Positions 1-64,000 of a stretch of DNA of 64,000 bases are shown here, piece after piece. The position numbers and the translations under genes were made by a program. The notes under the pieces are model-generated. The model saw only the letters and a list, made by a program, of their open reading frames with translations, was not told the DNA's origin and searched no databases. Source of the stretch: Peterkaempfera bronchialis (lineage in GTDB: Bacteria; Actinomycetota; Actinomycetes; Streptomycetales; Streptomycetaceae); contig NZ_CP031264.1 in assembly GCF_003258605.2 (NCBI RefSeq), positions 3,038,001 through 3,102,000 of the forward strand, written 5' to 3'. Within the stretch, counting starts at the first letter, position 1. Each line of letters starts with the position of its first letter.

Positions 1-65
1 CGGGGTCGCCGTGAGGCCCACCACGTAGGCTGGCGCCGGCCGCCGTACGACGCGAGGAGCAGGCA

Positions 66-428
66 GTGGCGAAGAAGCTGGTCATCAAGGTCACCGCAGG
101 TGCGGATGGGCCGGAGCGCTGCTCGCAGGCGTTCACGGTGGCGGCGGTGGCGGTCGCCAGCGGGGTCGAGGTGTCGCTCTGGCTGACCGGGGAGTCGTCC
201 TGGTTCGCGCTGCCGGGCCGGGCGGCGGAGTTCGAGCTGCCGCATGCCGCGCCGCTGCCGGACCTGCTGGAGGCGGTGCTGGCGGGCGGCTCGGTCACGC
301 TCTGCACCCAGTGTGCGGCCCGCCGGGAGATCACCCAGGCCGATGTGGTGGAGGGCGTGCGGATCGCGGGGGCGCAGGTCTTCGTCAGCGAGGCGATGGC
401 CGACGGCGCGCAGGCGCTGGTGTACTGA
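66..428 (+). CDS. DsrE family sulfur-relay-like protein
   Basis: A 120-residue protein starting at GTG 66 behind a GAGGAG ribosome-binding site about 7 bases upstream. It opens with KKLVIKVTAGADGPERCSQA and has the small alternating alpha/beta pattern of DsrE/DsrF-like proteins. Cys residues occur in CTQCAARREI around residues 79-82, where DsrE relatives can carry the persulfide-bearing cysteine. DsrE proteins act in cytoplasmic sulfur transfer. The neighbourhood (rhodanese and DUF1416 on the other strand 400-1900 bases away) agrees with a sulfur role, but the specific donor and acceptor cannot be told from sequence. The family call is by pattern recognition and is good; the function is inferred. 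Confidence 0.85.
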   Translation: MAKKLVIKVTAGADGPERCSQAFTVAAVAVASGVEVSLWLTGESSWFALPGRAAEFELPHAAPLPDLLEAVLAGGSVTLCTQCAARREITQADVVEGVRIAGAQVFVSEAMADGAQALVY

Positions 429-430
429 GC

Positions 431-492
431 CGCTTGCTGTACCGGGGGCGCCTGCTGCACCCGGGGGGCGCTTGCTGTACCGGGGGGCGCTG
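431..492. repeat. Short degenerate tandem repeat after the DsrE gene
   Basis: Three imperfect copies of a roughly 20-bp unit, CTTGCTGTACCGGGGGCG-like, follow the stop codon of the DsrE gene (about 432-451, 452-471 and 472-491). The first and third copies are nearly identical and the middle one has CTGCTGCACCCGG. It lies between the convergent DsrE and DUF3099 genes. It could have arisen by slippage; no function is evident. Confidence 0.55.
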
Positions 493-507
493 GGCGCGTA
501 CCGGGCG

Positions 508-708
508 CTACTTCTCGTCCCACCAGCGGTCGTCCGGGCCGCGCCGGTTGGCGACGATGGCGGCGCACGGCGGGATCACCATCGCCACCACGCACATGGC
601 GATGGCGGCCGGGACCGACCAGATGCGCACCACCGCCCAGGCCAGCACGAAGAGGCCCACGCAGGTGCCCATCAGGGCGAAGTAGAGATGCCGTCGTCGC
701 GCCTGCAT
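508..708 (-). CDS. DUF3099 small membrane protein
   Basis: A 66-residue protein with a basic N-terminus (MQARRRHLY) and two hydrophobic segments, about residues 8-28 and 32-52. It ends in the polar tail RRGPDDRWWDEK. This size, two-helix layout and WWDEK-type end are those of actinobacterial DUF3099 membrane proteins, whose role is unknown. It is monocistronic as far as can be seen, facing the DsrE gene, and lies downstream of the terminator that ends the sulfurtransferase operon. Confidence 0.8.
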   Translation of the reverse strand: MQARRRHLYFALMGTCVGLFVLAWAVVRIWSVPAAIAMCVVAMVIPPCAAIVANRRGPDDRWWDEK

Positions 709-739
709 AGCTCAACGGTACGGCGGAGGCGGGCATGCC

Positions 740-775
740 GGAGCCCGGCCGCGGATCACTCGGCGGCCGGGCTCC
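740..775 (-). terminator. Terminator of the rhodanese-DUF1416 operon
   Basis: A perfect 12-bp inverted repeat, GGAGCCCGGCCG (740-751) and CGGCCGGGCTCC (764-775), with a 12-base loop. It starts 19 bases past the DUF1416 stop codon and lies before the DUF3099 gene on the same strand. There is no U-tract, which is normal in actinobacteria. Confidence 0.75.
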
Positions 776-793
776 CGTCGTCCGTCGTACCGG

Positions 794-1084
794 TCAGACG
801 GCGATGGCGACCTCGGTGAAGGCGCCCTGCTGGGCGACGACCTTGCGGTCCACGGTCGCGCCCGGGATCAGGGCGCGCAGGGTCCAGGTGCCGGGGGCCG
901 CGAAGAAGCGGAACTGCCCGGTCGCCGAGGTCGGGACCTCGGCGGTGAACTCGCCGCCCTCGTCGAGCAGGCGCACATAGCCGTTGACCGGCTCGCCGTC
1001 GCGGGTCACCGACCCCTGGATGATGGTCTCGCTCGCCACGTCAACTCCTGCCAGGTCGGGGCCGCCGGCCTTCGCACCGCACAT
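794..1084 (-). CDS. DUF1416 (SseC-like) protein paired with sulfurtransferase
   Basis: A 96-residue protein starting MCGAKAGGPDLAGVD. The early Cys and the beta-rich body (IIQGSVTRDGEPVNGYVRL, then GQFRFFAAPGTWTLRAL) match DUF1416, a transthyretin-like beta fold that in mycobacteria is called SseC and is encoded next to the thiosulfate sulfurtransferase. The start at 1084 was chosen over an upstream in-frame codon because homologues begin MCGAKAG and because the longer version would run into the rhodanese gene. It is downstream of the rhodanese gene with a 40-base gap, so the two are probably co-transcribed. Its biochemical role is not known; a part in sulfur delivery is inferred from the pairing. 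Confidence 0.88.
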   Translation of the reverse strand: MCGAKAGGPDLAGVDVASETIIQGSVTRDGEPVNGYVRLLDEGGEFTAEVPTSATGQFRFFAAPGTWTLRALIPGATVDRKVVAQQGAFTEVAIAV

Positions 1085-1124
1085 GCGCTGGTTCTCCTTG
1101 TGGTGGGATGGTCGGGGTGGGGGG

Positions 1125-1964
1125 TTACTTGCCGGAGCCGAGCTCGATCGGCACGCCGACCAGGCTGCCGTACTCGGTCCAGGAGCCGTCGTAGTTCTTG
1201 ACGTTCGGCTGGTCCAGCAGCTCGTGCAGCACAAACCAGGTGAGCGAGGAGCGCTCGCCGATCCGGCACAGCGCGATGGTGTCCTTGGCCAGGTCGACGC
1301 CCTCGTCCTCGTAGAGGGCCTTGAGGTCGGCGTCCGACTTGAAGGTGCCGTCGTCGTTGGCGTTCTTCGACCACGGGATGTTGCGCGAGGTCGGGATGTG
1401 GCCCGGGCGCTGCGACTGCTCCTGCGGGAGGTGGGCCGGGGCGAGCAGCTTGCCGGAGAACTCGTCGGGCGAGCGGACGTCGACCAGGTTCAGGGTGCCG
1501 ATCGCGGCGACGACCTCGTCGCGGAAGGCGCGGATCGAGGTGTCCTGGGCCTTGGCCTTGTACTCGGTGGCGGCGCGCTGGGGCACCTCGGCGACCAGGT
1601 CGCGGGAGTCGAGCTCCCACTTCTTGCGGCCACCGTCGAGGAGCTTCACGGACTCGTGGCCGTAGAGCTTGAAGTACCAGTAGGCGTAGGCCGCGAACCA
1701 GTTGTTGTTGCCGCCGTAGAGGACGACGAGGTCGTCGTTGGCGATGCCCTTCTCGGACAGCAGCTTCTCGAAGCCGGCCTGGTCCACGAAGTCACGGCGC
1801 ACCGGGTCCTGGAGGTCGGTCTTCCAGTCGATCCGGACCGCGTTGCGGATGTGGTTCTTGTCGTACGCAGAGGTGTCCTCGTCGACCTCGACGATGACCA
1901 CCTTCGGGTCGTCCAGGTGGGCCTGGACCCAGTCGGCGTCGACCAGGACGTCGCTGCGGCTCAT
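1125..1964 (-). CDS. Thiosulfate/3-mercaptopyruvate sulfurtransferase (two-domain rhodanese)
   Basis: A 279-residue tandem rhodanese. The N-terminal inactive domain starts at VLVDADWVQAHLDDPKVVIV, and the C-terminal catalytic domain has LVDVRSPDEFSGK and the active-site loop CRIGERSS with the persulfide cysteine. Length is normal for the CysA/SseA family. The enzyme moves sulfane sulfur from thiosulfate or mercaptopyruvate to an acceptor in the cytoplasm. The ATG has a strong GGAGGAG site 8 bases upstream. It is the first full-length gene of an operon with DUF1416. A 26-codon Cys-containing leader peptide ends 218 bases upstream, suggesting cysteine-responsive control as described for the mycobacterial orthologue. 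Confidence 0.93.
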   Translation of the reverse strand: MSRSDVLVDADWVQAHLDDPKVVIVEVDEDTSAYDKNHIRNAVRIDWKTDLQDPVRRDFVDQAGFEKLLSEKGIANDDLVVLYGGNNNWFAAYAYWYFKLYGHESVKLLDGGRKKWELDSRDLVAEVPQRAATEYKAKAQDTSIRAFRDEVVAAIGTLNLVDVRSPDEFSGKLLAPAHLPQEQSQRPGHIPTSRNIPWSKNANDDGTFKSDADLKALYEDEGVDLAKDTIALCRIGERSSLTWFVLHELLDQPNVKNYDGSWTEYGSLVGVPIELGSGK

Positions 1965-2182
1965 GGTGTGTTCTCCTCCGGGGCAGTTGCGGAAGGTGGG
2001 CGCACGGGCCGCGTCCGCTGCTGCGGTGTCCGGCGGACTGTCCGGATACCGGGACGGACGCGGGCGGGCTGGAATGCGTTCAGTGGTGCGATATGCCTGC
2101 GCGGTCGGGGGCTCGGCGCACCGGGGCGTGACCGGTCACCGGCTCGGACGGCAGGTCGGAGATACCGGGAAGTGCCGTCCGG

Positions 2183-2263
2183 TCAGGACATTCGACACAG
2201 GCAGGCGGAGACGCGGCACAGGTCGACCGCCCGCCGCTTGGTGAGATCCGCCTGTCGCTTCAT
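2183..2263 (-). CDS. Cys-containing leader peptide of the sulfurtransferase operon
   Basis: A 26-codon reading frame that begins MKRQADLTKRRAVDLCR and ends with three Cys in eight residues (C16, C21, C23, then RMS). It matches the short actinobacterial leader peptides found before cysteine-related genes; in mycobacteria such peptides (for example Ms5788A) control downstream sulfur genes by cysteine-responsive attenuation. The reading frame sits 7 bases downstream of a -10-like TAGCAT hexamer, so transcription probably starts at or next to the ATG and the mRNA is leaderless. It has no separate ribosome-binding site. The rhodanese gene starts 218 bases beyond its stop. That it acts as an attenuator here is inferred from sequence resemblance and position. 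Confidence 0.85.
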   Translation of the reverse strand: MKRQADLTKRRAVDLCRVSACLCRMS

Positions 2264-2270
2264 GCCCCCG

Positions 2271-2300
2271 ATGCTAGGGACTGGGGACGCCGCATGTCAT
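2271..2300 (-). promoter_or_regulatory. HrdB-type promoter giving a leaderless transcript
   Basis: Read on the minus strand: ATGACA (-35, 2295-2300), an 18-base spacer, then TAGCAT (-10, 2271-2276). The ATG of the leader peptide follows after only 7 bases, the distance at which a transcript would begin at the start codon. The hexamers are close to the actinobacterial housekeeping consensus TTGACA/TAGRRT. Confidence 0.6.
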
Positions 2301-2425
2301 CGGCGTATCGAATGGCGAGACATTCCCGTCCGCATAATGATATTCGGACCACAGAGGCCGGTATCGGACACTTGCTCGGGCGCGGAGGGTGCCGCTCCGA
2401 GGGCCGCCACCCGGGGAAACGGCAC

Positions 2426-2465
2426 CGCTCCGCGAGCCGTGCTGGACACGGCGTCTCGCGGAGCG
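2426..2465 (-). terminator. Terminator of the DUF2993 gene
   Basis: CGCTCCGCGAG (2426-2436) pairs perfectly with CTCGCGGAGCG (2455-2465), and the loop holds a smaller CCGTG/CACGG hairpin. It lies 40 bases past the stop of the minus-strand DUF2993 gene and before the promoter of the leader peptide, so it separates the two units. Confidence 0.65.
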
Positions 2466-2507
2466 GACCGAAAGGCGGCAGCCAGGCGGAACGGACCCGG
2501 CCCGGGG

Positions 2508-3221
2508 TCAGCCCGCCAGGTCCACGTCATGGCCGGTGAAGTGGATGACAACACCCTCGGGCGTGGGCTCGACCGACTCCAGGCTGAGCCCGACCGGCAG
2601 CCCGCTGAGCTTCTGCGAGGTCGCGAAGAGCGCGCTGAACGCCTCGTTCAGGCCGGGCACGGAGCCGACGTCCACCCCGGTGCCGAGCGCGTTCACCGAG
2701 ATGTCGCCCACCTTGATGGTGTCCCCGCTGCCGACCGTGAGCCGAGCGGTGGCGCTGCCCGCCACCTTCCCCAGGATGGTGTCGACCTTGCCCTCGATCT
2801 TGATCTTGCCGTTGCCGCCGTAGGCGACGGCCGCGTCCTTGTTGCCGATCAGCGAGGTGACGTCCGCGTAGGAGAGCAGCGCCGTGCCGTCCGCGCTGTC
2901 GGCGGTGGCGGAGGAGAAGCTGCTGTTCACCCGGACCCCGGTGATGTGCGCCGTGAAGGTCTGCAGGGTCGCGGTCTTGCCGCCGCCGCTCACCTCCAGG
3001 CCGTCGGCGGAGAGGTTGACGCTGTCCAGCTTCTTGGCGAGCACCTGGGTGAGGAAGGGGAACCCCTGGATGGAGACATCGGGCTTGGCGCTGAGGCCCT
3101 TGCGGCTCTGGATCTGCTCCGCCACCTTGTCATCCGCCACCCCGACGGCGAACCGGTCGGCAGCGACCAGCAGTCCGGCCAGGATCACAAGCGCGATCGT
3201 CAGTTTGTGCCAGGCGCGCAT
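2508..3221 (-). CDS. DUF2993 (LmeA-like) membrane-anchored lipid-binding protein
   Basis: A 237-residue protein with an N-terminal signal-anchor helix ([20 protein letters not shown], residues 5-24) followed by an exported domain. The motif [21 protein letters not shown] and later beta-rich segments are typical of DUF2993, the family of mycobacterial LmeA, a periplasmic phospholipid-binding protein involved in lipoglycan maturation. Streptomycetes usually carry several copies whose role is unknown. It is transcribed on its own or with the upstream MoaD-like gene, 116 bases away on the same strand. Confidence 0.88.
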
Positions 3222-3337
3222 GGGGCTCCCTCAGAGGTGGGTTCCGTCGTCGTCGGCTTCAGACGCCCGGCCCGGAGGCACGGTTCCGCCGAGCGGACCA
3301 TCATGCCGTACGACCGGACGGCCGCAGCCCGGCCACC

Positions 3338-3613
3338 TCAGCCGCCCGCGAAGGGCGGCAGCACCTCCACCGTGCCGCCCTCGGCCAGCGGGACAGACGC
3401 ATGATCCCGCCCGCCCACCGGATCTCCGTCCACCAGGAACGAGCAGTGGCCGAGCACCCGGGCGAACCCCGGCCGGTCCGCATGGCGGGCCCGGACCTGC
3501 GCCAGCGCCTCGGCGAGGGTCGCCGCCCGGTACGCCTCCTCAGCCGTCCCGGCCTCGGCCCTGGCCGCCGCCCAGTAGCGGATGGTGCCGACGGCCACCG
3601 TCCGTGCAGCCAT
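3338..3613 (-). CDS. MoaD/ThiS family ubiquitin-like sulfur carrier
   Basis: A protein of about 91 residues ending in LPPFAGG. The terminal Gly-Gly is the diagnostic end that is adenylated and thiocarboxylated in MoaD/ThiS proteins. The body ([35 protein letters not shown]) follows the beta-grasp pattern. The ATG at 3613 is preferred because GAGGAGAGG sits about 6-9 bases upstream; a GTG two codons earlier at 3619 is too close to it. As no MoaE, ThiG or moeB-like partner is in view, the acceptor is unknown (molybdopterin, thiamine or a cysteine route are possible). The nearby rhodanese is a plausible sulfur donor, by inference only. Confidence 0.88.
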
Positions 3614-3636
3614 GGCCACCCTCTCCTCTCGCGCAT

Positions 3637-3664
3637 CCGCAGTCGTCCCCCCGCAGTCGTCCCC
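3637..3664. repeat. 14-bp direct tandem repeat
   Basis: CCGCAGTCGTCCCC occurs twice without a gap (3637-3650, 3651-3664), followed by two further C. It sits between the stop of the hydrolase gene and the start of the MoaD-like gene, both on the minus strand. Probably a slippage product. Confidence 0.6.
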
Positions 3665-3720
3665 CCATCATGGACCGCCCCACCGCACCCGGCCCGCCCG
3701 GCCCACCCCGGGTGCCAGGC

Positions 3721-4572
3721 TCAGCCGGTAGCGCCCCCGGCCGCCGCGCGGGCCGCCAGCCGGGCGCCGATCCGGTCCAGCAGCGGCTCCCCGGCGGCGT
3801 TCTCCGCATGGCCGAAGCCCGGCTCGATCCAGAGCTCGGAGTCCACCCCCGCCGCCTGCGCCGCCCGGTGCAGCGACCGGGGGTGGACCAGCGGGAAGTA
3901 CGGGTCGCGGTCGCCGTGCACCACCAGCAGCGGGGTCCGTCCCAGCAGCCCGGCCGCCGCCACCGGCTCCAGCGGCACCTCGGCCCAGTCCCGGGGGTCG
4001 ATCCGGGTGTGCAGCCCGTACCGCGCCACCACCCGACCCAGCGGCCGCATCACCACCCAGTGCAGCCGCCGCATCGGCGCCGTACCCCGGTAGTACCAGC
4101 GCGCCGGGGCACTCACAGCGGCCACCGCGGCGACCCCTCCGTGCAGCGCAGCGTGCCGGACGGCCACCGCGCCGCCCAGGGAGAAGCCGACCGTGGCGAT
4201 CCGCCGGTACCCCAGCGAGCGGGCCCAGGCCACCGCCGCCTCCAGGTCCAGCACCTCGCGGTCGCCGACCGTGGAGAGCCCGCCCGAGCGGCCGTGCCCT
4301 CGGAACGAGAGGACCACCACCGCGCCATGGTGCGAGAGCACCCGGACCGCGCGCAGCACGGCCGGGCGCTCCACCGCACCGGTGAACCCGTGGGCCACCA
4401 CGAACACCGTCCCGGACCCGCTGCGGCCAGGGGTGCGGCCAGGGGTGCGGCCAGGGGTGTGGACGGCGTGCACCCGGGTTCCGTCGGCGGCGGTCAGCAG
4501 CGCCTCGGCGGGCGCATTCCAGGCGGTGGCGGCCCCGGCGTCCGCCGTCCGGACCTTCGCGGTGGGTGTCAT
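3721..4572 (-). CDS. Alpha/beta hydrolase
   Basis: A protein of 283 residues starting [13 protein letters not shown]. The ATG at 4572 has AGGAGA 9 bases upstream; longer in-frame starts lack this. The core shows an alpha/beta hydrolase fold: [10 protein letters not shown] (oxyanion loop), [12 protein letters not shown], then the nucleophile elbow [10 protein letters not shown], an acid region [10 protein letters not shown] and a late His in PGFGHAE, so the Ser-Asp-His triad looks complete. The N-terminal part carries a slipped repeat [13 protein letters not shown] coded by three copies of GGGGTGCGGCCA-like DNA. The substrate cannot be predicted. It is in the same orientation as the MoaD-like and DUF2993 genes and divergent from glnR. 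Confidence 0.86.
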
Positions 4573-5049
4573 GTGGGCTATTCTCCTAACGTGGAGGATC
4601 CGGGCAGAGTCGCCCCCGGGTCCTTTTCTGCTTCGAGGACGCCGACACGGACGTCCGGAGGCCGGCACCCCACCCGTGCCGCCGCACCCGGACGGCCCGG
4701 CCGCCACCGCACGACGGAGTGCACCGGCGGTCGGACAACGAACCGACCCCCGCGCCGGGCCGCCGCCCGGCGCGAGGCGCCCCGCTCCCGCCCCCCGGGC
4801 GGGCCGGAGGGGCGGACACCGGAAAGGTCGCTCAATGGTGGGCAGGGCGGGTGCGGAACGCCGAGGGTCGCGGGACCTCCGGCACCCCATCGTCCCCGTC
4901 CCACGGCTGGGGCAACCCGCCGCCGTGCCCACCGGACCGCTCCGGCCGTCGGCCGTATCCACCACCCGCGTCCCCGCCCCTGTGTCCACCGGCTGCGGCG
5001 GCAGCGGCCCGGAAACGACCGCGACGACCCGGAAAGGGGACTGCCGGGT
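4573..5049. other. Divergent intergenic region between the hydrolase gene and glnR
   Basis: A 477-base stretch between two divergent genes. I see the hydrolase ribosome-binding site next to its start and an AAAGGGGA site 10-17 bases before the glnR ATG. No reading frame with convincing codon use is present; the open frames here are GC-driven. It must carry both promoters, but I cannot place convincing -10/-35 boxes. Confidence 0.5.
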
Positions 5050-5793
5050 ATGAGTTCACTGCTTCTGCTCACCAACGCCCTCCAGCCGTCCGCCGAAGTG
5101 CTGCCCGCCCTAGGTCTGCTGCTGCACAGCGTGCGGGTGGCGCCGGCCGAGGGAGCGGCCCTGGTCGACACCCCCGGCGCCGATGTGATCCTGGTCGACG
5201 GCCGGCGCGACCTGCCGCAGATCCGCAGCCTCTGCCAGCTGCTGCGCTCCACCGGCCCCGGCTGCCCGCTGATCCTGGTGGTCACCGAGGGCGGGCTGGC
5301 CGCCGTCACCGCCGAGTGGGGCATCGACGACGTCCTGCTCGACACCGCCGGACCGGCCGAGGTCGAGGCCCGGCTGCGGCTCGCCCTGGGGCGGATGCAG
5401 GTGGTGCCCGACGACAGCCCGATGGAGATCCGCAGCGGCGAGCTCTCGGTGGACGAGGCCACCTACTCGGCCAGGCTCAAGGGCCGGGTGCTGGACCTTA
5501 CCTTCAAGGAGTTCGAGCTGCTGAAGTACCTCGCCCAGCACCCGGGCCGGGTCTTCACCCGGGCCCAGCTGCTCCAGGAGGTCTGGGGCTACGACTACTT
5601 CGGCGGCACCCGCACCGTGGACGTCCATGTGCGGCGGCTGCGGGCCAAGCTCGGCCCCGAGCACGAGCAGCTGATCGGCACCGTGCGCAATGTCGGGTAC
5701 CGCTTTGTGATCCCCGACAAGAGCGAGAAGTCCGCCGCAACCGCGCCGGCCGATCCGGCGCCCACCAAGGCCGGGTCCCGCCGCCGGCCCTGA
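5050..5793 (+). CDS. glnR: GlnR, orphan OmpR-family nitrogen regulator
   Basis: A 247-residue OmpR-type regulator that begins [14 protein letters not shown], the signature start of streptomycete GlnR. The receiver-like domain (1-115) keeps Asp50 in [12 protein letters not shown] but lacks a normal acidic pocket, as in GlnR, which works without a partner kinase. The winged helix (about 135-230) has [20 protein letters not shown] and [15 protein letters not shown]. GlnR activates glutamine synthetase, ammonium transport and nitrate/nitrite genes under nitrogen limitation. No histidine kinase is adjacent, in line with orphan status. The C-terminal tail after GYRFVIPDK is variable and low-complexity. 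Placement between an alpha/beta hydrolase and a LacI gene is as I remember it for S. coelicolor SCO4159. Confidence 0.95.
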
Positions 5794-5843
5794 GCAAGGT
5801 CCCCGAGCGCCGACCTGAGCGCCGACCTGAGCGCGGTCTCGTC

Positions 5844-5870
5844 GGCCGGGCGTCCGCAGGGCGCCCGGCC
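5844..5870 (+). terminator. glnR terminator
   Basis: GGCCGGGCG (5844-5852) pairs with CGCCCGGCC (5862-5870) around a 9-base loop, 50 bases past the glnR stop codon. Just before it, at about 5804-5834, the 12-base unit GAGCGCCGACCT is repeated twice plus a partial copy. Confidence 0.65.
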
Positions 5871-5955
5871 GGCGCGGCACCCCTGGGAGTCACCCGTACG
5901 GCTCAACCCGCGGACTGTCCGGCGGCGGGCCGTGCCACCCGCGTAGACTCCCCCC

Positions 5956-6987
5956 GTGCCCAAGGTGACGCGTGACGATGTGGCCAGGCTGGCGGGGACC
6001 TCGACCGCGGTCGTCAGCTACGTCATCAACAACGGTCCGCGCCCGGTCGCGCCCGCGACCAAGGAGCGCGTGCTCGCCGCGATCGATCAGCTCGGCTACC
6101 GCCCCAACAGCGTGGCCCAGGCGATGGCCAGCCGCCGCACCAACCTCATCGGCATGGTCGTCCCCGACGCCCGCCAGCCGTTCTTCGCCGAGCTGGCGCA
6201 CGCCGTGGAGCGGGTCGCCTCCGAGCGCGGCAAGCTGGTGCTGATCGGCAACTCCGACTATGTGGACGACCGCGAGGTGCACTACGTCCGCGCCTTCCTG
6301 GGCATGCGGGTCTCCGGCCTGATCCTGGTCAGCCAGGGCCCCTCGGAGCGGGCCGCAGAGGAGTTCGCCGCCATCGAGGGGGCCAGGGTGGTGCTGCTGC
6401 ACCGCCGTCCGGAGGCCATAGACGACGTGGCGGTGGTCACCGACGACGTCAACGGCGCGGAGACCGCCGTACGCCATCTGCTGGAGGTCCACGGCCACCC
6501 GTACGTCGCCTGCTTCGGCGGCCCGGTGGCCTCCCCCGCCCCCGGCGACCCGGTGATCGACCACATCGAGGGCTGGGTGCGGGCGATGGAGGCGCATGGC
6601 GTCCCCGCCGCCCAGCAGCACCTGGTGGAGGTGCCCTTCGACCGGTACGGGTCCTACCGGGTGGCGCTCGACCTGCTGCGCTCCCCCGACCGCCCGCCGG
6701 CGATCTTCTGCTCCACCGACGACCAGGCGATCGGCCTGCTGCGCGCCGCCCGCGAGGCCGGGGTGCGGGTGCCGGAGGACCTGGCGGTGGCCGGCTTCGA
6801 CGACATCCCGGAGGCGGCGTTCTGCGACCCGCCGCTGACCACCATCGCCTCCGACCGGGACGCCATGGCCCGGGCCGCCGTCGACCTGGTGCTGGACGAC
6901 TCGCTGCTGGTTCCCGGATCGGGCACCGCGCGGGTCCGCCAGTTCCCGAACCGGCTGGTCGTACGGCGCTCCTGCGGCTGCGGCTGA
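5956..6987 (+). CDS. LacI family transcriptional regulator
   Basis: A 343-residue LacI/GalR protein starting at GTG 5956. The N-terminal helix-turn-helix reads [20 protein letters not shown] and is followed by the hinge region [15 protein letters not shown]. The remainder is a periplasmic-binding-like sugar-sensing domain ([43 protein letters not shown]). The C-terminus is RRSCGCG. Such proteins usually repress carbohydrate genes, but no sugar transporter or catabolic gene is adjacent, so the target is not evident. It is flanked by glnR and the HtrA gene, all transcribed rightwards, but each seems to have its own regulatory region. Confidence 0.92.
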
Positions 6988-7027
6988 TCCGGCCCGCAGG
7001 GGCCCGGCCGCGACGACCAGGCTTTAT

Positions 7028-7083
7028 GAGAAGCCAACAGGCTTCTCGGCGGCTTCTGAGGCCGCTCTCATCCGGTTCTCATG
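7028..7083 (+). promoter_or_regulatory. 11-bp phased TCTC repeats before the HtrA gene
   Basis: Four TCT(C/G) cores lie exactly 11 bases apart, starting at 7044, 7055, 7066 and 7077; the last two are identical TCTCAT, in GCTCTCATCCGGTTCTCAT. An 11-bp repeat is the usual spacing for head-to-tail binding of OmpR-family regulators. The left part overlaps a perfect hairpin GAGAAGCC-AACA-GGCTTCTC (7028-7047) that may terminate the LacI gene. The last repeat ends 23 bases before the HtrA start codon. The OmpR-type regulator encoded at 8426 is the obvious candidate to bind here. Confidence 0.5.
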
Positions 7084-7105
7084 AACCGGGCGGAGCTTGG
7101 TGGCC

Positions 7106-8278
7106 ATGAGCGAACAGCCGCAGCAGCAGAGCAGCAGCCCGGACCAGCCGCAGACCCCGCCGCAGGTGCTGGAGGGCACCGTCGTCGGGCACCCCCAGTC
7201 CACCTACGGCCAGTACGCCTACCGCGAGGACTTCGGCACTCCCACCGCCGCCACCGCCGAACCCGCGCCCGAGGAGACCGCAGCGCCGGCCGCCGGACAC
7301 CGCGCCGGAAAGCCCCGGCTGCGCGGCCGGATGGTGCTGGCCGCCGCCGTGGCCACACTGGCCGCGCTGGCCGGCGGGGTCACCGGTGGGGTGGTCGCGG
7401 CCGACCACGGCACCACCACCGCCGCCGCCGGCTCCACGGTGGCGCGTACGGTCGCCGAGAAGACCTCGGCCGGCGCCTCCACCGTGGCCGCCATCGCCGC
7501 CGCCGTCTCCCCCAGCGTGGTCGAGATCTCGGTGAAGTCCGACAGCGGCTCCTCGACCGGCACCGGAGTGATCCTCACCTCGGGCGGCCAGATCCTCACC
7601 AACTACCACGTGATCTCCTCTGCGGTGGACGAGGGCGGCACCGTCACCGTCACCTTCTCCGACGGCTCCACCGCGAGTGCCCGGGTGACCGGCACCGACA
7701 AGGCGCTGGATGTGGCGGTGATCAAGGCGTCCGGTGTCAGCGGGCTGACCCCCGCCGCGCTCGGTGACTCCGATGCGGTGGCCGTCGGGGACGCGGTGGT
7801 CGCCATCGGCTCGCCCGAAGGACTCACCGGCACCGTCACCTCCGGCATCATCAGCGCCAGGAACCGCCAGGTCACCGTGCAGGTGGACGAGGAGTCCACG
7901 CGCGGCAACGGCGGCTTCGGCTTCCCCCGGCTGCCCGGCGGGGACGGCTTCCCGGGGTCCTCGGGGTCTGGGTCCTCGGGGTCGGGGTCCTCGGGATCGG
8001 GGTCCTCGGGATCGTCTGGCTCGTCCGGGTCCTCGGGCTCCACGGCGACGTACCAGGCGTTCCAGACCGACGCCGCGCTCAACCCCGGCAACTCCGGCGG
8101 CCCGCTGATCAACGCCTCCGGCCAGGTCATCGGCATCAACTCGGCGATGTACTCCTCCTCCGGCTCCAGCGCCGGCAGCAGCGACGCCGGCTCCATCGGC
8201 CTGGGCTTCGCCATCCCGATCAACGCCGTGCGGAAGGTGCTGCCCCAGCTCCAGTCCGGCCAGACGCTCTCCGCCTGA
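7106..8278 (+). CDS. Membrane-anchored HtrA/DegP-like serine protease (S1C)
   Basis: A 390-residue trypsin-like protease. It has a cytoplasmic Pro/Gln-rich N-terminus, a single membrane helix (about residues 72-100, MVLAAAVATLAALAGG) and an extracellular protease domain with an apparent catalytic triad His168 (NYHV), Asp202 (ALDVAV) and Ser330 (NPGNSGGPL). A Ser/Gly spacer of about 30 residues (PGSSGSGSSGSGSSG and on) is inserted between Asp and Ser regions. Unlike many HtrA proteins it stops right after the protease domain and has no PDZ domain. The ATG at 7106 was chosen; GTG 7100 and TTG 7097 are in-frame alternatives. An OmpR regulator and histidine kinase follow, a set like mycobacterial PepD-MprAB, which points to envelope stress. 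Confidence 0.9.
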   Translation: MSEQPQQQSSSPDQPQTPPQVLEGTVVGHPQSTYGQYAYREDFGTPTAATAEPAPEETAAPAAGHRAGKPRLRGRMVLAAAVATLAALAGGVTGGVVAADHGTTTAAAGSTVARTVAEKTSAGASTVAAIAAAVSPSVVEISVKSDSGSSTGTGVILTSGGQILTNYHVISSAVDEGGTVTVTFSDGSTASARVTGTDKALDVAVIKASGVSGLTPAALGDSDAVAVGDAVVAIGSPEGLTGTVTSGIISARNRQVTVQVDEESTRGNGGFGFPRLPGGDGFPGSSGSGSSGSGSSGSGSSGSSGSSGSSGSTATYQAFQTDAALNPGNSGGPLINASGQVIGINSAMYSSSGSSAGSSDAGSIGLGFAIPINAVRKVLPQLQSGQTLSA

Positions 8279-8376
8279 CGCTGCTCCTTATCCCCGCCTC
8301 ACCCGCCCGGGCGGACAATGGCCTGCACACAGGCCGCACCACAAACCGGCCATACCCACCCATGCCCGCCATACCA

Positions 8377-8400
8377 GATATCGCCGACATCGCCGATATC
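8377..8400. promoter_or_regulatory. 24-bp imperfect palindrome before the response regulator
   Basis: GATATCGCCGACATCGCCGATATC has 7-bp perfect outer arms (GATATCG / CGATATC) and a partly symmetric centre. It lies 26-49 bases before the ATG of the response-regulator gene, in the gap after the HtrA gene. It looks like an operator, but it could also be read as a 9-base repeat of ATCGCCGAC. Binding factor unknown. Confidence 0.4.
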
Positions 8401-8425
8401 ACGGACCCCGGAGAGCCAGCCCCCC

Positions 8426-9190
<765 letters not shown>

Positions 9191-9195
9191 CAGCG

Positions 9196-10686
9196 ATGGA
9201 CCGCAGCATCCGCCTCCGCATCACCGACTGGCTCCGCCGCATCCCGCTGCGCCGCCGCCTGGCGGTGCTCACGGCGGTGGCGGTGGCAGTGGCGGTGGCG
9301 GTCTCGGCGTTCTCCTGCTGGCTGCTGGTCCGCGACCAGCTCTCCCGCCAGCGCGATGAGCGGCTCAGGGCGTACATCACCGTCCCGCGCGCCCGTCCGA
9401 TGGACCCGATCGCCGTGGTCCAGCAGTTCTGCGGCAACCATGGGCCACCGCCGGGCCTGCGGCAGTCCGACACGGTCGCCAGCGTGATCGGCCCCGACGG
9501 TCTGATCTGCACCACCAACGGCAGCGACACCGGCACCGCGCTCAATGTGACGGCGGCGGACGAGGCGGTCGCCATGGAGCCGGGCAGCGACAACTGGCGC
9601 GACGGCACCCTCGCCAAGGGCACCGAGGTCCGCGTCTACACCCGCAACCTGGGCATGGGCGTCGCCCTGGCCGTGGCCACCGACCGGATCGACGGACAGC
9701 TCGACCTGCTCGCCCTGCGCCTCGCCATCGTCGCCGCCTGCGGCGTGATCATGGCGTCCAGCGCCGGCCTGCTGGTCGCCCGCGCCTCCCTCAAGCCGGT
9801 GGACCGGCTCACCGATGTGGTGGAGCACATCGCCCGTACCGAGGAGGTCGGCGCCACCATCCCGGTCGCGGGCACCGACGAGATCGCCCGGCTCAGCGAG
9901 TCCTTCAACTCCATGAGCACCGCCCTCGCCCACTCCCGCGACCGGCAGACCCGCCTGATCGCCGACGCCGGCCATGAGCTGCGCACCCCGCTCACCTCGC
10001 TCCGTACCAATGTGGACCTGCTGGTCCGCAGCGACTCCACCGGCCGGGCGCTGCCCCCGGAGACCCGCACCCGGCTGCTGGGCAATATGCAGGCGCAGAT
10101 GGGCGAGCTCTCCACACTCATCGGCGACCTGCTGGAGCTGTCCCGCCCCACCAACGGCCGCTCCGGCCAGGAGATCAGCGCGGTGGCGCTGCATGAGATC
10201 GCCGCCCGGGCGGTGGACCGGGGCCGGCTGCGCGGGCCGGGGCTCCGCTTCGAGGTGCGCCTCCAGCCCTGGTATGTGCGCGGCAGCGCCCACTCGCTGG
10301 AGCGGGCCGTGATCAACCTGCTGGACAACGCCGTCAAGTACAGCCCGCCCGGCGGCACCGTCGATGTCTCCCTCTCCGGCGGGCGGCTGACCGTACGCGA
10401 CCGGGGGCCGGGCATCGCCCCCGATGAGCTGCCCTATGTCTTCGACCGGTTCTGGCGCTCGCCGTCCTCCCGGCAACTGCCCGGCTCCGGGCTGGGGCTC
10501 TCCATCGTCGCCCAGACGGTGCGGGACAGCGGTGGCGAGGTCACCCTGGGTCCGGCCGACGACGGCGGCCCCGGCACCCTCGCCTCGGTCCTGCTCCCGG
10601 GCTCCCCGAGCGCTGCGATCTCTCCGGCCGCTCCGATCCCTCCGGCCGCTCCAGCCGGAGAGCACGACGGCGGGCGGACCGCCTGA
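9196..10686 (+). CDS. Two-component sensor histidine kinase (MprB-like)
   Basis: A 496-residue membrane kinase. Membrane helix 1 (about 22-44, RLAVLTAVAVAVAVAV) and helix 2 (about 170-198, LRLAIVAACGVIMASSAGLL) enclose an extracellular sensor of some 125 residues containing two Cys. HAMP linker, then the dimerisation box with His260 (DAGHELRTPLTSLR). ATP-binding boxes are complete: N (NLLDNAVKYS), G1 (DRGPGIAPDE), F (FDRFWR) and G2 (GSGLGLSIV). It starts 5 bases after the response-regulator stop. The stimulus is not evident; envelope stress is inferred from the neighbouring HtrA gene. A low-complexity Pro/Ala tail ends the protein. Confidence 0.92.
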   Translation: MDRSIRLRITDWLRRIPLRRRLAVLTAVAVAVAVAVSAFSCWLLVRDQLSRQRDERLRAYITVPRARPMDPIAVVQQFCGNHGPPPGLRQSDTVASVIGPDGLICTTNGSDTGTALNVTAADEAVAMEPGSDNWRDGTLAKGTEVRVYTRNLGMGVALAVATDRIDGQLDLLALRLAIVAACGVIMASSAGLLVARASLKPVDRLTDVVEHIARTEEVGATIPVAGTDEIARLSESFNSMSTALAHSRDRQTRLIADAGHELRTPLTSLRTNVDLLVRSDSTGRALPPETRTRLLGNMQAQMGELSTLIGDLLELSRPTNGRSGQEISAVALHEIAARAVDRGRLRGPGLRFEVRLQPWYVRGSAHSLERAVINLLDNAVKYSPPGGTVDVSLSGGRLTVRDRGPGIAPDELPYVFDRFWRSPSSRQLPGSGLGLSIVAQTVRDSGGEVTLGPADDGGPGTLASVLLPGSPSAAISPAAPIPPAAPAGEHDGGRTA

Positions 10687-10701
10687 GCAGCCCGCCCGCC
10701 G
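10668..10701. terminator. Bidirectional terminator between kinase and 5'-nucleotidase genes
   Basis: CGGCGGGCGG (10668-10677) pairs with CCGCCCGCCG (10692-10701), a perfect 10-bp stem with a 14-base loop. The stem overlaps the last codons of the kinase gene and lies 20 bases beyond the stop of the converging nucleotidase gene, so it could serve both. Confidence 0.6.
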
Positions 10702-10720
10702 ATGCAGTGCCGACCGTGCG

Positions 10721-12592
10721 TCAGTTCAGGTCGCTGCCCGGGCCGACCACGGTGATCCGGTCCTGGGCCGGCGGGGCCAGCGGAGCCGCCGCGGAGGAGT
10801 GGGCGGTCAGATAGTCGGTGAAGACATCCAGGTCGGAGGCGCCGACCAGCTTGTTGGTGCCCCCGGCGAAGGCCGCGAAGCCGTCGCCGCCTCCCGCGAG
10901 GAACTCGTTCATCGCGACGCGGTAGGTCTTGGCCGGGTCGATCGGCTCACCGTTGAGCCTGACCGAGGAGACGACCACCCGGTCGGCGCCGGACTTGGTC
11001 AGGTCCAGGGTGTAGGTGAAGCCCCGGGAGACCTGGAGGATCTTCGGCGCGGCCTCGTTGGAGCCGCTGACCTGCTGCTGGAGGCCCGCGATGAGCTGAG
11101 CGCCGGTCAGGTCGATCACGTTCATCATGTTGGTGAACGGCTGTACGGCGAATGCCTCGGCGTAGGTCACCACGCCGTCGCCCTCACTGCCGGACGCCTG
11201 CTGCACCAGGTCCGCCCGGATGCCACCGGGGTTCATCAGGGCGAGCTGGGCGCCGCCCTTGTCGGCCGGGGCCAGACCGGTGAGCTGGGCGTCGGCGATG
11301 ACATCGCCGAGCGGCTTCTCATAGGCGCTGCTGCCCCGGCCGTTGATGTCGGCGGAGATATAGCCGACGGTGCGGTTGGCGATCGGCTCGGCGATCTTCT
11401 GGTAGTAGGAGATCAGGTCGGTCAGGTCGGCGGCCTTGGGGACCGTCCGGCGGACCACATGGTTGGCGGCCGTCACCGAGCTGCGGATCACATCGCCGGT
11501 GGCGCGGTTGATCGGCAGGTAGATCTCGGTGTAGAGGCGGCCGAAGGAGGCGGCGCTGGTCACCCGGCGGGGCTTGCCGGCCGGGTCCGGGATGGTGCAG
11601 TTGTACGCGTTGTGGGTGTGGCCGGTGACGATCGCGTCGACCTCGGGGTCGATCTTCTTGGCGATGTCCACGATCGGGCCGGAGATGCCGGCGCCGGCAC
11701 CCGGCGAGTCGCAGTCCGCGTCATAGGTGTTGCCGGCCGGGTAGCCGCCCTCGTGGATCAGCGCCACGATCGTCTTGACGCCCTGCTTCTTCAGCTGGGC
11801 GGTGTATTTGTTGACCGTCTCGACCTCGCCGCCGAACTTCAGGCCCTTGACGCCCGCCGCGGTGACGATGTCCGGGGTGCCCTTGAGGGTGACCCCGATG
11901 AAGCCGACCTTGATGCCGTTCACCTTCTTGACCCAGTACGGGGCCAGGATCGGCTTGCCGGTCTTCTCATTGGTGACATTGGCCGCCAGGTACTCGAAGT
12001 CGGCGCCCTTGAACTTGCGGCCCTTGGCGTAGCAGCCGTCGGTGGGGTGGCAGCCGCCGTTCTGGAGGCGCAGCAGCTCGGCCGAGCCCTCGTCGAACTC
12101 GTGGTTGCCCACGCTGGTGACATCGAGGCCGAGCTTGTTCATCGCCTCGATGGTCGGCTCGTCGTGGAAGAGACCGGAGAGCAGCGGGCTGGCGCCCACC
12201 ACATCGCCGGCCGCCACGGTGAGCGAACTCCGGTGGCCCTTGCGGGCCTTGCGCAGCTCGGTGGCGAGGTACTCCACGCCGCCGGCCGGGGTGGAGACGA
12301 CCGCGCCGGTGGCGTCCTTCTCCTGGATGGTGCCGGACGAGCCCGCCGGCGGCTCCAGGTTGCCGTGGAAGTCGTTGATGGCGAGCAGCTGGAGGTTCTC
12401 GACGTGCACCTTGGGAGGCTGGTGCTTCGGAGCCGGGTGGTGCACCGGGACGTGATGGTGCTTCGGGGCCGGGTGGTGCGCCGGGACGGAGGCGGCGGCG
12501 GCCGGTATCGCCAGGGCGACCAGGCCCACCGAGGCGGCCCCGGCGGTCAGCAGGCGGCGCCGGCGGGCGCGGGTGCGGGTGGACTCGGACAA
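10721..12592 (-). CDS. Secreted bifunctional metallophosphatase / 5'-nucleotidase
   Basis: About 623 residues. An Arg-rich N-region (RTRARRRRLLTAGAA) and hydrophobic stretch form a Tat-like or Sec signal, followed by a His/Pro/Lys-rich linker. The metallophosphatase domain has the metal motifs INDFHGNLEP, VGNHEFDEG and VTGHTHNAYNC; the C-terminal substrate domain holds NPGGIRADL and FLAGGGDGFAAF. The family hydrolyses extracellular nucleotides to release phosphate and nucleoside, which suits a chromosome region full of phosphate-uptake genes. I chose TTG 12592 because AAGGGGA lies just upstream of it; GTG 12607 is the in-frame alternative and has no clear ribosome-binding site. Confidence 0.88.
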   Translation of the reverse strand: MSESTRTRARRRRLLTAGAASVGLVALAIPAAAASVPAHHPAPKHHHVPVHHPAPKHQPPKVHVENLQLLAINDFHGNLEPPAGSSGTIQEKDATGAVVSTPAGGVEYLATELRKARKGHRSSLTVAAGDVVGASPLLSGLFHDEPTIEAMNKLGLDVTSVGNHEFDEGSAELLRLQNGGCHPTDGCYAKGRKFKGADFEYLAANVTNEKTGKPILAPYWVKKVNGIKVGFIGVTLKGTPDIVTAAGVKGLKFGGEVETVNKYTAQLKKQGVKTIVALIHEGGYPAGNTYDADCDSPGAGAGISGPIVDIAKKIDPEVDAIVTGHTHNAYNCTIPDPAGKPRRVTSAASFGRLYTEIYLPINRATGDVIRSSVTAANHVVRRTVPKAADLTDLISYYQKIAEPIANRTVGYISADINGRGSSAYEKPLGDVIADAQLTGLAPADKGGAQLALMNPGGIRADLVQQASGSEGDGVVTYAEAFAVQPFTNMMNVIDLTGAQLIAGLQQQVSGSNEAAPKILQVSRGFTYTLDLTKSGADRVVVSSVRLNGEPIDPAKTYRVAMNEFLAGGGDGFAAFAGGTNKLVGASDLDVFTDYLTAHSSAAAPLAPPAQDRITVVGPGSDLN

Positions 12593-12729
12593 AGGGTTCC
12601 CCTTCACCGTACGGAATGTGGCATGTGCGTGGCAGGGGAAGCCTAGAGTCAACGCGCGTAGCTGTCAGGGGCGCGCAGGTAACGGAGTGGTTTCCGCTCG
12701 CTGTACGTCCGGTGCCCGAGCAGCGCGAA

Positions 12730-12757
12730 GCCGGGCCGGTCGAGGGACCGGCCCGGC
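12730..12757 (-). terminator. Terminator of the DUF1996 gene
   Basis: A perfect 12-bp stem, GCCGGGCCGGTC (12730-12741) with GACCGGCCCGGC (12746-12757), closed by a 4-base GAGG loop. It lies 20 bases past the stop of the DUF1996 gene and upstream of the nucleotidase gene on the same strand. Confidence 0.8.
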
Positions 12758-12776
12758 GTCGGCAGGGTGTGCGGGA

Positions 12777-14297
12777 TCAGCAGCGGCGACCGCTGTTGAT
12801 GCAGCTCACGACCTGGTTCATCAGGTTGGACGGCATGACGTTGACGAAGTCCCCGTGGTCGGTGACGGGCTTGTGCAACTCCTCCGGGAAGCTGTCGAGG
12901 GCGAACTTGCTGCCCGCCGGGACGCGGTAGCTGATCGTCATCCGCAGCTGCGGGATGGCCTTGAAGCCGTTCTGGCAGGAGCCGTCGGCGGCCGGGAAGA
13001 CCACATGGGTGCGGTGGTTGGCGCTGTCCGTGTTCTGGCCGTCCCAGCAGCTGGGGAAGTCCAGGATGCGCACGGTCTGGCTGTTGCCGCAGAGCGGGTA
13101 CTTGTCGGTCAGCCTGCGGTTGAGGGCATTGCTGCACGACCACTGGGCCTTGGCGTTGGCCGGGCCGTTGGTGACCGCCGCCTTGGCGTCGCCGGTGATG
13201 ATCCGCAGGAACTGCGGCATCGCGGCGACCTTCGAGCGGGCGTTGCCCCGGAACTCCAGCCGGACGCTGCTGGCCCTGAGCTTGGTGCCGATGTTCTTGT
13301 CGCCCGCGCCGCCGAGCTCATTGGCGTCGCCCTGGTCGCCGGCCTGGGTGACGCGCAGCACCGGCCAGTAGTAGGCGGACTTGTCGTTCTTGGCGCAGCT
13401 GGTGCCGGCGGCGACCAGGCTGTCGTTGGTGGAGAAGCCGTCGCTGGTCTTGTTGCCCACGTAGTCGTGGACGTGGTGGGCGCCGTTCTCGACACCGGGG
13501 GCGACGATGAAGTTGGCGGGGTTGTTGTGGTCGCTCACCCCGCAGCGGGAGGTGAAGGTGCCACGGGAGGGGCTGCGGCGGAGGTTGGGGTCCTTGGCAT
13601 TGGGGCGGACCGACTTGATGGAGACGAAGTCGGCGGCTGACAGGCCGTTGGCGAAGCCCTCGGGGCTGATCCCGGCGCTGCCGCTCTGGGTGTCGCCGCT
13701 GTTGTTCTGCTGGCCCTGATCCTGATCCTGATCCTGGCCCTGGCCCTGGCCTTGGTCCTGACCCTGGTCCTGGTCCTGACCCTGGCCCTGGCCTTGATCC
13801 TGGCTCTGGTCCTGGTTGCCGCCGTTGCCGTTGTCCTGGCTCTGGCCCGGGTCGCTGCTGCCGCTGCCGCCGCCGTTCTTCAGGGAGCAGGCCGCAAGGT
13901 CGTTCAGCCCCTGCGGACGCTGCCCGCCGGTCCGCTCCATGATGGTCCCGATCCGGTCGAACATGGCAACCCGCTGCTCACGCAGCGGCCCGAGGATCGC
14001 GTTCTGCACAAAGTTCGGGCCGCCCTGCCCATGGGACGCCGTCAGCCGCGCATTGGCGTCGCTGGTCAGGGCGTCCACCTGGACCAGATCACGGTCCACC
14101 TCGGCCTTGGCCTGGTCGGGCACACTGCCGAGCAGTTCGTTCACACGTGGACATTCGATGCTCGCCGCCGTCACATTGTCGTCCGCGTTGGCGCTGGCTG
14201 TGAAGGCGGCATAGCCTCCGCCACCGAGCGCCAGAGCGGCGGCCACGCCGATGGCCACCGTACGGCCCCGGCGCTGTGCGCGCTGGTGTTGGCTCAT
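12777..14297 (-). CDS. Secreted DUF1996 protein with a Gln/Asp/Gly-repeat linker
   Basis: A 506-residue exported protein. The signal peptide spans about residues 1-37 (RRGRTVAIGVAAALALGGGG, cleavage near ASANA). An N-terminal helical region follows, then a low-complexity linker of QDQGQGQ-type repeats (about residues 165-220), then DUF1996 with ADFVSIKSVRPNA, NGAHHVHDYVGN, the His-rich core and CWDGQNTDSANHRTHV. DUF1996 proteins are secreted by actinobacteria and fungi and their activity is unproven. The start at 14297 is the first Met before the signal peptide. It is divergent from mshD and has its own strong terminator. The repeat DNA (about 13725-13830) is a slippage-prone (CCTGRTCCTGG)n array. 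Confidence 0.85.
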   Translation of the reverse strand: MSQHQRAQRRGRTVAIGVAAALALGGGGYAAFTASANADDNVTAASIECPRVNELLGSVPDQAKAEVDRDLVQVDALTSDANARLTASHGQGGPNFVQNAILGPLREQRVAMFDRIGTIMERTGGQRPQGLNDLAACSLKNGGGSGSSDPGQSQDNGNGGNQDQSQDQGQGQGQDQDQGQDQGQGQGQDQDQDQGQQNNSGDTQSGSAGISPEGFANGLSAADFVSIKSVRPNAKDPNLRRSPSRGTFTSRCGVSDHNNPANFIVAPGVENGAHHVHDYVGNKTSDGFSTNDSLVAAGTSCAKNDKSAYYWPVLRVTQAGDQGDANELGGAGDKNIGTKLRASSVRLEFRGNARSKVAAMPQFLRIITGDAKAAVTNGPANAKAQWSCSNALNRRLTDKYPLCGNSQTVRILDFPSCWDGQNTDSANHRTHVVFPAADGSCQNGFKAIPQLRMTISYRVPAGSKFALDSFPEELHKPVTDHGDFVNVMPSNLMNQVVSCINSGRRC

Positions 14298-14424
14298 GGT
14301 GCTGTGCCCTCCGTCGGGGGTGTATGGGCAATGGCCCGCCGCGGTCAGCTGGTCCGCCGGGCGCTGCCGTCCTCTACGCACACAGGAGGGGGCCGGTTCA
14401 ACAGCCCGACTCCGGGACAGCCGT

Positions 14425-15411
14425 ATGGTCATGACCATGGACGCTGCTGCTGCGGGGACGAGCCCCGCCGAGGACCGCATCGAGACCGTCGCCGTGCCCG
14501 TTCCGGAGGACGCCCGGCTGATCGGCGCGCTGCTGGAGGCCGCCGCCCGCGAGGACGGCAGGGAGGCCGTCTCCGAGCAGGGCCGCCTGCATCTGCGGGC
14601 CGAGCGGGCAGGCGTACGGCATCTGCTCCAGCACGACGGCTACGGCACCCTGATCGGCTACGCCCAGCTGGACGGCTCGGCAGCCGGTGAGGCGCCCACC
14701 GCCGAGCTGGTGGTGGATCCGGCGCACCGGGGCCGGGGCCACGGCCGGCTGCTGGCCGAGGCGGTGCTGAAGGAGTCCGGCGGCGCCGTACGGGCGTGGG
14801 CGCACGGCGGTCACCCGGCCGCCCGCCACCTGGCCGACGTACTCGACCTGGAGCTCTTCCGCGAGCTGCGGCAGCTGCGGCGGCCGCTGCCCGACACCGC
14901 CGAGGAACTGGAGGCCGAGCTGCCGCAGCCGGCGCTGCCGGACGGGGTGGCGGTGCGGACGTTCCGGCCGGGCGCGGACGATCAGGCGTGGCTGCGCCTC
15001 AACGCCGCCGCCTTCGCCCACCACCCCGAGCAGGGCGCCTGGACGGAGCGCGATCTGGCCGAGCGGATCGCCGAGCCGTGGTTCGACCCGGCCGGGTTCT
15101 TCCTGGCCGTCCGCTCCACGGCCGGCGGCGAGGCGCTGGTGGGCTTCCACTGGACCAAGGTGCACCCGCGCACCCCCGGTCAGGAGCAGGTCGGCGAGGT
15201 GTATGTGCTGGGCGTCGACCCGGCCGAGCAGGGCAGCGGCCTCGGCCGGGCGCTGACCGCCGTCGGGCTGCGCCACCTGGCCGCCGACCGGGGGCTGCGG
15301 GCCGCGATCCTCTATGTCGACGCCGACAACCCGGCGGCGCTGCGGGTCTACGAGCGGATGGGGTTCTCCGTGCACGAGGTGGACCTGATGTACCGAACCA
15401 GGAGCGTGTGA
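14425..15411 (+). CDS. mshD: Mycothiol synthase MshD
   Basis: About 328 residues with two GNAT acetyltransferase domains. The first (about 30-140) includes AELVVDPAHRGRGHGRLLAE and the second (about 175-328) VYVLGVDPAEQGSGLGRALT, both containing the acetyl-CoA pyrophosphate loop. The closing segment VYERMGFSVHEVDLMYRT is typical of MshD. MshD acetylates Cys-GlcN-inositol in the last step of mycothiol synthesis in the cytoplasm. Start choice is uncertain among ATG 14425, 14431 and 14437; GGGA precedes the first by 7 bases. It sits between the divergent DUF1996 gene and ppk. Confidence 0.92.
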   Translation: MVMTMDAAAAGTSPAEDRIETVAVPVPEDARLIGALLEAAAREDGREAVSEQGRLHLRAERAGVRHLLQHDGYGTLIGYAQLDGSAAGEAPTAELVVDPAHRGRGHGRLLAEAVLKESGGAVRAWAHGGHPAARHLADVLDLELFRELRQLRRPLPDTAEELEAELPQPALPDGVAVRTFRPGADDQAWLRLNAAAFAHHPEQGAWTERDLAERIAEPWFDPAGFFLAVRSTAGGEALVGFHWTKVHPRTPGQEQVGEVYVLGVDPAEQGSGLGRALTAVGLRHLAADRGLRAAILYVDADNPAALRVYERMGFSVHEVDLMYRTRSV

Positions 15412-15480
15412 CCGGACGCTCACCGGCGGTGGCGGGCGACGACGGCACGACCGACTCAGCTTCCCTGCCCGCCACACGCT

Positions 15481-15509
15481 GTTTACCGTGGATTCAACCG
15501 CTGTTGCGA
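15481..15509 (+). promoter_or_regulatory. PHO-box-like repeats before ppk
   Basis: Three units at 11-base spacing: GTTTACC (15481), ATTCAAC (15492) and GTTGCGA (15503). The streptomycete PhoP box is built from 11-bp direct repeats with GTTCACC-like cores, and ppk is a known PhoP-controlled gene in Streptomyces lividans. The site lies about 140 bases before the ppk ATG and has not been shown to bind here. A 15-bp direct repeat, GACGTCACCGTGCAG (15598-15612 and 15616-15630), lies between it and the start codon. Confidence 0.6.
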
Positions 15510-15645
15510 AGGTCGCGGAATGAAGTCAGCAGCGCCGCCCCCGCGCCTCGGTCGGCGCCCCCGGAGGGGCACGGCAGGAAGGGAGCCGGTACCGCCGGAC
15601 GTCACCGTGCAGTCGGACGTCACCGTGCAGGAGGAGCTGAAGACC

Positions 15646-17859
15646 ATGAGCAGCACCCCTCGATCCCCCCACGCCACCGAGCAGCCGCCGATCGGCGGTA
15701 TGACCGCGACGCTGGGCCTTCCACTCCCGTCCGGTACGGCCCTGGTCGACGGTGCCGCGCCCGAGGAGGTCTTCCCGGAGTTCGAGGAGGAGCTGCCGGA
15801 GGGCCGCTTCCTGGACCGGGAGCGCAGTTGGCTGGCGTTCAACGAGCGGGTGCTGGAGCTCGCCGAGGACCCGGAGACCCCGCTGCTGGAGCGCGCCAAG
15901 TTCCTGGCGATCTTCGCGAGCAACATGGACGAGTTCTTCATGGTGCGGGTGGCCGGTCTCAAGCGCCGCATCGCCACCGGGGTCGCCCAGCGCTCCGCCT
16001 CCGGCCTCCAGCCGCGCGAGGTGCTGGACCTGATCTGGACCCGCTCCCGGGAGCTGATGGCCAGGCAGGCGGCGGCCTTCCATCAGGACCTGCTGCCGGA
16101 GCTGGCCGCCGAGGGCATCGAGCTGGTGCGCTGGTCCGACCTCACGGACAAGGAGCAGGCCCGGCTGCACACCCTCTTCCGGCAGCACATCTTCCCGGTG
16201 CTCACCCCGCTGGCGGTGGACCCGGCGCACCCCTTCCCGTACATATCGGGCCTCTCCCTCAACCTCGCGGTCGTGGTCCGCAACCCGCTCTCCGGCCACA
16301 AGCACTTCGCCCGGGTCAAGGTGCCGCAGTCGCTGAACCGCTTCCTGGAGGCGTCCCCGCAGCGGTATGTGCCGCTGGAGGACGTCATGGGGGCGCATCT
16401 GGAGGAGCTCTTCCCGGGTATGGAGGTGCTGGCCCACCACGCCTTCCGGGTCACCCGCAACGAGGACCTGGAGGTCGAGGAGGACGACGCCGAGAACATC
16501 CTCAAGGCGCTGGAGAAGGAGCTGATGCGGCGGCGCTTCGGCCCGCCGGTGCGCCTGGAGGTCGAGGAGTCGATCGACCCGTATGTGCTGGACCTACTGG
16601 TCCGCGAGCTGAACATCAGCGAGGCGGAGGTCTACCCGCTGCCCGGTCCGCTGGACCTGACCGGCCTCTTCGGGCTGGCCGACCAGGACCGGCCGGAGCT
16701 GCGGTACCCCAAGTTCGTGGCGGGCACCGCGCGCGGCCTCACCGACGTGGAGTCGGCGTCCGCGCCGGACATCTTCGCGGCGGTACGGGAGCGGGATGTG
16801 CTGCTGCACCACCCGTACGACTCCTTCTCCACCTCGGTACAGGCGTTCCTGGAGCAGGCCGCCGGCGACCCCCATGTGCTGGCCATCAAGCAGACCCTCT
16901 ACCGGACCAGCGGCGACTCCCCGATCGTGGACGCCCTGATCGACGCCGCCGAGTCCGGCAAGCAGGTGCTGGTGCTGGTGGAGATCAAGGCCCGGTTCGA
17001 CGAGCAGGCCAACATCAAGTGGGCCCGCAAGCTGGAGGAGGCCGGCTGCCATGTCGTCTACGGCCTGGTCGGGCTGAAGACCCACTGCAAGCTCTCCCTG
17101 GTGGTGCGGCAGGAGGGCGAGACGCTGCGCCGCTATGCGCATGTCGGCACCGGCAACTACCACCCCAAGACCGCCCGGCTCTATGAGGACCTGGGCCTGC
17201 TCACCTCCGACCCGCAGGTGGGCGCCGACCTCTCCGACCTCTTCAACCGGCTCTCCGGCTACTCCCGGCGGGAGTCCTACCGGCGGCTGCTGGTGGCGCC
17301 GCGCGGGCTGCGTACCGGCCTGGTGTCGCGCATCCACGACGAGATCGCGCACCACCGGGCGGGCCGCCCGGCCCGGGTCCAGATCAAGGTGAACTCGATC
17401 GTGGACGAGACGCTGGTGGACGCCCTCTACCGGGCGTCGCAGGCCGGGGTGCCGGTGGATGTGTGGGTGCGCGGCATCTGCGCGGTGCGGCCCGGAGTGC
17501 CGGGGCTGTCGGAGAACATCCGGGTGCGCAGCGTGCTGGGGCGCTTCCTGGAGCACTCGCGGGTCTTCGTCTTCGCCAACGGCGGCGATCCGGAGGTGTG
17601 GATCGGCAGCGCCGACATGATGCACCGCAATCTGGACCGCCGTATCGAGGCCCTGGTGCGGGTCACCGACCCGGCGCTGCGGGCCGAGCTCTCGGCGCTG
17701 ATCGAGCTGGGCACCTCGGACGAGACGGCCTCCTGGCACCTGGGGCCGGACGGCACCTGGTACCGCCACTGGCATGACGCGGACGGGCACCGGCTGCGGC
17801 ACGTCCAGGAACTCCTCATCGAGTCACGCAGGCGCCGACCCGGATCGGCCACCCGCTAG
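15646..17859 (+). CDS. ppk: Polyphosphate kinase 1
   Basis: About 737 residues, the usual PPK1 length. N-terminal domain: [18 protein letters not shown] and [15 protein letters not shown]. The catalytic half has [50 protein letters not shown] and the phospho-His loop [20 protein letters not shown]1 reversibly makes polyphosphate from ATP. The ATG 15646 has GGAGGAG 10 bases upstream; a longer version from 15520 would absorb the repeats before it. Next come genes for a CHAD protein (polyphosphate binding) and a NUDIX hydrolase, and then pstSCAB, so this is a phosphate storage and uptake block. Confidence 0.96.
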
Positions 17860-17933
17860 TGCCGCGCCCGCCGCACTAGCCCGCACACCTCCGCTCACCG
17901 CTCACCGCTCCCGGGGGACGGGGACCTCTTCAG

Positions 17934-19130
17934 ATGACCGACGCGCTCTCGCCAGCCCCGCAGCCCGGGGCGCTCCCGACTGCGGTGGCCGTGACCACCG
18001 CCGTGACCCCGGCCGCGACGTCCACCGCGACCACCGTCGCGACCACCGCCGGTGAGGTGCTCACCGCGTACCTCACCGCGCAGGCGGCCACCTTTCTGCG
18101 CGCCCTGCCCGTGGTGCGGGGAGCGCCCGGCGGCAGCCCCGGAGCGGCCGGCGGGCAGGCCGCCGGGCAGACCGACGAGCTGCTGCGGACCGTACGGCGG
18201 GTCGGCGGGGCGCTGCACACCTTCGCGGCCATGGTCGAGCCCGGCTGGGCGCGGCAGCTCCGCGACGAGCTGCGCTGGCTGCGGGACCTGCTGACGCAGG
18301 AGCCCTCCTGCAACCGGCGGCTGGCCCGGCTGCTGGCCTCGCTGGACTCGCTCACCGGCACGGCGGCGGCCGACCGGCAGCCGCCGCGGCCCGGCGGGCC
18401 GCAGCCGGGGGCCACCGGGATGCTGGCCGGCCACCCGGGCGCCGCCAAGGCGCGGGCGCTGCTGGAGCGGCAGCTGACGGTGGCCCGCGCCCGCGTCCAC
18501 ACGGCGGCCCTCCAGGAGCTGCGATCCGCCCGGCTGCACGCACTGGCCGACCGGATGGCCCTGCTGACCGGCGAGGTGCCGCTGACGGCGGTCGCCGGGG
18601 GCCCGGCGGACGAGGTGCTGCCGCCGCAGGCGGCGACGGCGCTGCGGTCGCTGGTGGACGCGGTGGAGTCGCTGCCGCTGGTACGTGCCGGGGCGGCCTA
18701 CAACGGGGACGCGCTGCACCGGCTGCGCGCGGCGGAGCGGGCCCTTCCGGACGCCGGCACCGCCGCCGATGCCGACGCCGACACCGCCCTGGGCTCGGAC
18801 GACGCGCCCTGGCTGCTGGTGCGGACGCTGGCCGAGCGGGCTCGCTGCGCGCTGGAGGTGTGCGAACCGCTGCTGGGCGGGCAGGCGCCGGACACGGTGG
18901 TCCGGCTGGCGGCGCTGGGCCGCGTACTGGAGCGCCACCAGGATGCCTGCGACGCGGCCGCCACCGCCGCGACGGCCGCCCGCACCCCGCGGATCACCCC
19001 GGCCACGGCCTATGTGCTGGGGGTGGTCCACGCCGACCAGCGGCTGGAGGTGGAGGCGGCCCGCTACGCCTTCGGCCGCGCCTGGCCGGACGCTGCCGGG
19101 TCGGCGTGGACGCCGTGGCCAAAGGCGTAG
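17934..19130 (+). CDS. CHAD domain protein
   Basis: A 398-residue Ala/Arg/Leu-rich helical protein. The pattern LLRTVRRVGGALHTFAAMVE followed by DELRWLRDLLTQ and, later, ERHQDACDAAATA corresponds to the CHAD domain, a helical bundle with basic residues that binds polyphosphate. It begins 74 bases after ppk on the same strand, a pairing that is repeated across streptomycetes and that supports polyphosphate association. The first 40 residues are low-complexity Thr/Ala. There is no CYTH domain fused to it. Whether it regulates PPK or organises polyphosphate granules is unknown. Confidence 0.85.
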   Translation: MTDALSPAPQPGALPTAVAVTTAVTPAATSTATTVATTAGEVLTAYLTAQAATFLRALPVVRGAPGGSPGAAGGQAAGQTDELLRTVRRVGGALHTFAAMVEPGWARQLRDELRWLRDLLTQEPSCNRRLARLLASLDSLTGTAAADRQPPRPGGPQPGATGMLAGHPGAAKARALLERQLTVARARVHTAALQELRSARLHALADRMALLTGEVPLTAVAGGPADEVLPPQAATALRSLVDAVESLPLVRAGAAYNGDALHRLRAAERALPDAGTAADADADTALGSDDAPWLLVRTLAERARCALEVCEPLLGGQAPDTVVRLAALGRVLERHQDACDAAATAATAARTPRITPATAYVLGVVHADQRLEVEAARYAFGRAWPDAAGSAWTPWPKA

Positions 19131-19192
19131 CGGGCCGCCGCCGCGACCGCGGGCCGGGGAGCGGGCGGCCTGCGGGCGGGAAGGAGGGCCCG

Positions 19193-19645
19193 ATGGAGAC
19201 CGTACGGGCGGCCGGCGCCGTGCTGTGGCTGCCGGCGGTGTCGGGCGATGCCGCGCGGGAGGCGGCCGAGCCACGGTTCTGCTGGTTCGAGCCGCTGGTG
19301 GCGCTGGTCCACCGGCCCAAGTACGACGACTGGTCGCTGCCCAAGGGCAAGCTGGCGCCGGGCGAGGAGGCGAGGGCCGCCGCACTGCGCGAGGTACGCG
19401 AGGAGACCGGGCTGAGCTGTGTGCTGGGCGCCCCGCTGCCGACCCGGCGCTATCCGGTGCAGGGGCGGGTCAAGGAGGTCCGCTACTGGGCCGGGGTGCC
19501 GGTGGGAGGCTCCTTCGCCGCCAACCGGGAGGTCGACCGGCTGGAGTGGCTGCCCGCGTCGGTGGCCCGAGCCCGGCTGACCCACGACCATGACCGGGTG
19601 CTGGTCGACGCGCTGCTGGACGCGGTCTCCCACGACCAGGCGTGA
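19193..19645 (+). CDS. NUDIX hydrolase
   Basis: A 150-residue protein with a complete NUDIX box, GKLAPGEEARAAALREVREE followed by TGL (about residues 46-68), which binds divalent metal for pyrophosphohydrolysis of nucleotides. The start at ATG 19193 has AAGGAGGG 6 bases before it. Mycobacterial MutT1 relatives carry a C-terminal histidine-phosphatase domain; this protein has only the NUDIX part. The residues LPKGKLAPGE resemble the family of (deoxy)nucleoside and diadenosine or inositol polyphosphate hydrolases. Its position 62 bases after the CHAD gene suggests a shared transcript with ppk. The substrate is not predictable. Confidence 0.9.
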   Translation: METVRAAGAVLWLPAVSGDAAREAAEPRFCWFEPLVALVHRPKYDDWSLPKGKLAPGEEARAAALREVREETGLSCVLGAPLPTRRYPVQGRVKEVRYWAGVPVGGSFAANREVDRLEWLPASVARARLTHDHDRVLVDALLDAVSHDQA

Positions 19646-19733
19646 CATGGTACCGACATTCCCTTGACCGGGCCGTGTCCGCCCCGTGAGGAAACCGTTA
19701 CTACCGACCGTGGTCCCCTGGTGTCCCTCCGAG

Positions 19734-19773
19734 GTTCACCACCCGTTCATGTGTGCCCGCCTGACGCTTCACC
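19734..19773 (+). promoter_or_regulatory. PHO box of pstS
   Basis: GTTCACC (19734-19740) and GTTCATG (19745-19751) are 11 bases apart. A third related core, CTTCACC, appears at 19767, exactly three repeat lengths from the first, with a degenerate unit at 19756. This is the streptomycete PhoP-box arrangement, and pstS is the classical PhoP target. The site lies about 100-140 bases before the pstS start. Confidence 0.78.
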
Positions 19774-19873
19774 TGCCCGGCCTAACGTCAGGGTCACCGA
19801 CGCCCGGCACGGTCGTCGCAACACCGTGAAGCCCCAGGTCAGGACAGTCGGGGCTGCCAGAAAGGGACACACA

Positions 19874-21049
19874 GTGAAGCTCCAGCGGAACGGCCGTTCC
19901 AAGGCCCTCGCAATCGGCGCCCTGGCGGTCGTCAGCTCGCTGTCGCTCGCAGCGTGCGGCTCTGACGACAACACCAAGGACGCGGGCGCGAACGCCTCCT
20001 CCTCCGCCTCCTCCCCCGCAGACCCCGCCACCGGCTCCACCACCGACGCCGCCGGCGGCACGACCGACTGCGGCAAGGGCGGCCAGCTGCTCGGTGCCGG
20101 CTCCACCGCTCAGGCCAACGCCATCGAGGTGTGGAAGGCCGCCTTCCAGGCCAAGTGCTCCGGCACCGTGATCAACTACAACGGCAACGGTTCCGGCGCG
20201 GGCATCGCCAACTTCAACCAGGGCAAGGTGGCCTTCGCCGGCTCCGACGCCGCCCTCAAGCCCGAAGAGGTCGACGCCTCCAAGAAGGTCTGCGTCGGCG
20301 GCCAGGGCATCGACCTGCCGATGGTCGGCGGCGCGGTGGCCATCGCGTACAACGTCGACGGTGTCGACAACCTGGTGCTGGACGCCCCCACCCTGGCCAA
20401 GATCTTCGACTCGAAGATCACCAAGTGGAACGACCCGGCGATTGCCAAGCTCAACCCGGGTGCCAAGCTGCCGAGCGCCAACATCCAGGCGTTCCACCGC
20501 TCCGACGACTCCGGCACCACCAAGAACGTCACCGCCTACTTCGCGGCCGCCGCCGGCAAGACCGCCTGGCCCTACGAGCCCGACAAGAAGTGGGCCGGCC
20601 AGGGCGGCCAGGCCGCCACCGGCAGCGCCGGCCTCGCGGGCCAGGTCAAGCAGCAGAAGAACTCGATCACCTATGTCGAGCTCTCCTACGCGCAGAACAA
20701 CAGCCTGAAGACCGCCAAGATCGCCACCGGCGCTGCCGAGCCGGTCGAGGCCACCGCAGCCGCCGCCGCCAAGACCATCGGCCTCGCCACGGTCAAGGGC
20801 ACCGGCAGCGACCTGGCCCTGGGCCTCGACTACGCCACCAAGGCCGACGGCGCCTACCCGCTGGTCCTGGTGACCTACGAGATCGTCTGCGACAAGGGCA
20901 ACAAGGCGGAGACCCTGCCCGGCGTCAAGGCCTTCCTCGACTACACCATCAGCGACGAGGCGCAGCAGGCCATCGCCGACAAGGGCTATGTGCCGCTGCC
21001 CGCCGAGGTCGCCGCCAAGGTGAAGGCCGTCATCCCGACCCTCGCCTGA
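19874..21049 (+). CDS. pstS: PstS, phosphate-binding lipoprotein
   Basis: A 391-residue substrate-binding protein starting at GTG 19874 behind AAAGGGA. It has a lipoprotein signal with lipobox SLAAC (Cys about residue 26), then a Ser/Ala/Asp-rich linker. Phosphate-binding loops are clear: LLGAGSTAQANAI, YNGNGSGAGIANFNQG, FAGSDAALK and HRSDDSGTTKNVTAYF. It captures inorganic phosphate outside the membrane and delivers it to PstCA. It leads the pst operon; a strong hairpin after it probably makes its mRNA more abundant than that of pstCAB. Confidence 0.97.
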   Translation: MKLQRNGRSKALAIGALAVVSSLSLAACGSDDNTKDAGANASSSASSPADPATGSTTDAAGGTTDCGKGGQLLGAGSTAQANAIEVWKAAFQAKCSGTVINYNGNGSGAGIANFNQGKVAFAGSDAALKPEEVDASKKVCVGGQGIDLPMVGGAVAIAYNVDGVDNLVLDAPTLAKIFDSKITKWNDPAIAKLNPGAKLPSANIQAFHRSDDSGTTKNVTAYFAAAAGKTAWPYEPDKKWAGQGGQAATGSAGLAGQVKQQKNSITYVELSYAQNNSLKTAKIATGAAEPVEATAAAAAKTIGLATVKGTGSDLALGLDYATKADGAYPLVLVTYEIVCDKGNKAETLPGVKAFLDYTISDEAQQAIADKGYVPLPAEVAAKVKAVIPTLA

Positions 21050-21072
21050 CGGGCCGAGTCCGACCCTGGCAC

Positions 21073-21110
21073 GTGCGGTCGGCCCCGAAGGGGGGCGGGG
21101 CCGGCCGCAC
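21073..21110 (+). terminator. Attenuating hairpin between pstS and pstC
   Basis: A 14-bp stem (21073-21086 with 21097-21110, one G-T pair) around a 10-base loop, 24 bases after the pstS stop. As pstCAB follows on the same strand, it likely acts as a partial terminator or mRNA-stabilising hairpin that raises pstS output relative to the membrane components. Confidence 0.65.
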
Positions 21111-21210
21111 GCCGTCCCGCCCCCCTCCCGCCGCCGCAACCGACAGTCCGGTGCACCGCCGCAAGGCGTGGATCCCCGCGCGGGTCCGCGCCCACAGACC
21201 GGAGACGACC

Positions 21211-22269
21211 ATGGACACACCCTCGCCGACCGTCCCACAGGACCGGGACGACCCCGACGGCACCGCCCCCGACCCCCTCCCCGCCGCGTCGCCCGCCCCG
21301 TCCCGGGGCCAGAACCGGCTCCGAGCCCGAGCCCGGGCCCGCATCGGCGACACGCTCTTCCTCGCCGCCTCCCGAGGCTCCGGCATCCTGCTGCTGGTGA
21401 TCATGGCCGCCATCGCGGTCTTCCTCGGCTGGCAGGCCGCCAAGGCGCTCGGCGCCAACCAGGGCAACTTCTTCACCACCTTCGAGTGGAACCCCGACGG
21501 CACCCCGCCGGTCTTCGGCATCGCCGTGCTGCTCTTCGGCACCGTCGTCAGCTCGGTCATCGCGATGGCCATCGCCGTACCGGTCGCCATCGGCATCGCG
21601 CTCTTCATCTCGCACTACGCGCCGCGCCGGCTGGCCCAGCCGATCGCCTACCTGGTCGACCTGCTCGCCGCCGTGCCCAGCATCGTCTACGGCCTCTGGG
21701 GCGCCCTCTTCCTGGTGCCGCACCTGGACGGCCTCACCGCCTGGATGAACGACTACCTCGGCTGGACGCACCTCCTCGGGCAGAGCGACGGCGTGGCCGG
21801 CAGCGCCCCGCGCAACCTCTTCACCGTCGGCGTCCTGCTGGCCATCATGATCCTGCCGATCATCACCGCGGTCAGCCGCGAGGTCTTCAAGCAGGCCCCC
21901 CGGATGCACGAGGAGGCCGCGCTGGCCCTCGGCGCCACCCGCTGGGAGATGATCCGCACCGCCGTCCTGCCGTTCGGCCGCCCCGGTGTGATCAGCGCCT
22001 CCATGCTGGGCCTGGGCCGCGCGCTCGGCGAGACCATGGCGGTCGCCACCGTGCTCTCCCCCTCGGAGAAGCTCGACCTGCACATCCTGGACCCCGGCGG
22101 CGGCACCTTCGCCCAGAACATCGCCGCCAAGTTCGGCGAGGCATTCGACAACGGCCGCAGCGCCCTGATCGCCTCCGGCCTGATGCTGTTTGTGATCACC
22201 CTGCTGGTCAACGCCGCCGCTCGCATGATCATCGCGCGGCGCAAGGAGTTCTCGGGGGCCAACGCATGA
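21211..22269 (+). CDS. pstC: PstC, phosphate ABC transporter permease
   Basis: A 352-residue inner-membrane protein with a hydrophilic Pro-rich N-terminus and six predicted membrane helices (GSGILLLVIMAAIAVFLGW is the first). The cytoplasmic EAA-type loop that contacts PstB reads HEEAALALGATRWEMIRTAV. It starts at ATG 21211 and its stop overlaps the pstA start in ATGA, indicating translational coupling. It forms the transmembrane channel with PstA. Confidence 0.96.
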   Translation: MDTPSPTVPQDRDDPDGTAPDPLPAASPAPSRGQNRLRARARARIGDTLFLAASRGSGILLLVIMAAIAVFLGWQAAKALGANQGNFFTTFEWNPDGTPPVFGIAVLLFGTVVSSVIAMAIAVPVAIGIALFISHYAPRRLAQPIAYLVDLLAAVPSIVYGLWGALFLVPHLDGLTAWMNDYLGWTHLLGQSDGVAGSAPRNLFTVGVLLAIMILPIITAVSREVFKQAPRMHEEAALALGATRWEMIRTAVLPFGRPGVISASMLGLGRALGETMAVATVLSPSEKLDLHILDPGGGTFAQNIAAKFGEAFDNGRSALIASGLMLFVITLLVNAAARMIIARRKEFSGANA

Positions 22270-23339
22270 GCACCGACGCCACCCGCCCCGCCACCACCCC
22301 GCTGACCAGCCAGAGCCTCACCGGCGGCCGACTGCCCGGCTGGGCCCCCGCCGCCACCGCCGTCACCGCGGTCGCCCTCGGCTGCGCCATCGGCGCCGGC
22401 GCCGGGCTCTCCAGCCGCATCCAGTGGGGCCTGATCGCCGCCCTGCTCTTCGTGGCCGGCTCCTACGCCCTGGCCGCCAAGGTCGAGGGCACCCGCCAGG
22501 CCAAGGACCGGCTGGCCACCAGCCTGGTCTGGGTCTGCTTCGTGCTCGCCGTGATCCCGCTGGTCTCGCTGACCGCGTACACGATCCGGAAGGGCGCCGG
22601 GGTGGTCGATGCGACCTTCCTCACCCACTCCATGAACGGCGTGATCAGCTCCGAGCCCGGCGGCGGCATCTACCACGCCATCCTGGGCACCCTGGAGCAG
22701 GTCGGGCTGGCCACCCTGATCGCCGCCCCGATCGGCCTGCTCACCGCCGTCTACCTGGTGGAGTACGGCCGCGGCCGGCTCGCCAAGGCCGTCACCTTCT
22801 TCGTGGACGTGATGACCGGCGTGCCCTCGATCGTGGCCGGCCTCTTTGTCCTCTCCTTCTGGATCATCATCCTGGGCTTCAGCTTCTCCGGCTTCGCCGG
22901 CAGCATGGCGCTCTCGATCCTGATGATGCCGGTGGTCGTCCGCTCCACCGAGGAGATGCTCAAGCTCGTCCCCGGCGAGCTGCGCGAAGCCTCCTATGCA
23001 CTGGGCGTCCCCAAGTGGAAGACCATCGTGCGGATCGTCATCCCCACCGCGATCGGCGGCATCACCACCGGCATCATGCTGGCCGTCGCCCGGATCACCG
23101 GCGAGACCGCCCCCGTCCTGCTGCTCTGCTTCACCACGGACGTGATCAACACCAATCCGTTCCAGGACGCGCAGGAGTCGCTGCCGCTCTACATCTGGCA
23201 CCAGTACTCGCTGGGCAACGACCAGACCTACGCCCGCGCCTGGGGCGCCGCGCTGGTCCTGATCGCCATCGTGATGGGCCTGAACCTGATCGCGCGGGGC
23301 ATCGCGCGGTGGCGTTCGCCCTCCCAGCGGGCGCACTGA
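22266..23339 (+). CDS. pstA: PstA, phosphate ABC transporter permease
   Basis: A 357-residue permease. Two extra hydrophobic segments in the first 80 residues ([38 protein letters not shown]) precede the usual six helices. The EAA loop is [20 protein letters not shown]. It overlaps pstC by four bases. With PstC it makes the phosphate channel driven by PstB. Confidence 0.96.
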
Positions 23340-23373
23340 GACCCCTGACGACGAGGAACGAGGAAGAACCACC

Positions 23374-24150
23374 ATGGCCAAGCGCATCGACGTCAGCGGA
23401 CTGTCCGCCTACTACGGATCCTTCAAGGGCATCGAGGACATCTCGATGACCATCGAGCCCCGCTCGGTGACGGCCTTCATCGGCCCCTCCGGCTGCGGCA
23501 AGTCCACCTTCCTGCGCACCCTCAACCGGATGCACGAGGTGACCCCCGGCGCCCGTGTCGAGGGCAAGGTGCTGCTGGACGACGAGAACCTCTACGACCC
23601 CGGGGTAGACCCGGTCGCCGTACGCCGCACCGTCGGCATGGTCTTCCAGCGGCCCAACCCGTTCCCCACCATGTCCATCTACGACAATGTGGTGGCCGGC
23701 CTCCGGCTCGCCGGGGTGCGCCGCAAGTCGCTGCTGGACGAGGTGGTGGAGAGGTCCCTCAAGGGCGCCAACCTCTGGAACGAGGTCAAGGACCGGCTGA
23801 ACCGGCCCGGCGCCGGCCTCTCCGGCGGCCAGCAGCAGCGGCTCTGCATCGCCCGCGCCATCGCGGTCGAGCCGCAGGTGCTGCTGATGGACGAGCCCTG
23901 CTCCGCCCTGGACCCGATCTCCACCCTTGCCGTCGAGGACCTGATCGGCGAGCTGAAGTCGCAGTTCACCATCGTGATCGTGACCCACAATATGCAGCAG
24001 GCGGCCCGGGTCAGCGACCGCACCGCCTTCTTCAACCTGGCCGGCGTCGGCCGGCCCGGCCGACTGGTCGAGATCGACGACACCCAGCGGATCTTCTCCA
24101 ACCCGTCGGTCCAGGCCACCGAGGACTACATCTCCGGCCGCTTCGGCTGA
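23374..24150 (+). CDS. pstB: PstB, phosphate ABC transporter ATPase
   Basis: A 258-residue ABC ATPase with Walker [11 protein letters not shown]-loop [16 protein letters not shown], signature LSGGQQQR, Walker B VLLMDEP and the switch His in [13 protein letters not shown]. The combination RPNPFP and the C-terminal [11 protein letters not shown] identifies PstB. It begins 34 bases after pstA and ends the operon before a convergent terminator. Confidence 0.97.
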
Positions 24151-24222
24151 CGCCCGGTCCCTCGGCGACCCGCAAGCTGTCCTGCGGTGCTGCATGGCGG
24201 TGCCACCGCAGGACATGGAAAA

Positions 24223-24251
24223 GGGCCCGCTCCCTCTGGGGGGCGGGCCCT
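24223..24251. terminator. Convergent terminator between pstB and pit
   Basis: AGGGCCCGC (24223-24231) pairs with GCGGGCCCT (24243-24251). It is preceded by AA and followed by CTCTCC, so it can work in both directions. A second small stem, CTGCGGTG/CACCGCAG (about 24183-24212), lies just upstream. Confidence 0.7.
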
Positions 24252-24288
24252 CTCCGCTTCTCCGACTCTCCGCTTCTCCGACTCTCCG
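24251..24288. repeat. 16-bp tandem repeat in the pstB-pit gap
   Basis: TCTCCGCTTCTCCGAC is present twice in direct succession (24251-24266, 24267-24282) followed by a partial TCTCCG. It lies between convergent genes and appears neutral. Confidence 0.6.
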
Positions 24289-24321
24289 GCTCGCCGTACT
24301 GCGGCGAGCGGCCTGCGACGG

Positions 24322-25326
24322 TCAGTGGACCGCCAGCACGATGGCATGGGTGATCCAAAAGACCACCGCCGCGACAAGCGCCGCGGCGGGCATGGTGATG
24401 AACCAGCCCATCACGATGTTCTTCGCCACCCCCCAGCGCACCGCCCGCACCCGCTTGGTGGCCCCCACACCCATGATCGCCGAGGTGATCACATGGGTGG
24501 TCGAGACCGGCGCGCTGAAGACATAGGACGTGGTGTAGAGGATGCCGGCCGCAGTGGTCTCGGCGGCGAAGCCCTGCGGCGGATCCAGCTCGATGATCTT
24601 GCGGCCGAGGGTCCGCATGATGCGCCAGCCGCCCGCGTACGTCCCCAGCGAGAGCATCAGCGCACAGGAGATCTTCACCCAGACCGGGATGCCGTTGCCG
24701 TCCTGCGTCCCGGAGATGGTCAGCGCCAGCACCACCACACCCATGGTCTTCTGCGCGTCCTGGAGTCCATGGCCCAGCGCCATGGCCGCCGCAGAACCGG
24801 TCTGCGCGATCCGGAAGCCGCGCTTGGCCTTGTGCGGGTTGACCCGCCGGAAGAGCCAGAGGATCAGCAGCATCATCAGATAGCCGCAGACCAGGCCGAC
24901 CACCGGGGAGAGGAACATCGGGATGATGATCTTCTCGACCACCCCGCTCCAGATCACATCGGTCCCCCCGGCCAGCGCAGCCCCCACCATGCCGCCGAAG
25001 AGGGCATGCGAGGAGGAGGACGGCAGACCGAAGTACCAGGTGGCCAGGTTCCAGGCGATGGCGCCCACCAGGGAGGCGAAGAGGATGGTCATGCCCTGGC
25101 TGCCGTGCGGCGTCTCGATGATCCCCTTGCTCACCGTCTCGGCCACCCCCTGGCCGAGGAAGGCACCCGCCAGGTTCATCACGGCGGCCATGGCCAGCGC
25201 GGCCCGGGGGGTGAGCGCCCGGGTGGAGACCGAGGTGGCGATGGCATTGGCGGAGTCGTGGAACCCGTTGGTGTACGTGAAGAAGAACGCGACGCCGACA
25301 ACGACGACGAGTGCGGCGGTGTCCAC
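24322..25326 (-). CDS. pit: Low-affinity inorganic phosphate transporter (Pit/PiT family)
   Basis: A 334-residue polytopic membrane protein starting GTG 25326. The duplicated PiT signature is present: FTYTNGFHDSANAIATSVST near the N-terminus and AAGILYTTSYVFSAPVSTTH in the second half. About ten hydrophobic segments. PiT proteins co-transport metal-phosphate with a cation. Its start is five bases after the stop of the DUF47 gene, so they are one operon, transcribed towards pstB. This gives the cell a low-affinity system next to the high-affinity PstSCAB system. Confidence 0.95.
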   Translation of the reverse strand: MDTAALVVVVGVAFFFTYTNGFHDSANAIATSVSTRALTPRAALAMAAVMNLAGAFLGQGVAETVSKGIIETPHGSQGMTILFASLVGAIAWNLATWYFGLPSSSSHALFGGMVGAALAGGTDVIWSGVVEKIIIPMFLSPVVGLVCGYLMMLLILWLFRRVNPHKAKRGFRIAQTGSAAAMALGHGLQDAQKTMGVVVLALTISGTQDGNGIPVWVKISCALMLSLGTYAGGWRIMRTLGRKIIELDPPQGFAAETTAAGILYTTSYVFSAPVSTTHVITSAIMGVGATKRVRAVRWGVAKNIVMGWFITMPAAALVAAVVFWITHAIVLAVH

Positions 25327-25331
25327 CGTGT

Positions 25332-25952
25332 TCAGGACTCCTTGACGGCGATGGTCTCGACCGTGTTCGCCACATGTTCGAAAGCGTCGGCCGCCTCTTC
25401 CAGGACATCCACGATCTGCTTCAGCTTCAGCACCTCTATGGCCTCGTACTGTCCACTGAAGAGGTGGGCGAGCAGCTTGCGGTGGATCTGGTCCGCCTGG
25501 TTCTCCAGCCGGTTGATCTCGATCCAGTACTCGGTGAGATTGGCCATGGTCCGCAGGTTGGGCATCGCCTCGGCGGTGAGCTCGGCGGCCCGGGCCAGCA
25601 CCTCGATCTGCTGCTCGATGCCCTGCGGAAGCTGCTGGATGTCATAGAGGACGACCAGGTCGACGGCCTCCTCCATGAAGTCCATGATGTCGTCCAGCGA
25701 GGACGCGAGGGAGTAGATGTCCTCGCGGTCGAAGGGCGTGATGAACGACGAGTTCAGCTGGTGGAAGATCGCGTGGGTGCTGTCGTCACCCGCGTGCTCG
25801 GCGGCGCGCATGCGCTCGGCGATCTCCGAGCGGGCTGCGACGTCGGAGCCGAGCAGTTCGAGCAGGAGCTTGGAGCCGGTCACGAGGTTCTCCGCGGCGG
25901 CGGCGAACATATCGTAGAAGCTCGTCTCCCGTGGGGTCAGACGAAAGCGCAC
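25332..25952 (-). CDS. DUF47 (PhoU-like) partner of Pit
   Basis: A 206-residue helical protein. GTG 25952 has GGAGA 6 bases upstream, and the product begins MRFRLTPRETSFYDMFAAAA, the typical DUF47 opening. Acidic E-A-D motifs such as EHAGDDSTHAIFHQLNSSFI and DREDIYSLASSLDDIMDFME mark the PhoU-like metal-binding helices. DUF47 proteins are generally encoded upstream of pit and are thought to gate or regulate it. Longer in-frame starts upstream would extend into the promoter region and were rejected. Confidence 0.93.
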   Translation of the reverse strand: MRFRLTPRETSFYDMFAAAAENLVTGSKLLLELLGSDVAARSEIAERMRAAEHAGDDSTHAIFHQLNSSFITPFDREDIYSLASSLDDIMDFMEEAVDLVVLYDIQQLPQGIEQQIEVLARAAELTAEAMPNLRTMANLTEYWIEINRLENQADQIHRKLLAHLFSGQYEAIEVLKLKQIVDVLEEAADAFEHVANTVETIAVKES

Positions 25953-26116
25953 AGAAATCTCCGGTGTGCAGGGTGCGGACTTGTCGATGCTAGGCGCTGG
26001 GGGCGCGGGACGCGCAAACCGGGGTGGCCGCACCCCTCCGGTGCACCCGATTGTGTTCCCGGTGCGCGACGGGGGACACGCGCCCCTCAGTGTGCCGGAC
26101 GGCCCACCGGAATGCG

Positions 26117-26131
26117 CCCCTCATGCAGGGG
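26117..26131 (+). promoter_or_regulatory. Possible CsoR operator
   Basis: An inverted repeat with G/C tracts, CCCCT-CATGC-AGGGG, lies about 73 bases before the CsoR-like gene. CsoR-type repressors bind sites made of inverted G-tracts and often control themselves, but the spacing here was judged by eye and the site is short. Confidence 0.3.
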
Positions 26132-26203
26132 TGGATACCGTCGCGTGACCTGCTGTCCCGTACCGCGCCTCTACCCTGGGAAGACCGAGAGGAGGGCGGC
26201 CGC

Positions 26204-26527
26204 ATGACCGCTGTGGAGGAACTTCCGGAGTCGGCCGGGCACGGAGTGCACGGCTACAGCAAACGGAAGGACGAGCACCTGAAGAGGCTGCGCCGGATCG
26301 AGGGCCAGGTCCGCGGCCTCCAGAGGATGGTCGAGCAGGACGTCTACTGCATCGACATCCTCACCCAGGTCTCGGCGGGCACCAAGGCCCTCCAGGCTTT
26401 CGCACTGAGCCTGCTGGAGGAGCATCTGAAGCACTGCGTGGCCGCCGCCGTGGAGCAGGGCGGCCCGGAGGCGGACGCCAAGGTCGCGGAGGCCACCGCC
26501 GCCATCGCACGGCTGCTGCGCACCTGA
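26204..26527 (+). CDS. csoR: CsoR-family metal-sensing repressor
   Basis: A 107-residue helical repressor. It keeps the Cu(I)-site pattern of CsoR: Cys49 (DVYCIDILTQ), His74 and Cys78 (EEHLKHC), with the basic face HLKRLRRIEGQVRGLQRMVE. Spacing His-x3-Cys and the preceding Y-C fit copper sensing rather than the nickel or formaldehyde branches, but a persulfide-sensing CstR role cannot be excluded. ATG 26204 has GAGGAGGG upstream. It is divergent from the DUF47-pit operon and no copper ATPase is next to it. Symbol by family resemblance. Confidence 0.85.
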   Translation: MTAVEELPESAGHGVHGYSKRKDEHLKRLRRIEGQVRGLQRMVEQDVYCIDILTQVSAGTKALQAFALSLLEEHLKHCVAAAVEQGGPEADAKVAEATAAIARLLRT

Positions 26528-26561
26528 CCGCCGCCTCGGCCGCCCGCGCCCGCTCCGGGCC

Positions 26562-26756
26562 CTACCGGTTGCGCGGCATGGGCACCCGGGGCGCGTCGTC
26601 CTCACCCGGGCGGTCCACCTTGAGCACCTCGTCGATCAGGGCCGGTGCCAGCCGGTCCTCCCCGCTGGACGAGGCCGCGATCATCAGGTCGCCGCACATC
26701 TCGATCTCGTCGAGGGCCACGTGGTCATGGACACCCGCACCGCGCGGAGACGCCAC
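26562..26756 (-). CDS. Small conserved hypothetical protein
   Basis: A 64-residue acidic protein. The start was set at GTG 26756 because GGAGG lies 8 bases upstream; two GTG codons three and two codons earlier overlap that site. The segment IEMCGDLMIAASSSGEDRLA and the ending PMPRNR look like a real, conserved streptomycete protein rather than a chance frame, but I know no function. It converges on the csoR gene, with 34 bases between the stops. Confidence 0.55.
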   Translation of the reverse strand: MASPRGAGVHDHVALDEIEMCGDLMIAASSSGEDRLAPALIDEVLKVDRPGEDDAPRVPMPRNR

Positions 26757-27048
26757 GCACACCACCTCCTCGTCGTCGAGCCCTCATGCCGTTGCCACTG
26801 CCGGTACCGGTGGTGCGAAGGACCGCCGCGCGCCGCACGGCAGGCGCGGCCCGCCCCTACCAGAGTAGGGAGCGCACGCCCGCTCCACATGGCACGGACG
26901 GGCCATTTGCACCCCACCCGAAGGGCCCTCCCTCCATGGACCCTGCCCCGCAGAGAGCCCCGGACGGACGACCCTGGACGGACGACCCTGGACGGACCGA
27001 GCCCCGGCCCGCCGTCCGGACCGGGGCTCGGCAGACGACCCGTACAGA

Positions 27049-27948
27049 TCACCGACCGCCGTTGCCGGCCTTCAACCGCACCACGTCGGACGCGGGAGGC
27101 TCGGCCGCCTCCACCGGGCTGCCGAAGTCCGACAGCGAGGTGGTGGAGACCACCACCACCTGGTCCTTCTTGTCGGTCGACCCCGGCACCGAGGCAAAGG
27201 TGAAGACCTCCACCACCTTGTGCAGCCGCCCCTGCTCGTCCAGCCACACGTCGTACGGGACCTGCTTGACCGTGAACGTCCCGGCCGCCATCCGCAGCCC
27301 GTCGGCCCCCGGGCCACCGGTGGCGTCGGCGGCCTTCGCCAGGTCCAGGGTGCCCCGGTAGTGCTTGAGGGCAGCACCGTCGACCGTCTCGGTACCGACC
27401 AGCTTCGCGGCCTGGGCGCCGCGCAGCGCACCGGCCGCAGTGGCCGGGTCGGTGGTGCCGCTGCTCACCAGGTTGCCGTCGGGGAGCTGCTTGACCTCCA
27501 GCTTGACCCACTTGCCGGCGGGCACCTTGGCTCCGCTGTTCTGGAGGTAGACGATGCCGGGCAGCACCACCTCGGTCATCCTGCCCTTGGTCGCCGCACC
27601 CGGCGGCAGCAGCACGGAGACGGTGCCGATGCGCTTGGCGTAGTCATAGACGCCGGTGCCGTGGAACTCCGCCTTCTTCCCCGGCGACGAGGTCACCACC
27701 TGGGTGACGGTGCGGGCGGATCCGGTGCGGCCGGTGATGTCGGCGGCGCTGCGGACGGCCGTGAGCGGGTCGTCGGCCAGCCGGTCCGCGGAGACCGGCG
27801 TCGACTGCCGTGCGTCCCCGCCGTCACCGCTGCCGACGCCGGTGCAGCCGGCCGTGGCAGCCAGCGCGGCGAGCAGGGCGGCGGTCGCCCCTGCGGAACC
27901 GATCGTGCGGCGCACCCGGATGGTGGTGCCGCGTACCCGACGCTTCAT
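27049..27948 (-). CDS. Lipoprotein, LppX/LprG-like fold
   Basis: A 299-residue secreted lipoprotein. The basic start MKRRVRGTTIRVRRTIGSAG leads to a hydrophobic stretch and lipobox ATAGC (Cys about residue 35). The mature part has a beta-rich pattern, with FHGTGVYDYAKRIGTVSVLL, GKWVKLEVKQL and VKQVPYDVWLDEQGRLHKVV, as in LppX/LprAFG and other LolA-like lipid-binding lipoproteins common in actinobacteria. These carry lipids or sit in the envelope; the cargo is not predictable. The start at 27948 lacks a strong ribosome-binding site, but lies directly before the signal sequence. Confidence 0.8.
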   Translation of the reverse strand: MKRRVRGTTIRVRRTIGSAGATAALLAALAATAGCTGVGSGDGGDARQSTPVSADRLADDPLTAVRSAADITGRTGSARTVTQVVTSSPGKKAEFHGTGVYDYAKRIGTVSVLLPPGAATKGRMTEVVLPGIVYLQNSGAKVPAGKWVKLEVKQLPDGNLVSSGTTDPATAAGALRGAQAAKLVGTETVDGAALKHYRGTLDLAKAADATGGPGADGLRMAAGTFTVKQVPYDVWLDEQGRLHKVVEVFTFASVPGSTDKKDQVVVVSTTSLSDFGSPVEAAEPPASDVVRLKAGNGGR

Positions 27949-28147
27949 CAGCTCTGAGCCCCCTAAGGTCCTGGTGTCCGGTCGACCGCGAGGGCGTACG
28001 CCTGCGGCCGTCTCCGGTACGGCTGCCGTTCCCCGTGGCGAGGCCCGCCCGTGTGTACGGGGAGTCCCCTCCCGCATAACGAGACGGCCGGGCCCCGGTT
28101 ACGACCCGATGGCCGTGCGCCGTCCGTCCGGCGTTAACGTGAGGCGC

Positions 28148-28447
28148 GTGTCCAGCGAGAAGCACCCCCGGCCGAACGCCGGACCGGCTGCCACCGGCTG
28201 CCCCGACCTCCCCCCTACCGCCCGGAGGACCACCCTGCCCCCGGAGCCCCCGGAGCCCCCGGAGCCTTCAGCGCCCCCAGCGCCCCCGTCGGGCGGCGAC
28301 CGCCCCGTACCCGGACCGCTGCACCAGGTGGAGGTCAGCGAGAACGGCTCCTTCTGCACCGCCCGCTGCACCTGCGGCTGGTTCGCCCCCGCCCGCCGGT
28401 CCCGCGACCGGGCCCGGCGGGACGCGACCGAGCACACGGCGGCCTGA
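28148..28447 (+). CDS. Small Pro-rich protein with Cys motif
   Basis: A protein of up to 99 residues from GTG 28148. The N-terminal half is a Pro/Glu-rich tract (PPEPPEPPEPSAPPAPPSGG); the second half, LHQVEVSENGSFCTARCTCG followed by WFAPARRSRDRARRDATEH, has three Cys within six residues and reads as a genuine conserved domain seen in several streptomycete small proteins. No function known. The start is uncertain because the Pro-rich part may not be translated; an in-frame start closer to the Cys motif was not found. Confidence 0.55.
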   Translation: MSSEKHPRPNAGPAATGCPDLPPTARRTTLPPEPPEPPEPSAPPAPPSGGDRPVPGPLHQVEVSENGSFCTARCTCGWFAPARRSRDRARRDATEHTAA

Positions 28448-28595
28448 CCCCGCCCTTCCGTCCCTCCGACAACCGTTCGGGCCCGGACGGCGTCCTCCAC
28501 TCCGCAGAGGGTGCGCCGCGTGCACCGCCCGACCGGGGCGGACCGCCCACCAGGCGGGCCGCGCGTCGGCGCACAGCACAAAGAGGTGACCGGAG

Positions 28596-30284
28596 ATGGC
28601 CGAGCCGCAGACCCCCGCAACCCCGCCCACCGAACCCACCCCGCCCGGGCGGCCCCCCGGGACCGGCCGCCGCAGCCTGCTGCTGGCCGGGACCGGCGCC
28701 GCCGCCACCGCCTGGCTGACCGCCTGCGGTACGGCCTCCGGCCACCGGGCCGTGGCGACCGGCACCGGCCCCGGCACCCTCACGCCGCACACCCCCACGC
28801 CGAACTCCGCGGCACCCAGCGCCCCGGCTCGTACCACCCCGGCCGCGCCCGCCACCGCCCGCCCCGGCGACTGGGCGGCCCTCGCCCGCGACCTGGACGG
28901 CACCCTGATCCGCCCCGGGGACAGCCGCTACGCCGTGGCCCGGCAGAGCTTCCAGCCCCGCTTCGACACCAGCCACCCGTCCGGCGTCGCCTATGTGGCG
29001 GGCCCGCAGGACATCGCCACCTGCCTGGCCTTCGCCCGCCGCCACCAGGTGCCGGTCGCGGTCCGCAGCGGCGGCCACTCCTACGCCGGCTGGTCCACCA
29101 CCAGCGGCCTGCTGATCGACGTGGGCCGGCTCTCCACCGTCACCCCGTCCCAGGGCGCCGCCGCCGTCGGCTCCGGCGCCCGCCTGGTGGACGTCTACGC
29201 GGGCCTGGCCTCGCGCGGCGCCACCGTCCCCGCCGGCTCCTGCCCCAGCGTCGGGGTCGCCGGACTGACCCTGGGCGGCGGCGTCGGGGTCACCGGCCGC
29301 GCCTACGGGCTGACCTCCGACAACCTCACCGCCGCCCAGATCGTCACCGCCGACGGCCGGATACGCACCGTCGACGCCACGCACGACCCCGACCTCTTCT
29401 GGGCGCTGCGCGGCGGAGGCGGCGGCAACTTCGGGGTGGTCACCCGCTTCGACTTCCGCACCCACCCGGCACCGGCCTGCTCCTACGCCTTTCTGTCCTG
29501 GCCGTGGCGGCAGGCGGCCGCCGTACTCCGGGCCTGGCAGTCCTGGGCCCCGGCGGCGCCCGACCCGTACTGGTCGAGCCTGCACCTCACGGCCGACTAC
29601 CGAGGACCGCAGCAGGTCGAAGTGACCGTCGTCAACCTGGGACCGGCCTCCTCTCTCCAGAACCAGATCGACCGGCTCGCGGCCTCGGCCGGCGCCTCGC
29701 CCTCCTCCGCCGTGGTGCGCAGCCGCAGCTATCCGGACACCATGCTGGCGATGGCGGGCAGCCTGGGCTGGACCGTCGCGCAGTGCCACCTGCCCGGCGA
29801 CCTGCCCGGCCGGCGGCCCGCCGGCCGGGTCGTCCGCGCGTCCTACGGGGCGCGCTCCGACTTCTACACCCGCCGGCTGCCGGACGCCGGCATCGGCACC
29901 CTGCTGGCCGCCGTGGAGCGCTACGCCCGTACGGTCCCGGCCGGGGGCAGCGCGGCGGTGGCGCTGGACGCGCTGGGCGGGGCGGTCAACCGGGTCCGGC
30001 CGCAGGACACCGCCTTTGTGCACCGCGACGGGCTCTTCCTGGCCCAGTACATCGCCAACTGGCCGGCGGACGCCTCGGTGCCCCGGCACCAGGCATGGCT
30101 GGACGGCCTCTGGCAGTCCCTGCGCCCATATGCGAGCGGCCAGGCGTACCAGAACTACCCCGACCCGCAGCTGTCCGGCTGGCAGCAGTCCTACTACGGG
30201 GCCAACCTGCCCCGGCTGCGACGGGTCAAGGCGGCCTATGACCCGGAGCGGCTCTTCACCTTCCCGCAGGCGATCCCGAACTGA
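28596..30284 (+). CDS. Secreted FAD-linked oxidoreductase (BBE family)
   Basis: A 562-residue protein with an N-terminal export signal (GRRSLLLAGTGAAATAWLTA, then Cys), which looks both Tat-like (twin Arg) and lipobox-like (LTAC). The FAD-binding PCMH domain (about 120-290) has VAVRSGGHSYAGWST with the His that commonly carries covalent FAD, and VAGLTLGGGVGVTGRAYGLT. The berberine-bridge C-terminal segment is YQNYPDPQLSGWQQSYYGAN. Members oxidise sugars, oligosaccharides or natural-product intermediates with oxygen. It is a single gene with no clear biosynthetic neighbours, so sugar oxidation outside the cell is the simplest guess. ATG 28596 has GGAG 9 bases upstream. Confidence 0.9.
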   Translation: MAEPQTPATPPTEPTPPGRPPGTGRRSLLLAGTGAAATAWLTACGTASGHRAVATGTGPGTLTPHTPTPNSAAPSAPARTTPAAPATARPGDWAALARDLDGTLIRPGDSRYAVARQSFQPRFDTSHPSGVAYVAGPQDIATCLAFARRHQVPVAVRSGGHSYAGWSTTSGLLIDVGRLSTVTPSQGAAAVGSGARLVDVYAGLASRGATVPAGSCPSVGVAGLTLGGGVGVTGRAYGLTSDNLTAAQIVTADGRIRTVDATHDPDLFWALRGGGGGNFGVVTRFDFRTHPAPACSYAFLSWPWRQAAAVLRAWQSWAPAAPDPYWSSLHLTADYRGPQQVEVTVVNLGPASSLQNQIDRLAASAGASPSSAVVRSRSYPDTMLAMAGSLGWTVAQCHLPGDLPGRRPAGRVVRASYGARSDFYTRRLPDAGIGTLLAAVERYARTVPAGGSAAVALDALGGAVNRVRPQDTAFVHRDGLFLAQYIANWPADASVPRHQAWLDGLWQSLRPYASGQAYQNYPDPQLSGWQQSYYGANLPRLRRVKAAYDPERLFTFPQAIPN

Positions 30285-30312
30285 GGCGGCACTCCCCCGG
30301 GGCCGGGCATGC

Positions 30313-30347
30313 GCGACGGGCGCCCGCCGTCGGCGGGCGCCCGTCGC
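30313..30347. terminator. Strong convergent terminator
   Basis: A perfect 16-bp stem, GCGACGGGCGCCCGCC (30313-30328) and GGCGGGCGCCCGTCGC (30332-30347), with a 3-base loop. It lies between the converging FAD-oxidoreductase and PAP2 genes. Confidence 0.85.
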
Positions 30348-30396
30348 TTGCTCGGTCTGCGGGGGTCTGCGCGATCCGGGGAGTCTGCGGGGTCTC

Positions 30397-31089
30397 TCAG
30401 GCCGCGATGCCGGACCCCGGGTGCCCCGTGCCGCTGCCGCTGTCGTACGGGGCCTGCGCGGCCCCGTCCCGGCGGCCCCGGGCGGCCACCAGCGGGGCGG
30501 CCGCGGTGCGCGCCAGGGAACGGCAGAGCGGCACCAGGACGGCCGTGGCCGGCGGGGCCAGCAGCAGGACCACGGCGGTGCCCAGGGCGTAGCCGCCGAG
30601 CACATCGGTGGGGTAGTGCACGCCCATGTAGACGCGGCAGAAGCCCTGGAGGAGCGCGAACAGCACGGCCAGCACGCCGAGCCGCCGCTCGGCCAGCAGC
30701 AGTGCCACCGCGATGGCCATGGTGAGGGTGGCATGGTCGCTGGCGAAGGAGAAGTCGTCCTTGCCGCTGGCCAGGACGTCCAGCCCGGTGTGTTCCACAA
30801 AGGGGCGCGGTCTCGCCACCAGGGCCCGGATCGGGATGTTGAGGATCGCCGCGACGGCGGCGGCCAGCGGCGCCCAGGCCACTGCGGCCACGGCGACGGG
30901 CGCGTCCGGCTGGCGGCGGGCGCGCAGCCAGGCCGTGAGGCAGAGCAGTCCGAGGCCGAGCAGGATGCCGTACTCGCCGATCCAGGAGACGGCGCCGTCC
31001 ACCCAGCTCGGGGCGTCCTTGGCCAGGCCGTTGACGTCATAGAGCAGGCTGAGGTCGGGGTTGGAGCCGTCAGCCGGCAGCGTGAGCAC
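30397..31089 (-). CDS. PAP2 family phosphatase, membrane-bound
   Basis: A 230-residue polytopic protein. GTG 31089 has AGGAGG 6 bases upstream; longer frames lack one. The three PAP2 motifs are present: RALVARPRPF, SFASDHATLT (SDH in place of PSGH) and RVYMGVHYPTDVLGG with the catalytic His and Asp. Five to six membrane segments. It would dephosphorylate lipid phosphates such as undecaprenyl pyrophosphate or phosphatidic acid on the outer face of the membrane. The neighbouring gene on the same strand encodes a cell-wall hydrolase. Confidence 0.88.
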   Translation of the reverse strand: MLTLPADGSNPDLSLLYDVNGLAKDAPSWVDGAVSWIGEYGILLGLGLLCLTAWLRARRQPDAPVAVAAVAWAPLAAAVAAILNIPIRALVARPRPFVEHTGLDVLASGKDDFSFASDHATLTMAIAVALLLAERRLGVLAVLFALLQGFCRVYMGVHYPTDVLGGYALGTAVVLLLAPPATAVLVPLCRSLARTAAAPLVAARGRRDGAAQAPYDSGSGTGHPGSGIAA

Positions 31090-31293
31090 GCCGCACCTCC
31101 TGTTCCGCCTGCCGACCGCTGTTCGGCCGGGCCGTGGCGCATGGTCGTCCCGCGTCGTCGCGGCGAGGGCCGTCGCGGCGGGTCCGGGAGACACAACGCC
31201 GCAAGGAAGGCACAGCGTTCCACGTCAGAGCGGTGTTATGGAAACTTGACTGGTCGCTCACGGCTCCCTTACACGGGAGTGCCTGAAGCGCGG

Positions 31294-32349
31294 TCAGCTC
31301 GCCCCGGAGGGGTCGGCCGCGATGCCCGCGCCATTGGCGATGGTGCCGTCGCTGCCGCGTGCGGGGAGGGCCGCTGCGCCGTCGGAGGTGACCCGGGTGG
31401 CGCCGATGTAGTCCGGGGCGTCGATTCTGTCGTAGCGGATCACGGCCCCGGTGTGCGGGGCGTTGATCATATAGCCGCCGCCGACATAGATCCCGACGTG
31501 GTGGATGGTGCGCGGATCGTTGAGGTCGTGGGCGAAGAACACCAGGTCACCGGGGCGCAGCTGGTCACGCGAGGGGTGCTCGCCGGCGTACCACTGGTCG
31601 TTGGCGACCCGGGGCAGCGTGATGCCGACGGTGGCGTACGCGGCCCGGGTGAGCCCGGAGCAGTCGAAGCGGCCGCCCTGCGAGGGCAGTCCCTCGCCGC
31701 CCCAGAAGTAGGGGGTGCCCAGCTTGGTCTGGGCGAAGTAGATGGCGCCGGATGCCTGGGCCGAGTAGGCGACCGGGCTGGTGGCGGCGGTGAAGCTGAT
31801 GGACAGCGAGCGGATCCGCTTCACATAGCCCTGGGTCTCGGCGTACGGCGGCACCCCGCCGTACTGGATGACCCGGTAGGGCCCGGCGTTGTAGGCGGCG
31901 AGCATATTGGCGACCTTGTCGCCGGGGACGTTGCGGGTGTCGCGGGCCAGGGAGCAGTCGTAGGAGGCGGCGGAGGGGATGGCGTCGGCCGGGTCCCAGA
32001 TGTCCTTGCGGCCGTCGCCGTTGCCGTCCACGCCGTGGCTCTCCCAGGTCGGCTGGATGAACTGGGCGATGCCGTAGGCGTGGGCGGGGGAGACCGCAGT
32101 GGGGTTGAAGCCGCTCTCCTGGTAGAGCTGGGCGGCCAGCAGCGGCGGGCTGAGCTCGGGGCAGAGGGTGCCCCACTTCTGGATCAGCCCCTGGTAGGCG
32201 GCGGGCACGGTCCCGGGGGCCAGCGCCGGGACGCCGCCGGCGACCGCAGGCCCGGCTGCGACGTAGGTACCGACCGCGATCAGTCCCAGGAAGGAGAGCC
32301 CGACCGCCCCGGCCGCCCCGGCCACGGCCAAGGACCTGCGGAGTACCAT
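31294..32349 (-). CDS. Bifunctional cell-wall hydrolase: lytic transglycosylase + NlpC/P60
   Basis: A 351-residue exported protein. After a signal or anchor helix (AVAGAAGAVGLSFLGLIAVG, about 8-30) comes a lysozyme-like transglycosylase domain (AQLYQESGFNPTAVSPAHAY, GIAQFIQPTWESHG, AAYNAGPYRV) and then an NlpC/P60 peptidase with Cys in FDCSGLTRAAY, His in IHHVGIYVGG and a polar third residue. Such two-domain hydrolases are the VirB1-like component of Gram-positive conjugation systems (compare Orf14 of Tn916). It is divergent from the type IV-secretion-like operon starting at 32630 and shares its 280-base control region. ATG 32349 has GGGGG 6 bases upstream. Confidence 0.9.
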   Translation of the reverse strand: MVLRRSLAVAGAAGAVGLSFLGLIAVGTYVAAGPAVAGGVPALAPGTVPAAYQGLIQKWGTLCPELSPPLLAAQLYQESGFNPTAVSPAHAYGIAQFIQPTWESHGVDGNGDGRKDIWDPADAIPSAASYDCSLARDTRNVPGDKVANMLAAYNAGPYRVIQYGGVPPYAETQGYVKRIRSLSISFTAATSPVAYSAQASGAIYFAQTKLGTPYFWGGEGLPSQGGRFDCSGLTRAAYATVGITLPRVANDQWYAGEHPSRDQLRPGDLVFFAHDLNDPRTIHHVGIYVGGGYMINAPHTGAVIRYDRIDAPDYIGATRVTSDGAAALPARGSDGTIANGAGIAADPSGAS

Positions 32350-32605
32350 CACATGCCCCCTGCACATGCCGGGCCGACGGACTGACGCCACCACACAGTG
32401 TGGGGCAGGGCGTTGCTCTGAGCAATCGTCAGAGGTACAAGGAGTGAGCGGTATCCTCTGTCAGGGGGGCACTGCCCACCCGGCCCATCCTGGCCGATGT
32501 GGCCCCCACCGCACGACGGATCCTTGAGAAGTAGCCAAGTCGACATCAAATCTGGCCAAGAATAGTCCCCGACCCTTCGCCCGAGCCCGGTGCGGGGCCT
32601 TGAAT

Positions 32606-32617
32606 GCCTGATCAGGC
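32606..32617. promoter_or_regulatory. 12-bp perfect palindrome before the cmd-like operon
   Basis: GCCTGATCAGGC lies 13 bases before the first ATG of the operon, overlapping the place where a transcript leader or ribosome-binding site would be. A second dyad, CAGAGG...CCTCTG, occurs at about 32431-32460 nearer the divergent hydrolase gene. Both could be operators; no binding factor is known. Confidence 0.35.
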
Positions 32618-32629
32618 GGTGAGAAACAC

Positions 32630-32965
32630 ATGACGTCCGACACTCTGAACTACCTGAGCGCGGAGCCCGACAAGGGCAAGAGCATCGACACCATCATCGG
32701 CGGCATCGCGCCCGACTGGGGACCGTTCGCCAGTCTCGGCTCGGAGGCGCGAGTCATGGTCGAGGTGGTGATGGCGGCCTGCCTCCTGGGCTGCCTGGCC
32801 ATCGCGATCTGGGGGGCTGCCAAGCAGCGCATCGGGGCCACGGCCATGCGCGACACCTTCAGCGCCGAACAGGGGAAAGGGCTGATCATCGCCGGGCTCA
32901 CCGGCGTGTTCATCATCGGTTCGCTGGGCACCCTGTTCACCATTGTGTATGGGATGGCCATCTGA
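32630..32965 (+). CDS. Small two-helix membrane protein (VirB2/TrbC-like topology)
   Basis: A 111-residue protein. A polar N-terminus (SAEPDKGKSIDTIIGGIAPD) precedes two hydrophobic helices, about residues 42-64 (MVEVVMAACLLGCLAIAIWG) and 85-110 (GLIIAGLTGVFIIGSLGTLF), joined by a short basic loop. This is the topology of mature VirB2/TrbC pilin-like subunits, although the sequence itself does not prove it. It is the first gene of an operon whose later products resemble type IV secretion parts. From memory it corresponds to one gene of the S. coelicolor cmdABCDEF cluster (SCO4126-4131). Confidence 0.8.
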   Translation: MTSDTLNYLSAEPDKGKSIDTIIGGIAPDWGPFASLGSEARVMVEVVMAACLLGCLAIAIWGAAKQRIGATAMRDTFSAEQGKGLIIAGLTGVFIIGSLGTLFTIVYGMAI

Positions 32966-33179
32966 CGATCCTATTAGTCATCCCGCAGCGGAGTCCCGGT
33001 CACCGGACCCGGGGCAGCGGACGGTCCGCCCTCCCACGGCGCACGCCTTCCGCCCGCTGTGCACCAGCCGCCGGTCTTATGCCCCTTGCAGCAGCCGTCC
33101 CCCGTCCGTCACCGTTGCCACCGTCTCCCCCGGGCCCGCCCGCCGGGGTTGCTCCTTCCTTCGTCCCAGGAGGGCCGCC

Positions 33180-33995
33180 GTGTCGTTGTCCGACGACCAG
33201 CCGCACACCCGTACGCGGCTCCCGGTCGGCGACCTGCCGCCTCCGCAGCCGGGCCGGCAGCCCCGGCCGCTGCGCACCCTGCTGACCGTGATGGGGATCC
33301 TGGTGCTGCTCGTGGTGGCGATCTCCTTCGCCAACCGCGACAAGCCCGACCCCCACCGTGGCAGCGGCACCGCCGCCGCCGACGGCAGCGGCGGCGGCGG
33401 CAAGGCCGCGCCCACCGCCGCCACCGGGCAGCGCCCGGTCGACACCACCAGCAACGGCATCCCCGCCGGCTTCCCGCACACCGACCAGGGCGCCCAGTCC
33501 GCGGCGGCCAACTACGCCGTCGCCCTCGGCTCGGCCGGGATGTTCGACGCCGACACCCGGCACTCGGTGATCGACACCCTCGCCGACCCGGCCGCCGCCG
33601 ACGCCCTGCGCAACCGCCTCGACAGCGCCTTCGCCCAGGGCGCCGCCGCCAAGTACGGCCTCGGGGAGCACGGCACCGCCCCGGCCGGCCTCACCTTCAT
33701 CAGCCGCACCATCCCGGTCGGCACCAAGGTGGAGCAGTACGGCGACGCCGCCGCCCGGGTCGCGGTCTGGAGCAGCGGCCTGATCGGCCTGGCCGGCCAG
33801 GGCTCCACCCAGCCGGTCGCCGAGAACTGGTTCACCCTCACCCTCAGCCTGCGCTGGGTCGGCAACGACTGGAAGGTCGTCGACTTCCACCAGCAGCCCG
33901 GCCCCGCCCCGGTCAACGGCGACCAGCAGGCGGCCAACGCCGACGAGATCAAGTCCGCGGCCGAGCAGTACGGAGGGTTCCGCTATGCCCGCTAG
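33180..33995 (+). CDS. Single-pass membrane protein, TcpC/VirB8-like
   Basis: A 271-residue protein starting at GTG 33180 with AGGAGGG 7 bases upstream. It has a Pro-rich cytoplasmic head, one membrane helix (about 38-56, LLTVMGILVLLVVAISFANR), a Gly/Ala-rich spacer and an extracellular domain of about 180 residues. The domain ends in WFTLTLSLRWVGNDWKVVDF, a pattern seen in NTF2-like VirB8/TcpC domains that assemble the periplasmic or wall-side scaffold of type IV secretion. The last 11 bases overlap the next gene, indicating coupling. The VirB8-like call is structural inference; profile search would decide it. Confidence 0.78.
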   Translation: MSLSDDQPHTRTRLPVGDLPPPQPGRQPRPLRTLLTVMGILVLLVVAISFANRDKPDPHRGSGTAAADGSGGGGKAAPTAATGQRPVDTTSNGIPAGFPHTDQGAQSAAANYAVALGSAGMFDADTRHSVIDTLADPAAADALRNRLDSAFAQGAAAKYGLGEHGTAPAGLTFISRTIPVGTKVEQYGDAAARVAVWSSGLIGLAGQGSTQPVAENWFTLTLSLRWVGNDWKVVDFHQQPGPAPVNGDQQAANADEIKSAAEQYGGFRYAR

Positions 33996-35280
33996 CCCCC
34001 TACTCCGCCGTGCAGGCTCCCTGGGCACCGCACTGGCCGCGATGCAGTTCACCGCGCTGATGGCCGCCCATAGCGTCCTGGCCGCGCCCAGCCCCACACC
34101 GACGCCCACATCGGTGCCCACGCCCGCACCGACCTGCGTGACGCTGCCAGGACCGGGGAGCAGCCACTGCGGCAGCGGCAGCGGGGTGCCCGGCAGCGGC
34201 ACGCTCGACACGGTCACCGACCCCCTCGGCTCCCTCGCCAAGGGCTGCGCCGAAGCCGCCGCCTGGGTGATCCGCCGCCTCTCCACCGCGATCGACAGCA
34301 CCACCGAGGTCGACTTCACCAACGGGGCCTTCCTCCGCCAGTACGCCGTGGTCTTCGCCGCCTCCACCATCCTCACCATGGTCCTGTGGCTGCTGGCCGT
34401 GGCCAAGCGGGCGGTCCGTGGCGCCCCGCTCCAGCAGGCGTTCTCCGAGGCCGTCGGCTACCTCTGGCTGACCGTGCTCGCCTCCGCCTTCACCCCGCTG
34501 ATCCTGTACACCGTGGTCACCGCCACCGACGGCATCACCAAGGCCATCGCCCTGGGCACCAAGTCCGACACCGGCACCTATCTCGGCGGCTTCGCCGACA
34601 CCCTGGAGAAGGGCGACCTCGGCGGCGGCCCGCTGATCCTGATCATCGTCTCGCTGGTCGCGGTCCTGGCCGCCGCCGTCCTCTGGCTGGAGCTGCTGAT
34701 CCGCGCGGCCATGCTCTACGTGGGCGCGCTGCTCGGCACCGCCGTCTACGCGGGCCTGGTGGACAAGCAGCTCTGGAAGCATGTCCGCCGCTGGGCCGGG
34801 CTGATGATCGCCGTCGACCTGGCCAAGCCGGTGATCGTGATCGTCCTGGGCCTGGCCGGGGCCATCGCCTCCGACGCCGGCGCCACCGACTCCTTCGCCA
34901 GGGTCCTCTCCGGCCTGGCCATCCTCTTCCTCTCCATCTTCGCCAGCACCGCCATCTACCGCTTTGTGCCCGGCTTCGGCGACGACATGATCGCCATGCG
35001 CCGCGCCCGCGCCGGAGCGGTCTCGGCCGGCCAGGCCGTGGTCAACGGACCCGCCAACTTCGTCAAGCAGGGCATCTCCACCCACGGTTCGCGCGGCGGC
35101 GGCGACTCCGGCCCGGGCCGGGCCTCCGGCGGCTCCTCGTCCGGGTCCGGCGGCTCGGTCGGTCCCGGCATCGCCGCCCACTCCACCCGCAGCACCGGTT
35201 CCGCCGCCGCACCCCCGGCCCAGTCGGCCTCACCCGCCTCCTCCGCCCACCACAACAGCCCGACTTCGAAGGGGGTGTGA
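33985..35280 (+). CDS. Polytopic membrane protein, VirB6/TrbL-like
   Basis: A 431-residue protein. After an N-terminal hydrophobic segment and a Pro/Thr/Ser-rich external stretch come six membrane helices (for instance YAVVFAASTILTMVLWLLAV, LGGGPLILIIVSLVAVLAAA, PVIVIVLGLAGAIASDAG, ILFLSIFASTAIYRFVPGF), with an amphipathic region LLIRAAMLYVGALLGTAVYA typical of TrbL/VirB6. The tail is a Ser/Gly-rich disordered region. VirB6-like proteins form the inner-membrane channel of type IV secretion. Overlaps the gene before it and is 6 bases from the next, so it is part of a tight operon. Confidence 0.8.
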   Translation: MPASPLLRRAGSLGTALAAMQFTALMAAHSVLAAPSPTPTPTSVPTPAPTCVTLPGPGSSHCGSGSGVPGSGTLDTVTDPLGSLAKGCAEAAAWVIRRLSTAIDSTTEVDFTNGAFLRQYAVVFAASTILTMVLWLLAVAKRAVRGAPLQQAFSEAVGYLWLTVLASAFTPLILYTVVTATDGITKAIALGTKSDTGTYLGGFADTLEKGDLGGGPLILIIVSLVAVLAAAVLWLELLIRAAMLYVGALLGTAVYAGLVDKQLWKHVRRWAGLMIAVDLAKPVIVIVLGLAGAIASDAGATDSFARVLSGLAILFLSIFASTAIYRFVPGFGDDMIAMRRARAGAVSAGQAVVNGPANFVKQGISTHGSRGGGDSGPGRASGGSSSGSGGSVGPGIAAHSTRSTGSAAAPPAQSASPASSAHHNSPTSKGV

Positions 35281-35286
35281 CGGCCG

Positions 35287-36873
35287 GTGACCAGCCAGCC
35301 CGTCGGCCAGTACGGCGGACAGTACGGCGGACAGTACGGCGGAAGCCCCTACACCCACCAGCGCCGGACCTATCTGATCGGCAAGGCCCGGCCCAACGCC
35401 GTCATCGGCCGCAACCGCGAGACCGGCGAGGTGCTGCTGATCATCGCCGGGGCGTTCGTCGGCATGATGGTGGGCCTGCTGGTGCCGCTCCTCCCGCTGC
35501 GCCTGCTCGGTCTGGTCGGCTTCCCCGCCCTCGCCTTCGCCGCCGTCTACGTCCCCTACCGCAAGCGCACCTTCTACAAGTGGGCCGAGATCAACCGCAC
35601 CTACCGGCGCACCGTGCGCTCCGGCAAGGGCAGCTGGCACTCGGGCGTGATGGAGGCCGGCACCCGCCTCGACGGCCGCGAGGTGGAGATCGGCCCGCCG
35701 CCCGGCGTCGGCCGGCTGCGCTGGCTCTCCGCGCCGTTCGGGCCCGACGAGGTCGCCGTACTGCTCCACCTCGACCGGCACACCGTCACCGCCGCCATCG
35801 AGATCGAGGGCCCCGGCGTGGGCCTGCGCGACTCCGAGGACCAGGAGGCCCTGGTCGACCGGTTCGGCACGCTGCTCAAGCATGTCGCCAACGGCGACGG
35901 CTTCGTCACCCGCCTGCAGATGCTGGCCCGTACGCTGCCCGCCGACCCGGACGCCCACGCCAAGGACGTCGAGCGGCGCGGCGACCCCGCCGCACCGCCC
36001 TGGCTCCAGCACTCCTACGACCAGCTGCAGTCGATGGTCTCCACCTCCTCCGAGCAGCACCGCGCCTATCTGGTCGCCTGCATGCACTACACCCGCGAGC
36101 TGGCCGCCGAGGCCAACGCCATGGGCCGCACCGCGCACCGCCGCGCCCGTGGCGACGAGGGCATCGCCGCGGTGATGGCGCGCGAGCTCACCGACATCTG
36201 CGCCCGGCTCGCCGAGGCCGACATCCGGGTCCGCCAGCCGCTCGGCCAGGCGCGGCTCTCCTCGCTGCTGCACTCGATGTACGACCCGGACCACCCCATC
36301 GACCACATCCAGGCCATGTCCCGCCGCAACGCCTGGCCGGCCGAGCTGGACGCCACCCACCCGCAGTACCTGACCGCCAAGACCCGCGAGTCGGCCACCC
36401 GCGAACCCTGGTGCCACGCCACCGCCTGGGTGAAGGAGTGGCCGCTCACCCCCGTCGGCGTCAACTTCCTGGCGCCGCTGCTGGTCCACACCCCGGACGT
36501 GATCCGCACCGTCGCCGTCACCATGGACCTGGAACCCACCGACGTCGCCATCGAGCGGATGCTCACCGAGAAGACCAACGACGACGCCGAGGCCAGCCGC
36601 GCCGCCAAGATGAACCGCACCATCGACCCCCGCGACCTGGCCCACTCCGGCCGCGTCGACCAGCGCGGCGACGATCTGGCGTCCGGCGCCGCCGGCGTCA
36701 ACCTGGTCGGCTACATCACCGTCTCCTCCCGCTCCCCCGAGGCGCTGGCCCGCGACAAGCGCACCATCCGCGCCTCCGCCGGCAAGAGCTATCTCAAGCT
36801 GGAGTGGTGCGACCGCGAGCACCACCGCGCCTTCGTCAACACCCTGCCCTTCGCCACCGGCATCCGCCGATGA
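35287..36873 (+). CDS. SCO6880-family secretion-associated membrane protein
   Basis: A 528-residue protein from GTG 35287. The start carries a GQYGGQYGGQYGG repeat, then a Tyr/Arg segment (HQRRTYLIGKARPNAVIG) and two close membrane helices (about 50-90, VLLIIAGAFVGMMVGLLVPL and LGLVGFPALAFAAVYVPY), followed by a large cytoplasmic domain of about 430 residues. This fits the SCO6880-like family found beside VirB4-like ATPases in actinobacterial conjugation and cmd-type clusters; the short paired helices followed by a soluble part recall a VirB3 or PrgI unit fused to an N-terminal VirB4-like domain. It lies directly upstream of the VirB4-like ATPase gene, which supports a joint complex. Confidence 0.82.
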   Translation: MTSQPVGQYGGQYGGQYGGSPYTHQRRTYLIGKARPNAVIGRNRETGEVLLIIAGAFVGMMVGLLVPLLPLRLLGLVGFPALAFAAVYVPYRKRTFYKWAEINRTYRRTVRSGKGSWHSGVMEAGTRLDGREVEIGPPPGVGRLRWLSAPFGPDEVAVLLHLDRHTVTAAIEIEGPGVGLRDSEDQEALVDRFGTLLKHVANGDGFVTRLQMLARTLPADPDAHAKDVERRGDPAAPPWLQHSYDQLQSMVSTSSEQHRAYLVACMHYTRELAAEANAMGRTAHRRARGDEGIAAVMARELTDICARLAEADIRVRQPLGQARLSSLLHSMYDPDHPIDHIQAMSRRNAWPAELDATHPQYLTAKTRESATREPWCHATAWVKEWPLTPVGVNFLAPLLVHTPDVIRTVAVTMDLEPTDVAIERMLTEKTNDDAEASRAAKMNRTIDPRDLAHSGRVDQRGDDLASGAAGVNLVGYITVSSRSPEALARDKRTIRASAGKSYLKLEWCDREHHRAFVNTLPFATGIRR

Positions 36874-36910
36874 GCACCCCGCCCCCCAGCCGCCGCACCG
36901 AGGAGTCGCC

Positions 36911-38266
36911 ATGCCGTCCCCGCTGAGCGCGCTGACCGAGGCATTCACCAGTTTCGTCTTCGGCAAGGTGGAGACCACCCGGCTGCCGGTACGCACCTCC
37001 ACCGGCCAGGCGCAGGCCGTCTACCTGCCCACCGCCGCCCCCGGCCTGGGCGACTCCGGCGTGATCATCGGCCGCGAGGTCTACAGCGGCAAGGGCTATG
37101 TCTACGACCCGTTCCAGCTGTACGGGCAGCAGCTCCCGGCACCGCACTGGCTGGTCCTTGGCGAGTCCGGCAACGGCAAGTCGTCGCTGGAGAAGACCTA
37201 TGTCCTGCGCCAGCTGCGCTTCCGCGACCGCCAGGTGGTGGTCCTGGACGCGCAGGGCGAGGACGGCGTCGGCGAGTGGAACCTGATCGCGGAGGCGCTG
37301 GGGATAACGCCCATCCGGCTCGACCCGATGGCCGCGCTGGACGGCGGCATCCGACTCAACCCGCTGGACCCGGCGATCACCACCACCGGCCAGCTGGCCC
37401 TGCTGCGCACCATCGTCGAGGTGGCGATGGGCCGTGGCCTTGAGGAGCGGGCCGGGTTCGCCCTCAAGGCCGCCCACGCCCATGTCCACACCGCCATCAC
37501 CGACCGCCAGCCGGTGCTCACCGACATCGTGGACACCCTGCGCAACCCCAACCTGGTGTCGGTGGAGCCGCTCGGGGTGTCGCTGGACGACGTCCGCGCC
37601 TGGGGGCTGGATGTCGCCCTGGTCCTGGACCGCCTGGTCGACGGCGACCTGCGGGGCATGTTCGACGGCCCCACCACGGCCGGCATCGACCTGGATGCGC
37701 CGCTGATCGTCTTCGACCTCTCCCATATCGACCGCAACTCCATCGCCATGCCCATCCTGATGGCCATCGTCGGCGTCTGGCTGGAGCACACCTGGATCAG
37801 GCCGGACCGCCGCAAGCGGATCTTCCTGGTCGAGGAGGCCTGGCACATCATCAGCAGCCCCTTCGTGGCGCAGCTCTTCCAGCGGCTGCTGAAGTTCGGC
37901 CGCCGCCTGGGCCTCTCCTTCGTGGCCGTCGTCCACCACCTCTCCGACGTGGTCGACGGCGCCGCCGCCAAGGAGGCGTCCGCCATCCTCAAGATGGCCT
38001 CCACCCGCACCATCTACATGCAGAAGGCGGAGGAGGCCCGCGCCACCGGCCGGGTCCTCGGGCTCCCCCGCTGGGCCGTGGAGATCATCCCCACCCTGTC
38101 CCCCGGCATCGCGGTCTGGGACGTCAACGGCAACGTCCAGGTCGTCAAGCACATCATCACCGAGACCGAGCGGCCGCTCGTCTACACCGACCGCGCGATG
38201 ACCGAGGACGCGGTCGCCGAGCGGGTACGAGCGGAGCAGCAGCTCGCCGACGACCCCGCCGCCTAG
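36911..38266 (+). CDS. VirB4/TraC-like ATPase
   Basis: A 451-residue soluble P-loop ATPase. Walker A is GESGNGKSSLEKTYVLRQL (about residue 82), Walker B is KRIFLVEEAWHII (about 300) and a following Gln/His-rich helix contains LSFVAVVHHLSDV. The motifs are those of the VirB4/TraG-HerA group that drives substrate or pilin movement. The upstream SCO6880-like protein seems to supply the N-terminal part that canonical VirB4 has. It begins 37 bases after that gene. Matches, from memory, SCO4127 (an ATP/GTP-binding member of the cmd cluster, which influences sporulation and antibiotic production). Confidence 0.88.
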   Translation: MPSPLSALTEAFTSFVFGKVETTRLPVRTSTGQAQAVYLPTAAPGLGDSGVIIGREVYSGKGYVYDPFQLYGQQLPAPHWLVLGESGNGKSSLEKTYVLRQLRFRDRQVVVLDAQGEDGVGEWNLIAEALGITPIRLDPMAALDGGIRLNPLDPAITTTGQLALLRTIVEVAMGRGLEERAGFALKAAHAHVHTAITDRQPVLTDIVDTLRNPNLVSVEPLGVSLDDVRAWGLDVALVLDRLVDGDLRGMFDGPTTAGIDLDAPLIVFDLSHIDRNSIAMPILMAIVGVWLEHTWIRPDRRKRIFLVEEAWHIISSPFVAQLFQRLLKFGRRLGLSFVAVVHHLSDVVDGAAAKEASAILKMASTRTIYMQKAEEARATGRVLGLPRWAVEIIPTLSPGIAVWDVNGNVQVVKHIITETERPLVYTDRAMTEDAVAERVRAEQQLADDPAA

Positions 38267-38282
38267 CACCCCTCGGAACGCC

Positions 38283-40186
38283 ATGACCCGTCCCGTGCGC
38301 CCCTCACCCGCCCCCGCCCCCACCCCCGTGCCCCGCTCCGGGATACCGGACGGGGCGGTGATCGCCCTGCTGGCCGTGCTGCTCGGCTCGGTGGCCCTCA
38401 TGTGGACGGCCACCGGGCTGGCCGCGCTGGTCACCTGCGGGTCCTGGCCCCACGATCTGCCGTTCACCCGGTCCGCGCAGGCGATCCGGCGTCTGGTGAC
38501 CGCACCGCACGACGTGGCCGCCGCCTGGGCGCCGGGCGCGGGTACGGATGCACCGCCGGCGCCGCTGCCCTCCGCGACCGCCTTCTGGTGGACCTTCTTC
38601 CTGCTCCTGGTGGCCCTGACCGCGCTGCTACTGCTGGCGCTCGGCGCCTGGGCACACCTCCGCCGGGCGCCCCACCGGCTCCCGGCGGGTGTGCGGACCA
38701 GCCCCGAGCCCGCTCCGCCGCCCCATCCACAGCCTGTGGACAGAACCTCCGCAGCCACCCCGCCCCACCGACCCCCGTCTCCGCAGACCTCCCCCTCGGA
38801 TGCCTCCCCACGGAGACCTCTCCCCCGAAGACCGCCCCCTCGCTGCCCCCGCCCCCACATCCGCTGTCCTTCGCCGCCCTGCTCCCCCGGGCCGCCGCCA
38901 TCCGCCCGCACCCCGACACCGGCCTCGCCGGGCCCGGCGCCCGCACCGCCCCCGACCCGCTCGCCTACGGTGTCGCCCTGGGCCGCGACACCGCCACCGG
39001 CACCCCCCTCTACGCTCCACTCGACCGCGGCCACTGCGTCTTCGCCCCGCCCTCCGCCACCCGCGCCAAGGGCCCGCTGCTGATCCACCCCGCGATCACC
39101 CACGCCCCCGGACCGGTACTGGCCACCTGCGCCGGCCCCGCCACCTGGGAGGCCACCACCGAACAGCGCGAGAAGACCGGCCCCGTCCGCGTCTTCGACC
39201 CCCTGCGCCTCACCACCGCAGAGGTGCCGCAACGGCTCCGCTGGGCCCCGCACGACGGCTGCCAGGACCCCGCCACGGCCACCGCCCGCGCCGCCGCGCT
39301 GCTGCACCCGGTGATCCCCCCGCACAGCACCGGCCCCGCCGCCGCCGTCCACACCGCAGCCCGCACCCTGCTGCGCTGCTGGCTGCACGCCGCCGCCCTC
39401 GACGACCGGCCGTTCCGCCAGGTGCACCGCTGGTCGGGCAGCCACGGCACCCATGACGCGCTGCGCATCCTGCGCACCCACCGTGGAGCGGCCGAGGGCT
39501 GGAGCGGCGAACTGGAGGCCGCGCTCACCGCCGCCCCGCACGCCACCGGGCGCGAACTGCGGGACGCGGCCCTGGAGTTGCTCACCCGGACCTTCTCCGC
39601 CCTGGAGGAGCTGCATGTGCTGCAAGCCTGCACACCGTCCGCGAGCGACCGGCTGGACGTGGAGTCGCTCCTCTCGGAGCGGGGAACCCTCTATCTGGTG
39701 GCGGAGCCGGTCGAGGCCCCGCACCACCAGCCCGGCGCAATGCCGCTTCTGACCGCACTCGCCCAGGACGTGGTCGAGCGCGGCCGCCGCATGGCCGTAC
39801 GGTCATCCGCCGGCCGGCTCGACCCACCACTGCTCGCCGTCCTGGACGATGTGGCGTCGGTCGCCCCACTGCCCGCCCTGCCCGACCTGATGGTGCGAGG
39901 CGGCGCCCAGGGGGTGCCGACCGTCGCGGTGCTGCGCTCTCCCGAGCAGGCCCGAGCCCGCTGGGACGATCGCTCTGTCCACAGGCTGTGGACAGAGGCC
40001 GCCACCCGCACAGTGCTCGGCCCGTCCGACGCGGCATCGGTACGGGCACTGCTGGCCGCCACGGCAGGCGGCGGCCGGGCGCACCCCGACGGCGGCAGCC
40101 CGGGACCGGCGGCCGACGGCGAGGGCATCGTCCTGCACCCGGCCTCGGGAGCGACGACCACGGTCCGTCTCCCGGGCGCACCATGA
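38283..40186 (+). CDS. Coupling-protein-like (VirD4/TraG-type) membrane protein, split by a frameshift
   Basis: Two frames join to one protein. The N-terminal frame from ATG 38283 has two membrane segments (GAVIALLAVLLGSVALMWTA, TAFWWTFFLLLVALTALLLL). After about residue 140 it decays into Pro/Arg sequence, while a frame one base earlier continues to the stop at 40186 with a coherent domain: LAYGVALGRDTATGTPLYAP, PLLIHPAITHAPGPVLATCA, FRQVHRWSGSHGTHDALRIL, AMPLLTALAQDVVERGRRMA, VLDDVASVAPLPALPDLM. That order matches VirD4/TraG coupling proteins, but the place of the P-loop reads FAPPSATRAKGP, with no GxGKT. Adding one base in the C-rich stretch between about 38680 and 38870 restores a single protein of about 634 residues. 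Sequencing error, real lesion and -1 recoding all remain possible. Confidence 0.65.
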
Positions 40187-40476
40187 CAGCCGCACTCAGG
40201 CACCACATCGATCCGCTCCAGCACCCTCAGCCACAGGGTGTACACAGACTCGGCACCACTTCCGATCCAAACGTGACTCCCGGGTAATTTCCTCTTCCGT
40301 GGCAGCCGGAAGTCCAGCAACATGGTCATCCCCACCCCACGAGTTCGATGGGCGCCCCGGGCCGCAGCAGCACGAGCCGGTCTCGACCTGCCGCCGACAC
40401 CCCAGTGAACCGGGGTGCATGACCATGCGTCATCACAGGAAGTGCACGGGGCGCCGCAGGACGAGGAGTCGAGAGC
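40187..40476. other. Intergenic gap before the sigma-like fusion gene
   Basis: A 290-base gap downstream of the secretion-like operon. It contains no credible gene. The next coding sequence starts at GTG 40477 with GAGGAGTCGAGAGC upstream. I could not identify a clear promoter or terminator. Confidence 0.4.
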
Positions 40477-42219
40477 GTGCCTCAGCTCCACCCGTACGAC
40501 CGGTTCGACCGGCTCCCCTCGACGGAGGCGGCACCACCCGTCGACAGCCCGTGCTCCACCCTGTCCGACCCCGAGCTCACCCGCCTCATCCGCAGCAGCG
40601 AAGCACCCATCGCCCAGGAAGCCGCCGACGAACTGCGCCGCCGTCACCTTCCGCCGGTGCTCGCCTATGCGCGCATCTGCGCCCGGGACTCGCACGCCGC
40701 CGAGCAACTGGCCACCGATGCCTTCAACCGGGCCGCACAGGCCGTCCAGGCCGCCGGAGGGCCCAAGCACGCCTGGCGGCACCAGCTGCTGATGCTCGTG
40801 CAACGCACAGCCGCCGGCTGGGCCACCACCACCCGGCGAGCCCGACTCGCCCCCGACTTCGCCGCCTGGCTCGACAGCACCGCCTCTGACGCCCCCGAGG
40901 CCCGCCCGGACCTGCCCGCGCTCGAACTGCGCTCCCCGATGCTCCGTGGCTTCCGCGCCCTGCCCGAGCGTACCCAGGCGGTCCTCTGGCACTCCGTGGT
41001 CGAGGAGGACGACGACACGGAGACCGGCCGCCTGCTCGGCCTGGAACCGCAGAGCGTCCCCTACCTCCGCGAGAAGGCCCGCGAGGCCTACCGCGACGCC
41101 TACCTCCAGGCCCACGCGGAGTATGGCGCCGCAGAGGAATGCCGGGGGTTCAGCGGGCTGGTGGAGGCCGCCGCCCGGCGCTCCGGCGTGCACCAGAACG
41201 AGGACCTGGACCGCCACCTCGCCGCCTGCCCACGCTGCTCCCGGCTGCTCATCGACCTGGTGGGCATAAGCGAACGCCCCGACGCCGTACTCGCCGAAGG
41301 ACTGCTGATGTGGGGCGGCGCCGCCTATGTCGCAGCCCGCCTCGGCAAGACCGTCACCGGCCGGACCAGCGCCGTCCGCAATCCACGGGCCCTACGCGCC
41401 CGCCGCGTCCCCGCAGCCCCCACCGGGCGCCTGGTCTCCGACCGTTCCGCAGCCCGGCGCCTGGTCCGGCTGCCCCGTCAGTTCCCGGCCCTCAGTGCTG
41501 CGGCGGCCGTCGTCGTCATCGCAGCCACGGCCGCCACCACCATCGTCACCCTGGTCCCCTCCAACAGCAGCAGTACGGCCGTCGGCGGCGGCGATCCGCT
41601 CGGCATCCCGCCGCTGGTCGTCTCCCGTACCACCGCCTTCGCCACGGTCACGGTCGCGGCGCCCACCTCAGCCGCTCCACCATCCGCATCCGCATCGGCC
41701 TCGCCGTCACCCAGCACCTCCCTGTCCAGCCGCCCGGCCTCCCCACCCCGCACCTCCGCCGGCACCGCAGCCGCCCTACCGCCCCCGCCGACCCTCGGCA
41801 TCACCTACAGCGAGCTGGTCGACGGACGATCCGGGCTCTGCCTGGACGTCCAGGACCAGTTCCTCGAACAGGGCGCCGATGTGATCGTCCACACCTGCAC
41901 AGGGGCAACCTCGCAGAAGTGGTACCTGGACGCGGGCCATCTCCTCCGCAATTACGCCAACCCGGATTTCTGCCTCGACTCCCGGGGTGGCACCCGACGC
42001 GGCGTCGGCGTCTGGACCTGCGCATCCGCCGCCGGCCGCAACGGCGACAACCTCCGCTTCGAGATCACCGCCGACGGCGCCATCCGACCCTCCATCGACG
42101 GCCGCCACGAACTCACCCCCACCGGAGACGACTCCGGCAGCAGGGTCGCCCTCGCATGGGCCCAGGACCGCACCGACCAGCAGTGGCGCAAGGGCGCCAC
42201 GGCCGTACTCCAGGAGTGA
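40477..42219 (+). CDS. Membrane-anchored sigma-like protein with zinc finger and ricin-type lectin domain
   Basis: A 580-residue fusion. Residues about 30-215 look like an ECF sigma factor: a region-2-like helix set (AADELRRRHLPPVLAYARIC, HAAEQLATDAFNRAAQAVQ) and a region-4-like part (FRALPERTQAVLWHSVVEED, LLGLEPQSVPYLREKAREAY). A zinc-finger anti-sigma motif follows, HLAACPRCSR (HxxxCxxC, about 245). Then a membrane helix (about 333-357, ALSAAAAVVVIAATAATTIV), a Pro/Ser linker and a C-terminal ricin-type beta-trefoil with repeated QxW elements (GATSQKWYLD, DRTDQQWRKG) and paired Cys. The plan suggests a sugar-sensing membrane protein whose inner end is a sigma factor. A second protein of the same plan is encoded at 53221. 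GTG 40477 has GAGGAG upstream. Confidence 0.82.
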   Translation: MPQLHPYDRFDRLPSTEAAPPVDSPCSTLSDPELTRLIRSSEAPIAQEAADELRRRHLPPVLAYARICARDSHAAEQLATDAFNRAAQAVQAAGGPKHAWRHQLLMLVQRTAAGWATTTRRARLAPDFAAWLDSTASDAPEARPDLPALELRSPMLRGFRALPERTQAVLWHSVVEEDDDTETGRLLGLEPQSVPYLREKAREAYRDAYLQAHAEYGAAEECRGFSGLVEAAARRSGVHQNEDLDRHLAACPRCSRLLIDLVGISERPDAVLAEGLLMWGGAAYVAARLGKTVTGRTSAVRNPRALRARRVPAAPTGRLVSDRSAARRLVRLPRQFPALSAAAAVVVIAATAATTIVTLVPSNSSSTAVGGGDPLGIPPLVVSRTTAFATVTVAAPTSAAPPSASASASPSPSTSLSSRPASPPRTSAGTAAALPPPPTLGITYSELVDGRSGLCLDVQDQFLEQGADVIVHTCTGATSQKWYLDAGHLLRNYANPDFCLDSRGGTRRGVGVWTCASAAGRNGDNLRFEITADGAIRPSIDGRHELTPTGDDSGSRVALAWAQDRTDQQWRKGATAVLQE

Positions 42220-42245
42220 GGACGCCCAGTGTCCGGGCATGCGAA

Positions 42246-42277
42246 AGGGCCCCGTAGCCTTCCGGCTACGGGGCCCT
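42246..42277. terminator. Convergent terminator of the rRNA operon and sigma-like gene
   Basis: A perfect 14-bp stem, AGGGCCCCGTAGCC (42246-42259) with GGCTACGGGGCCCT (42264-42277), and a TTCC loop. It lies 13 bases beyond the 3' end of 5S rRNA on the minus strand and 26 bases beyond the stop of the plus-strand gene. Confidence 0.9.
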
Positions 42278-42290
42278 CCCGTCAAAGATT

Positions 42291-42409
42291 GTTCGGCGGC
42301 GTCCTACTCTCCCACAGGGTCCCCCCTGCAGTACCATCGGCGCTGTAAGGCTTAGCTTCCGGGTTCGGAATGTAACCGGGCGTTTCCCTCACGCTATGAC
42401 CACCGAAAC
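42291..42409 (-). rRNA. rrf: 5S ribosomal RNA
   Basis: The minus strand reads GTTTCGGTGGTCATAGCG at the 5' end and CGCCGCCGAAC at the 3' end, which pair as the terminal 5S helix. Internal CCGAACCCGGAAGCTAAG is the conserved loop region. Length about 117-119. Ends placed by eye to within a few bases. Confidence 0.95.
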
Positions 42410-42483
42410 ACTATGAAGTTGACCCACCGGCAACCGGCACAGGTCATTGCTTCAGAACTACACAGTGGACGCGGAGCAACTAT

Positions 42484-47394
<4,911 letters not shown>

Positions 47395-48019
47395 TCTCAT
47401 TCGCGGAAGAGCGGCACGGCATCCGGCGGAATAAGCCGGACCCGCGCACAGCGTCCTCGCTGCACTTCATTCAAAGGAACCCAAAGGGTTCAAATATCTG
47501 GCGTTGACTTTTGGCACGCTGTTGAGTTCTCAAGGAACGGACGCTTCCATCGAAACCCTTCCGGGCTCCTCCGGGCGCTTCCCTTCTTCGTGTTCCAGCC
47601 TATCAGATCCGCTTTCCGCTTCCCTGACCCCCGCTGGCGGGGTGTTGCGTGTTCCATCGGCCTTTCGGCGCTTTCCGACTCTATCAGATCTCTCTGACCG
47701 TCTTCCTGCGTCTTCCGGCCTCGGAAGGTTTTGCCGACCCGGCTTTTCGGCCCTGTCGACGGGGTGAAACCTTAGCGAAGAGAACCTGTCGGGTCCAATT
47801 CGCCGAATTCCTCTCCCGCCACACATGACGCCGTACGGCAAACGACGGAGACCGCCGCAGCCATGGGCTTGAGTGGTGTTGAGAGGAGACCGCCTCGGGA
47901 CCGTCCGTGCAGAATGCGCGTCCGGTGCTCCCGGTCAGGCAGCCCGACGTACGTTAGGCACTTCGCTGAACGATGTCAAGTCTGCCTCGACACCGTGTCA
48001 GCCAGGTCCTGATGCCCCC
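47395..48019 (-). other. rRNA operon leader and promoter region
   Basis: A 625-base AT-richer region with no gene. The conserved leader CCTTGAGAACTCAACAGCGTG (47520-47545, minus strand) precedes 16S. GATCTGATAG appears twice (complement at 47600-47609 and 47681-47690), next to GGAAAGCG on the upstream or downstream side, forming -10-like elements TAGGCT and TAGAGT without good -35 boxes. The best promoter is listed separately. Several tandem promoters are usual for streptomycete rRNA operons. Confidence 0.65.
47769..47798 (-). promoter_or_regulatory. Probable rRNA operon promoter
   Basis: On the minus strand: TTGGAC (-35, 47793-47798), 18-base spacer, TAAGGT (-10, 47769-47774). Both boxes are close to the HrdB consensus TTGAC/TAGRRT, about 370 bases upstream of the 16S 5' end. 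Confidence 0.6.
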
Positions 48020-49896
48020 TCAGTGTGCACGCCGGACCGGCAGCAGGAACTCGCACCACACCGCCTTTCCCCCGTCCGGCGTACGGCGTGTTCCCCAGCC
48101 GGAGGCGATGGTGGCGACGATGGCGATGCCACGGCCGGACTCGTCGACTACGGCGGCTCGCCGGCGGCGGGGGAGGTGGTCGTCGGCGTCCGTGACCTCG
48201 ATGATCAGGCGGCGGTCGGTGCGGCGGATGCGCAGGCGCATGGGCGGGATGCCATGGGTGAGGGAGTTGGAGACCAGTTCGCTGACGGCGAGGACGCCGA
48301 GGTCGCGCAGTTCGTCGCTGAGCCGCCAGCTGGAGAGCACGCCGGAGGTGAAGGCGCGGGCGCGGGCCGCTGTCTGGGGGGTGCCGAGCAGGTCCAGGGA
48401 GGCGACGCGGAAGAGGTCGGCGGTGTGCTCGTCCCGTTGGGGGAGCTGGAAGGCGAGGACCGCGACATCGTCGTCGTGTTCGGGGGTGACGCCCATGGCG
48501 CGGAGCAGCCGGGCGCAGAGGACTTCGGGGGACCGGCGGGGCCGCCGAGGGTGCGGTCGAGCGTGTCGAGGCCGACGTCGATGTCCTCGCCCCGGCGTTC
48601 GACCAGGCCGTCGGTGTAGAGCACGCCGGTGGCGCCGGGGTTCAGCGGGACGGAGCCGGAGGTGTGCAGCCAGCCGCCGGTGCCCAGGGGTGGGCCGCAC
48701 TGGGCGTCGGCGCGGGTGACGGTGCCGTGGGGCTCGCGGATCATCAGCGGGAGGTGGCCCGCCGAGGAGTAGGTGATGCAGTTGTCATTGGGGTCGAATA
48801 CGGCGTACACGCAGGTGGCGATCTGGGTGGCGTCGATCTCCATGGCGAGGCCGTCGAGGAGTTGCAGCACCTCGTGGGGCGGCAGGTCCAGGCGGGCGTA
48901 GGCGCGGACGGCGGTGCGGAGTTGGCCCATCACGGCGGCGGCGCGCATGCCACGGCCCATGACGTCGCCGATGACCAGGGCGGTGCGGCCGCCGCCGAGG
49001 GTGATGACGTCGTACCAGTCGCCGCCCACGGCGGCGTCGGCTCCGCCGGGCTGGTAGGTGGCGGCGACGCGCAGGTCGTCGGGCTGCTCCAGTTTCTGCG
49101 GGAGCAGGCTGCGTTGGAGGGTGACGGCGGCTTCGCGGTGGCGGCGTTCGCTCTCGCGGAGGCGTTCGGCGACCTGCATCTGGTCGGTGACCTCGGCGGC
49201 GAAGACCAGCACTCCGGTGACCTCGGTGGTGTCCGGTGTCCCTGCGGCGGCGGCGCGGCGGAGGGTGGCGAGCATGCCCAGCCCGCCGGCCGGCGTGGGC
49301 GGGGTGTCGGAGGTGGCGGGGTGCTCCGGGCCGTCGGTGGCGAGGGCGGAGAGCTGGGCGCCGAGCGGTTCGCCGGCTCGGATGGGTGCGCAGACGAAGC
49401 TGTAGTAGCGGTGCCGTTCGGGGGCGGTGGAGAGGACCACGCGGCGGGCCTTGACGGTGCGCGGGCGGCCGCTGCGCAGGACCTGGTCCATCAGGGGCAG
49501 CAGGCCGAGTTCGGCGAGTTCGGGCATGGTGTCGCGGGCGGGGGTGCCGGCGGTGCGGTGGCCGAAGACCTCGACATAGGCGTGGTTGACATAGCCGACG
49601 TGGTGGTTGGGCCCGTAGGTGACGGCGACCAGGGCCGGGACATGGGCCAGCACATCGTGCACGGAGAGCTCATGTCTGCCGGGCGGTTCGCCGGGCTCTC
49701 CGGGGGGAGGCCCGTCGGCGGGTGGTCCGGGGCGGGCTTGGGGGACCGCTGCCGCGCCGGAAGCGTCGGCTGGGCCGGGCGACCGCTCGCCCGTCTGCTG
49801 CGGGGCGGTACGCCGCTGTGCTCCGGGGAGCCGGGCGCTCCAGCGCGTGAGATTCAAAACGACCGCTGCTTCCTCGCGTTTCTCGTGCTTCGTCAC
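48020..49896 (-). CDS. PAS-SpoIIE phosphatase with anti-sigma kinase-like ATPase domain, frameshifted
   Basis: One protein in two frames. The N-terminal frame carries a PAS domain (LVAVTYGPNHHVGYVNHAYV) and a PP2C/SpoIIE phosphatase (LQRSLLPQKL, AAVGGDWYDVI, VIGDVMGRGMRAAAVMGQL, VLYTDGLVERR). It loses sense after DRTLGGPAGPP, and the other frame takes over at PEVLCARLLRAMGVTPEHDD and ends in a HATPase-type domain (AVSELVSNSLTHG, DESGRGIAIVATIASGWG). Adding one G in the run GGGGG at 48527-48531 (one C on the coding strand) fuses them in frame. Such proteins act on anti-anti-sigma factors and combine phosphatase and kinase-like modules. Start is uncertain: GTG 49896 or GTG 49917. The gene is upstream of the rRNA promoters and reads towards them. 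Confidence 0.8.
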
Positions 49897-50033
49897 TCCT
49901 CGCGTGCACGTCCGCACGCCAGGTCATGGACCAGTGTGACCGATCGGGGCGGCTGCGGGGACCGGTGCCACTGCTGCGGCGCACCCCGCCCTGCATGATC
50001 CTGGACGTGGGCGCGTGCTGCTACCCCAGGTGG

Positions 50034-51455
50034 TCAGCTGCCCGGCCGGGTCGGTGGTTCGGGTTGCGACCGGGGCTCGGCGGTGGGCGTGCCGCGCCCC
50101 ATGGCGGCCTCGAACTCGGCGCGTGGGTGTTCGAGCGAGCCGAGCGAGACGATCTCGCGCGAGGAGACGCCTGCCAGCATCCAGTCGGCCAGCACCCGTG
50201 CCTTGCGGTTGAAGGTCGGCATCCGGCTGAGGTGGTAGGCGCGGTGCATCAGCCAGGCGGGGCGTCCGGTGAGTCGGCGGCCACGGACCTGCGCCACGCC
50301 CTTGTGCAGACCGAGGGAGGCCACCGCGCCCCGGGAGGAGTGGCGGTAGGGCGTCTGCGGCTCGCCGCGCAGCTGGGCCAGCACATTGTCGCCGAGCACC
50401 TTGGCCTGCCGGACGGCGTGCTGCGCGTTCGGGGCGCAGTACTCGCCCGGACGGGTGAGGTCGGGGACGGCGGCGCAGTCGCCGGCCGACCAGGCGTCGT
50501 CGACCCCGGCCACTCGGAGGGTGGGTTCGCAGCGGATGCGGCCGCGTGCGTCGGTGGGGAGGTCGGTGGCGGCGAGGACGGGGGCGGGGCGGACTCCGGC
50601 GGTCCAGACGAGGGTGCGGGCGGCGAACCGGCTGCCGTCGGAGAGGACGACGATCCGGTCGGTGAGGGATTCCAGGCGGGTGCCGAGGCGCACCTCGATG
50701 TTGCGGCCGCGCAGTTCGGAGACGGTGTAGCGGCCGAGTTCCGGGCCGACTTCGGGGAGGATGCGGTCGGTGGCCTCCACCAGGATCCAGCGCAGGTCCT
50801 CGGCGGTGACGTTGTGGTAATAGCGGACGGCGGCGCGGGCCATGTCCTCCAGTTCGGCGAGCGCCTCGACGCCCGCGAAGCCGCCGCCGACGAAGACGAA
50901 GGTGAGGGCCGCCTCGCGGATGGCCGGGTCCCGGGTGGAGGAGGCGATGTCGAGTTGCTCCAGGACGTGGTTGCGCAGGGCCACGGCCTCCTCGACGGTC
51001 TTGAAGCCGATGCCGTGTTCGGCGAGACCGGGGATGGGGAGCGTCCGGGAGACCGAGCCGGGGGCTGCCACCAGCAGGTCGTAGGGCAGTTTCAGGTCGG
51101 GGTCGCCGGTGGAGCGGGTGGCGGGGGTGGCGGCCTGGGCCTGGCGGGCCGCGTGGTCCAGCCGGGTGATCTCGCCGGTGACGACGGTGCAGCCGTGGAG
51201 CACCCGGCGGAGCGGGACGATCACATGGCGCGGATCGATGGAGCCGGCGGCGGCCTCGGGCAGAAACGGCTGGTAGGTCATGTACGGCTGAGGCTCGACG
51301 ACCGTGATCTCGGCCTCGCCTCGGTGGAGTCGGCGTTGCAGGCGCAGCGCGGCGTACATGCCGACGTATCCGCCGCCGGCGATCAGGATGCGGGCGGGCG
51401 GGCTGCCTCCTGGCCGGGGGTCGGCGGGGCCCTGCGGGAGTGTGACCTGTTTCAC
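50034..51455 (-). CDS. ndh: Type II NADH dehydrogenase (NDH-2)
   Basis: A 473-residue flavoprotein. FAD site: ARILIAGGGYVGMYAALRLQ (about 22-41) and later TLRVAGVDDAWSAGDCAAVP; NAD site: LTFVFVGGGFAGVEALAELE (about 180). Other NDH-2 features are YQPFLPEAAAG and a C-terminal amphipathic, Arg-rich region (WLMHRAYHLSRMPTFNRKAR) for membrane attachment. It transfers electrons from NADH to menaquinone without proton pumping. GTG start at 51455. It is in the same orientation as the SpoIIE gene and divergent from the TetR gene. Confidence 0.92.
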   Translation of the reverse strand: MKQVTLPQGPADPRPGGSPPARILIAGGGYVGMYAALRLQRRLHRGEAEITVVEPQPYMTYQPFLPEAAAGSIDPRHVIVPLRRVLHGCTVVTGEITRLDHAARQAQAATPATRSTGDPDLKLPYDLLVAAPGSVSRTLPIPGLAEHGIGFKTVEEAVALRNHVLEQLDIASSTRDPAIREAALTFVFVGGGFAGVEALAELEDMARAAVRYYHNVTAEDLRWILVEATDRILPEVGPELGRYTVSELRGRNIEVRLGTRLESLTDRIVVLSDGSRFAARTLVWTAGVRPAPVLAATDLPTDARGRIRCEPTLRVAGVDDAWSAGDCAAVPDLTRPGEYCAPNAQHAVRQAKVLGDNVLAQLRGEPQTPYRHSSRGAVASLGLHKGVAQVRGRRLTGRPAWLMHRAYHLSRMPTFNRKARVLADWMLAGVSSREIVSLGSLEHPRAEFEAAMGRGTPTAEPRSQPEPPTRPGS

Positions 51456-51942
51456 GGATCCATGACGCCCTGTCCGGGGGCCTCTTGTCCACAGTGCGTA
51501 CGGGATCCGTGGGGCGGATGGTGCGTGGGGGGCCGGTGGGGAGGCGGTTCGGAGCGTGGTGACTCCGTCATCGGGGGAGGCTGTCCACGCAGGTCCGGGA
51601 AGGGGCTGCCGGGTGGCGGAGGCGGAACGGCCGAATCCTCACCGTCTCCCCTGTCGGAGCCGAATCGGCATCAACTATCGTCGGGGAATTGGTGGATCGG
51701 TGGATCGGCCCATCGGTGTCGGCATGGACGGTCGCCGTCCGTGCAGGCTTGGTCACCGGGCCGGTGGGGGCTGCCGCTTTCGGGGCGGTACTCCGCTGCT
51801 GGTCCATGGACTGCGGTCGGCCGGGTCGGCGGGGAGGACGCCGAGCGTGCCGACGACGGTGAGGCTCCTGTCGCGCCGGGGGGTGTGCGGGGGTGCACGG
51901 TGGGCGCCCAATGCCGGGCGGGCCCACGGGGGAGGGCTGGCT
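51456..51942. other. Divergent region between ndh and the TetR gene
   Basis: A 487-base intergenic region. It contains one exact DnaA-box match, TTGTCCACA (51485-51493), and a weaker CTGTCCACG at about 51583. No reading frame with a convincing start is seen. The strong ribosome-binding site GGGGGAGGG at about 51930 belongs to the TetR gene. Confidence 0.45.
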
Positions 51943-52964
51943 ATGGATCAGCAGGAGCAGGCGCGCGTGCGTCTGTCCACGGCGATGAGTGCGGCGGTGA
52001 GTGCGGTGGGCAGGCCGCCGGGGGCGGTGCCGGGTGCGCTGCCAGGCGTGGTGCAGGGTGCGCCTGGCGTGGTGCCGGGGCAGCGGTCGATGGGCGCGCG
52101 GTTCGGCGCCGGGGCGGGGGCCGGTGGGGCGTGGGGGCCTTAGGAGCCGGCGGGGGTGAAGGGGTTCCGGACGGCCGGGGGCCCGGTGGGCGGCTCCGGG
52201 TGGATGCGCGGCGCAATCTGGAGAGCGTGCTGCGGGCTGCCCGTGAGGTGTTCGGGGAGTTGGGCTACGGGGCACCCATGGAGGAGGTCGCCCGGCGGGC
52301 CGGGGTGGGCGTCGGCACGGTCTACCGCCGCTTCCCCAGCAAGGAGGTGCTGGTGCGGCGGATCGCGGCGGAGGAGGTCGGCTGGCTCACGGCGCAGGCG
52401 CAGGAGGCGCTGCGCGGCGACTCCGCCCCCTGGGAGGCGCTGGCGGGTTGTCTCTCGCGGGCGGTGGCCACCGGGGCAGGACGGCTGCTGCCGCCGGAGA
52501 CGTTCCGCTGTGCGGAGCAGTTGTCGCGGGCGGGCGGTTCGCCGTCTAGCGGAGAGGTCCCGGCCGGGGCGGTAGGGGCAGCGGGAACGGCAGGGTCAGC
52601 GGGGGCGGTGTCGGCGGAGGGCGGGGACGGGTTCGCCCTGATCGCGGGTGTGCCGGTGGTGCGGGTGCCGGAGCAGGGCCCCGGGCACCCGGCGGGCGGC
52701 GAGACGGCGGAGGAGGGCCCCGAGGCATGGGGCGACGCCGATCCAACGGTGCTGCTGCGACTGCTGGGCGCGCTGGTGGAACGGGCCGATGCGGTCGGTG
52801 AGTTGCGGCCCGGGGTCACCGTGGCGGATGTGGTGCTGGTGCTGACCGCTGCGGTGCCGGCCCAGCTCGGGGCGGGCGGCGGGGCGGCGGACCGGCCCAA
52901 TGGGCCGGGCTCTCCCACCGACCGGCTGCTGCGCATTCTGCTCAATGGGCTGCGGGCGGGCTGA
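51943..52964 (+). CDS. atrA: TetR-family regulator, AtrA-like, apparently frameshifted in its N-terminal linker
   Basis: The DNA-binding domain is clear: RRNLESVLRAAREVFGELGY, then APMEEVARRAGVGVGTVYRR and FPSKEVLVRRI, followed by a ligand domain interrupted by Gly/Ala-rich insertions, ending at 52964. Its frame has no well-placed start (GTG 52200 or 52131, both without good ribosome sites). One frame later, ATG 51943 behind GGGGGAGGG begins MDQQEQARVRLSTAMSAAVS, which looks like a true N-terminus but stops at 52141. One missing base, probably in a G-run between 51995 and 52140, would unite them. The joined frame would contain a TTA codon at 52140. The gene lies where S. coelicolor carries atrA (SCO4118, activator of actinorhodin genes), as I recall it; the symbol is by position and family. 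Confidence 0.72.
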
Positions 52965-53220
52965 CACCCCGGCAAGGGGGACCGCAACGGCGTTCGGACG
53001 GCGGTCGGACGGCGGTCGGTTGGGCCAAACGGGTGAAAGGGGCGGGTGCGGAGGGCGTGCGCCCGCCCCGGAAGAGTGGGATACGCCCCTCTCCCTGCAC
53101 CGGGAGAGGGGTGGCTGTGCCATCCTTTGCCGGTGATTGGAGGCCAGAGCGCAGCGGGAGCGTTGACCGATCGCGGTGCCACTGTGCCCGGTTGGGCCGA
53201 TGTGCGGTGCGGCGGCGGTC

Positions 53221-55406
53221 GTGAGCACTGAGGAACGGGACGGGTCCGGCCACGGCGGCGAGGGCCCCCCGCAGGACGGCCGGAACGACGGCCTCGGCCA
53301 CAGCCGGAACGACGGCCGGGTCGACGGGCCGCACCAGCCCGTCCCCGGGCAGGTGCCCGGGCAGGGTTGGGCGCCGGATCAGGAGACCCTGGCCGCCTCC
53401 GGAGGCGCTGCCGGGTCGGCGCGGGTTCCGGGTCAGGCGCCCGCCGGATTCGGCGGGGTGACCTCGGCGGCGGCCGCACCCAAGGCGGGCACGGCCGGAA
53501 ACGCACCCGCCGTACCGGCACCGGCCGATCCGGTGGACGGTGAACTGCCGCCGTCCGACGCCGAGTTGACGGCTCGGGTGCGCGAGGGCGACGACGGGGC
53601 GTACGAGGAGCTGTACCGGCGCCATGCCGATGCCGTGCGCCGTTACGCCCGCACCTGCTGCCGGGACAACTTCACCGCCGAGGACCTGGCCGGCGAGGTC
53701 TTCGCCCGCACCTTGCAGGCGCTGCGGTCCGGGCGGGGGCCGGATGTCGCGGTACGCGCGTATCTGCTGACGGCGGTACGCAACATCGCGGCCGCGTGGA
53801 CGCGCAGCGAGCGGCGTGAGCAACTGGTCGAGGACTTCACCGCGTTCACGGCCACCTCGGCCGTGAAGCAGCCGGCGGAGGTCACCGATCCCGGTGCGGA
53901 CACCTGGGCGATGGCGATGGCCGACCGGCGGATGGTGCTGCGGGCCTTTGTGGCGCTGCCGGAGGACGACCGGGTGGTGCTGTGGCACACCGAGGTCGAG
54001 CGGGAGTCGCCCAAGCAGGTGGCGGTACTGCTCGGCAAGACGGCCAACGCCACCGCCGTACAGGCCCATCGGGCGCGTGACCGGCTGGCCACGGCGTTCC
54101 TCCAGGCGCATGTCTCCTCGGTCCAGGAGGAGACCTGCCGTCGGCATGCCGACCGGCTGGGGGCCTATGCCCGGGGTTCGCTGCGCAAGCGGGCGTCGGC
54201 GGAGGTGAGTGCCCACCTCAAGGAGTGCGACCGCTGCTCGGCCGCGTACCTGGAGCTGGTGGACCTCAACACCGGCCTGCGGGCGGTGCTGCCCGGCGGG
54301 GTGCTCGTCTGGGTCGGCGCCGGGTACTTCACGGCGGCTGCGGCTGCGGCTGCCGTGGGGGCCGGGGCGGCGGCGGGTGCGGTCGGCGGGGCTGGTGCGG
54401 GTGGGGCTGGTGGGGCTGGTGCTGGTGGTGCCGCCGGGGGTCGGGCGGTGGGGCGGCGGGGGCCGTCGGCGAGGGGCTGGGGGTGGCAGCCAAGGCCGCG
54501 GTGGCGGCGACTGCCGTGGTGGCGGCCGGGGCTGTCCTGGCGTACGCGCTCTCGGGCAGCACGGCTCCTGCTCCCCCACCGGCGCGGGCGGTGCCGCAGG
54601 CGGCTCCGTCGCCGACCGTGATCCCGCCCTCGGTGACGCCCAAGGCCAAGCCGAGGCCCAAGCCCGCACCGCAGCCGGTGCGATCGTCTGCACCAACGCG
54701 CACGCCTGCACCGACGCCTACGCCGCAGCCGAAGCCCGCTGCGGCTCCGACTCCGACTCCGGCTCGGGATCGGACGCCGGTGCCTACGGTGGAGCCGACC
54801 CCTCGGCAGCCTGTGCGGCCCAGCGCTGTGCCGGTCCCCACGGTCCGGCCGGTGCCGACGCCCACGCCTCCGCCGTCGCCGTCGCCGTCGTTCACGGCTC
54901 CGCCGTCACCGACTCCGTCACCCACGCCGACCCCGACGCCCACCCCGACGCCGACGCCGACGCGGGTGGACCACTGGCTGGACGAACTCTCCTACGGCGG
55001 CCTCGGAGCGGGCGATGTGCCTACGGTGCGGGGGTCGGAGAGCGGTTGGTTCTGGCAGCACCGTGGCCTCAGCGTGGGCGGTACCCGCTATGCGCGCGGA
55101 GTCACGGTGCGTGCCCCGTCGACCGTGACCATCGACCTCAACCGCGCCTGCTCGTCCTTTGACGCCATGGCGGGTCTTGACGACATGGCGCGGCGGCACG
55201 GCAGGGTGGTCTTCTCGGTGCTGGGCGGGGACGGCCGCACGCTGTGGAGTTCCGAGCCGGTCGACGGGGGCGACGCTGCCGTACCGGTGCATGTGTCCCT
55301 GGCCGGTCAGCAGACCATCCGGCTGGTGGTGCAGCCCGCGCACGACAGGTGGCATGCCGCGGACGTGGCCGACTGGGCGGACGCCCGGCTGGGCTGCGAG
55401 GGCTGA
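53221..55406 (+). CDS. Membrane-anchored ECF sigma-like protein with zinc finger and NPCBM domain, frameshifted
   Basis: From GTG 53221: a disordered head, then an ECF sigma region 2 (DDGAYEELYRRHADAVRRYA, TAEDLAGEVFARTLQALRSG) and region 4 (FVALPEDDRVVLWHTEVERE, QVAVLLGKTANATAVQAHRA), then a zinc-finger motif HLKECDRCSAAYLEL. The frame fails in a G-rich stretch (about 54433-54465); one base earlier the sequence goes on with a membrane helix (AAVAATAVVAAGAVLAYALS), a long Pro/Thr linker ending in (PT)n, and a C-terminal NPCBM carbohydrate-binding module (GGTRYARGVTVRAPSTVTID, VADWADARLGCEG). Adding one G, for example at 54450-54453, restores a protein of about 728 residues. The architecture parallels the ricin-bearing protein at 40477. 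Confidence 0.78.
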
Positions 55407-55453
55407 GGGTTGGGGTTGGGGCTGGCGGTCGGGGGCTTTGTGGGGGTCCTCTG

Positions 55454-56254
55454 TCAGCGGCGCTTGCGGTAGCGCCGTACGGCGAGCGGCGCGGCCACGG
55501 CGGTGATGCCGGCGATCCAGGCCAGGGCGCCCCAGAGGGAGTCCGCGACCGGGCCGCCGGACAGCAGGCCACGGCAGGTGTCGGCCACCAGGGAGGTCGG
55601 GTTGGCCTTGACGAATGCCTGGAGCCAGCCGGGCATGGTGCCGACCGGGGCGAAGATGGAGCTGCCGAACTGCACCGGGATCAGCCAGAGGAAACCGATC
55701 TGCTGCACCGCCTGAGGGGAGCTCATCGAGAGGCCGATCAGCGCCGACACCCAGCAGAGCGCGAACCCGAAGGCGGTGGCGAGGCCCATCGCGGCGGCGA
55801 TCTGAAGGGCGTTGCCGGAGGGGCGGAAGCCGAGCAGCGTCCCGAAGGCCAGCATCACTCCGGTGCCGATCAGCAACTTGGCGCAGTCGGTGGCGATGCG
55901 GCCGGCGAGTACGGCGCTGCGGGCGATGGGGAGGGACCGGAAGCGGTCCATCACCCCGGTGTGGAAGTCGGAGTTGAGGCCGACGCCGGTGGCCATGGCG
56001 GTGAAGGCGACCAGTTGGGCCATGATGCCGGGAAGCAGGTACTGGATGTACTCGTGCCGGCTGTTGGAGATGGCGCCGCCGAAGACGTAGACGAAGAGCA
56101 GGGTGAAGATGATCGGCATGATGGTGGCGTCCATCAGCTGATCCGGGTCGGCGCGCAGCTGCATCAGGTTGCGGTGCGCGATGGTGAGAGTCTGCTGGAC
56201 CGCGCGGCCGGGGCGGGGGCGGTGGCGGATGAGGGCGGCGGCGGCGGTGGTCAT
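55454..56254 (-). CDS. ABC-2 type permease (DrrB-like)
   Basis: A 266-residue permease with six membrane segments. It has the ABC-2/DrrB sequence PIIFTLLFVYVFGGAISN, PGIMAQLVAFTAMATGVGL and MDRFRSLPIARSAVLAGRIA, and ends WIAGITAVAAPLAVRRYRKRR. The ATG at 56254 overlaps the stop of the ATPase gene by four bases (ATGA), so translation is coupled. DrrAB-type exporters expel drugs or lipids; the substrate here is unknown. Confidence 0.92.
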   Translation of the reverse strand: MTTAAAALIRHRPRPGRAVQQTLTIAHRNLMQLRADPDQLMDATIMPIIFTLLFVYVFGGAISNSRHEYIQYLLPGIMAQLVAFTAMATGVGLNSDFHTGVMDRFRSLPIARSAVLAGRIATDCAKLLIGTGVMLAFGTLLGFRPSGNALQIAAAMGLATAFGFALCWVSALIGLSMSSPQAVQQIGFLWLIPVQFGSSIFAPVGTMPGWLQAFVKANPTSLVADTCRGLLSGGPVADSLWGALAWIAGITAVAAPLAVRRYRKRR

Positions 56255-57258
56255 GGGCGGGGCTCCTGGTCGGTGATGGTGAGGAAGACCTCGTCGAGAC
56301 TGGGCAGCGGGGTCTCGACGGCGGCGAGCGGGATGCCGGAGGCGCCGAGGGCGGCGATGGCGGTGGTGAGGGCCCGGTCGTCGTCCAGTGGCAGCGTGGC
56401 GGTGCCGGAGCCGTGGTCGAGGTCGGGCGTACGGCCGCCGGAGGCGGTGGCGAGGACCTGGGCGATGGCGTCGAGGTCGGCGGCCGGATCGGTCGGTCGT
56501 ACATGCAGGATGCGTCCGCCGAGGCGGGATTTGAGGGCGTCGGCCGTGCCGTGGGCGATCACCCGGCCGTGGTCGATGACGGTGATGGCGTCGGCGAGCG
56601 CATCGGCCTCCTCCATGTACTGGGTGGTGAGGAGCACCGTGGTGCCCTCCTGCTCGACAAGTCGGCGGACCTCCGCCCACACCTCGTTGCGGGCCCGGGG
56701 GTCGAGTCCGGTGGTGGGCTCGTCCAGGTACAGCACGCGGGGGGCAGCGACCAGGCTGGTGGCGAGGTCGAGGCGGCGGCGCATGCCTCCCGAGTAGGTG
56801 CGGGTCAGCCGGGTGGCGGCCTCGGTGAGGCTGAACCGGGCGAGCAGGTCGTCGGTGCGGCGGCGGGCGGCGCTGCGGGTGAAGCCGTGTAGGCGGGCGA
56901 CCACATAGAGGTTCTGACGGCCGCTCAGGGACTCGTCGACGGAGGCGTACTGGCCGGTGAGGCCCACTGCGGCCCGTACGGCCTGCGGGGCGGCGACCAC
57001 GTCGTGCCCGTCCACCAGGGCCGTGCCGGAGTCGGGGGTCAGCAGGGTGGAGAGGATGCGGATCAGGGTGGTCTTGCCGGCGCCGTTGGGGCCCAGGACA
57101 CCGAGGACGCTGCCGCGCGGGACGGTGAGGTCGATGCCGTCCAGGGCTTGGGTGGTGCCGTAGCTCTTGGTCAGGGCGCGGACGTCGATGGCGGCGTCCG
57201 TGCCGGGGGTGGTGGGCGGGCGGCGGGCGGTGACCGCTGCGAGGGGGGTGGTGGTCAT
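56251..57258 (-). CDS. ABC exporter ATPase (DrrA-like)
   Basis: A 335-residue ATPase. Walker A LGPNGAGKTTLIRIL, signature TYSGGMRRRLDLA, Walker B RVLYLDEPTTGLD and a C-terminal DrrA-type extension (GRILHVRPTDPAADL). The ATG 57258 is the first Met before the AIDVRALTKSYG opening. It follows the SARP-like regulator gene by about 100 bases on the same strand, so that regulator may control export. Together with the permease it forms a two-gene drug-efflux-type operon. Confidence 0.94.
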   Translation of the reverse strand: MTTTPLAAVTARRPPTTPGTDAAIDVRALTKSYGTTQALDGIDLTVPRGSVLGVLGPNGAGKTTLIRILSTLLTPDSGTALVDGHDVVAAPQAVRAAVGLTGQYASVDESLSGRQNLYVVARLHGFTRSAARRRTDDLLARFSLTEAATRLTRTYSGGMRRRLDLATSLVAAPRVLYLDEPTTGLDPRARNEVWAEVRRLVEQEGTTVLLTTQYMEEADALADAITVIDHGRVIAHGTADALKSRLGGRILHVRPTDPAADLDAIAQVLATASGGRTPDLDHGSGTATLPLDDDRALTTAIAALGASGIPLAAVETPLPSLDEVFLTITDQEPRP

Positions 57259-57361
57259 GGGACCACGGTGGATGGCGCGGCCGACAGATGGCCGACACGG
57301 CGCCGACAGGGTGCTGAGAGGGGTGTCGGTGGTGGGGAGGGGTGTCGGTGTCGGTGGTGGG

Positions 57362-60300
57362 TCAGTTGGGGGTGAGGAGGGGTTCCAGGTCGGCGGGGTG
57401 CAGGGTGGTGCCCTCGGTGTGGGCGGCGGCGTACTGGTCGGCGGGGAGGGCGGAGCGGGCGGCGGCCTCGGCGGCGACCGCCAGTTGATGGCCGGGCCGG
57501 GTGCGGGGGAAGGAGCCGCGCAGGGTGTCGGCGGCACCGAGGGCGCGGGCGGCACGGGCGGGGTGGCCGGCGGCGGCCAGGGTCACGGCGGCGGTGTCGA
57601 GGACGGCGGCCAGCAGGCGGCTGTCGCAGTTGCCGTCGAGGCCGACCCGGAGCGCGGTGCGGTGGTGGGCGAGGGCCGTGTCGGGGTGGCCCTCGGCAAG
57701 GGCGACGCGGGCGGCGAGGTTCTCCAGAGCGAGGCGGAACATCGGCGGCGGGGCGCCCCGGTTGATCTCGGCCATGGCCGCGGCGATCTTCTCCTGCGCT
57801 TCGGCCAGCCGGCCGGTACGCAGGCAGATGTCGGCGATCAGGACGCGCGCGTAGGTGACGCTGTCGTGCGCGCCGAACCGCTCGGACTCGGCGAGGGCTT
57901 CGCGGGCGATGCGCTCGGCGGTCTCGTCGTCGCCGGCGTACGCGGTGTTCTCGGCGAGGCGGGTGAGGACGAAGGGCACGTCCTGGTGGGCGCCGACCTC
58001 GCGGGCGTAGTCGATGGCGCGGGCGATGCCACGGGCGGCGGCGGCATAGTCGCCGTACGCGGTGGCGATCTCGGCCTGGGCTCCGGCGCACTCGGCGAGT
58101 CCCCAGCGGTCGCCGATGCGGGCGTAGAGCGCGGCGGCTTCGGCGGTGTCGGCGGCGGCTGCTTCGATGCCGTCCCGGCTGTCGAAGAGGAAGCGTCCGC
58201 GCATCGCCAGCACGGTGGCCAGGTCCCAGTCCGAACCGTGGCGGCGGGCGCCCTCGACGGTCCGGCCGATGTCCTCGATGATCCCCCGGGCGTGGATACG
58301 GCCGTCGAGGAAGACGGTGGCGAGCGGCCAGACCATGCCGGGGTAGGTGCTGGCCTCGCGGCTGCCGGGGACGAAGCGGCGCAGGATTTCGGTGGCGAGG
58401 GCGCGGTGCTCGGGGGTGGGGGTCAGATCGGCGCAGAGGAAGAGCAGCAGGGCCTTGGCGGTGAGGCGGGGGGTGTCGAGGGCGTCGGTGGGGGTGGTGG
58501 GTGGGTGAGGCGTGGTGGGTGGGTGAGGCGTGGTGGGTGGGTGAGGCGTGGTGGGTGGGTGAGGGGCAGAGAGGGCGAGTGCTTCGTGGATCCAGTTGCG
58601 GGCCTCGGCGCGGTAGTTGCGCACCATCCAGAACCAGCCCATGGCGTTGACCAGGGCCAGGGCGGGGCCCTCCTCGCGGGCGTCGATGCTGCGGCGCAGG
58701 GCGGCGCGGATGTTGTCGTGCTCGGCCTCCAACCGGTCCAGCCAGTGGAGTTGGTCGGCGGTGCGGAGGCGGGCGTCGGCGGTGCGGGCGAGGTCGGTGA
58801 AGTGGTCGCGGTGCCGGCGGCGGAGGGCCTGCTGCTCGCCGGGTTCGGCGTCGGCGAGACGCTCGCGGGCGTAGGCGTGGATGGTCTCCAGCATCCGGTA
58901 GCGGACGGTGCGGGGGTCGGTGCGGTCGGCGGTGAGCAGGGACTTGTCCACGAGGGAGCCGAGGAGGTCGAGGACGTCTCCGTCGGCGGAGGCGCAGACG
59001 CTCTCGGCGTCCTCCAGGGTGCAGCCGCCGGCGAAGACGGAGAGGGCGCGCAGCAGGCGGCGCTCGCCGGGGGTGAGGAGGTCCCAGCTCCAGTCGACCA
59101 CCGCGCGGAGGGTCTGCTGGCGGGGCAGGGCGGTGCGGCTGCCGGTGGTGAGCAGGCGGAACCGGTCGTCCAGGCGGTCGGCGATCTGGCGGGCGGTGAG
59201 GATGCGCAGCCGGGCGGCGGCCAGTTCGATGGCGAGCGGCAGTCCGTCGAGGCGGTGGCAGATCTCGGCGGCGGCGCGGGTGTCGTCGGTGGCGCGGGTG
59301 TCGTCGGTGGGGGTGGGGGCGGTGGGCGTGGGGGCGGGGGCGCGGTCGTGGAAGAGGCGTAGGGCGTCGGCCCCGGGGAGGGGGGCGAGCGGGCGTACGG
59401 TCTCGCCGGGGATGCCGAGGGGTTCGCGGCTGGTGGCGAGCACGGTGATGCCCGGGCAGGCCGCGAGCAGGGTTTCGGCGGTGCGGGCGGCGGCGGTGAT
59501 CAGGTGCTCGCAGTTGTCCAGGACCAGCAGCAGGCGGCGGTCGGCGCAGTGGTCGAGCAGCCGGTGCAGGGGGTCCTCGGTGGCGGCCGGGGCGGCGCCG
59601 GTGAGGAGGGTGCGGCGCAGGCCGAGGGCGGTGAGTAGGGCGTCGGGTACGGCTTCCGGCGCGTCGAGCGGGGCGAGTTCGGCGATCCAGACGCCGTCCG
59701 GGTGGGCGGGGCCCTGGGCGGCGCGGGCGGCCTGGATGGCGAGGCTGGTCTTGCCGGAGCCGCCGGGTCCGGTGAGGGTGACCAGGCGGGTGGTGGCGAG
59801 GCGGGTGCGGAGGTCGGCGAGGTCGGTGGTGCGGCCGACGAAGCTGGTGAGGCGGGTGGGGAGGTTGGTTGGTGGGGTGGGTGGGGGTGAGGCGGGTGCG
59901 GGTGGGGCGGGGGGTTGCTGGAGCAGGCGGGTGTGGAGGGCGCGGAGTTCTGGGCCGGGGTCGGTGCCGAGGCGGTCGGCGAGGGTGCGGCGGGTCTGCT
60001 CGTACGCGGCGAGGGCGTCGGCGGAGCGGCCGGCCTCGTGCAAGGCACGGATGAGGCGGGCGCGGAAGGGTTCGTGGAGGGGGTGCTCGGCGGTGAGCTC
60101 CTCCAGTTCGGGCAGGACGTCGGAGGCGCTGCCGAGGGCGAGGTCGGCGTCGAGGCGGCGTTCCAGCGCGGTCAGGCGCAGGGCGTCGGCGCGGGCCGCC
60201 GGCGCGGCCCGGTCGGGGAGGTCCGCGAGGGCCGGGCCGTGCCACAGGGCGAGGGCCGCGCGCAGGGTCCGGGCGGCGGCAGCCGGGTCGGTCGGCAGGA

Positions 60301-60643
60301 GCCGGGCGCCCTCGGTGGCGAGCCGTTCGAAGCGGCCGAGGTCGGTCTCGTCGGGAGAGGCGGAGAGGCGGTAGCCGCCGGGCGCCGACTCGACGGCCTC
60401 ATGGCCGAGGGCCCGCCGCAGTCGGCCGATCAGGGCCTGGAGTGCGCCGGTGGCGTCCTGCGGTGGGTCTCCGTCCCAGACGGCGTCGATCAGCAGGTCG
60501 GCGGGAACGGCCCGGCCGGGGCGCAGGGCGAGTGCGGTGAGCAGGGCACGCAGACGAGCCCCGCCGAGATGGGCGGGGCTGCCGTCGGCCCTGCGGGCCT
60601 GGGTGTCGCCGAGGATCGCGTACCGCACCGTCACGTGCTCCAT
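57362..60643 (-). CDS. AfsR/SARP-family regulator (BTAD, NB-ARC and TPR)
   Basis: A 1093-residue regulator. N-terminal winged-helix DNA-binding domain (about 1-95, LGGARLRALLTALALRPGRA, GALQALIGRLRRALG), bacterial transcriptional activator domain (about 98-245), then an NTPase of the NB-ARC/STAND type with Walker A LTGPGGSGKTSLA (about 287) and Walker B RLLLVLDNCEH. The remainder is a helical repeat region ending in LLTPN. Such large SARPs act as pathway or pleiotropic activators of secondary metabolism. A slipped repeat HPPTTP x4 lies in the middle (coded by 58496-58567). The neighbouring exporter suggests local control, although no biosynthetic genes are in view. Confidence 0.92.
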   Translation of the reverse strand: MEHVTVRYAILGDTQARRADGSPAHLGGARLRALLTALALRPGRAVPADLLIDAVWDGDPPQDATGALQALIGRLRRALGHEAVESAPGGYRLSASPDETDLGRFERLATEGARLLPTDPAAAARTLRAALALWHGPALADLPDRAAPAARADALRLTALERRLDADLALGSASDVLPELEELTAEHPLHEPFRARLIRALHEAGRSADALAAYEQTRRTLADRLGTDPGPELRALHTRLLQQPPAPPAPASPPPTPPTNLPTRLTSFVGRTTDLADLRTRLATTRLVTLTGPGGSGKTSLAIQAARAAQGPAHPDGVWIAELAPLDAPEAVPDALLTALGLRRTLLTGAAPAATEDPLHRLLDHCADRRLLLVLDNCEHLITAAARTAETLLAACPGITVLATSREPLGIPGETVRPLAPLPGADALRLFHDRAPAPTPTAPTPTDDTRATDDTRAAAEICHRLDGLPLAIELAAARLRILTARQIADRLDDRFRLLTTGSRTALPRQQTLRAVVDWSWDLLTPGERRLLRALSVFAGGCTLEDAESVCASADGDVLDLLGSLVDKSLLTADRTDPRTVRYRMLETIHAYARERLADAEPGEQQALRRRHRDHFTDLARTADARLRTADQLHWLDRLEAEHDNIRAALRRSIDAREEGPALALVNAMGWFWMVRNYRAEARNWIHEALALSAPHPPTTPHPPTTPHPPTTPHPPTTPTDALDTPRLTAKALLLFLCADLTPTPEHRALATEILRRFVPGSREASTYPGMVWPLATVFLDGRIHARGIIEDIGRTVEGARRHGSDWDLATVLAMRGRFLFDSRDGIEAAAADTAEAAALYARIGDRWGLAECAGAQAEIATAYGDYAAAARGIARAIDYAREVGAHQDVPFVLTRLAENTAYAGDDETAERIAREALAESERFGAHDSVTYARVLIADICLRTGRLAEAQEKIAAAMAEINRGAPPPMFRLALENLAARVALAEGHPDTALAHHRTALRVGLDGNCDSRLLAAVLDTAAVTLAAAGHPARAARALGAADTLRGSFPRTRPGHQLAVAAEAAARSALPADQYAAAHTEGTTLHPADLEPLLTPN
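58496..58567. repeat. 18-bp tandem repeat inside the SARP gene
   Basis: Four consecutive units TGGTGGGTGGGTGAGGCG (58496, 58514, 58532, 58550; the last has one mismatch). It encodes four HPPTTP-like hexapeptides in the minus-strand gene. The G-rich plus strand has many GGG tracts and could fold into G-quadruplexes. The copy number is likely variable between strains. Confidence 0.85.
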
Positions 60644-60664
60644 TGTGGCGGCACGCGCGGGTGG

Positions 60665-61372
60665 TCAGATGGCGCAGGACCCGTCTGCGCAGTCGTCGGC
60701 GGTGGGGGTGTTGGGGGTGGGGGTGTTGGGGGAGGGCGTTGCCGTCTCGGCGGCGACCTGCTCCAGGACCTGGAGGAAGGTGGATGCCTCCTGGGCGCCC
60801 TGGACGGCCCACTTGCCCTCGAAGACGAAGGTCGGTACGGCCGTGATGCCCATCAGCTGGGCCTCGGAGATCCTGGCCTGCACCTCGGCGGTGCCCTCGT
60901 CGGAGGCCAGGTAGGCGGTCACCCGGTCGCGGTCCAGGCCGGCTGCGACGGCGAGTTCGGTGAGCTGGTCGCGGTCGCCGACGTTGCCGCCCTCGACGAA
61001 GTACGCGTGGAGCAGGGCGTTCTTCAGGGTGGCCTGGGCGGTGGTGCCGTACTCGGTCTCGGCCAGGTGGAGCAGGCGGTGGGCGAGGAGGGTGTTGACG
61101 GACTTGGCGTTCGCGAAGTCGAAGGCGATGCCCTCGCGGCTTCCGACCTCGGCGAGGTGGGCGTGCATCTCGCTGACCCGGTCGCCGAACTTGCGGCGCA
61201 GCACCGGCTCCAGGGGCTCGGCCTCCGGGGACGCCTCCGGGGCGAGCTGGTACGGCCGGTAGGCCACCTCGACGGTGTCGGCGCCGGGGTAGGCGGCGAG
61301 GGCGCGCTCGAAGCGGCGCTTGCCGACGTAGCACCAGGGGCAGGCGATGTCGGAGTAGATCTCGACCTTCAT
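60665..61372 (-). CDS. DsbA/FrnE-family oxidoreductase
   Basis: A 235-residue thioredoxin-fold protein. It opens MKVEIYSDIACPWCYVGKRR with a CPWC active site (residues 11-14) and has the helical insert and cis-Pro loop GITAVPTFVFEGKWAVQGAQ. This is the FrnE/2-hydroxychromene isomerase-like branch of DsbA, a cytoplasmic group in streptomycetes (FrnE was named from a polyketide cluster). The C-terminus is unusual: NTPTPNTPT repeats followed by DDCADGSCAI, with two extra Cys. The start at 61372 is unambiguous. It is 22 bases upstream of the SARP gene on the same strand. Confidence 0.9.
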   Translation of the reverse strand: MKVEIYSDIACPWCYVGKRRFERALAAYPGADTVEVAYRPYQLAPEASPEAEPLEPVLRRKFGDRVSEMHAHLAEVGSREGIAFDFANAKSVNTLLAHRLLHLAETEYGTTAQATLKNALLHAYFVEGGNVGDRDQLTELAVAAGLDRDRVTAYLASDEGTAEVQARISEAQLMGITAVPTFVFEGKWAVQGAQEASTFLQVLEQVAAETATPSPNTPTPNTPTADDCADGSCAI

Positions 61373-61471
61373 GGGGCGTCCGTCCTCGGATTGCGGCTTC
61401 GTACGAGGCGGTCAACGCGTACGGGGGCAGGGGCATTCCCGTGGCCGGGGGAGGTGGTGGGGGGAATGCGG

Positions 61472-61505
61472 AGAGGGCCCCGGGGTTTTGGCCTCGGGGC
61501 CCTCT
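61472..61505 (-). terminator. Terminator of the tRNA gene
   Basis: AGAGGGCCCCG (61472-61482) pairs with CGGGGCCCTCT (61495-61505). It is 10 bases past the 3' end of the tRNA on the minus strand and before the FrnE-like gene. Confidence 0.75.
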
Positions 61506-61514
61506 TCTGAGCGG

Positions 61515-61587
61515 AGCGGACGGCAGGGCTCGAACCTACGACCTAAACCCTGGAGGGGTTTCGCTCTACCAACTGAGCTACATCCGC
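61515..61587 (-). tRNA. tRNA-Gly(UCC)-like gene with C33
   Basis: The minus strand folds as a complete 73-base cloverleaf: acceptor GCGGATG/CGTCCGC, D-arm GCTC-AGTTGGTA-GAGC, anticodon stem AAACC/GGTTT, variable loop AGGTC, T-arm GTAGG-TTCGAGC-CCTGC, discriminator U73. The anticodon loop is CCTCCAG, giving anticodon UCC at positions 34-36 (61552-61554) but C instead of the near-universal U at 33. G1-C72, C2-G71, C35, C36 and U73 agree with bacterial glycine identity. Its body is unlike a typical Gly(UCC) tRNA. A tRNA program may report it as Gly, undetermined or pseudo. Confidence 0.75.
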
Positions 61588-61684
61588 GTGTCCACCGGGA
61601 GGAACCTTTCTCCTGGCGACGTCATGAACTCTAGCGGATTCCGGCGCTAGATCAAACTCCGCTCCACGGAGCCGAGTTGCCAGG

Positions 61685-62221
61685 TCAGTCGTGGTTGGCG
61701 GGAGGGGCCGGGACGATCAGGACCGGGCAGGCGGAGTGGTGTACGGCGGCGGTGCTGACCGAGCCGAGGAGGAGGCGGGCGAAGCCTCCGTTGCCCCGGG
61801 TGCCCATGACCAGGGTGTGGTGGTGGGTGCTGGAGGCCAGCACGGTCTCGATGACGTTGCCGAGGACGACATGGAGCGAGGCGGGGCCGGTGTAGGGGCG
61901 GCTGCGGGCGTTCTGGACGGCGACGACTCCTCGGCGCAGGCCGTCGCGCATGGACTCCAGCAGTCGGTCGACGCTCTCCTGGACGATCGCGGCCATGCCC
62001 AGGGTGTAGCCGCCGGGGGACGGGTTGACCACGGAGAGGACGTAGAGGGGGAGGTCGAAGAGTTCGGCTTCCGTCATGGCGCGGTCCAGGGCCCACAGGG
62101 AGCCGTTGGAGCCGTCCACTGCGGCGAGGATGCCGGGGGTGGGCGGCGAGTCGGGGGGCTGGTCCGAGACGGGGAGGTCGGCTGGGTCGGGGTGGGCGGG
62201 GAGGTGGGACGGGTGGGGCAT
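61685..62221 (-). CDS. Universal stress protein family
   Basis: A 178-residue single-domain UspA protein. After a Pro/Asp-rich head of about 28 residues comes ILAAVDGSNGSLWALDRAMT and, at the end, the ATP-binding motif GTRGNGGFARLLLGSVSTAA (G-x2-G-x9-G-S type) with CPVLIVPAP. These features fit the nucleotide-binding Usp class. It is monocistronic between the tRNA gene and an intergenic repeat region. In actinobacteria such proteins are often linked to hypoxia or dormancy, but nothing local identifies the trigger. Confidence 0.92.
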   Translation of the reverse strand: MPHPSHLPAHPDPADLPVSDQPPDSPPTPGILAAVDGSNGSLWALDRAMTEAELFDLPLYVLSVVNPSPGGYTLGMAAIVQESVDRLLESMRDGLRRGVVAVQNARSRPYTGPASLHVVLGNVIETVLASSTHHHTLVMGTRGNGGFARLLLGSVSTAAVHHSACPVLIVPAPPANHD

Positions 62222-62677
62222 GGCACGTCCTTTGGGGGGTGGTCCGTGCCTCCCTTATAGCGCGGGGCGTGGTTCTTTGCGGGTCGTGGTGCGGGGTTTG
62301 TGGTGGGGGTTGTTGGGCTGGTGCGGGTGTCGGCCGGTCCGGGGTGGGGGGTCCCGGGCGTCCGGTGCTCGCCGGTGTCCCCCTGCGCTCGTTCCTCGCT
62401 CCGGGGGAACCGGCTGCATCCTCCATGGGCCCCTCCTCGCCGAAGGCGGGCAAGGAGGGAGTCCGGGACCCCCCACCCCTACCCGTCCGCCACCCTCCGC
62501 CCGTGGGGGGAAGGTCTGTCCGTGCATGGTTGATGTGAGTGGGTCGGTCAGGCTCTCGGGCCCCTACTCGGCCGGCATCCTCCGCCCGTGGGGGGAGAGT
62601 TGGGTCGGTGGGGCTTTCGGGGCCGGGTGTTCCACTCCGGACCGGCCGGCATCCTCCGGTCGGTGGGAGGGCTGGGG
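62222..62677. other. Intergenic region with dispersed short repeats
   Basis: A 456-base gene-free gap. CCTCCGCCCGTGGGGGGA occurs twice (62494-62511 and 62579-62596) and a diverged copy at about 62653-62670. A 16-base block, CGGCCGGCATCCTCCG, is exactly repeated at 62569 and 62643. Each unit can form a G/C hairpin. I see no credible gene; these appear to be streptomycete-type intergenic repeats or degraded sequence. Confidence 0.5.
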
Positions 62678-64000
62678 TCAGGCGGGGTGGAGGGCGCGCC
62701 GGGCGGCGATGGGCATGCCGGTCCAGCAGGAGCCGGCTTGGCGGGCGGTGTAGCGGCGGAGCCAGAGTTCGGTGGAGACCAGGTCGGCGAGGCCGTCGAG
62801 GGGGACGGGGGCGGTGCCGGCGGCGGCGTGGGCGAGGTCTTTCTGGACGGCGAGGAGGTCGATCAGGCCGAGTTCGGCCAGAAGGGGGGCGCGGAAGAGT
62901 TCGGTGAGGCCGTCGGCGGCGTGGCGCAGGCCGGTGCGGACGGTGGCGGCGCGGTCGGTGTGGGGGGCGGCGCCCCAGTCGGCGGGGAGGTCGGCGATGC
63001 CGGCGCCGGCGAGGACGGCGCGCAGCAGGGTGTGGCGGGCGCCGGGCTGGACGCGCAGGCCGTCCGGGACCAGTCGGCAGGCTCGGATCACCTGGTTGTC
63101 GAGGAAGGGGGCGTGCAGGCGCTGGCCGTGCTGCTCGGTCGCCTGGACGAGGGTGCGGTAGTCGGCGGCGTGGCGGTGGAGGGCGAGGCGGGCGCGGCGT
63201 TCGCCGGGGCGTTCGGAGGGTGCGGGGCGGCGGGCGGCGAGCCGGAGGCGTACGGCGATGCCGGAGAGTGCGGCGTCGGAGAGCCAGCGGGCGGCCGGGC
63301 CGGGGACGCACCAGGTGAGGGCGGTGGTGGAGGCGTGGCCGGGGCTGGTGGCGGCGGCGGGTCCGCGGCGGGCGATCAGGCGGACCGCTGCGTCCTCCAG
63401 GGCTTCGGCGTAGGGGGCGCGGGCGAGGCGGCGGGCGGCGCGGAAGACGGAGACGGGGGTGGCGAGGGCGCCGGTGAGGGGGCCTTCGGTGGCGGTGTCG
63501 GCGCGGGCGAGGGCGGCGACGGGGCGGAGCAGGTCGCGGCGGCGGTGGTCGCGGACCAGGTCGGCGAGGCGGGCGGGGTGTCCGTCGAGGGCCTGGCGGG
63601 CGCCGTAGCCGGTGAGGTGGTCGGCGCCGCCTGCGGCCAGCCGGGCGCGTACGGCGGAGGCTTCGATCAGGGCGGGGCCGGGTTCGTCGGTGAGGGGGCC
63701 GGTGAAGGGGTCGTCGGCGAGGTCGGCGTAGGGGAGCGCGTGGGTGGTGGCGGGGACGACGGTGTGGTGGAGGCGGGGTACGGCGCCGGCGAGGGTGCGG
63801 GCGCGTTCCAGGGGGGCGGTGGGGGCTTCGGCGAAGGTGATGGCGGTGAGTCCGGCGGGCGCGGGGGCGGTGGCCTGCGGGCGGGCCCACGATCCTTTGA
63901 CGGCGCCGCTGCGGGGGGTCGCCTCGGCGGGGCGTGGGATGTCGGGCCGGGGGGCGGTGGCGCCGGTCTGGTGGGCGGCGGGGGTGGCGGCGGCGAGCAG
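62678..64000 (-). CDS. Asparagine-synthase-like protein (3' part; runs off the window)
   Basis: The minus-strand frame is open from 64000 to the stop at 62678, about 440 residues, with no start in view, so the gene begins outside the window. Typical C-terminal asparagine-synthetase features are readable: GGADHLTGYGARQALDGHPA, WLSDAALSGIAVRLRLA, RLHAPFLDNQVIRACRLVP and WLRRYTARQAGSCW. The ATP-binding SGGLDS motif is not seen and must lie upstream, if present. The sequence is divergent from housekeeping AsnB and could be one of the asparagine-synthase-related proteins used in peptide or lasso-peptide modification. Confidence 0.8.
   Translation of the reverse strand: MLAAATPAAHQTGATAPRPDIPRPAEATPRSGAVKGSWARPQATAPAPAGLTAITFAEAPTAPLERARTLAGAVPRLHHTVVPATTHALPYADLADDPFTGPLTDEPGPALIEASAVRARLAAGGADHLTGYGARQALDGHPARLADLVRDHRRRDLLRPVAALARADTATEGPLTGALATPVSVFRAARRLARAPYAEALEDAAVRLIARRGPAAATSPGHASTTALTWCVPGPAARWLSDAALSGIAVRLRLAARRPAPSERPGERRARLALHRHAADYRTLVQATEQHGQRLHAPFLDNQVIRACRLVPDGLRVQPGARHTLLRAVLAGAGIADLPADWGAAPHTDRAATVRTGLRHAADGLTELFRAPLLAELGLIDLLAVQKDLAHAAAGTAPVPLDGLADLVSTELWLRRYTARQAGSCWTGMPIAARRALHPA

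What the first reader, a model, noticed from the sequence alone, without database searches (positions are those of the whole stretch)
31294..40186. Chromosomal type IV-secretion-like apparatus without a relaxase
A VirB1-like two-domain wall hydrolase is divergent from a tight run encoding a two-helix pilin-like protein, a TcpC/VirB8-like protein, a polytopic VirB6/TrbL-like protein, an SCO6880-type protein, a VirB4-like ATPase and a coupling-protein-like component. No relaxase, integrase or origin of transfer is present, and the operon sits in core chromosome. From memory it equals the S. coelicolor cmdABCDEF cluster, whose loss alters sporulation and antibiotic output. If it is a secretion machine, its cargo and role in development are undescribed.
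Basis: partly seen in the sequence, partly recalled or inferred. Interest (0 to 1): 0.82.

Follow-up and report, generated by a model that had tools for sequence, protein, structure and literature searches.

The report
Domesticated type IV secretion machine in Streptomyces
Antibiotic-producing soil bacteria related to Streptomyces have turned a plasmid DNA-transfer machine into a fixed chromosomal apparatus needed for normal sporulation; its built-in loading motor is decaying, and a structurally matching motor encoded elsewhere, whose mutants behave the same way, may have taken over.

Summary
Window 31294-40186 holds a divergent VirB1-like SLT+NlpC/P60 hydrolase and a tight run of pilin-like, VirB8-position, TrbL/VirB6-like, SCO6880-family, VirB4-like and TraG-like genes in core chromosome, with no relaxase nearby. 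It is the ortholog of S. coelicolor tgdA-cmdFEDCBA. A type IV-like channel was already proposed for it in 2009 (PMC2782261), so the core idea is not new.

New here:
(1) The machine descends vertically through essentially all Streptomycetales sampled, with the same gene order as plasmid T4SSs.
(2) The operon's coupling protein CmdA is degenerating: P-loop intact in 1 of 18 full-length copies, stub or nothing in 18 of 36 loci, frame-split in this genome. CmdB is under strong purifying selection.
(3) An unlinked gene beside gabT, the SCO5677 ortholog, folds like VirD4-type coupling ATPases (top Foldseek hits TrwB, Cagβ) and keeps its P-loop in 33 of 38 plus 70 of 70 copies. Published transposon data give SCO5677, tgdA and cmdBCDEF mutants the same phenotype; cmdA is not listed.
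(4) Frankia-like genomes carry a separate, independently fixed version.

Cargo is unknown and secretion undemonstrated. Verdict: new variant of a known kind.

The parts
31294..32394 (-). VirB1-like wall hydrolase (lytic transglycosylase SLT + NlpC/P60), ortholog of SCO4132 tgdA
   Evidence: Pfam SLT 5.2e-17 and NLPC_P60 4.6e-24; divergent neighbour found in 29 of the 36 relative loci, most of the rest being short contigs; tgdA mutants phenocopy cmd mutants (PMC6585502)
32395..32629 (.). Divergent intergenic region; palindrome TTGCTCTGAGCAA near 32410-32425, pattern found in 12 of 29 relatives
   Evidence: alignment and pattern count of intergenic regions; function not tested
32630..32965 (+). 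CmdF: 111-aa two-helix pilin-like (VirB2-like?) protein
   Evidence: 76% mean column identity across the order; no family match; slot occupied on a conjugative plasmid by a weak T4SS_pilin match, 0.0019
33180..33995 (+). CmdE: single-TM protein in the VirB8/TcpC position
   Evidence: hhalign 98.8% and 94.9% to the plasmid proteins in the same slot; no Pfam or PDB profile match
33985..35280 (+). CmdD: polytopic TrbL/VirB6-like protein
   Evidence: TrbL_4 in 6 of 20 orthologs; hhalign to a PF04610 TrbL/VirB6 ICE protein E 1.9e-11
35287..36873 (+). CmdC: SCO6880-family protein; mobile members of the family show weak PrgI (VirB3-like) plus EccE-like domains
   Evidence: NF042935 5.4e-57; hhalign to a plasmid 'PrgI family' protein E 3.2e-13; PrgI/EccE matches in plasmid, ICE and Frankia-type members
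36911..38266 (+). CmdB: VirB4 C-terminal-type motor ATPase with intact Walker A GESGNGKS and Walker B LVEEAWH
   Evidence: AAA_10 1.5e-11, TraC 2.6e-11; both motifs conserved in the 13 aligned orthologs; dN/dS 0.046-0.136
38283..40186 (+). CmdA: degenerate TraG/VirD4-like coupling protein, frame-split in this genome (break between about 38600 and 38759)
   Evidence: TraG-D_C 2e-7; hhalign 6.9e-69 between its orthologs and mobile-element coupling proteins; P-loop lost in 17 of 18 full-length orthologs; frame break against two congeners

Best explanation
This is a domesticated, vertically inherited type IV secretion apparatus that no longer conjugates DNA and works as an envelope-spanning export machine during hyphal development. 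CmdB (VirB4-type motor), CmdC and CmdD form the inner-membrane translocon, CmdE the VirB8-type scaffold, CmdF a short pilin or channel subunit, and TgdA opens the peptidoglycan. The ancestral coupling protein CmdA has been decaying, and the unlinked VirD4-fold ATPase SCO5677 (beside gabT) is the most likely substrate receptor in most of the lineage. The likely cargo is protein or peptide acting in envelope or aerial-hypha development. Shown here: gene content, homology, vertical descent, CmdA decay, the coupling-protein fold of SCO5677. Published: developmental phenotypes, CmdB at the membrane, conserved-lysine mutants of CmdB failing to complement. Inferred: secretion, cargo, and the physical SCO5677-Cmd partnership.
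For: T4SS parts by profile. Same gene order on Streptomyces plasmids, two of them typed MOBF. cmdB orthologs in 40 of 41 genomes searched and in every Streptomyces-type genome listed, with a sharp drop to 50% identity or less elsewhere; one cmd clade following genus and family groupings. CmdA P-loop intact in 1/18, with stub in 4/36 and none detectable in 14/36 loci; cmdA deletion is wild-type in S. coelicolor (PMC2782261). SCO5677 ortholog by gabT synteny, VirD4 motifs in Pfam for divergent members, AlphaFold2 pLDDT 84.5 and Foldseek top 38 hits all TrwB or Cag-beta coupling ATPases, best E 6.6e-12. SCO5677, tgdA and cmdBCDEF transposon mutants share antibiotic overproduction and aerial-hypha involvement (PMC6585502).
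Against: No secreted substrate, complex or SCO5677-Cmd interaction is known. SCO5677 loses its P-loop in genomes G003, G006, G019, G021 and G012, and is absent from G025 and G046 although their cmdB is intact. SCO5677-like proteins occur in f21 genomes, six of which have no SCO6880-family member at all. Co-occurrence within Streptomycetales is confounded by common descent. Actinorhodin overproduction is a common pleiotropic phenotype. VirB8 and pilin assignments are not structurally proven.
Confidence: 0.55

Rival explanations
1. It is a DNA pump for chromosome partition or intramycelial DNA movement in sporulating hyphae, as the 2009 authors suggested, with CmdB acting like FtsK.
For: Null mutants give 6-8% anucleate spores and uneven nucleoids (PMC2782261); CmdB belongs to a DNA and peptide translocating ATPase superfamily.
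Against: CmdB matches VirB4-type, not FtsK-type, families; a separate FtsK with gamma domain is present (L136:3238-5946). The operon carries a wall hydrolase and pilin-like gene, which partition does not need. The DNA-type coupling protein is the part that decayed, and deletion did not affect plasmid transfer. Segregation defects are common secondary effects of aberrant septation.
Confidence: 0.15
2. A membrane complex without secretion: the T4SS scaffold was reused as a structural or signalling device for tip growth or wall remodelling, with TgdA as the effective output.
For: Loss of coupling-protein ATPase motifs in part of the lineage; aberrant branching and collapsed hyphae in mutants; tgdA shares the phenotype.
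Against: Motor motifs of CmdB are conserved in aligned orthologs and conserved-lysine substitutions abolish complementation; pilin-like CmdF and TrbL-like CmdD are kept; SCO5677 keeps an intact P-loop in most species.
Confidence: 0.2
3. Remnant of a mobile element in passage (ICE or plasmid), not a host function.
For: Close gene-order relatives on Streptomyces plasmids.
Against: Present in nearly every member of the order with tree order matching taxonomy; low dN/dS; no relaxase or integrase recognised in the run; developmental phenotype in three species.
Confidence: 0.03
4. SCO5677 is unrelated to Cmd: a coupling-type ATPase working with something else, the shared phenotype being pleiotropic. 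(This rival concerns only the trans-receptor part of the best explanation, so its probability is not exclusive of it.)
For: Unlinked; present without any T4SS in some f21 genomes; absent from G025 and G046, which have cmd.
Against: VirD4-type coupling proteins have, to my knowledge, no known role without a T4SS-like partner; the window genome has only one VirB4-like ATPase above cut-off; shared transposon phenotype.
Confidence: 0.35

Closest known systems
Streptomyces coelicolor cmdABCDEF (SCO4126-4131) with tgdA (SCO4132)
   Same: Orthologous operon in the same order, near the pst locus; CmdB VirB4-like; published sporulation and antibiotic phenotypes (PMC2782261, PMC6585502).
   Different: The window genome's cmdA is frame-split; the decay of CmdA and the VirD4 nature of SCO5677 were found in none of the papers located.
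Streptomyces plasmid T4SSs (pMDJK44.2, MOBF; S. sp. NBC_00334 plasmid, conjugative MOBF; SLP2.21-23)
   Same: Hydrolase, pilin-like, VirB8-slot, VirB6-slot, SCO6880/PrgI, VirB4-type ATPase and coupling-type protein in the same order.
   Different: The three plasmid coupling proteins read here keep GK[ST]; two of the plasmids are typed MOBF; about 49% identity or less to Cmd proteins.
VirD4-family coupling ATPases (TrwB of R388; Cag-beta)
   Same: SCO5677 model matches over 438-514 alignment columns, TM-score 0.5-0.69 on the target; N-terminal TM helices, P-loop, Asp-rich Walker B.
   Different: Encoded far from its presumed translocon, in a metabolic neighbourhood; sequence too diverged for Pfam in the Streptomycetaceae member.
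Non-conjugative Gram-positive T4SSs (S. suis 89K; Saccharibacteria)
   Same: Minimal monoderm VirB1/3/4/6/8/D4 set with a non-conjugative role (review PMC12857230).
   Different: Those are a pathogenicity island and an epibiont system; this one is an order-wide core locus of free-living filamentous bacteria with a developmental role, and the passages searched in that review do not mention it.

Membership tests
Type IV secretion system (monoderm, minimal) | VirB4-type motor ATPase | tested here: met
   CmdB: AAA_10 1.5e-11, TraC/VirB4 models, intact Walker A and B
Type IV secretion system (monoderm, minimal) | VirB6/TrbL polytopic protein | tested here: met
   CmdD: TrbL_4 9e-5, hhalign 1.9e-11 to a PF04610 protein
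Type IV secretion system (monoderm, minimal) | VirB8/TcpC-like protein (NTF2-like fold) | tested here: inconclusive
   Homologous to VirB8-slot plasmid proteins; no family or PDB profile match; single-sequence fold unusable, pLDDT 45
Type IV secretion system (monoderm, minimal) | VirB1-type peptidoglycan hydrolase | tested here: met
   SLT plus NlpC/P60, divergent and conserved
Type IV secretion system (monoderm, minimal) | VirB3-like small protein or domain beside VirB4 | tested here: inconclusive
   CmdC family members show PrgI at 0.0025-0.044
Type IV secretion system (monoderm, minimal) | VirB2-type pilin | tested here: inconclusive
   CmdF is a two-helix protein in the right position; no profile match
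Type IV secretion system (monoderm, minimal) | VirD4 coupling ATPase in the operon | tested here: not met
   CmdA is homologous but its P-loop is lost in 17/18 full-length copies, it is a stub or undetected in 18/36 loci, and frame-split here
Type IV secretion system (monoderm, minimal) | Demonstrated substrate translocation | not testable with these tools
   needs secretome or transfer assay
Conjugative element (ICE or plasmid) | Relaxase near the T4SS | tested here: not met
   No TrwC-type match in the genome; single PF03432 match about 277 kb away
Conjugative element (ICE or plasmid) | Origin of transfer | not tested
   no oriT search was run
VirD4/TrwB coupling ATPase (for SCO5677 ortholog) | N-terminal TM helices plus RecA-like motor of the TrwB fold with P-loop | tested here: met
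   AlphaFold2 pLDDT 84.5; Foldseek TrwB E 6.6e-12; P-loop in 33/38 and 70/70
VirD4/TrwB coupling ATPase (for SCO5677 ortholog) | Works with a T4SS translocon | not testable with these tools
   only indirect: shared transposon phenotype

The most novel reading that the evidence does not exclude
Filamentous actinomycetes have at least twice (Streptomycetales and Frankia-like genomes) fixed a conjugative T4SS into the core chromosome. In Streptomycetales it became a developmental protein-export machine whose original coupling protein was replaced by an unlinked VirD4-type ATPase, SCO5677: an order-wide, non-conjugative, non-pathogenic T4SS of monoderm bacteria.
Probability: 0.4. Interest if true: 0.88.

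Novelty: new variant of a known kind. Interest (0 to 1): 0.72.

Why it matters
A December 2025 T4SS review (PMC12857230) states that nearly all known Gram-positive T4SS functions are DNA transfer and calls non-conjugative roles an open question. This locus is a core-genome candidate in genetically tractable organisms, with published sporulation and antibiotic phenotypes. The SCO5677 link turns an unexplained membrane cluster into a testable machine with a named motor, channel and receptor. It would tie antibiotic control and sporulation to a secretion device.

Tried and rejected
Chromosomal second coupling ATPase via TraG-D_C: the other weak hit (G000:C1:1.84 Mb) is an EssC/EccC-type FtsK ATPase of type VII secretion by reading, so rejected. 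AAA_10 second hit at 4.99 Mb is FtsK. CmdC as the N-terminal lobe of a split VirB4: only 5 of 20 orthologs touch a VirB4 model, best E 0.12, so not claimed. CmdE structure: single-sequence AlphaFold2 failed. Profile searches of the PDB with CmdE, CmdD, CmdC, CmdF and SCO5677 gave nothing useful; for SCO5677 only the fold search worked. Sequence-profile comparison of SCO5677 with mobile coupling proteins was only suggestive (81.9%). Viral-contig scans for CmdC and CmdE relatives: none. Frankia VirB8 assignment by comparison with CmdE: the protein tried did not match. Rfam near the operon: only rRNA. Frameshift as general assembly noise: of the window genes with congener matches only cmdA is split across frames, but a single sequencing error cannot be excluded.
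Full report
CHECKING THE OBSERVATION. The divergent gene 31294-32394(-) has SLT and NlpC/P60 domains; the run 32630-40186(+) holds an SCO6880-family protein (NF042935, 5.4e-57), a VirB4-type ATPase (AAA_10 1.5e-11; TraC 2.6e-11) and a TraG-like protein (TraG-D_C 2e-7). The window is G000:C1:3038001-3102000 of a single-contig 7.09 Mb genome. The nearest named organism, by the SCO5677 protein, is Streptacidiphilus sp. ASG 303, so the host is a Streptomycetaceae member. The neighbourhood is core: a pst cluster (by reading the gene calls) lies upstream and an rRNA operon downstream. In S. coelicolor pstS is SCO4142 and tgdA SCO4132 (PMC6585502), which fits.

IDENTITY WITH cmd. The gene order matches S. 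coelicolor tgdA-cmdFEDCBA. The 2009 paper (PMC2782261) reports co-transcription, developmental induction, CmdB at the membrane, failure of conserved-lysine mutants of CmdB to complement, delayed and aberrant sporulation with 6-8% anucleate spores, no effect on transfer of an SLP2-derived plasmid, and no sporulation phenotype for the cmdA deletion. It already names VirB4 similarity and a possible type IV-like channel. A genome-wide transposon screen (PMC6585502) finds that tgdA, cmdBCDEF and SCO5677 mutants all overproduce actinorhodin (and, by its citation, prodiginine) and says all three take part in aerial hypha formation; cmdA is not listed.

ARE THE PARTS TYPE IV PARTS? CmdD: TrbL_4 in 6 of 20 orthologs (best 9e-5) and hhalign E 1.9e-11 to an ICE protein that itself hits TrbL/VirB6 at 9.2e-10. 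CmdC: hhalign E 3.2e-13 to a plasmid 'PrgI family' protein; mobile and Frankia-type family members show weak PrgI (VirB3-like) and EccE-like domains, the latter above cut-off in one ICE copy (1.5e-7). CmdE: no family match, but hhalign 98.8% and 94.9% to proteins in the same slot of two plasmids typed MOBF; its fold is unproven. CmdF: very conserved two-helix protein (76% mean identity), pilin-like by position only.

VERTICAL, NOT MOBILE. cmdB orthologs occur in 40 of 41 genomes searched, the window's own included. In a class-wide sample of 247 genomes the orthologs (78% or more) fall in the window's family plus one genome of another family, and everything else is at 50% or less. A 67-row maximum-likelihood tree gives one cmd clade (38 rows) in which members group by genus and family; the nearest outside rows are Streptomyces plasmid copies, with long branches. 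Plasmids carry the same order with a coupling protein that keeps GK[ST], and two of them are typed MOBF. No TrwC-type relaxase is in the genome and the only MobA-type match is about 277 kb away. dN/dS is 0.046-0.136 for cmdB, 0.066-0.213 for cmdC, 0-0.127 for cmdF, 0.10-0.40 for cmdD, 0.28-0.60 for cmdE and 0.33-0.43 for cmdA.

THE OPERON'S COUPLING PROTEIN IS DECAYING. CmdA is a true relative of mobile-element coupling proteins (hhalign 6.9e-69). Of 36 relative loci, 18 have a full-length CmdA, 4 only a 141-158 aa stub and 14 nothing detectable, including all 12 of family f3. Among the 18, only one keeps a GxxxxGK[STG] P-loop, while the ICE and plasmid copies keep the GK[STG] step. In the window genome cmdA is split between two frames, with the break between about 38600 and 38759; two congeners have it in one frame, and no other window gene compared with congeners is split.

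A COUPLING ATPASE IN TRANS. The SCO5677 ortholog was located by gabT: SCO5676 is GabT and SCO5679 GabD (PMC5403932), and the window genome has gabT, this gene, pucR and a dehydrogenase in that order (gabT within reach in 71 of 80 named loci). Pfam sees no coupling-protein family in the Streptomycetaceae protein, but among 17 aligned orthologs several match TraG-D_C (1.5e-5), TrwB (8.7e-6), HerA (4.2e-8) and T4SS-DNA_transf (0.004). AlphaFold2 with 46 orthologs gives pLDDT 84.5 and pTM 0.80. Foldseek against the PDB returns TrwB and Cag-beta coupling ATPases as its top 38 hits (best E 6.6e-12, target TM 0.69), with HerA helicases next. The P-loop is intact in 33 of 38 plus 70 of 70 copies. The gene is found in 38 of 41 genomes. 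I infer that SCO5677 is the receptor of the Cmd machine; this joins a fold result to a published shared phenotype and is not a demonstration.

WHAT SPEAKS AGAINST IT. SCO5677 is missing from G025 and G046, which have cmdB, and has lost its P-loop in G003, G006, G019, G021 and G012; the first four are exactly the genomes with a CmdA stub. A 38-40% relative occurs in 14 f21 genomes, six of which have no SCO6880-family protein. So the coupling step may be dispensable in some lineages, or SCO5677 may have another partner.

A SECOND DOMESTICATION. Family f20 carries a conserved chromosomal operon (VirB1-like, lipoprotein-like, pilin-like, VirB6-position, SCO6880, VirB4-type) without a recognisable coupling protein in the fetched stretches. 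SCO6880 is present in 32 of 35 of its genomes. In the VirB4 tree it branches apart from cmd.

MECHANISM AND VERDICT. Most likely a domesticated export machine: motor CmdB, translocon CmdC/CmdD, scaffold CmdE, short pilin CmdF, wall opener TgdA and receptor SCO5677. The cargo is unknown, more likely protein than DNA, because the DNA-type coupling protein is the part that was lost and plasmid transfer is unaffected. The channel idea was published in 2009. The decay of CmdA, the identity of SCO5677 as a VirD4-fold ATPase, the order-wide conservation and the Frankia-type parallel were not found in the literature searched.

Noticed in passing
L095-L100 (genomes G126, G170, G272, G149, G138, G076; family f20, probably Frankiaceae): A separate chromosomal T4SS-like operon, its SCO6880 gene found in 32 of 35 genomes, with two different conserved flanks (an egt-like cluster in genus g84), no coupling protein seen nearby, and a weakly BcsQ-like protein (0.029) beside the pilin-like gene.
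   Followed up: partly
L101:10891-12312 (-) and SCO6880-family proteins generally: SCO6880-family proteins match EccE of type VII secretion (PF11203, 1.5e-7, above cut-off) as well as PrgI weakly, hinting at a T4SS-T7SS link.
   Followed up: no
window 32400-32460 and relatives: Palindrome TTGCTCNGNGCAA followed in many Streptomycetaceae by GTGATACACACAGTAAG between tgdA and cmdF, pattern found in 12 of 29 loci; a candidate operator for the divergent promoters.
   Followed up: partly
L049, L050, L056-L064, L066 (family f3): CmdB orthologs carry a variable C-terminal extension of about 70-140 residues, and no CmdA is detectable.
   Followed up: no
L138:7265-7999 (G000:C1 about 3.35 Mb): MobA-type relaxase domain with a DUF2637 gene nearby: probable remnant or integrated mobile element in the window genome, 277 kb from cmd.
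   Followed up: partly
window 40477-42219: Gene downstream of cmdA with a weak sigma-70 region 2 and zinc-finger signal and a C-terminal ricin-B lectin domain (1.5e-14).
   Followed up: no
L179-L184 (f21 genomes): SCO5677-like ATPase of 519 aa with canonical VirD4 motifs, preceded by a separate 364-366 aa protein, in a neighbourhood without a T4SS.
   Followed up: partly
window 48205-49653 (-): SpoIIE-type phosphatase (5.7e-42) near the rRNA operon.
   Followed up: no
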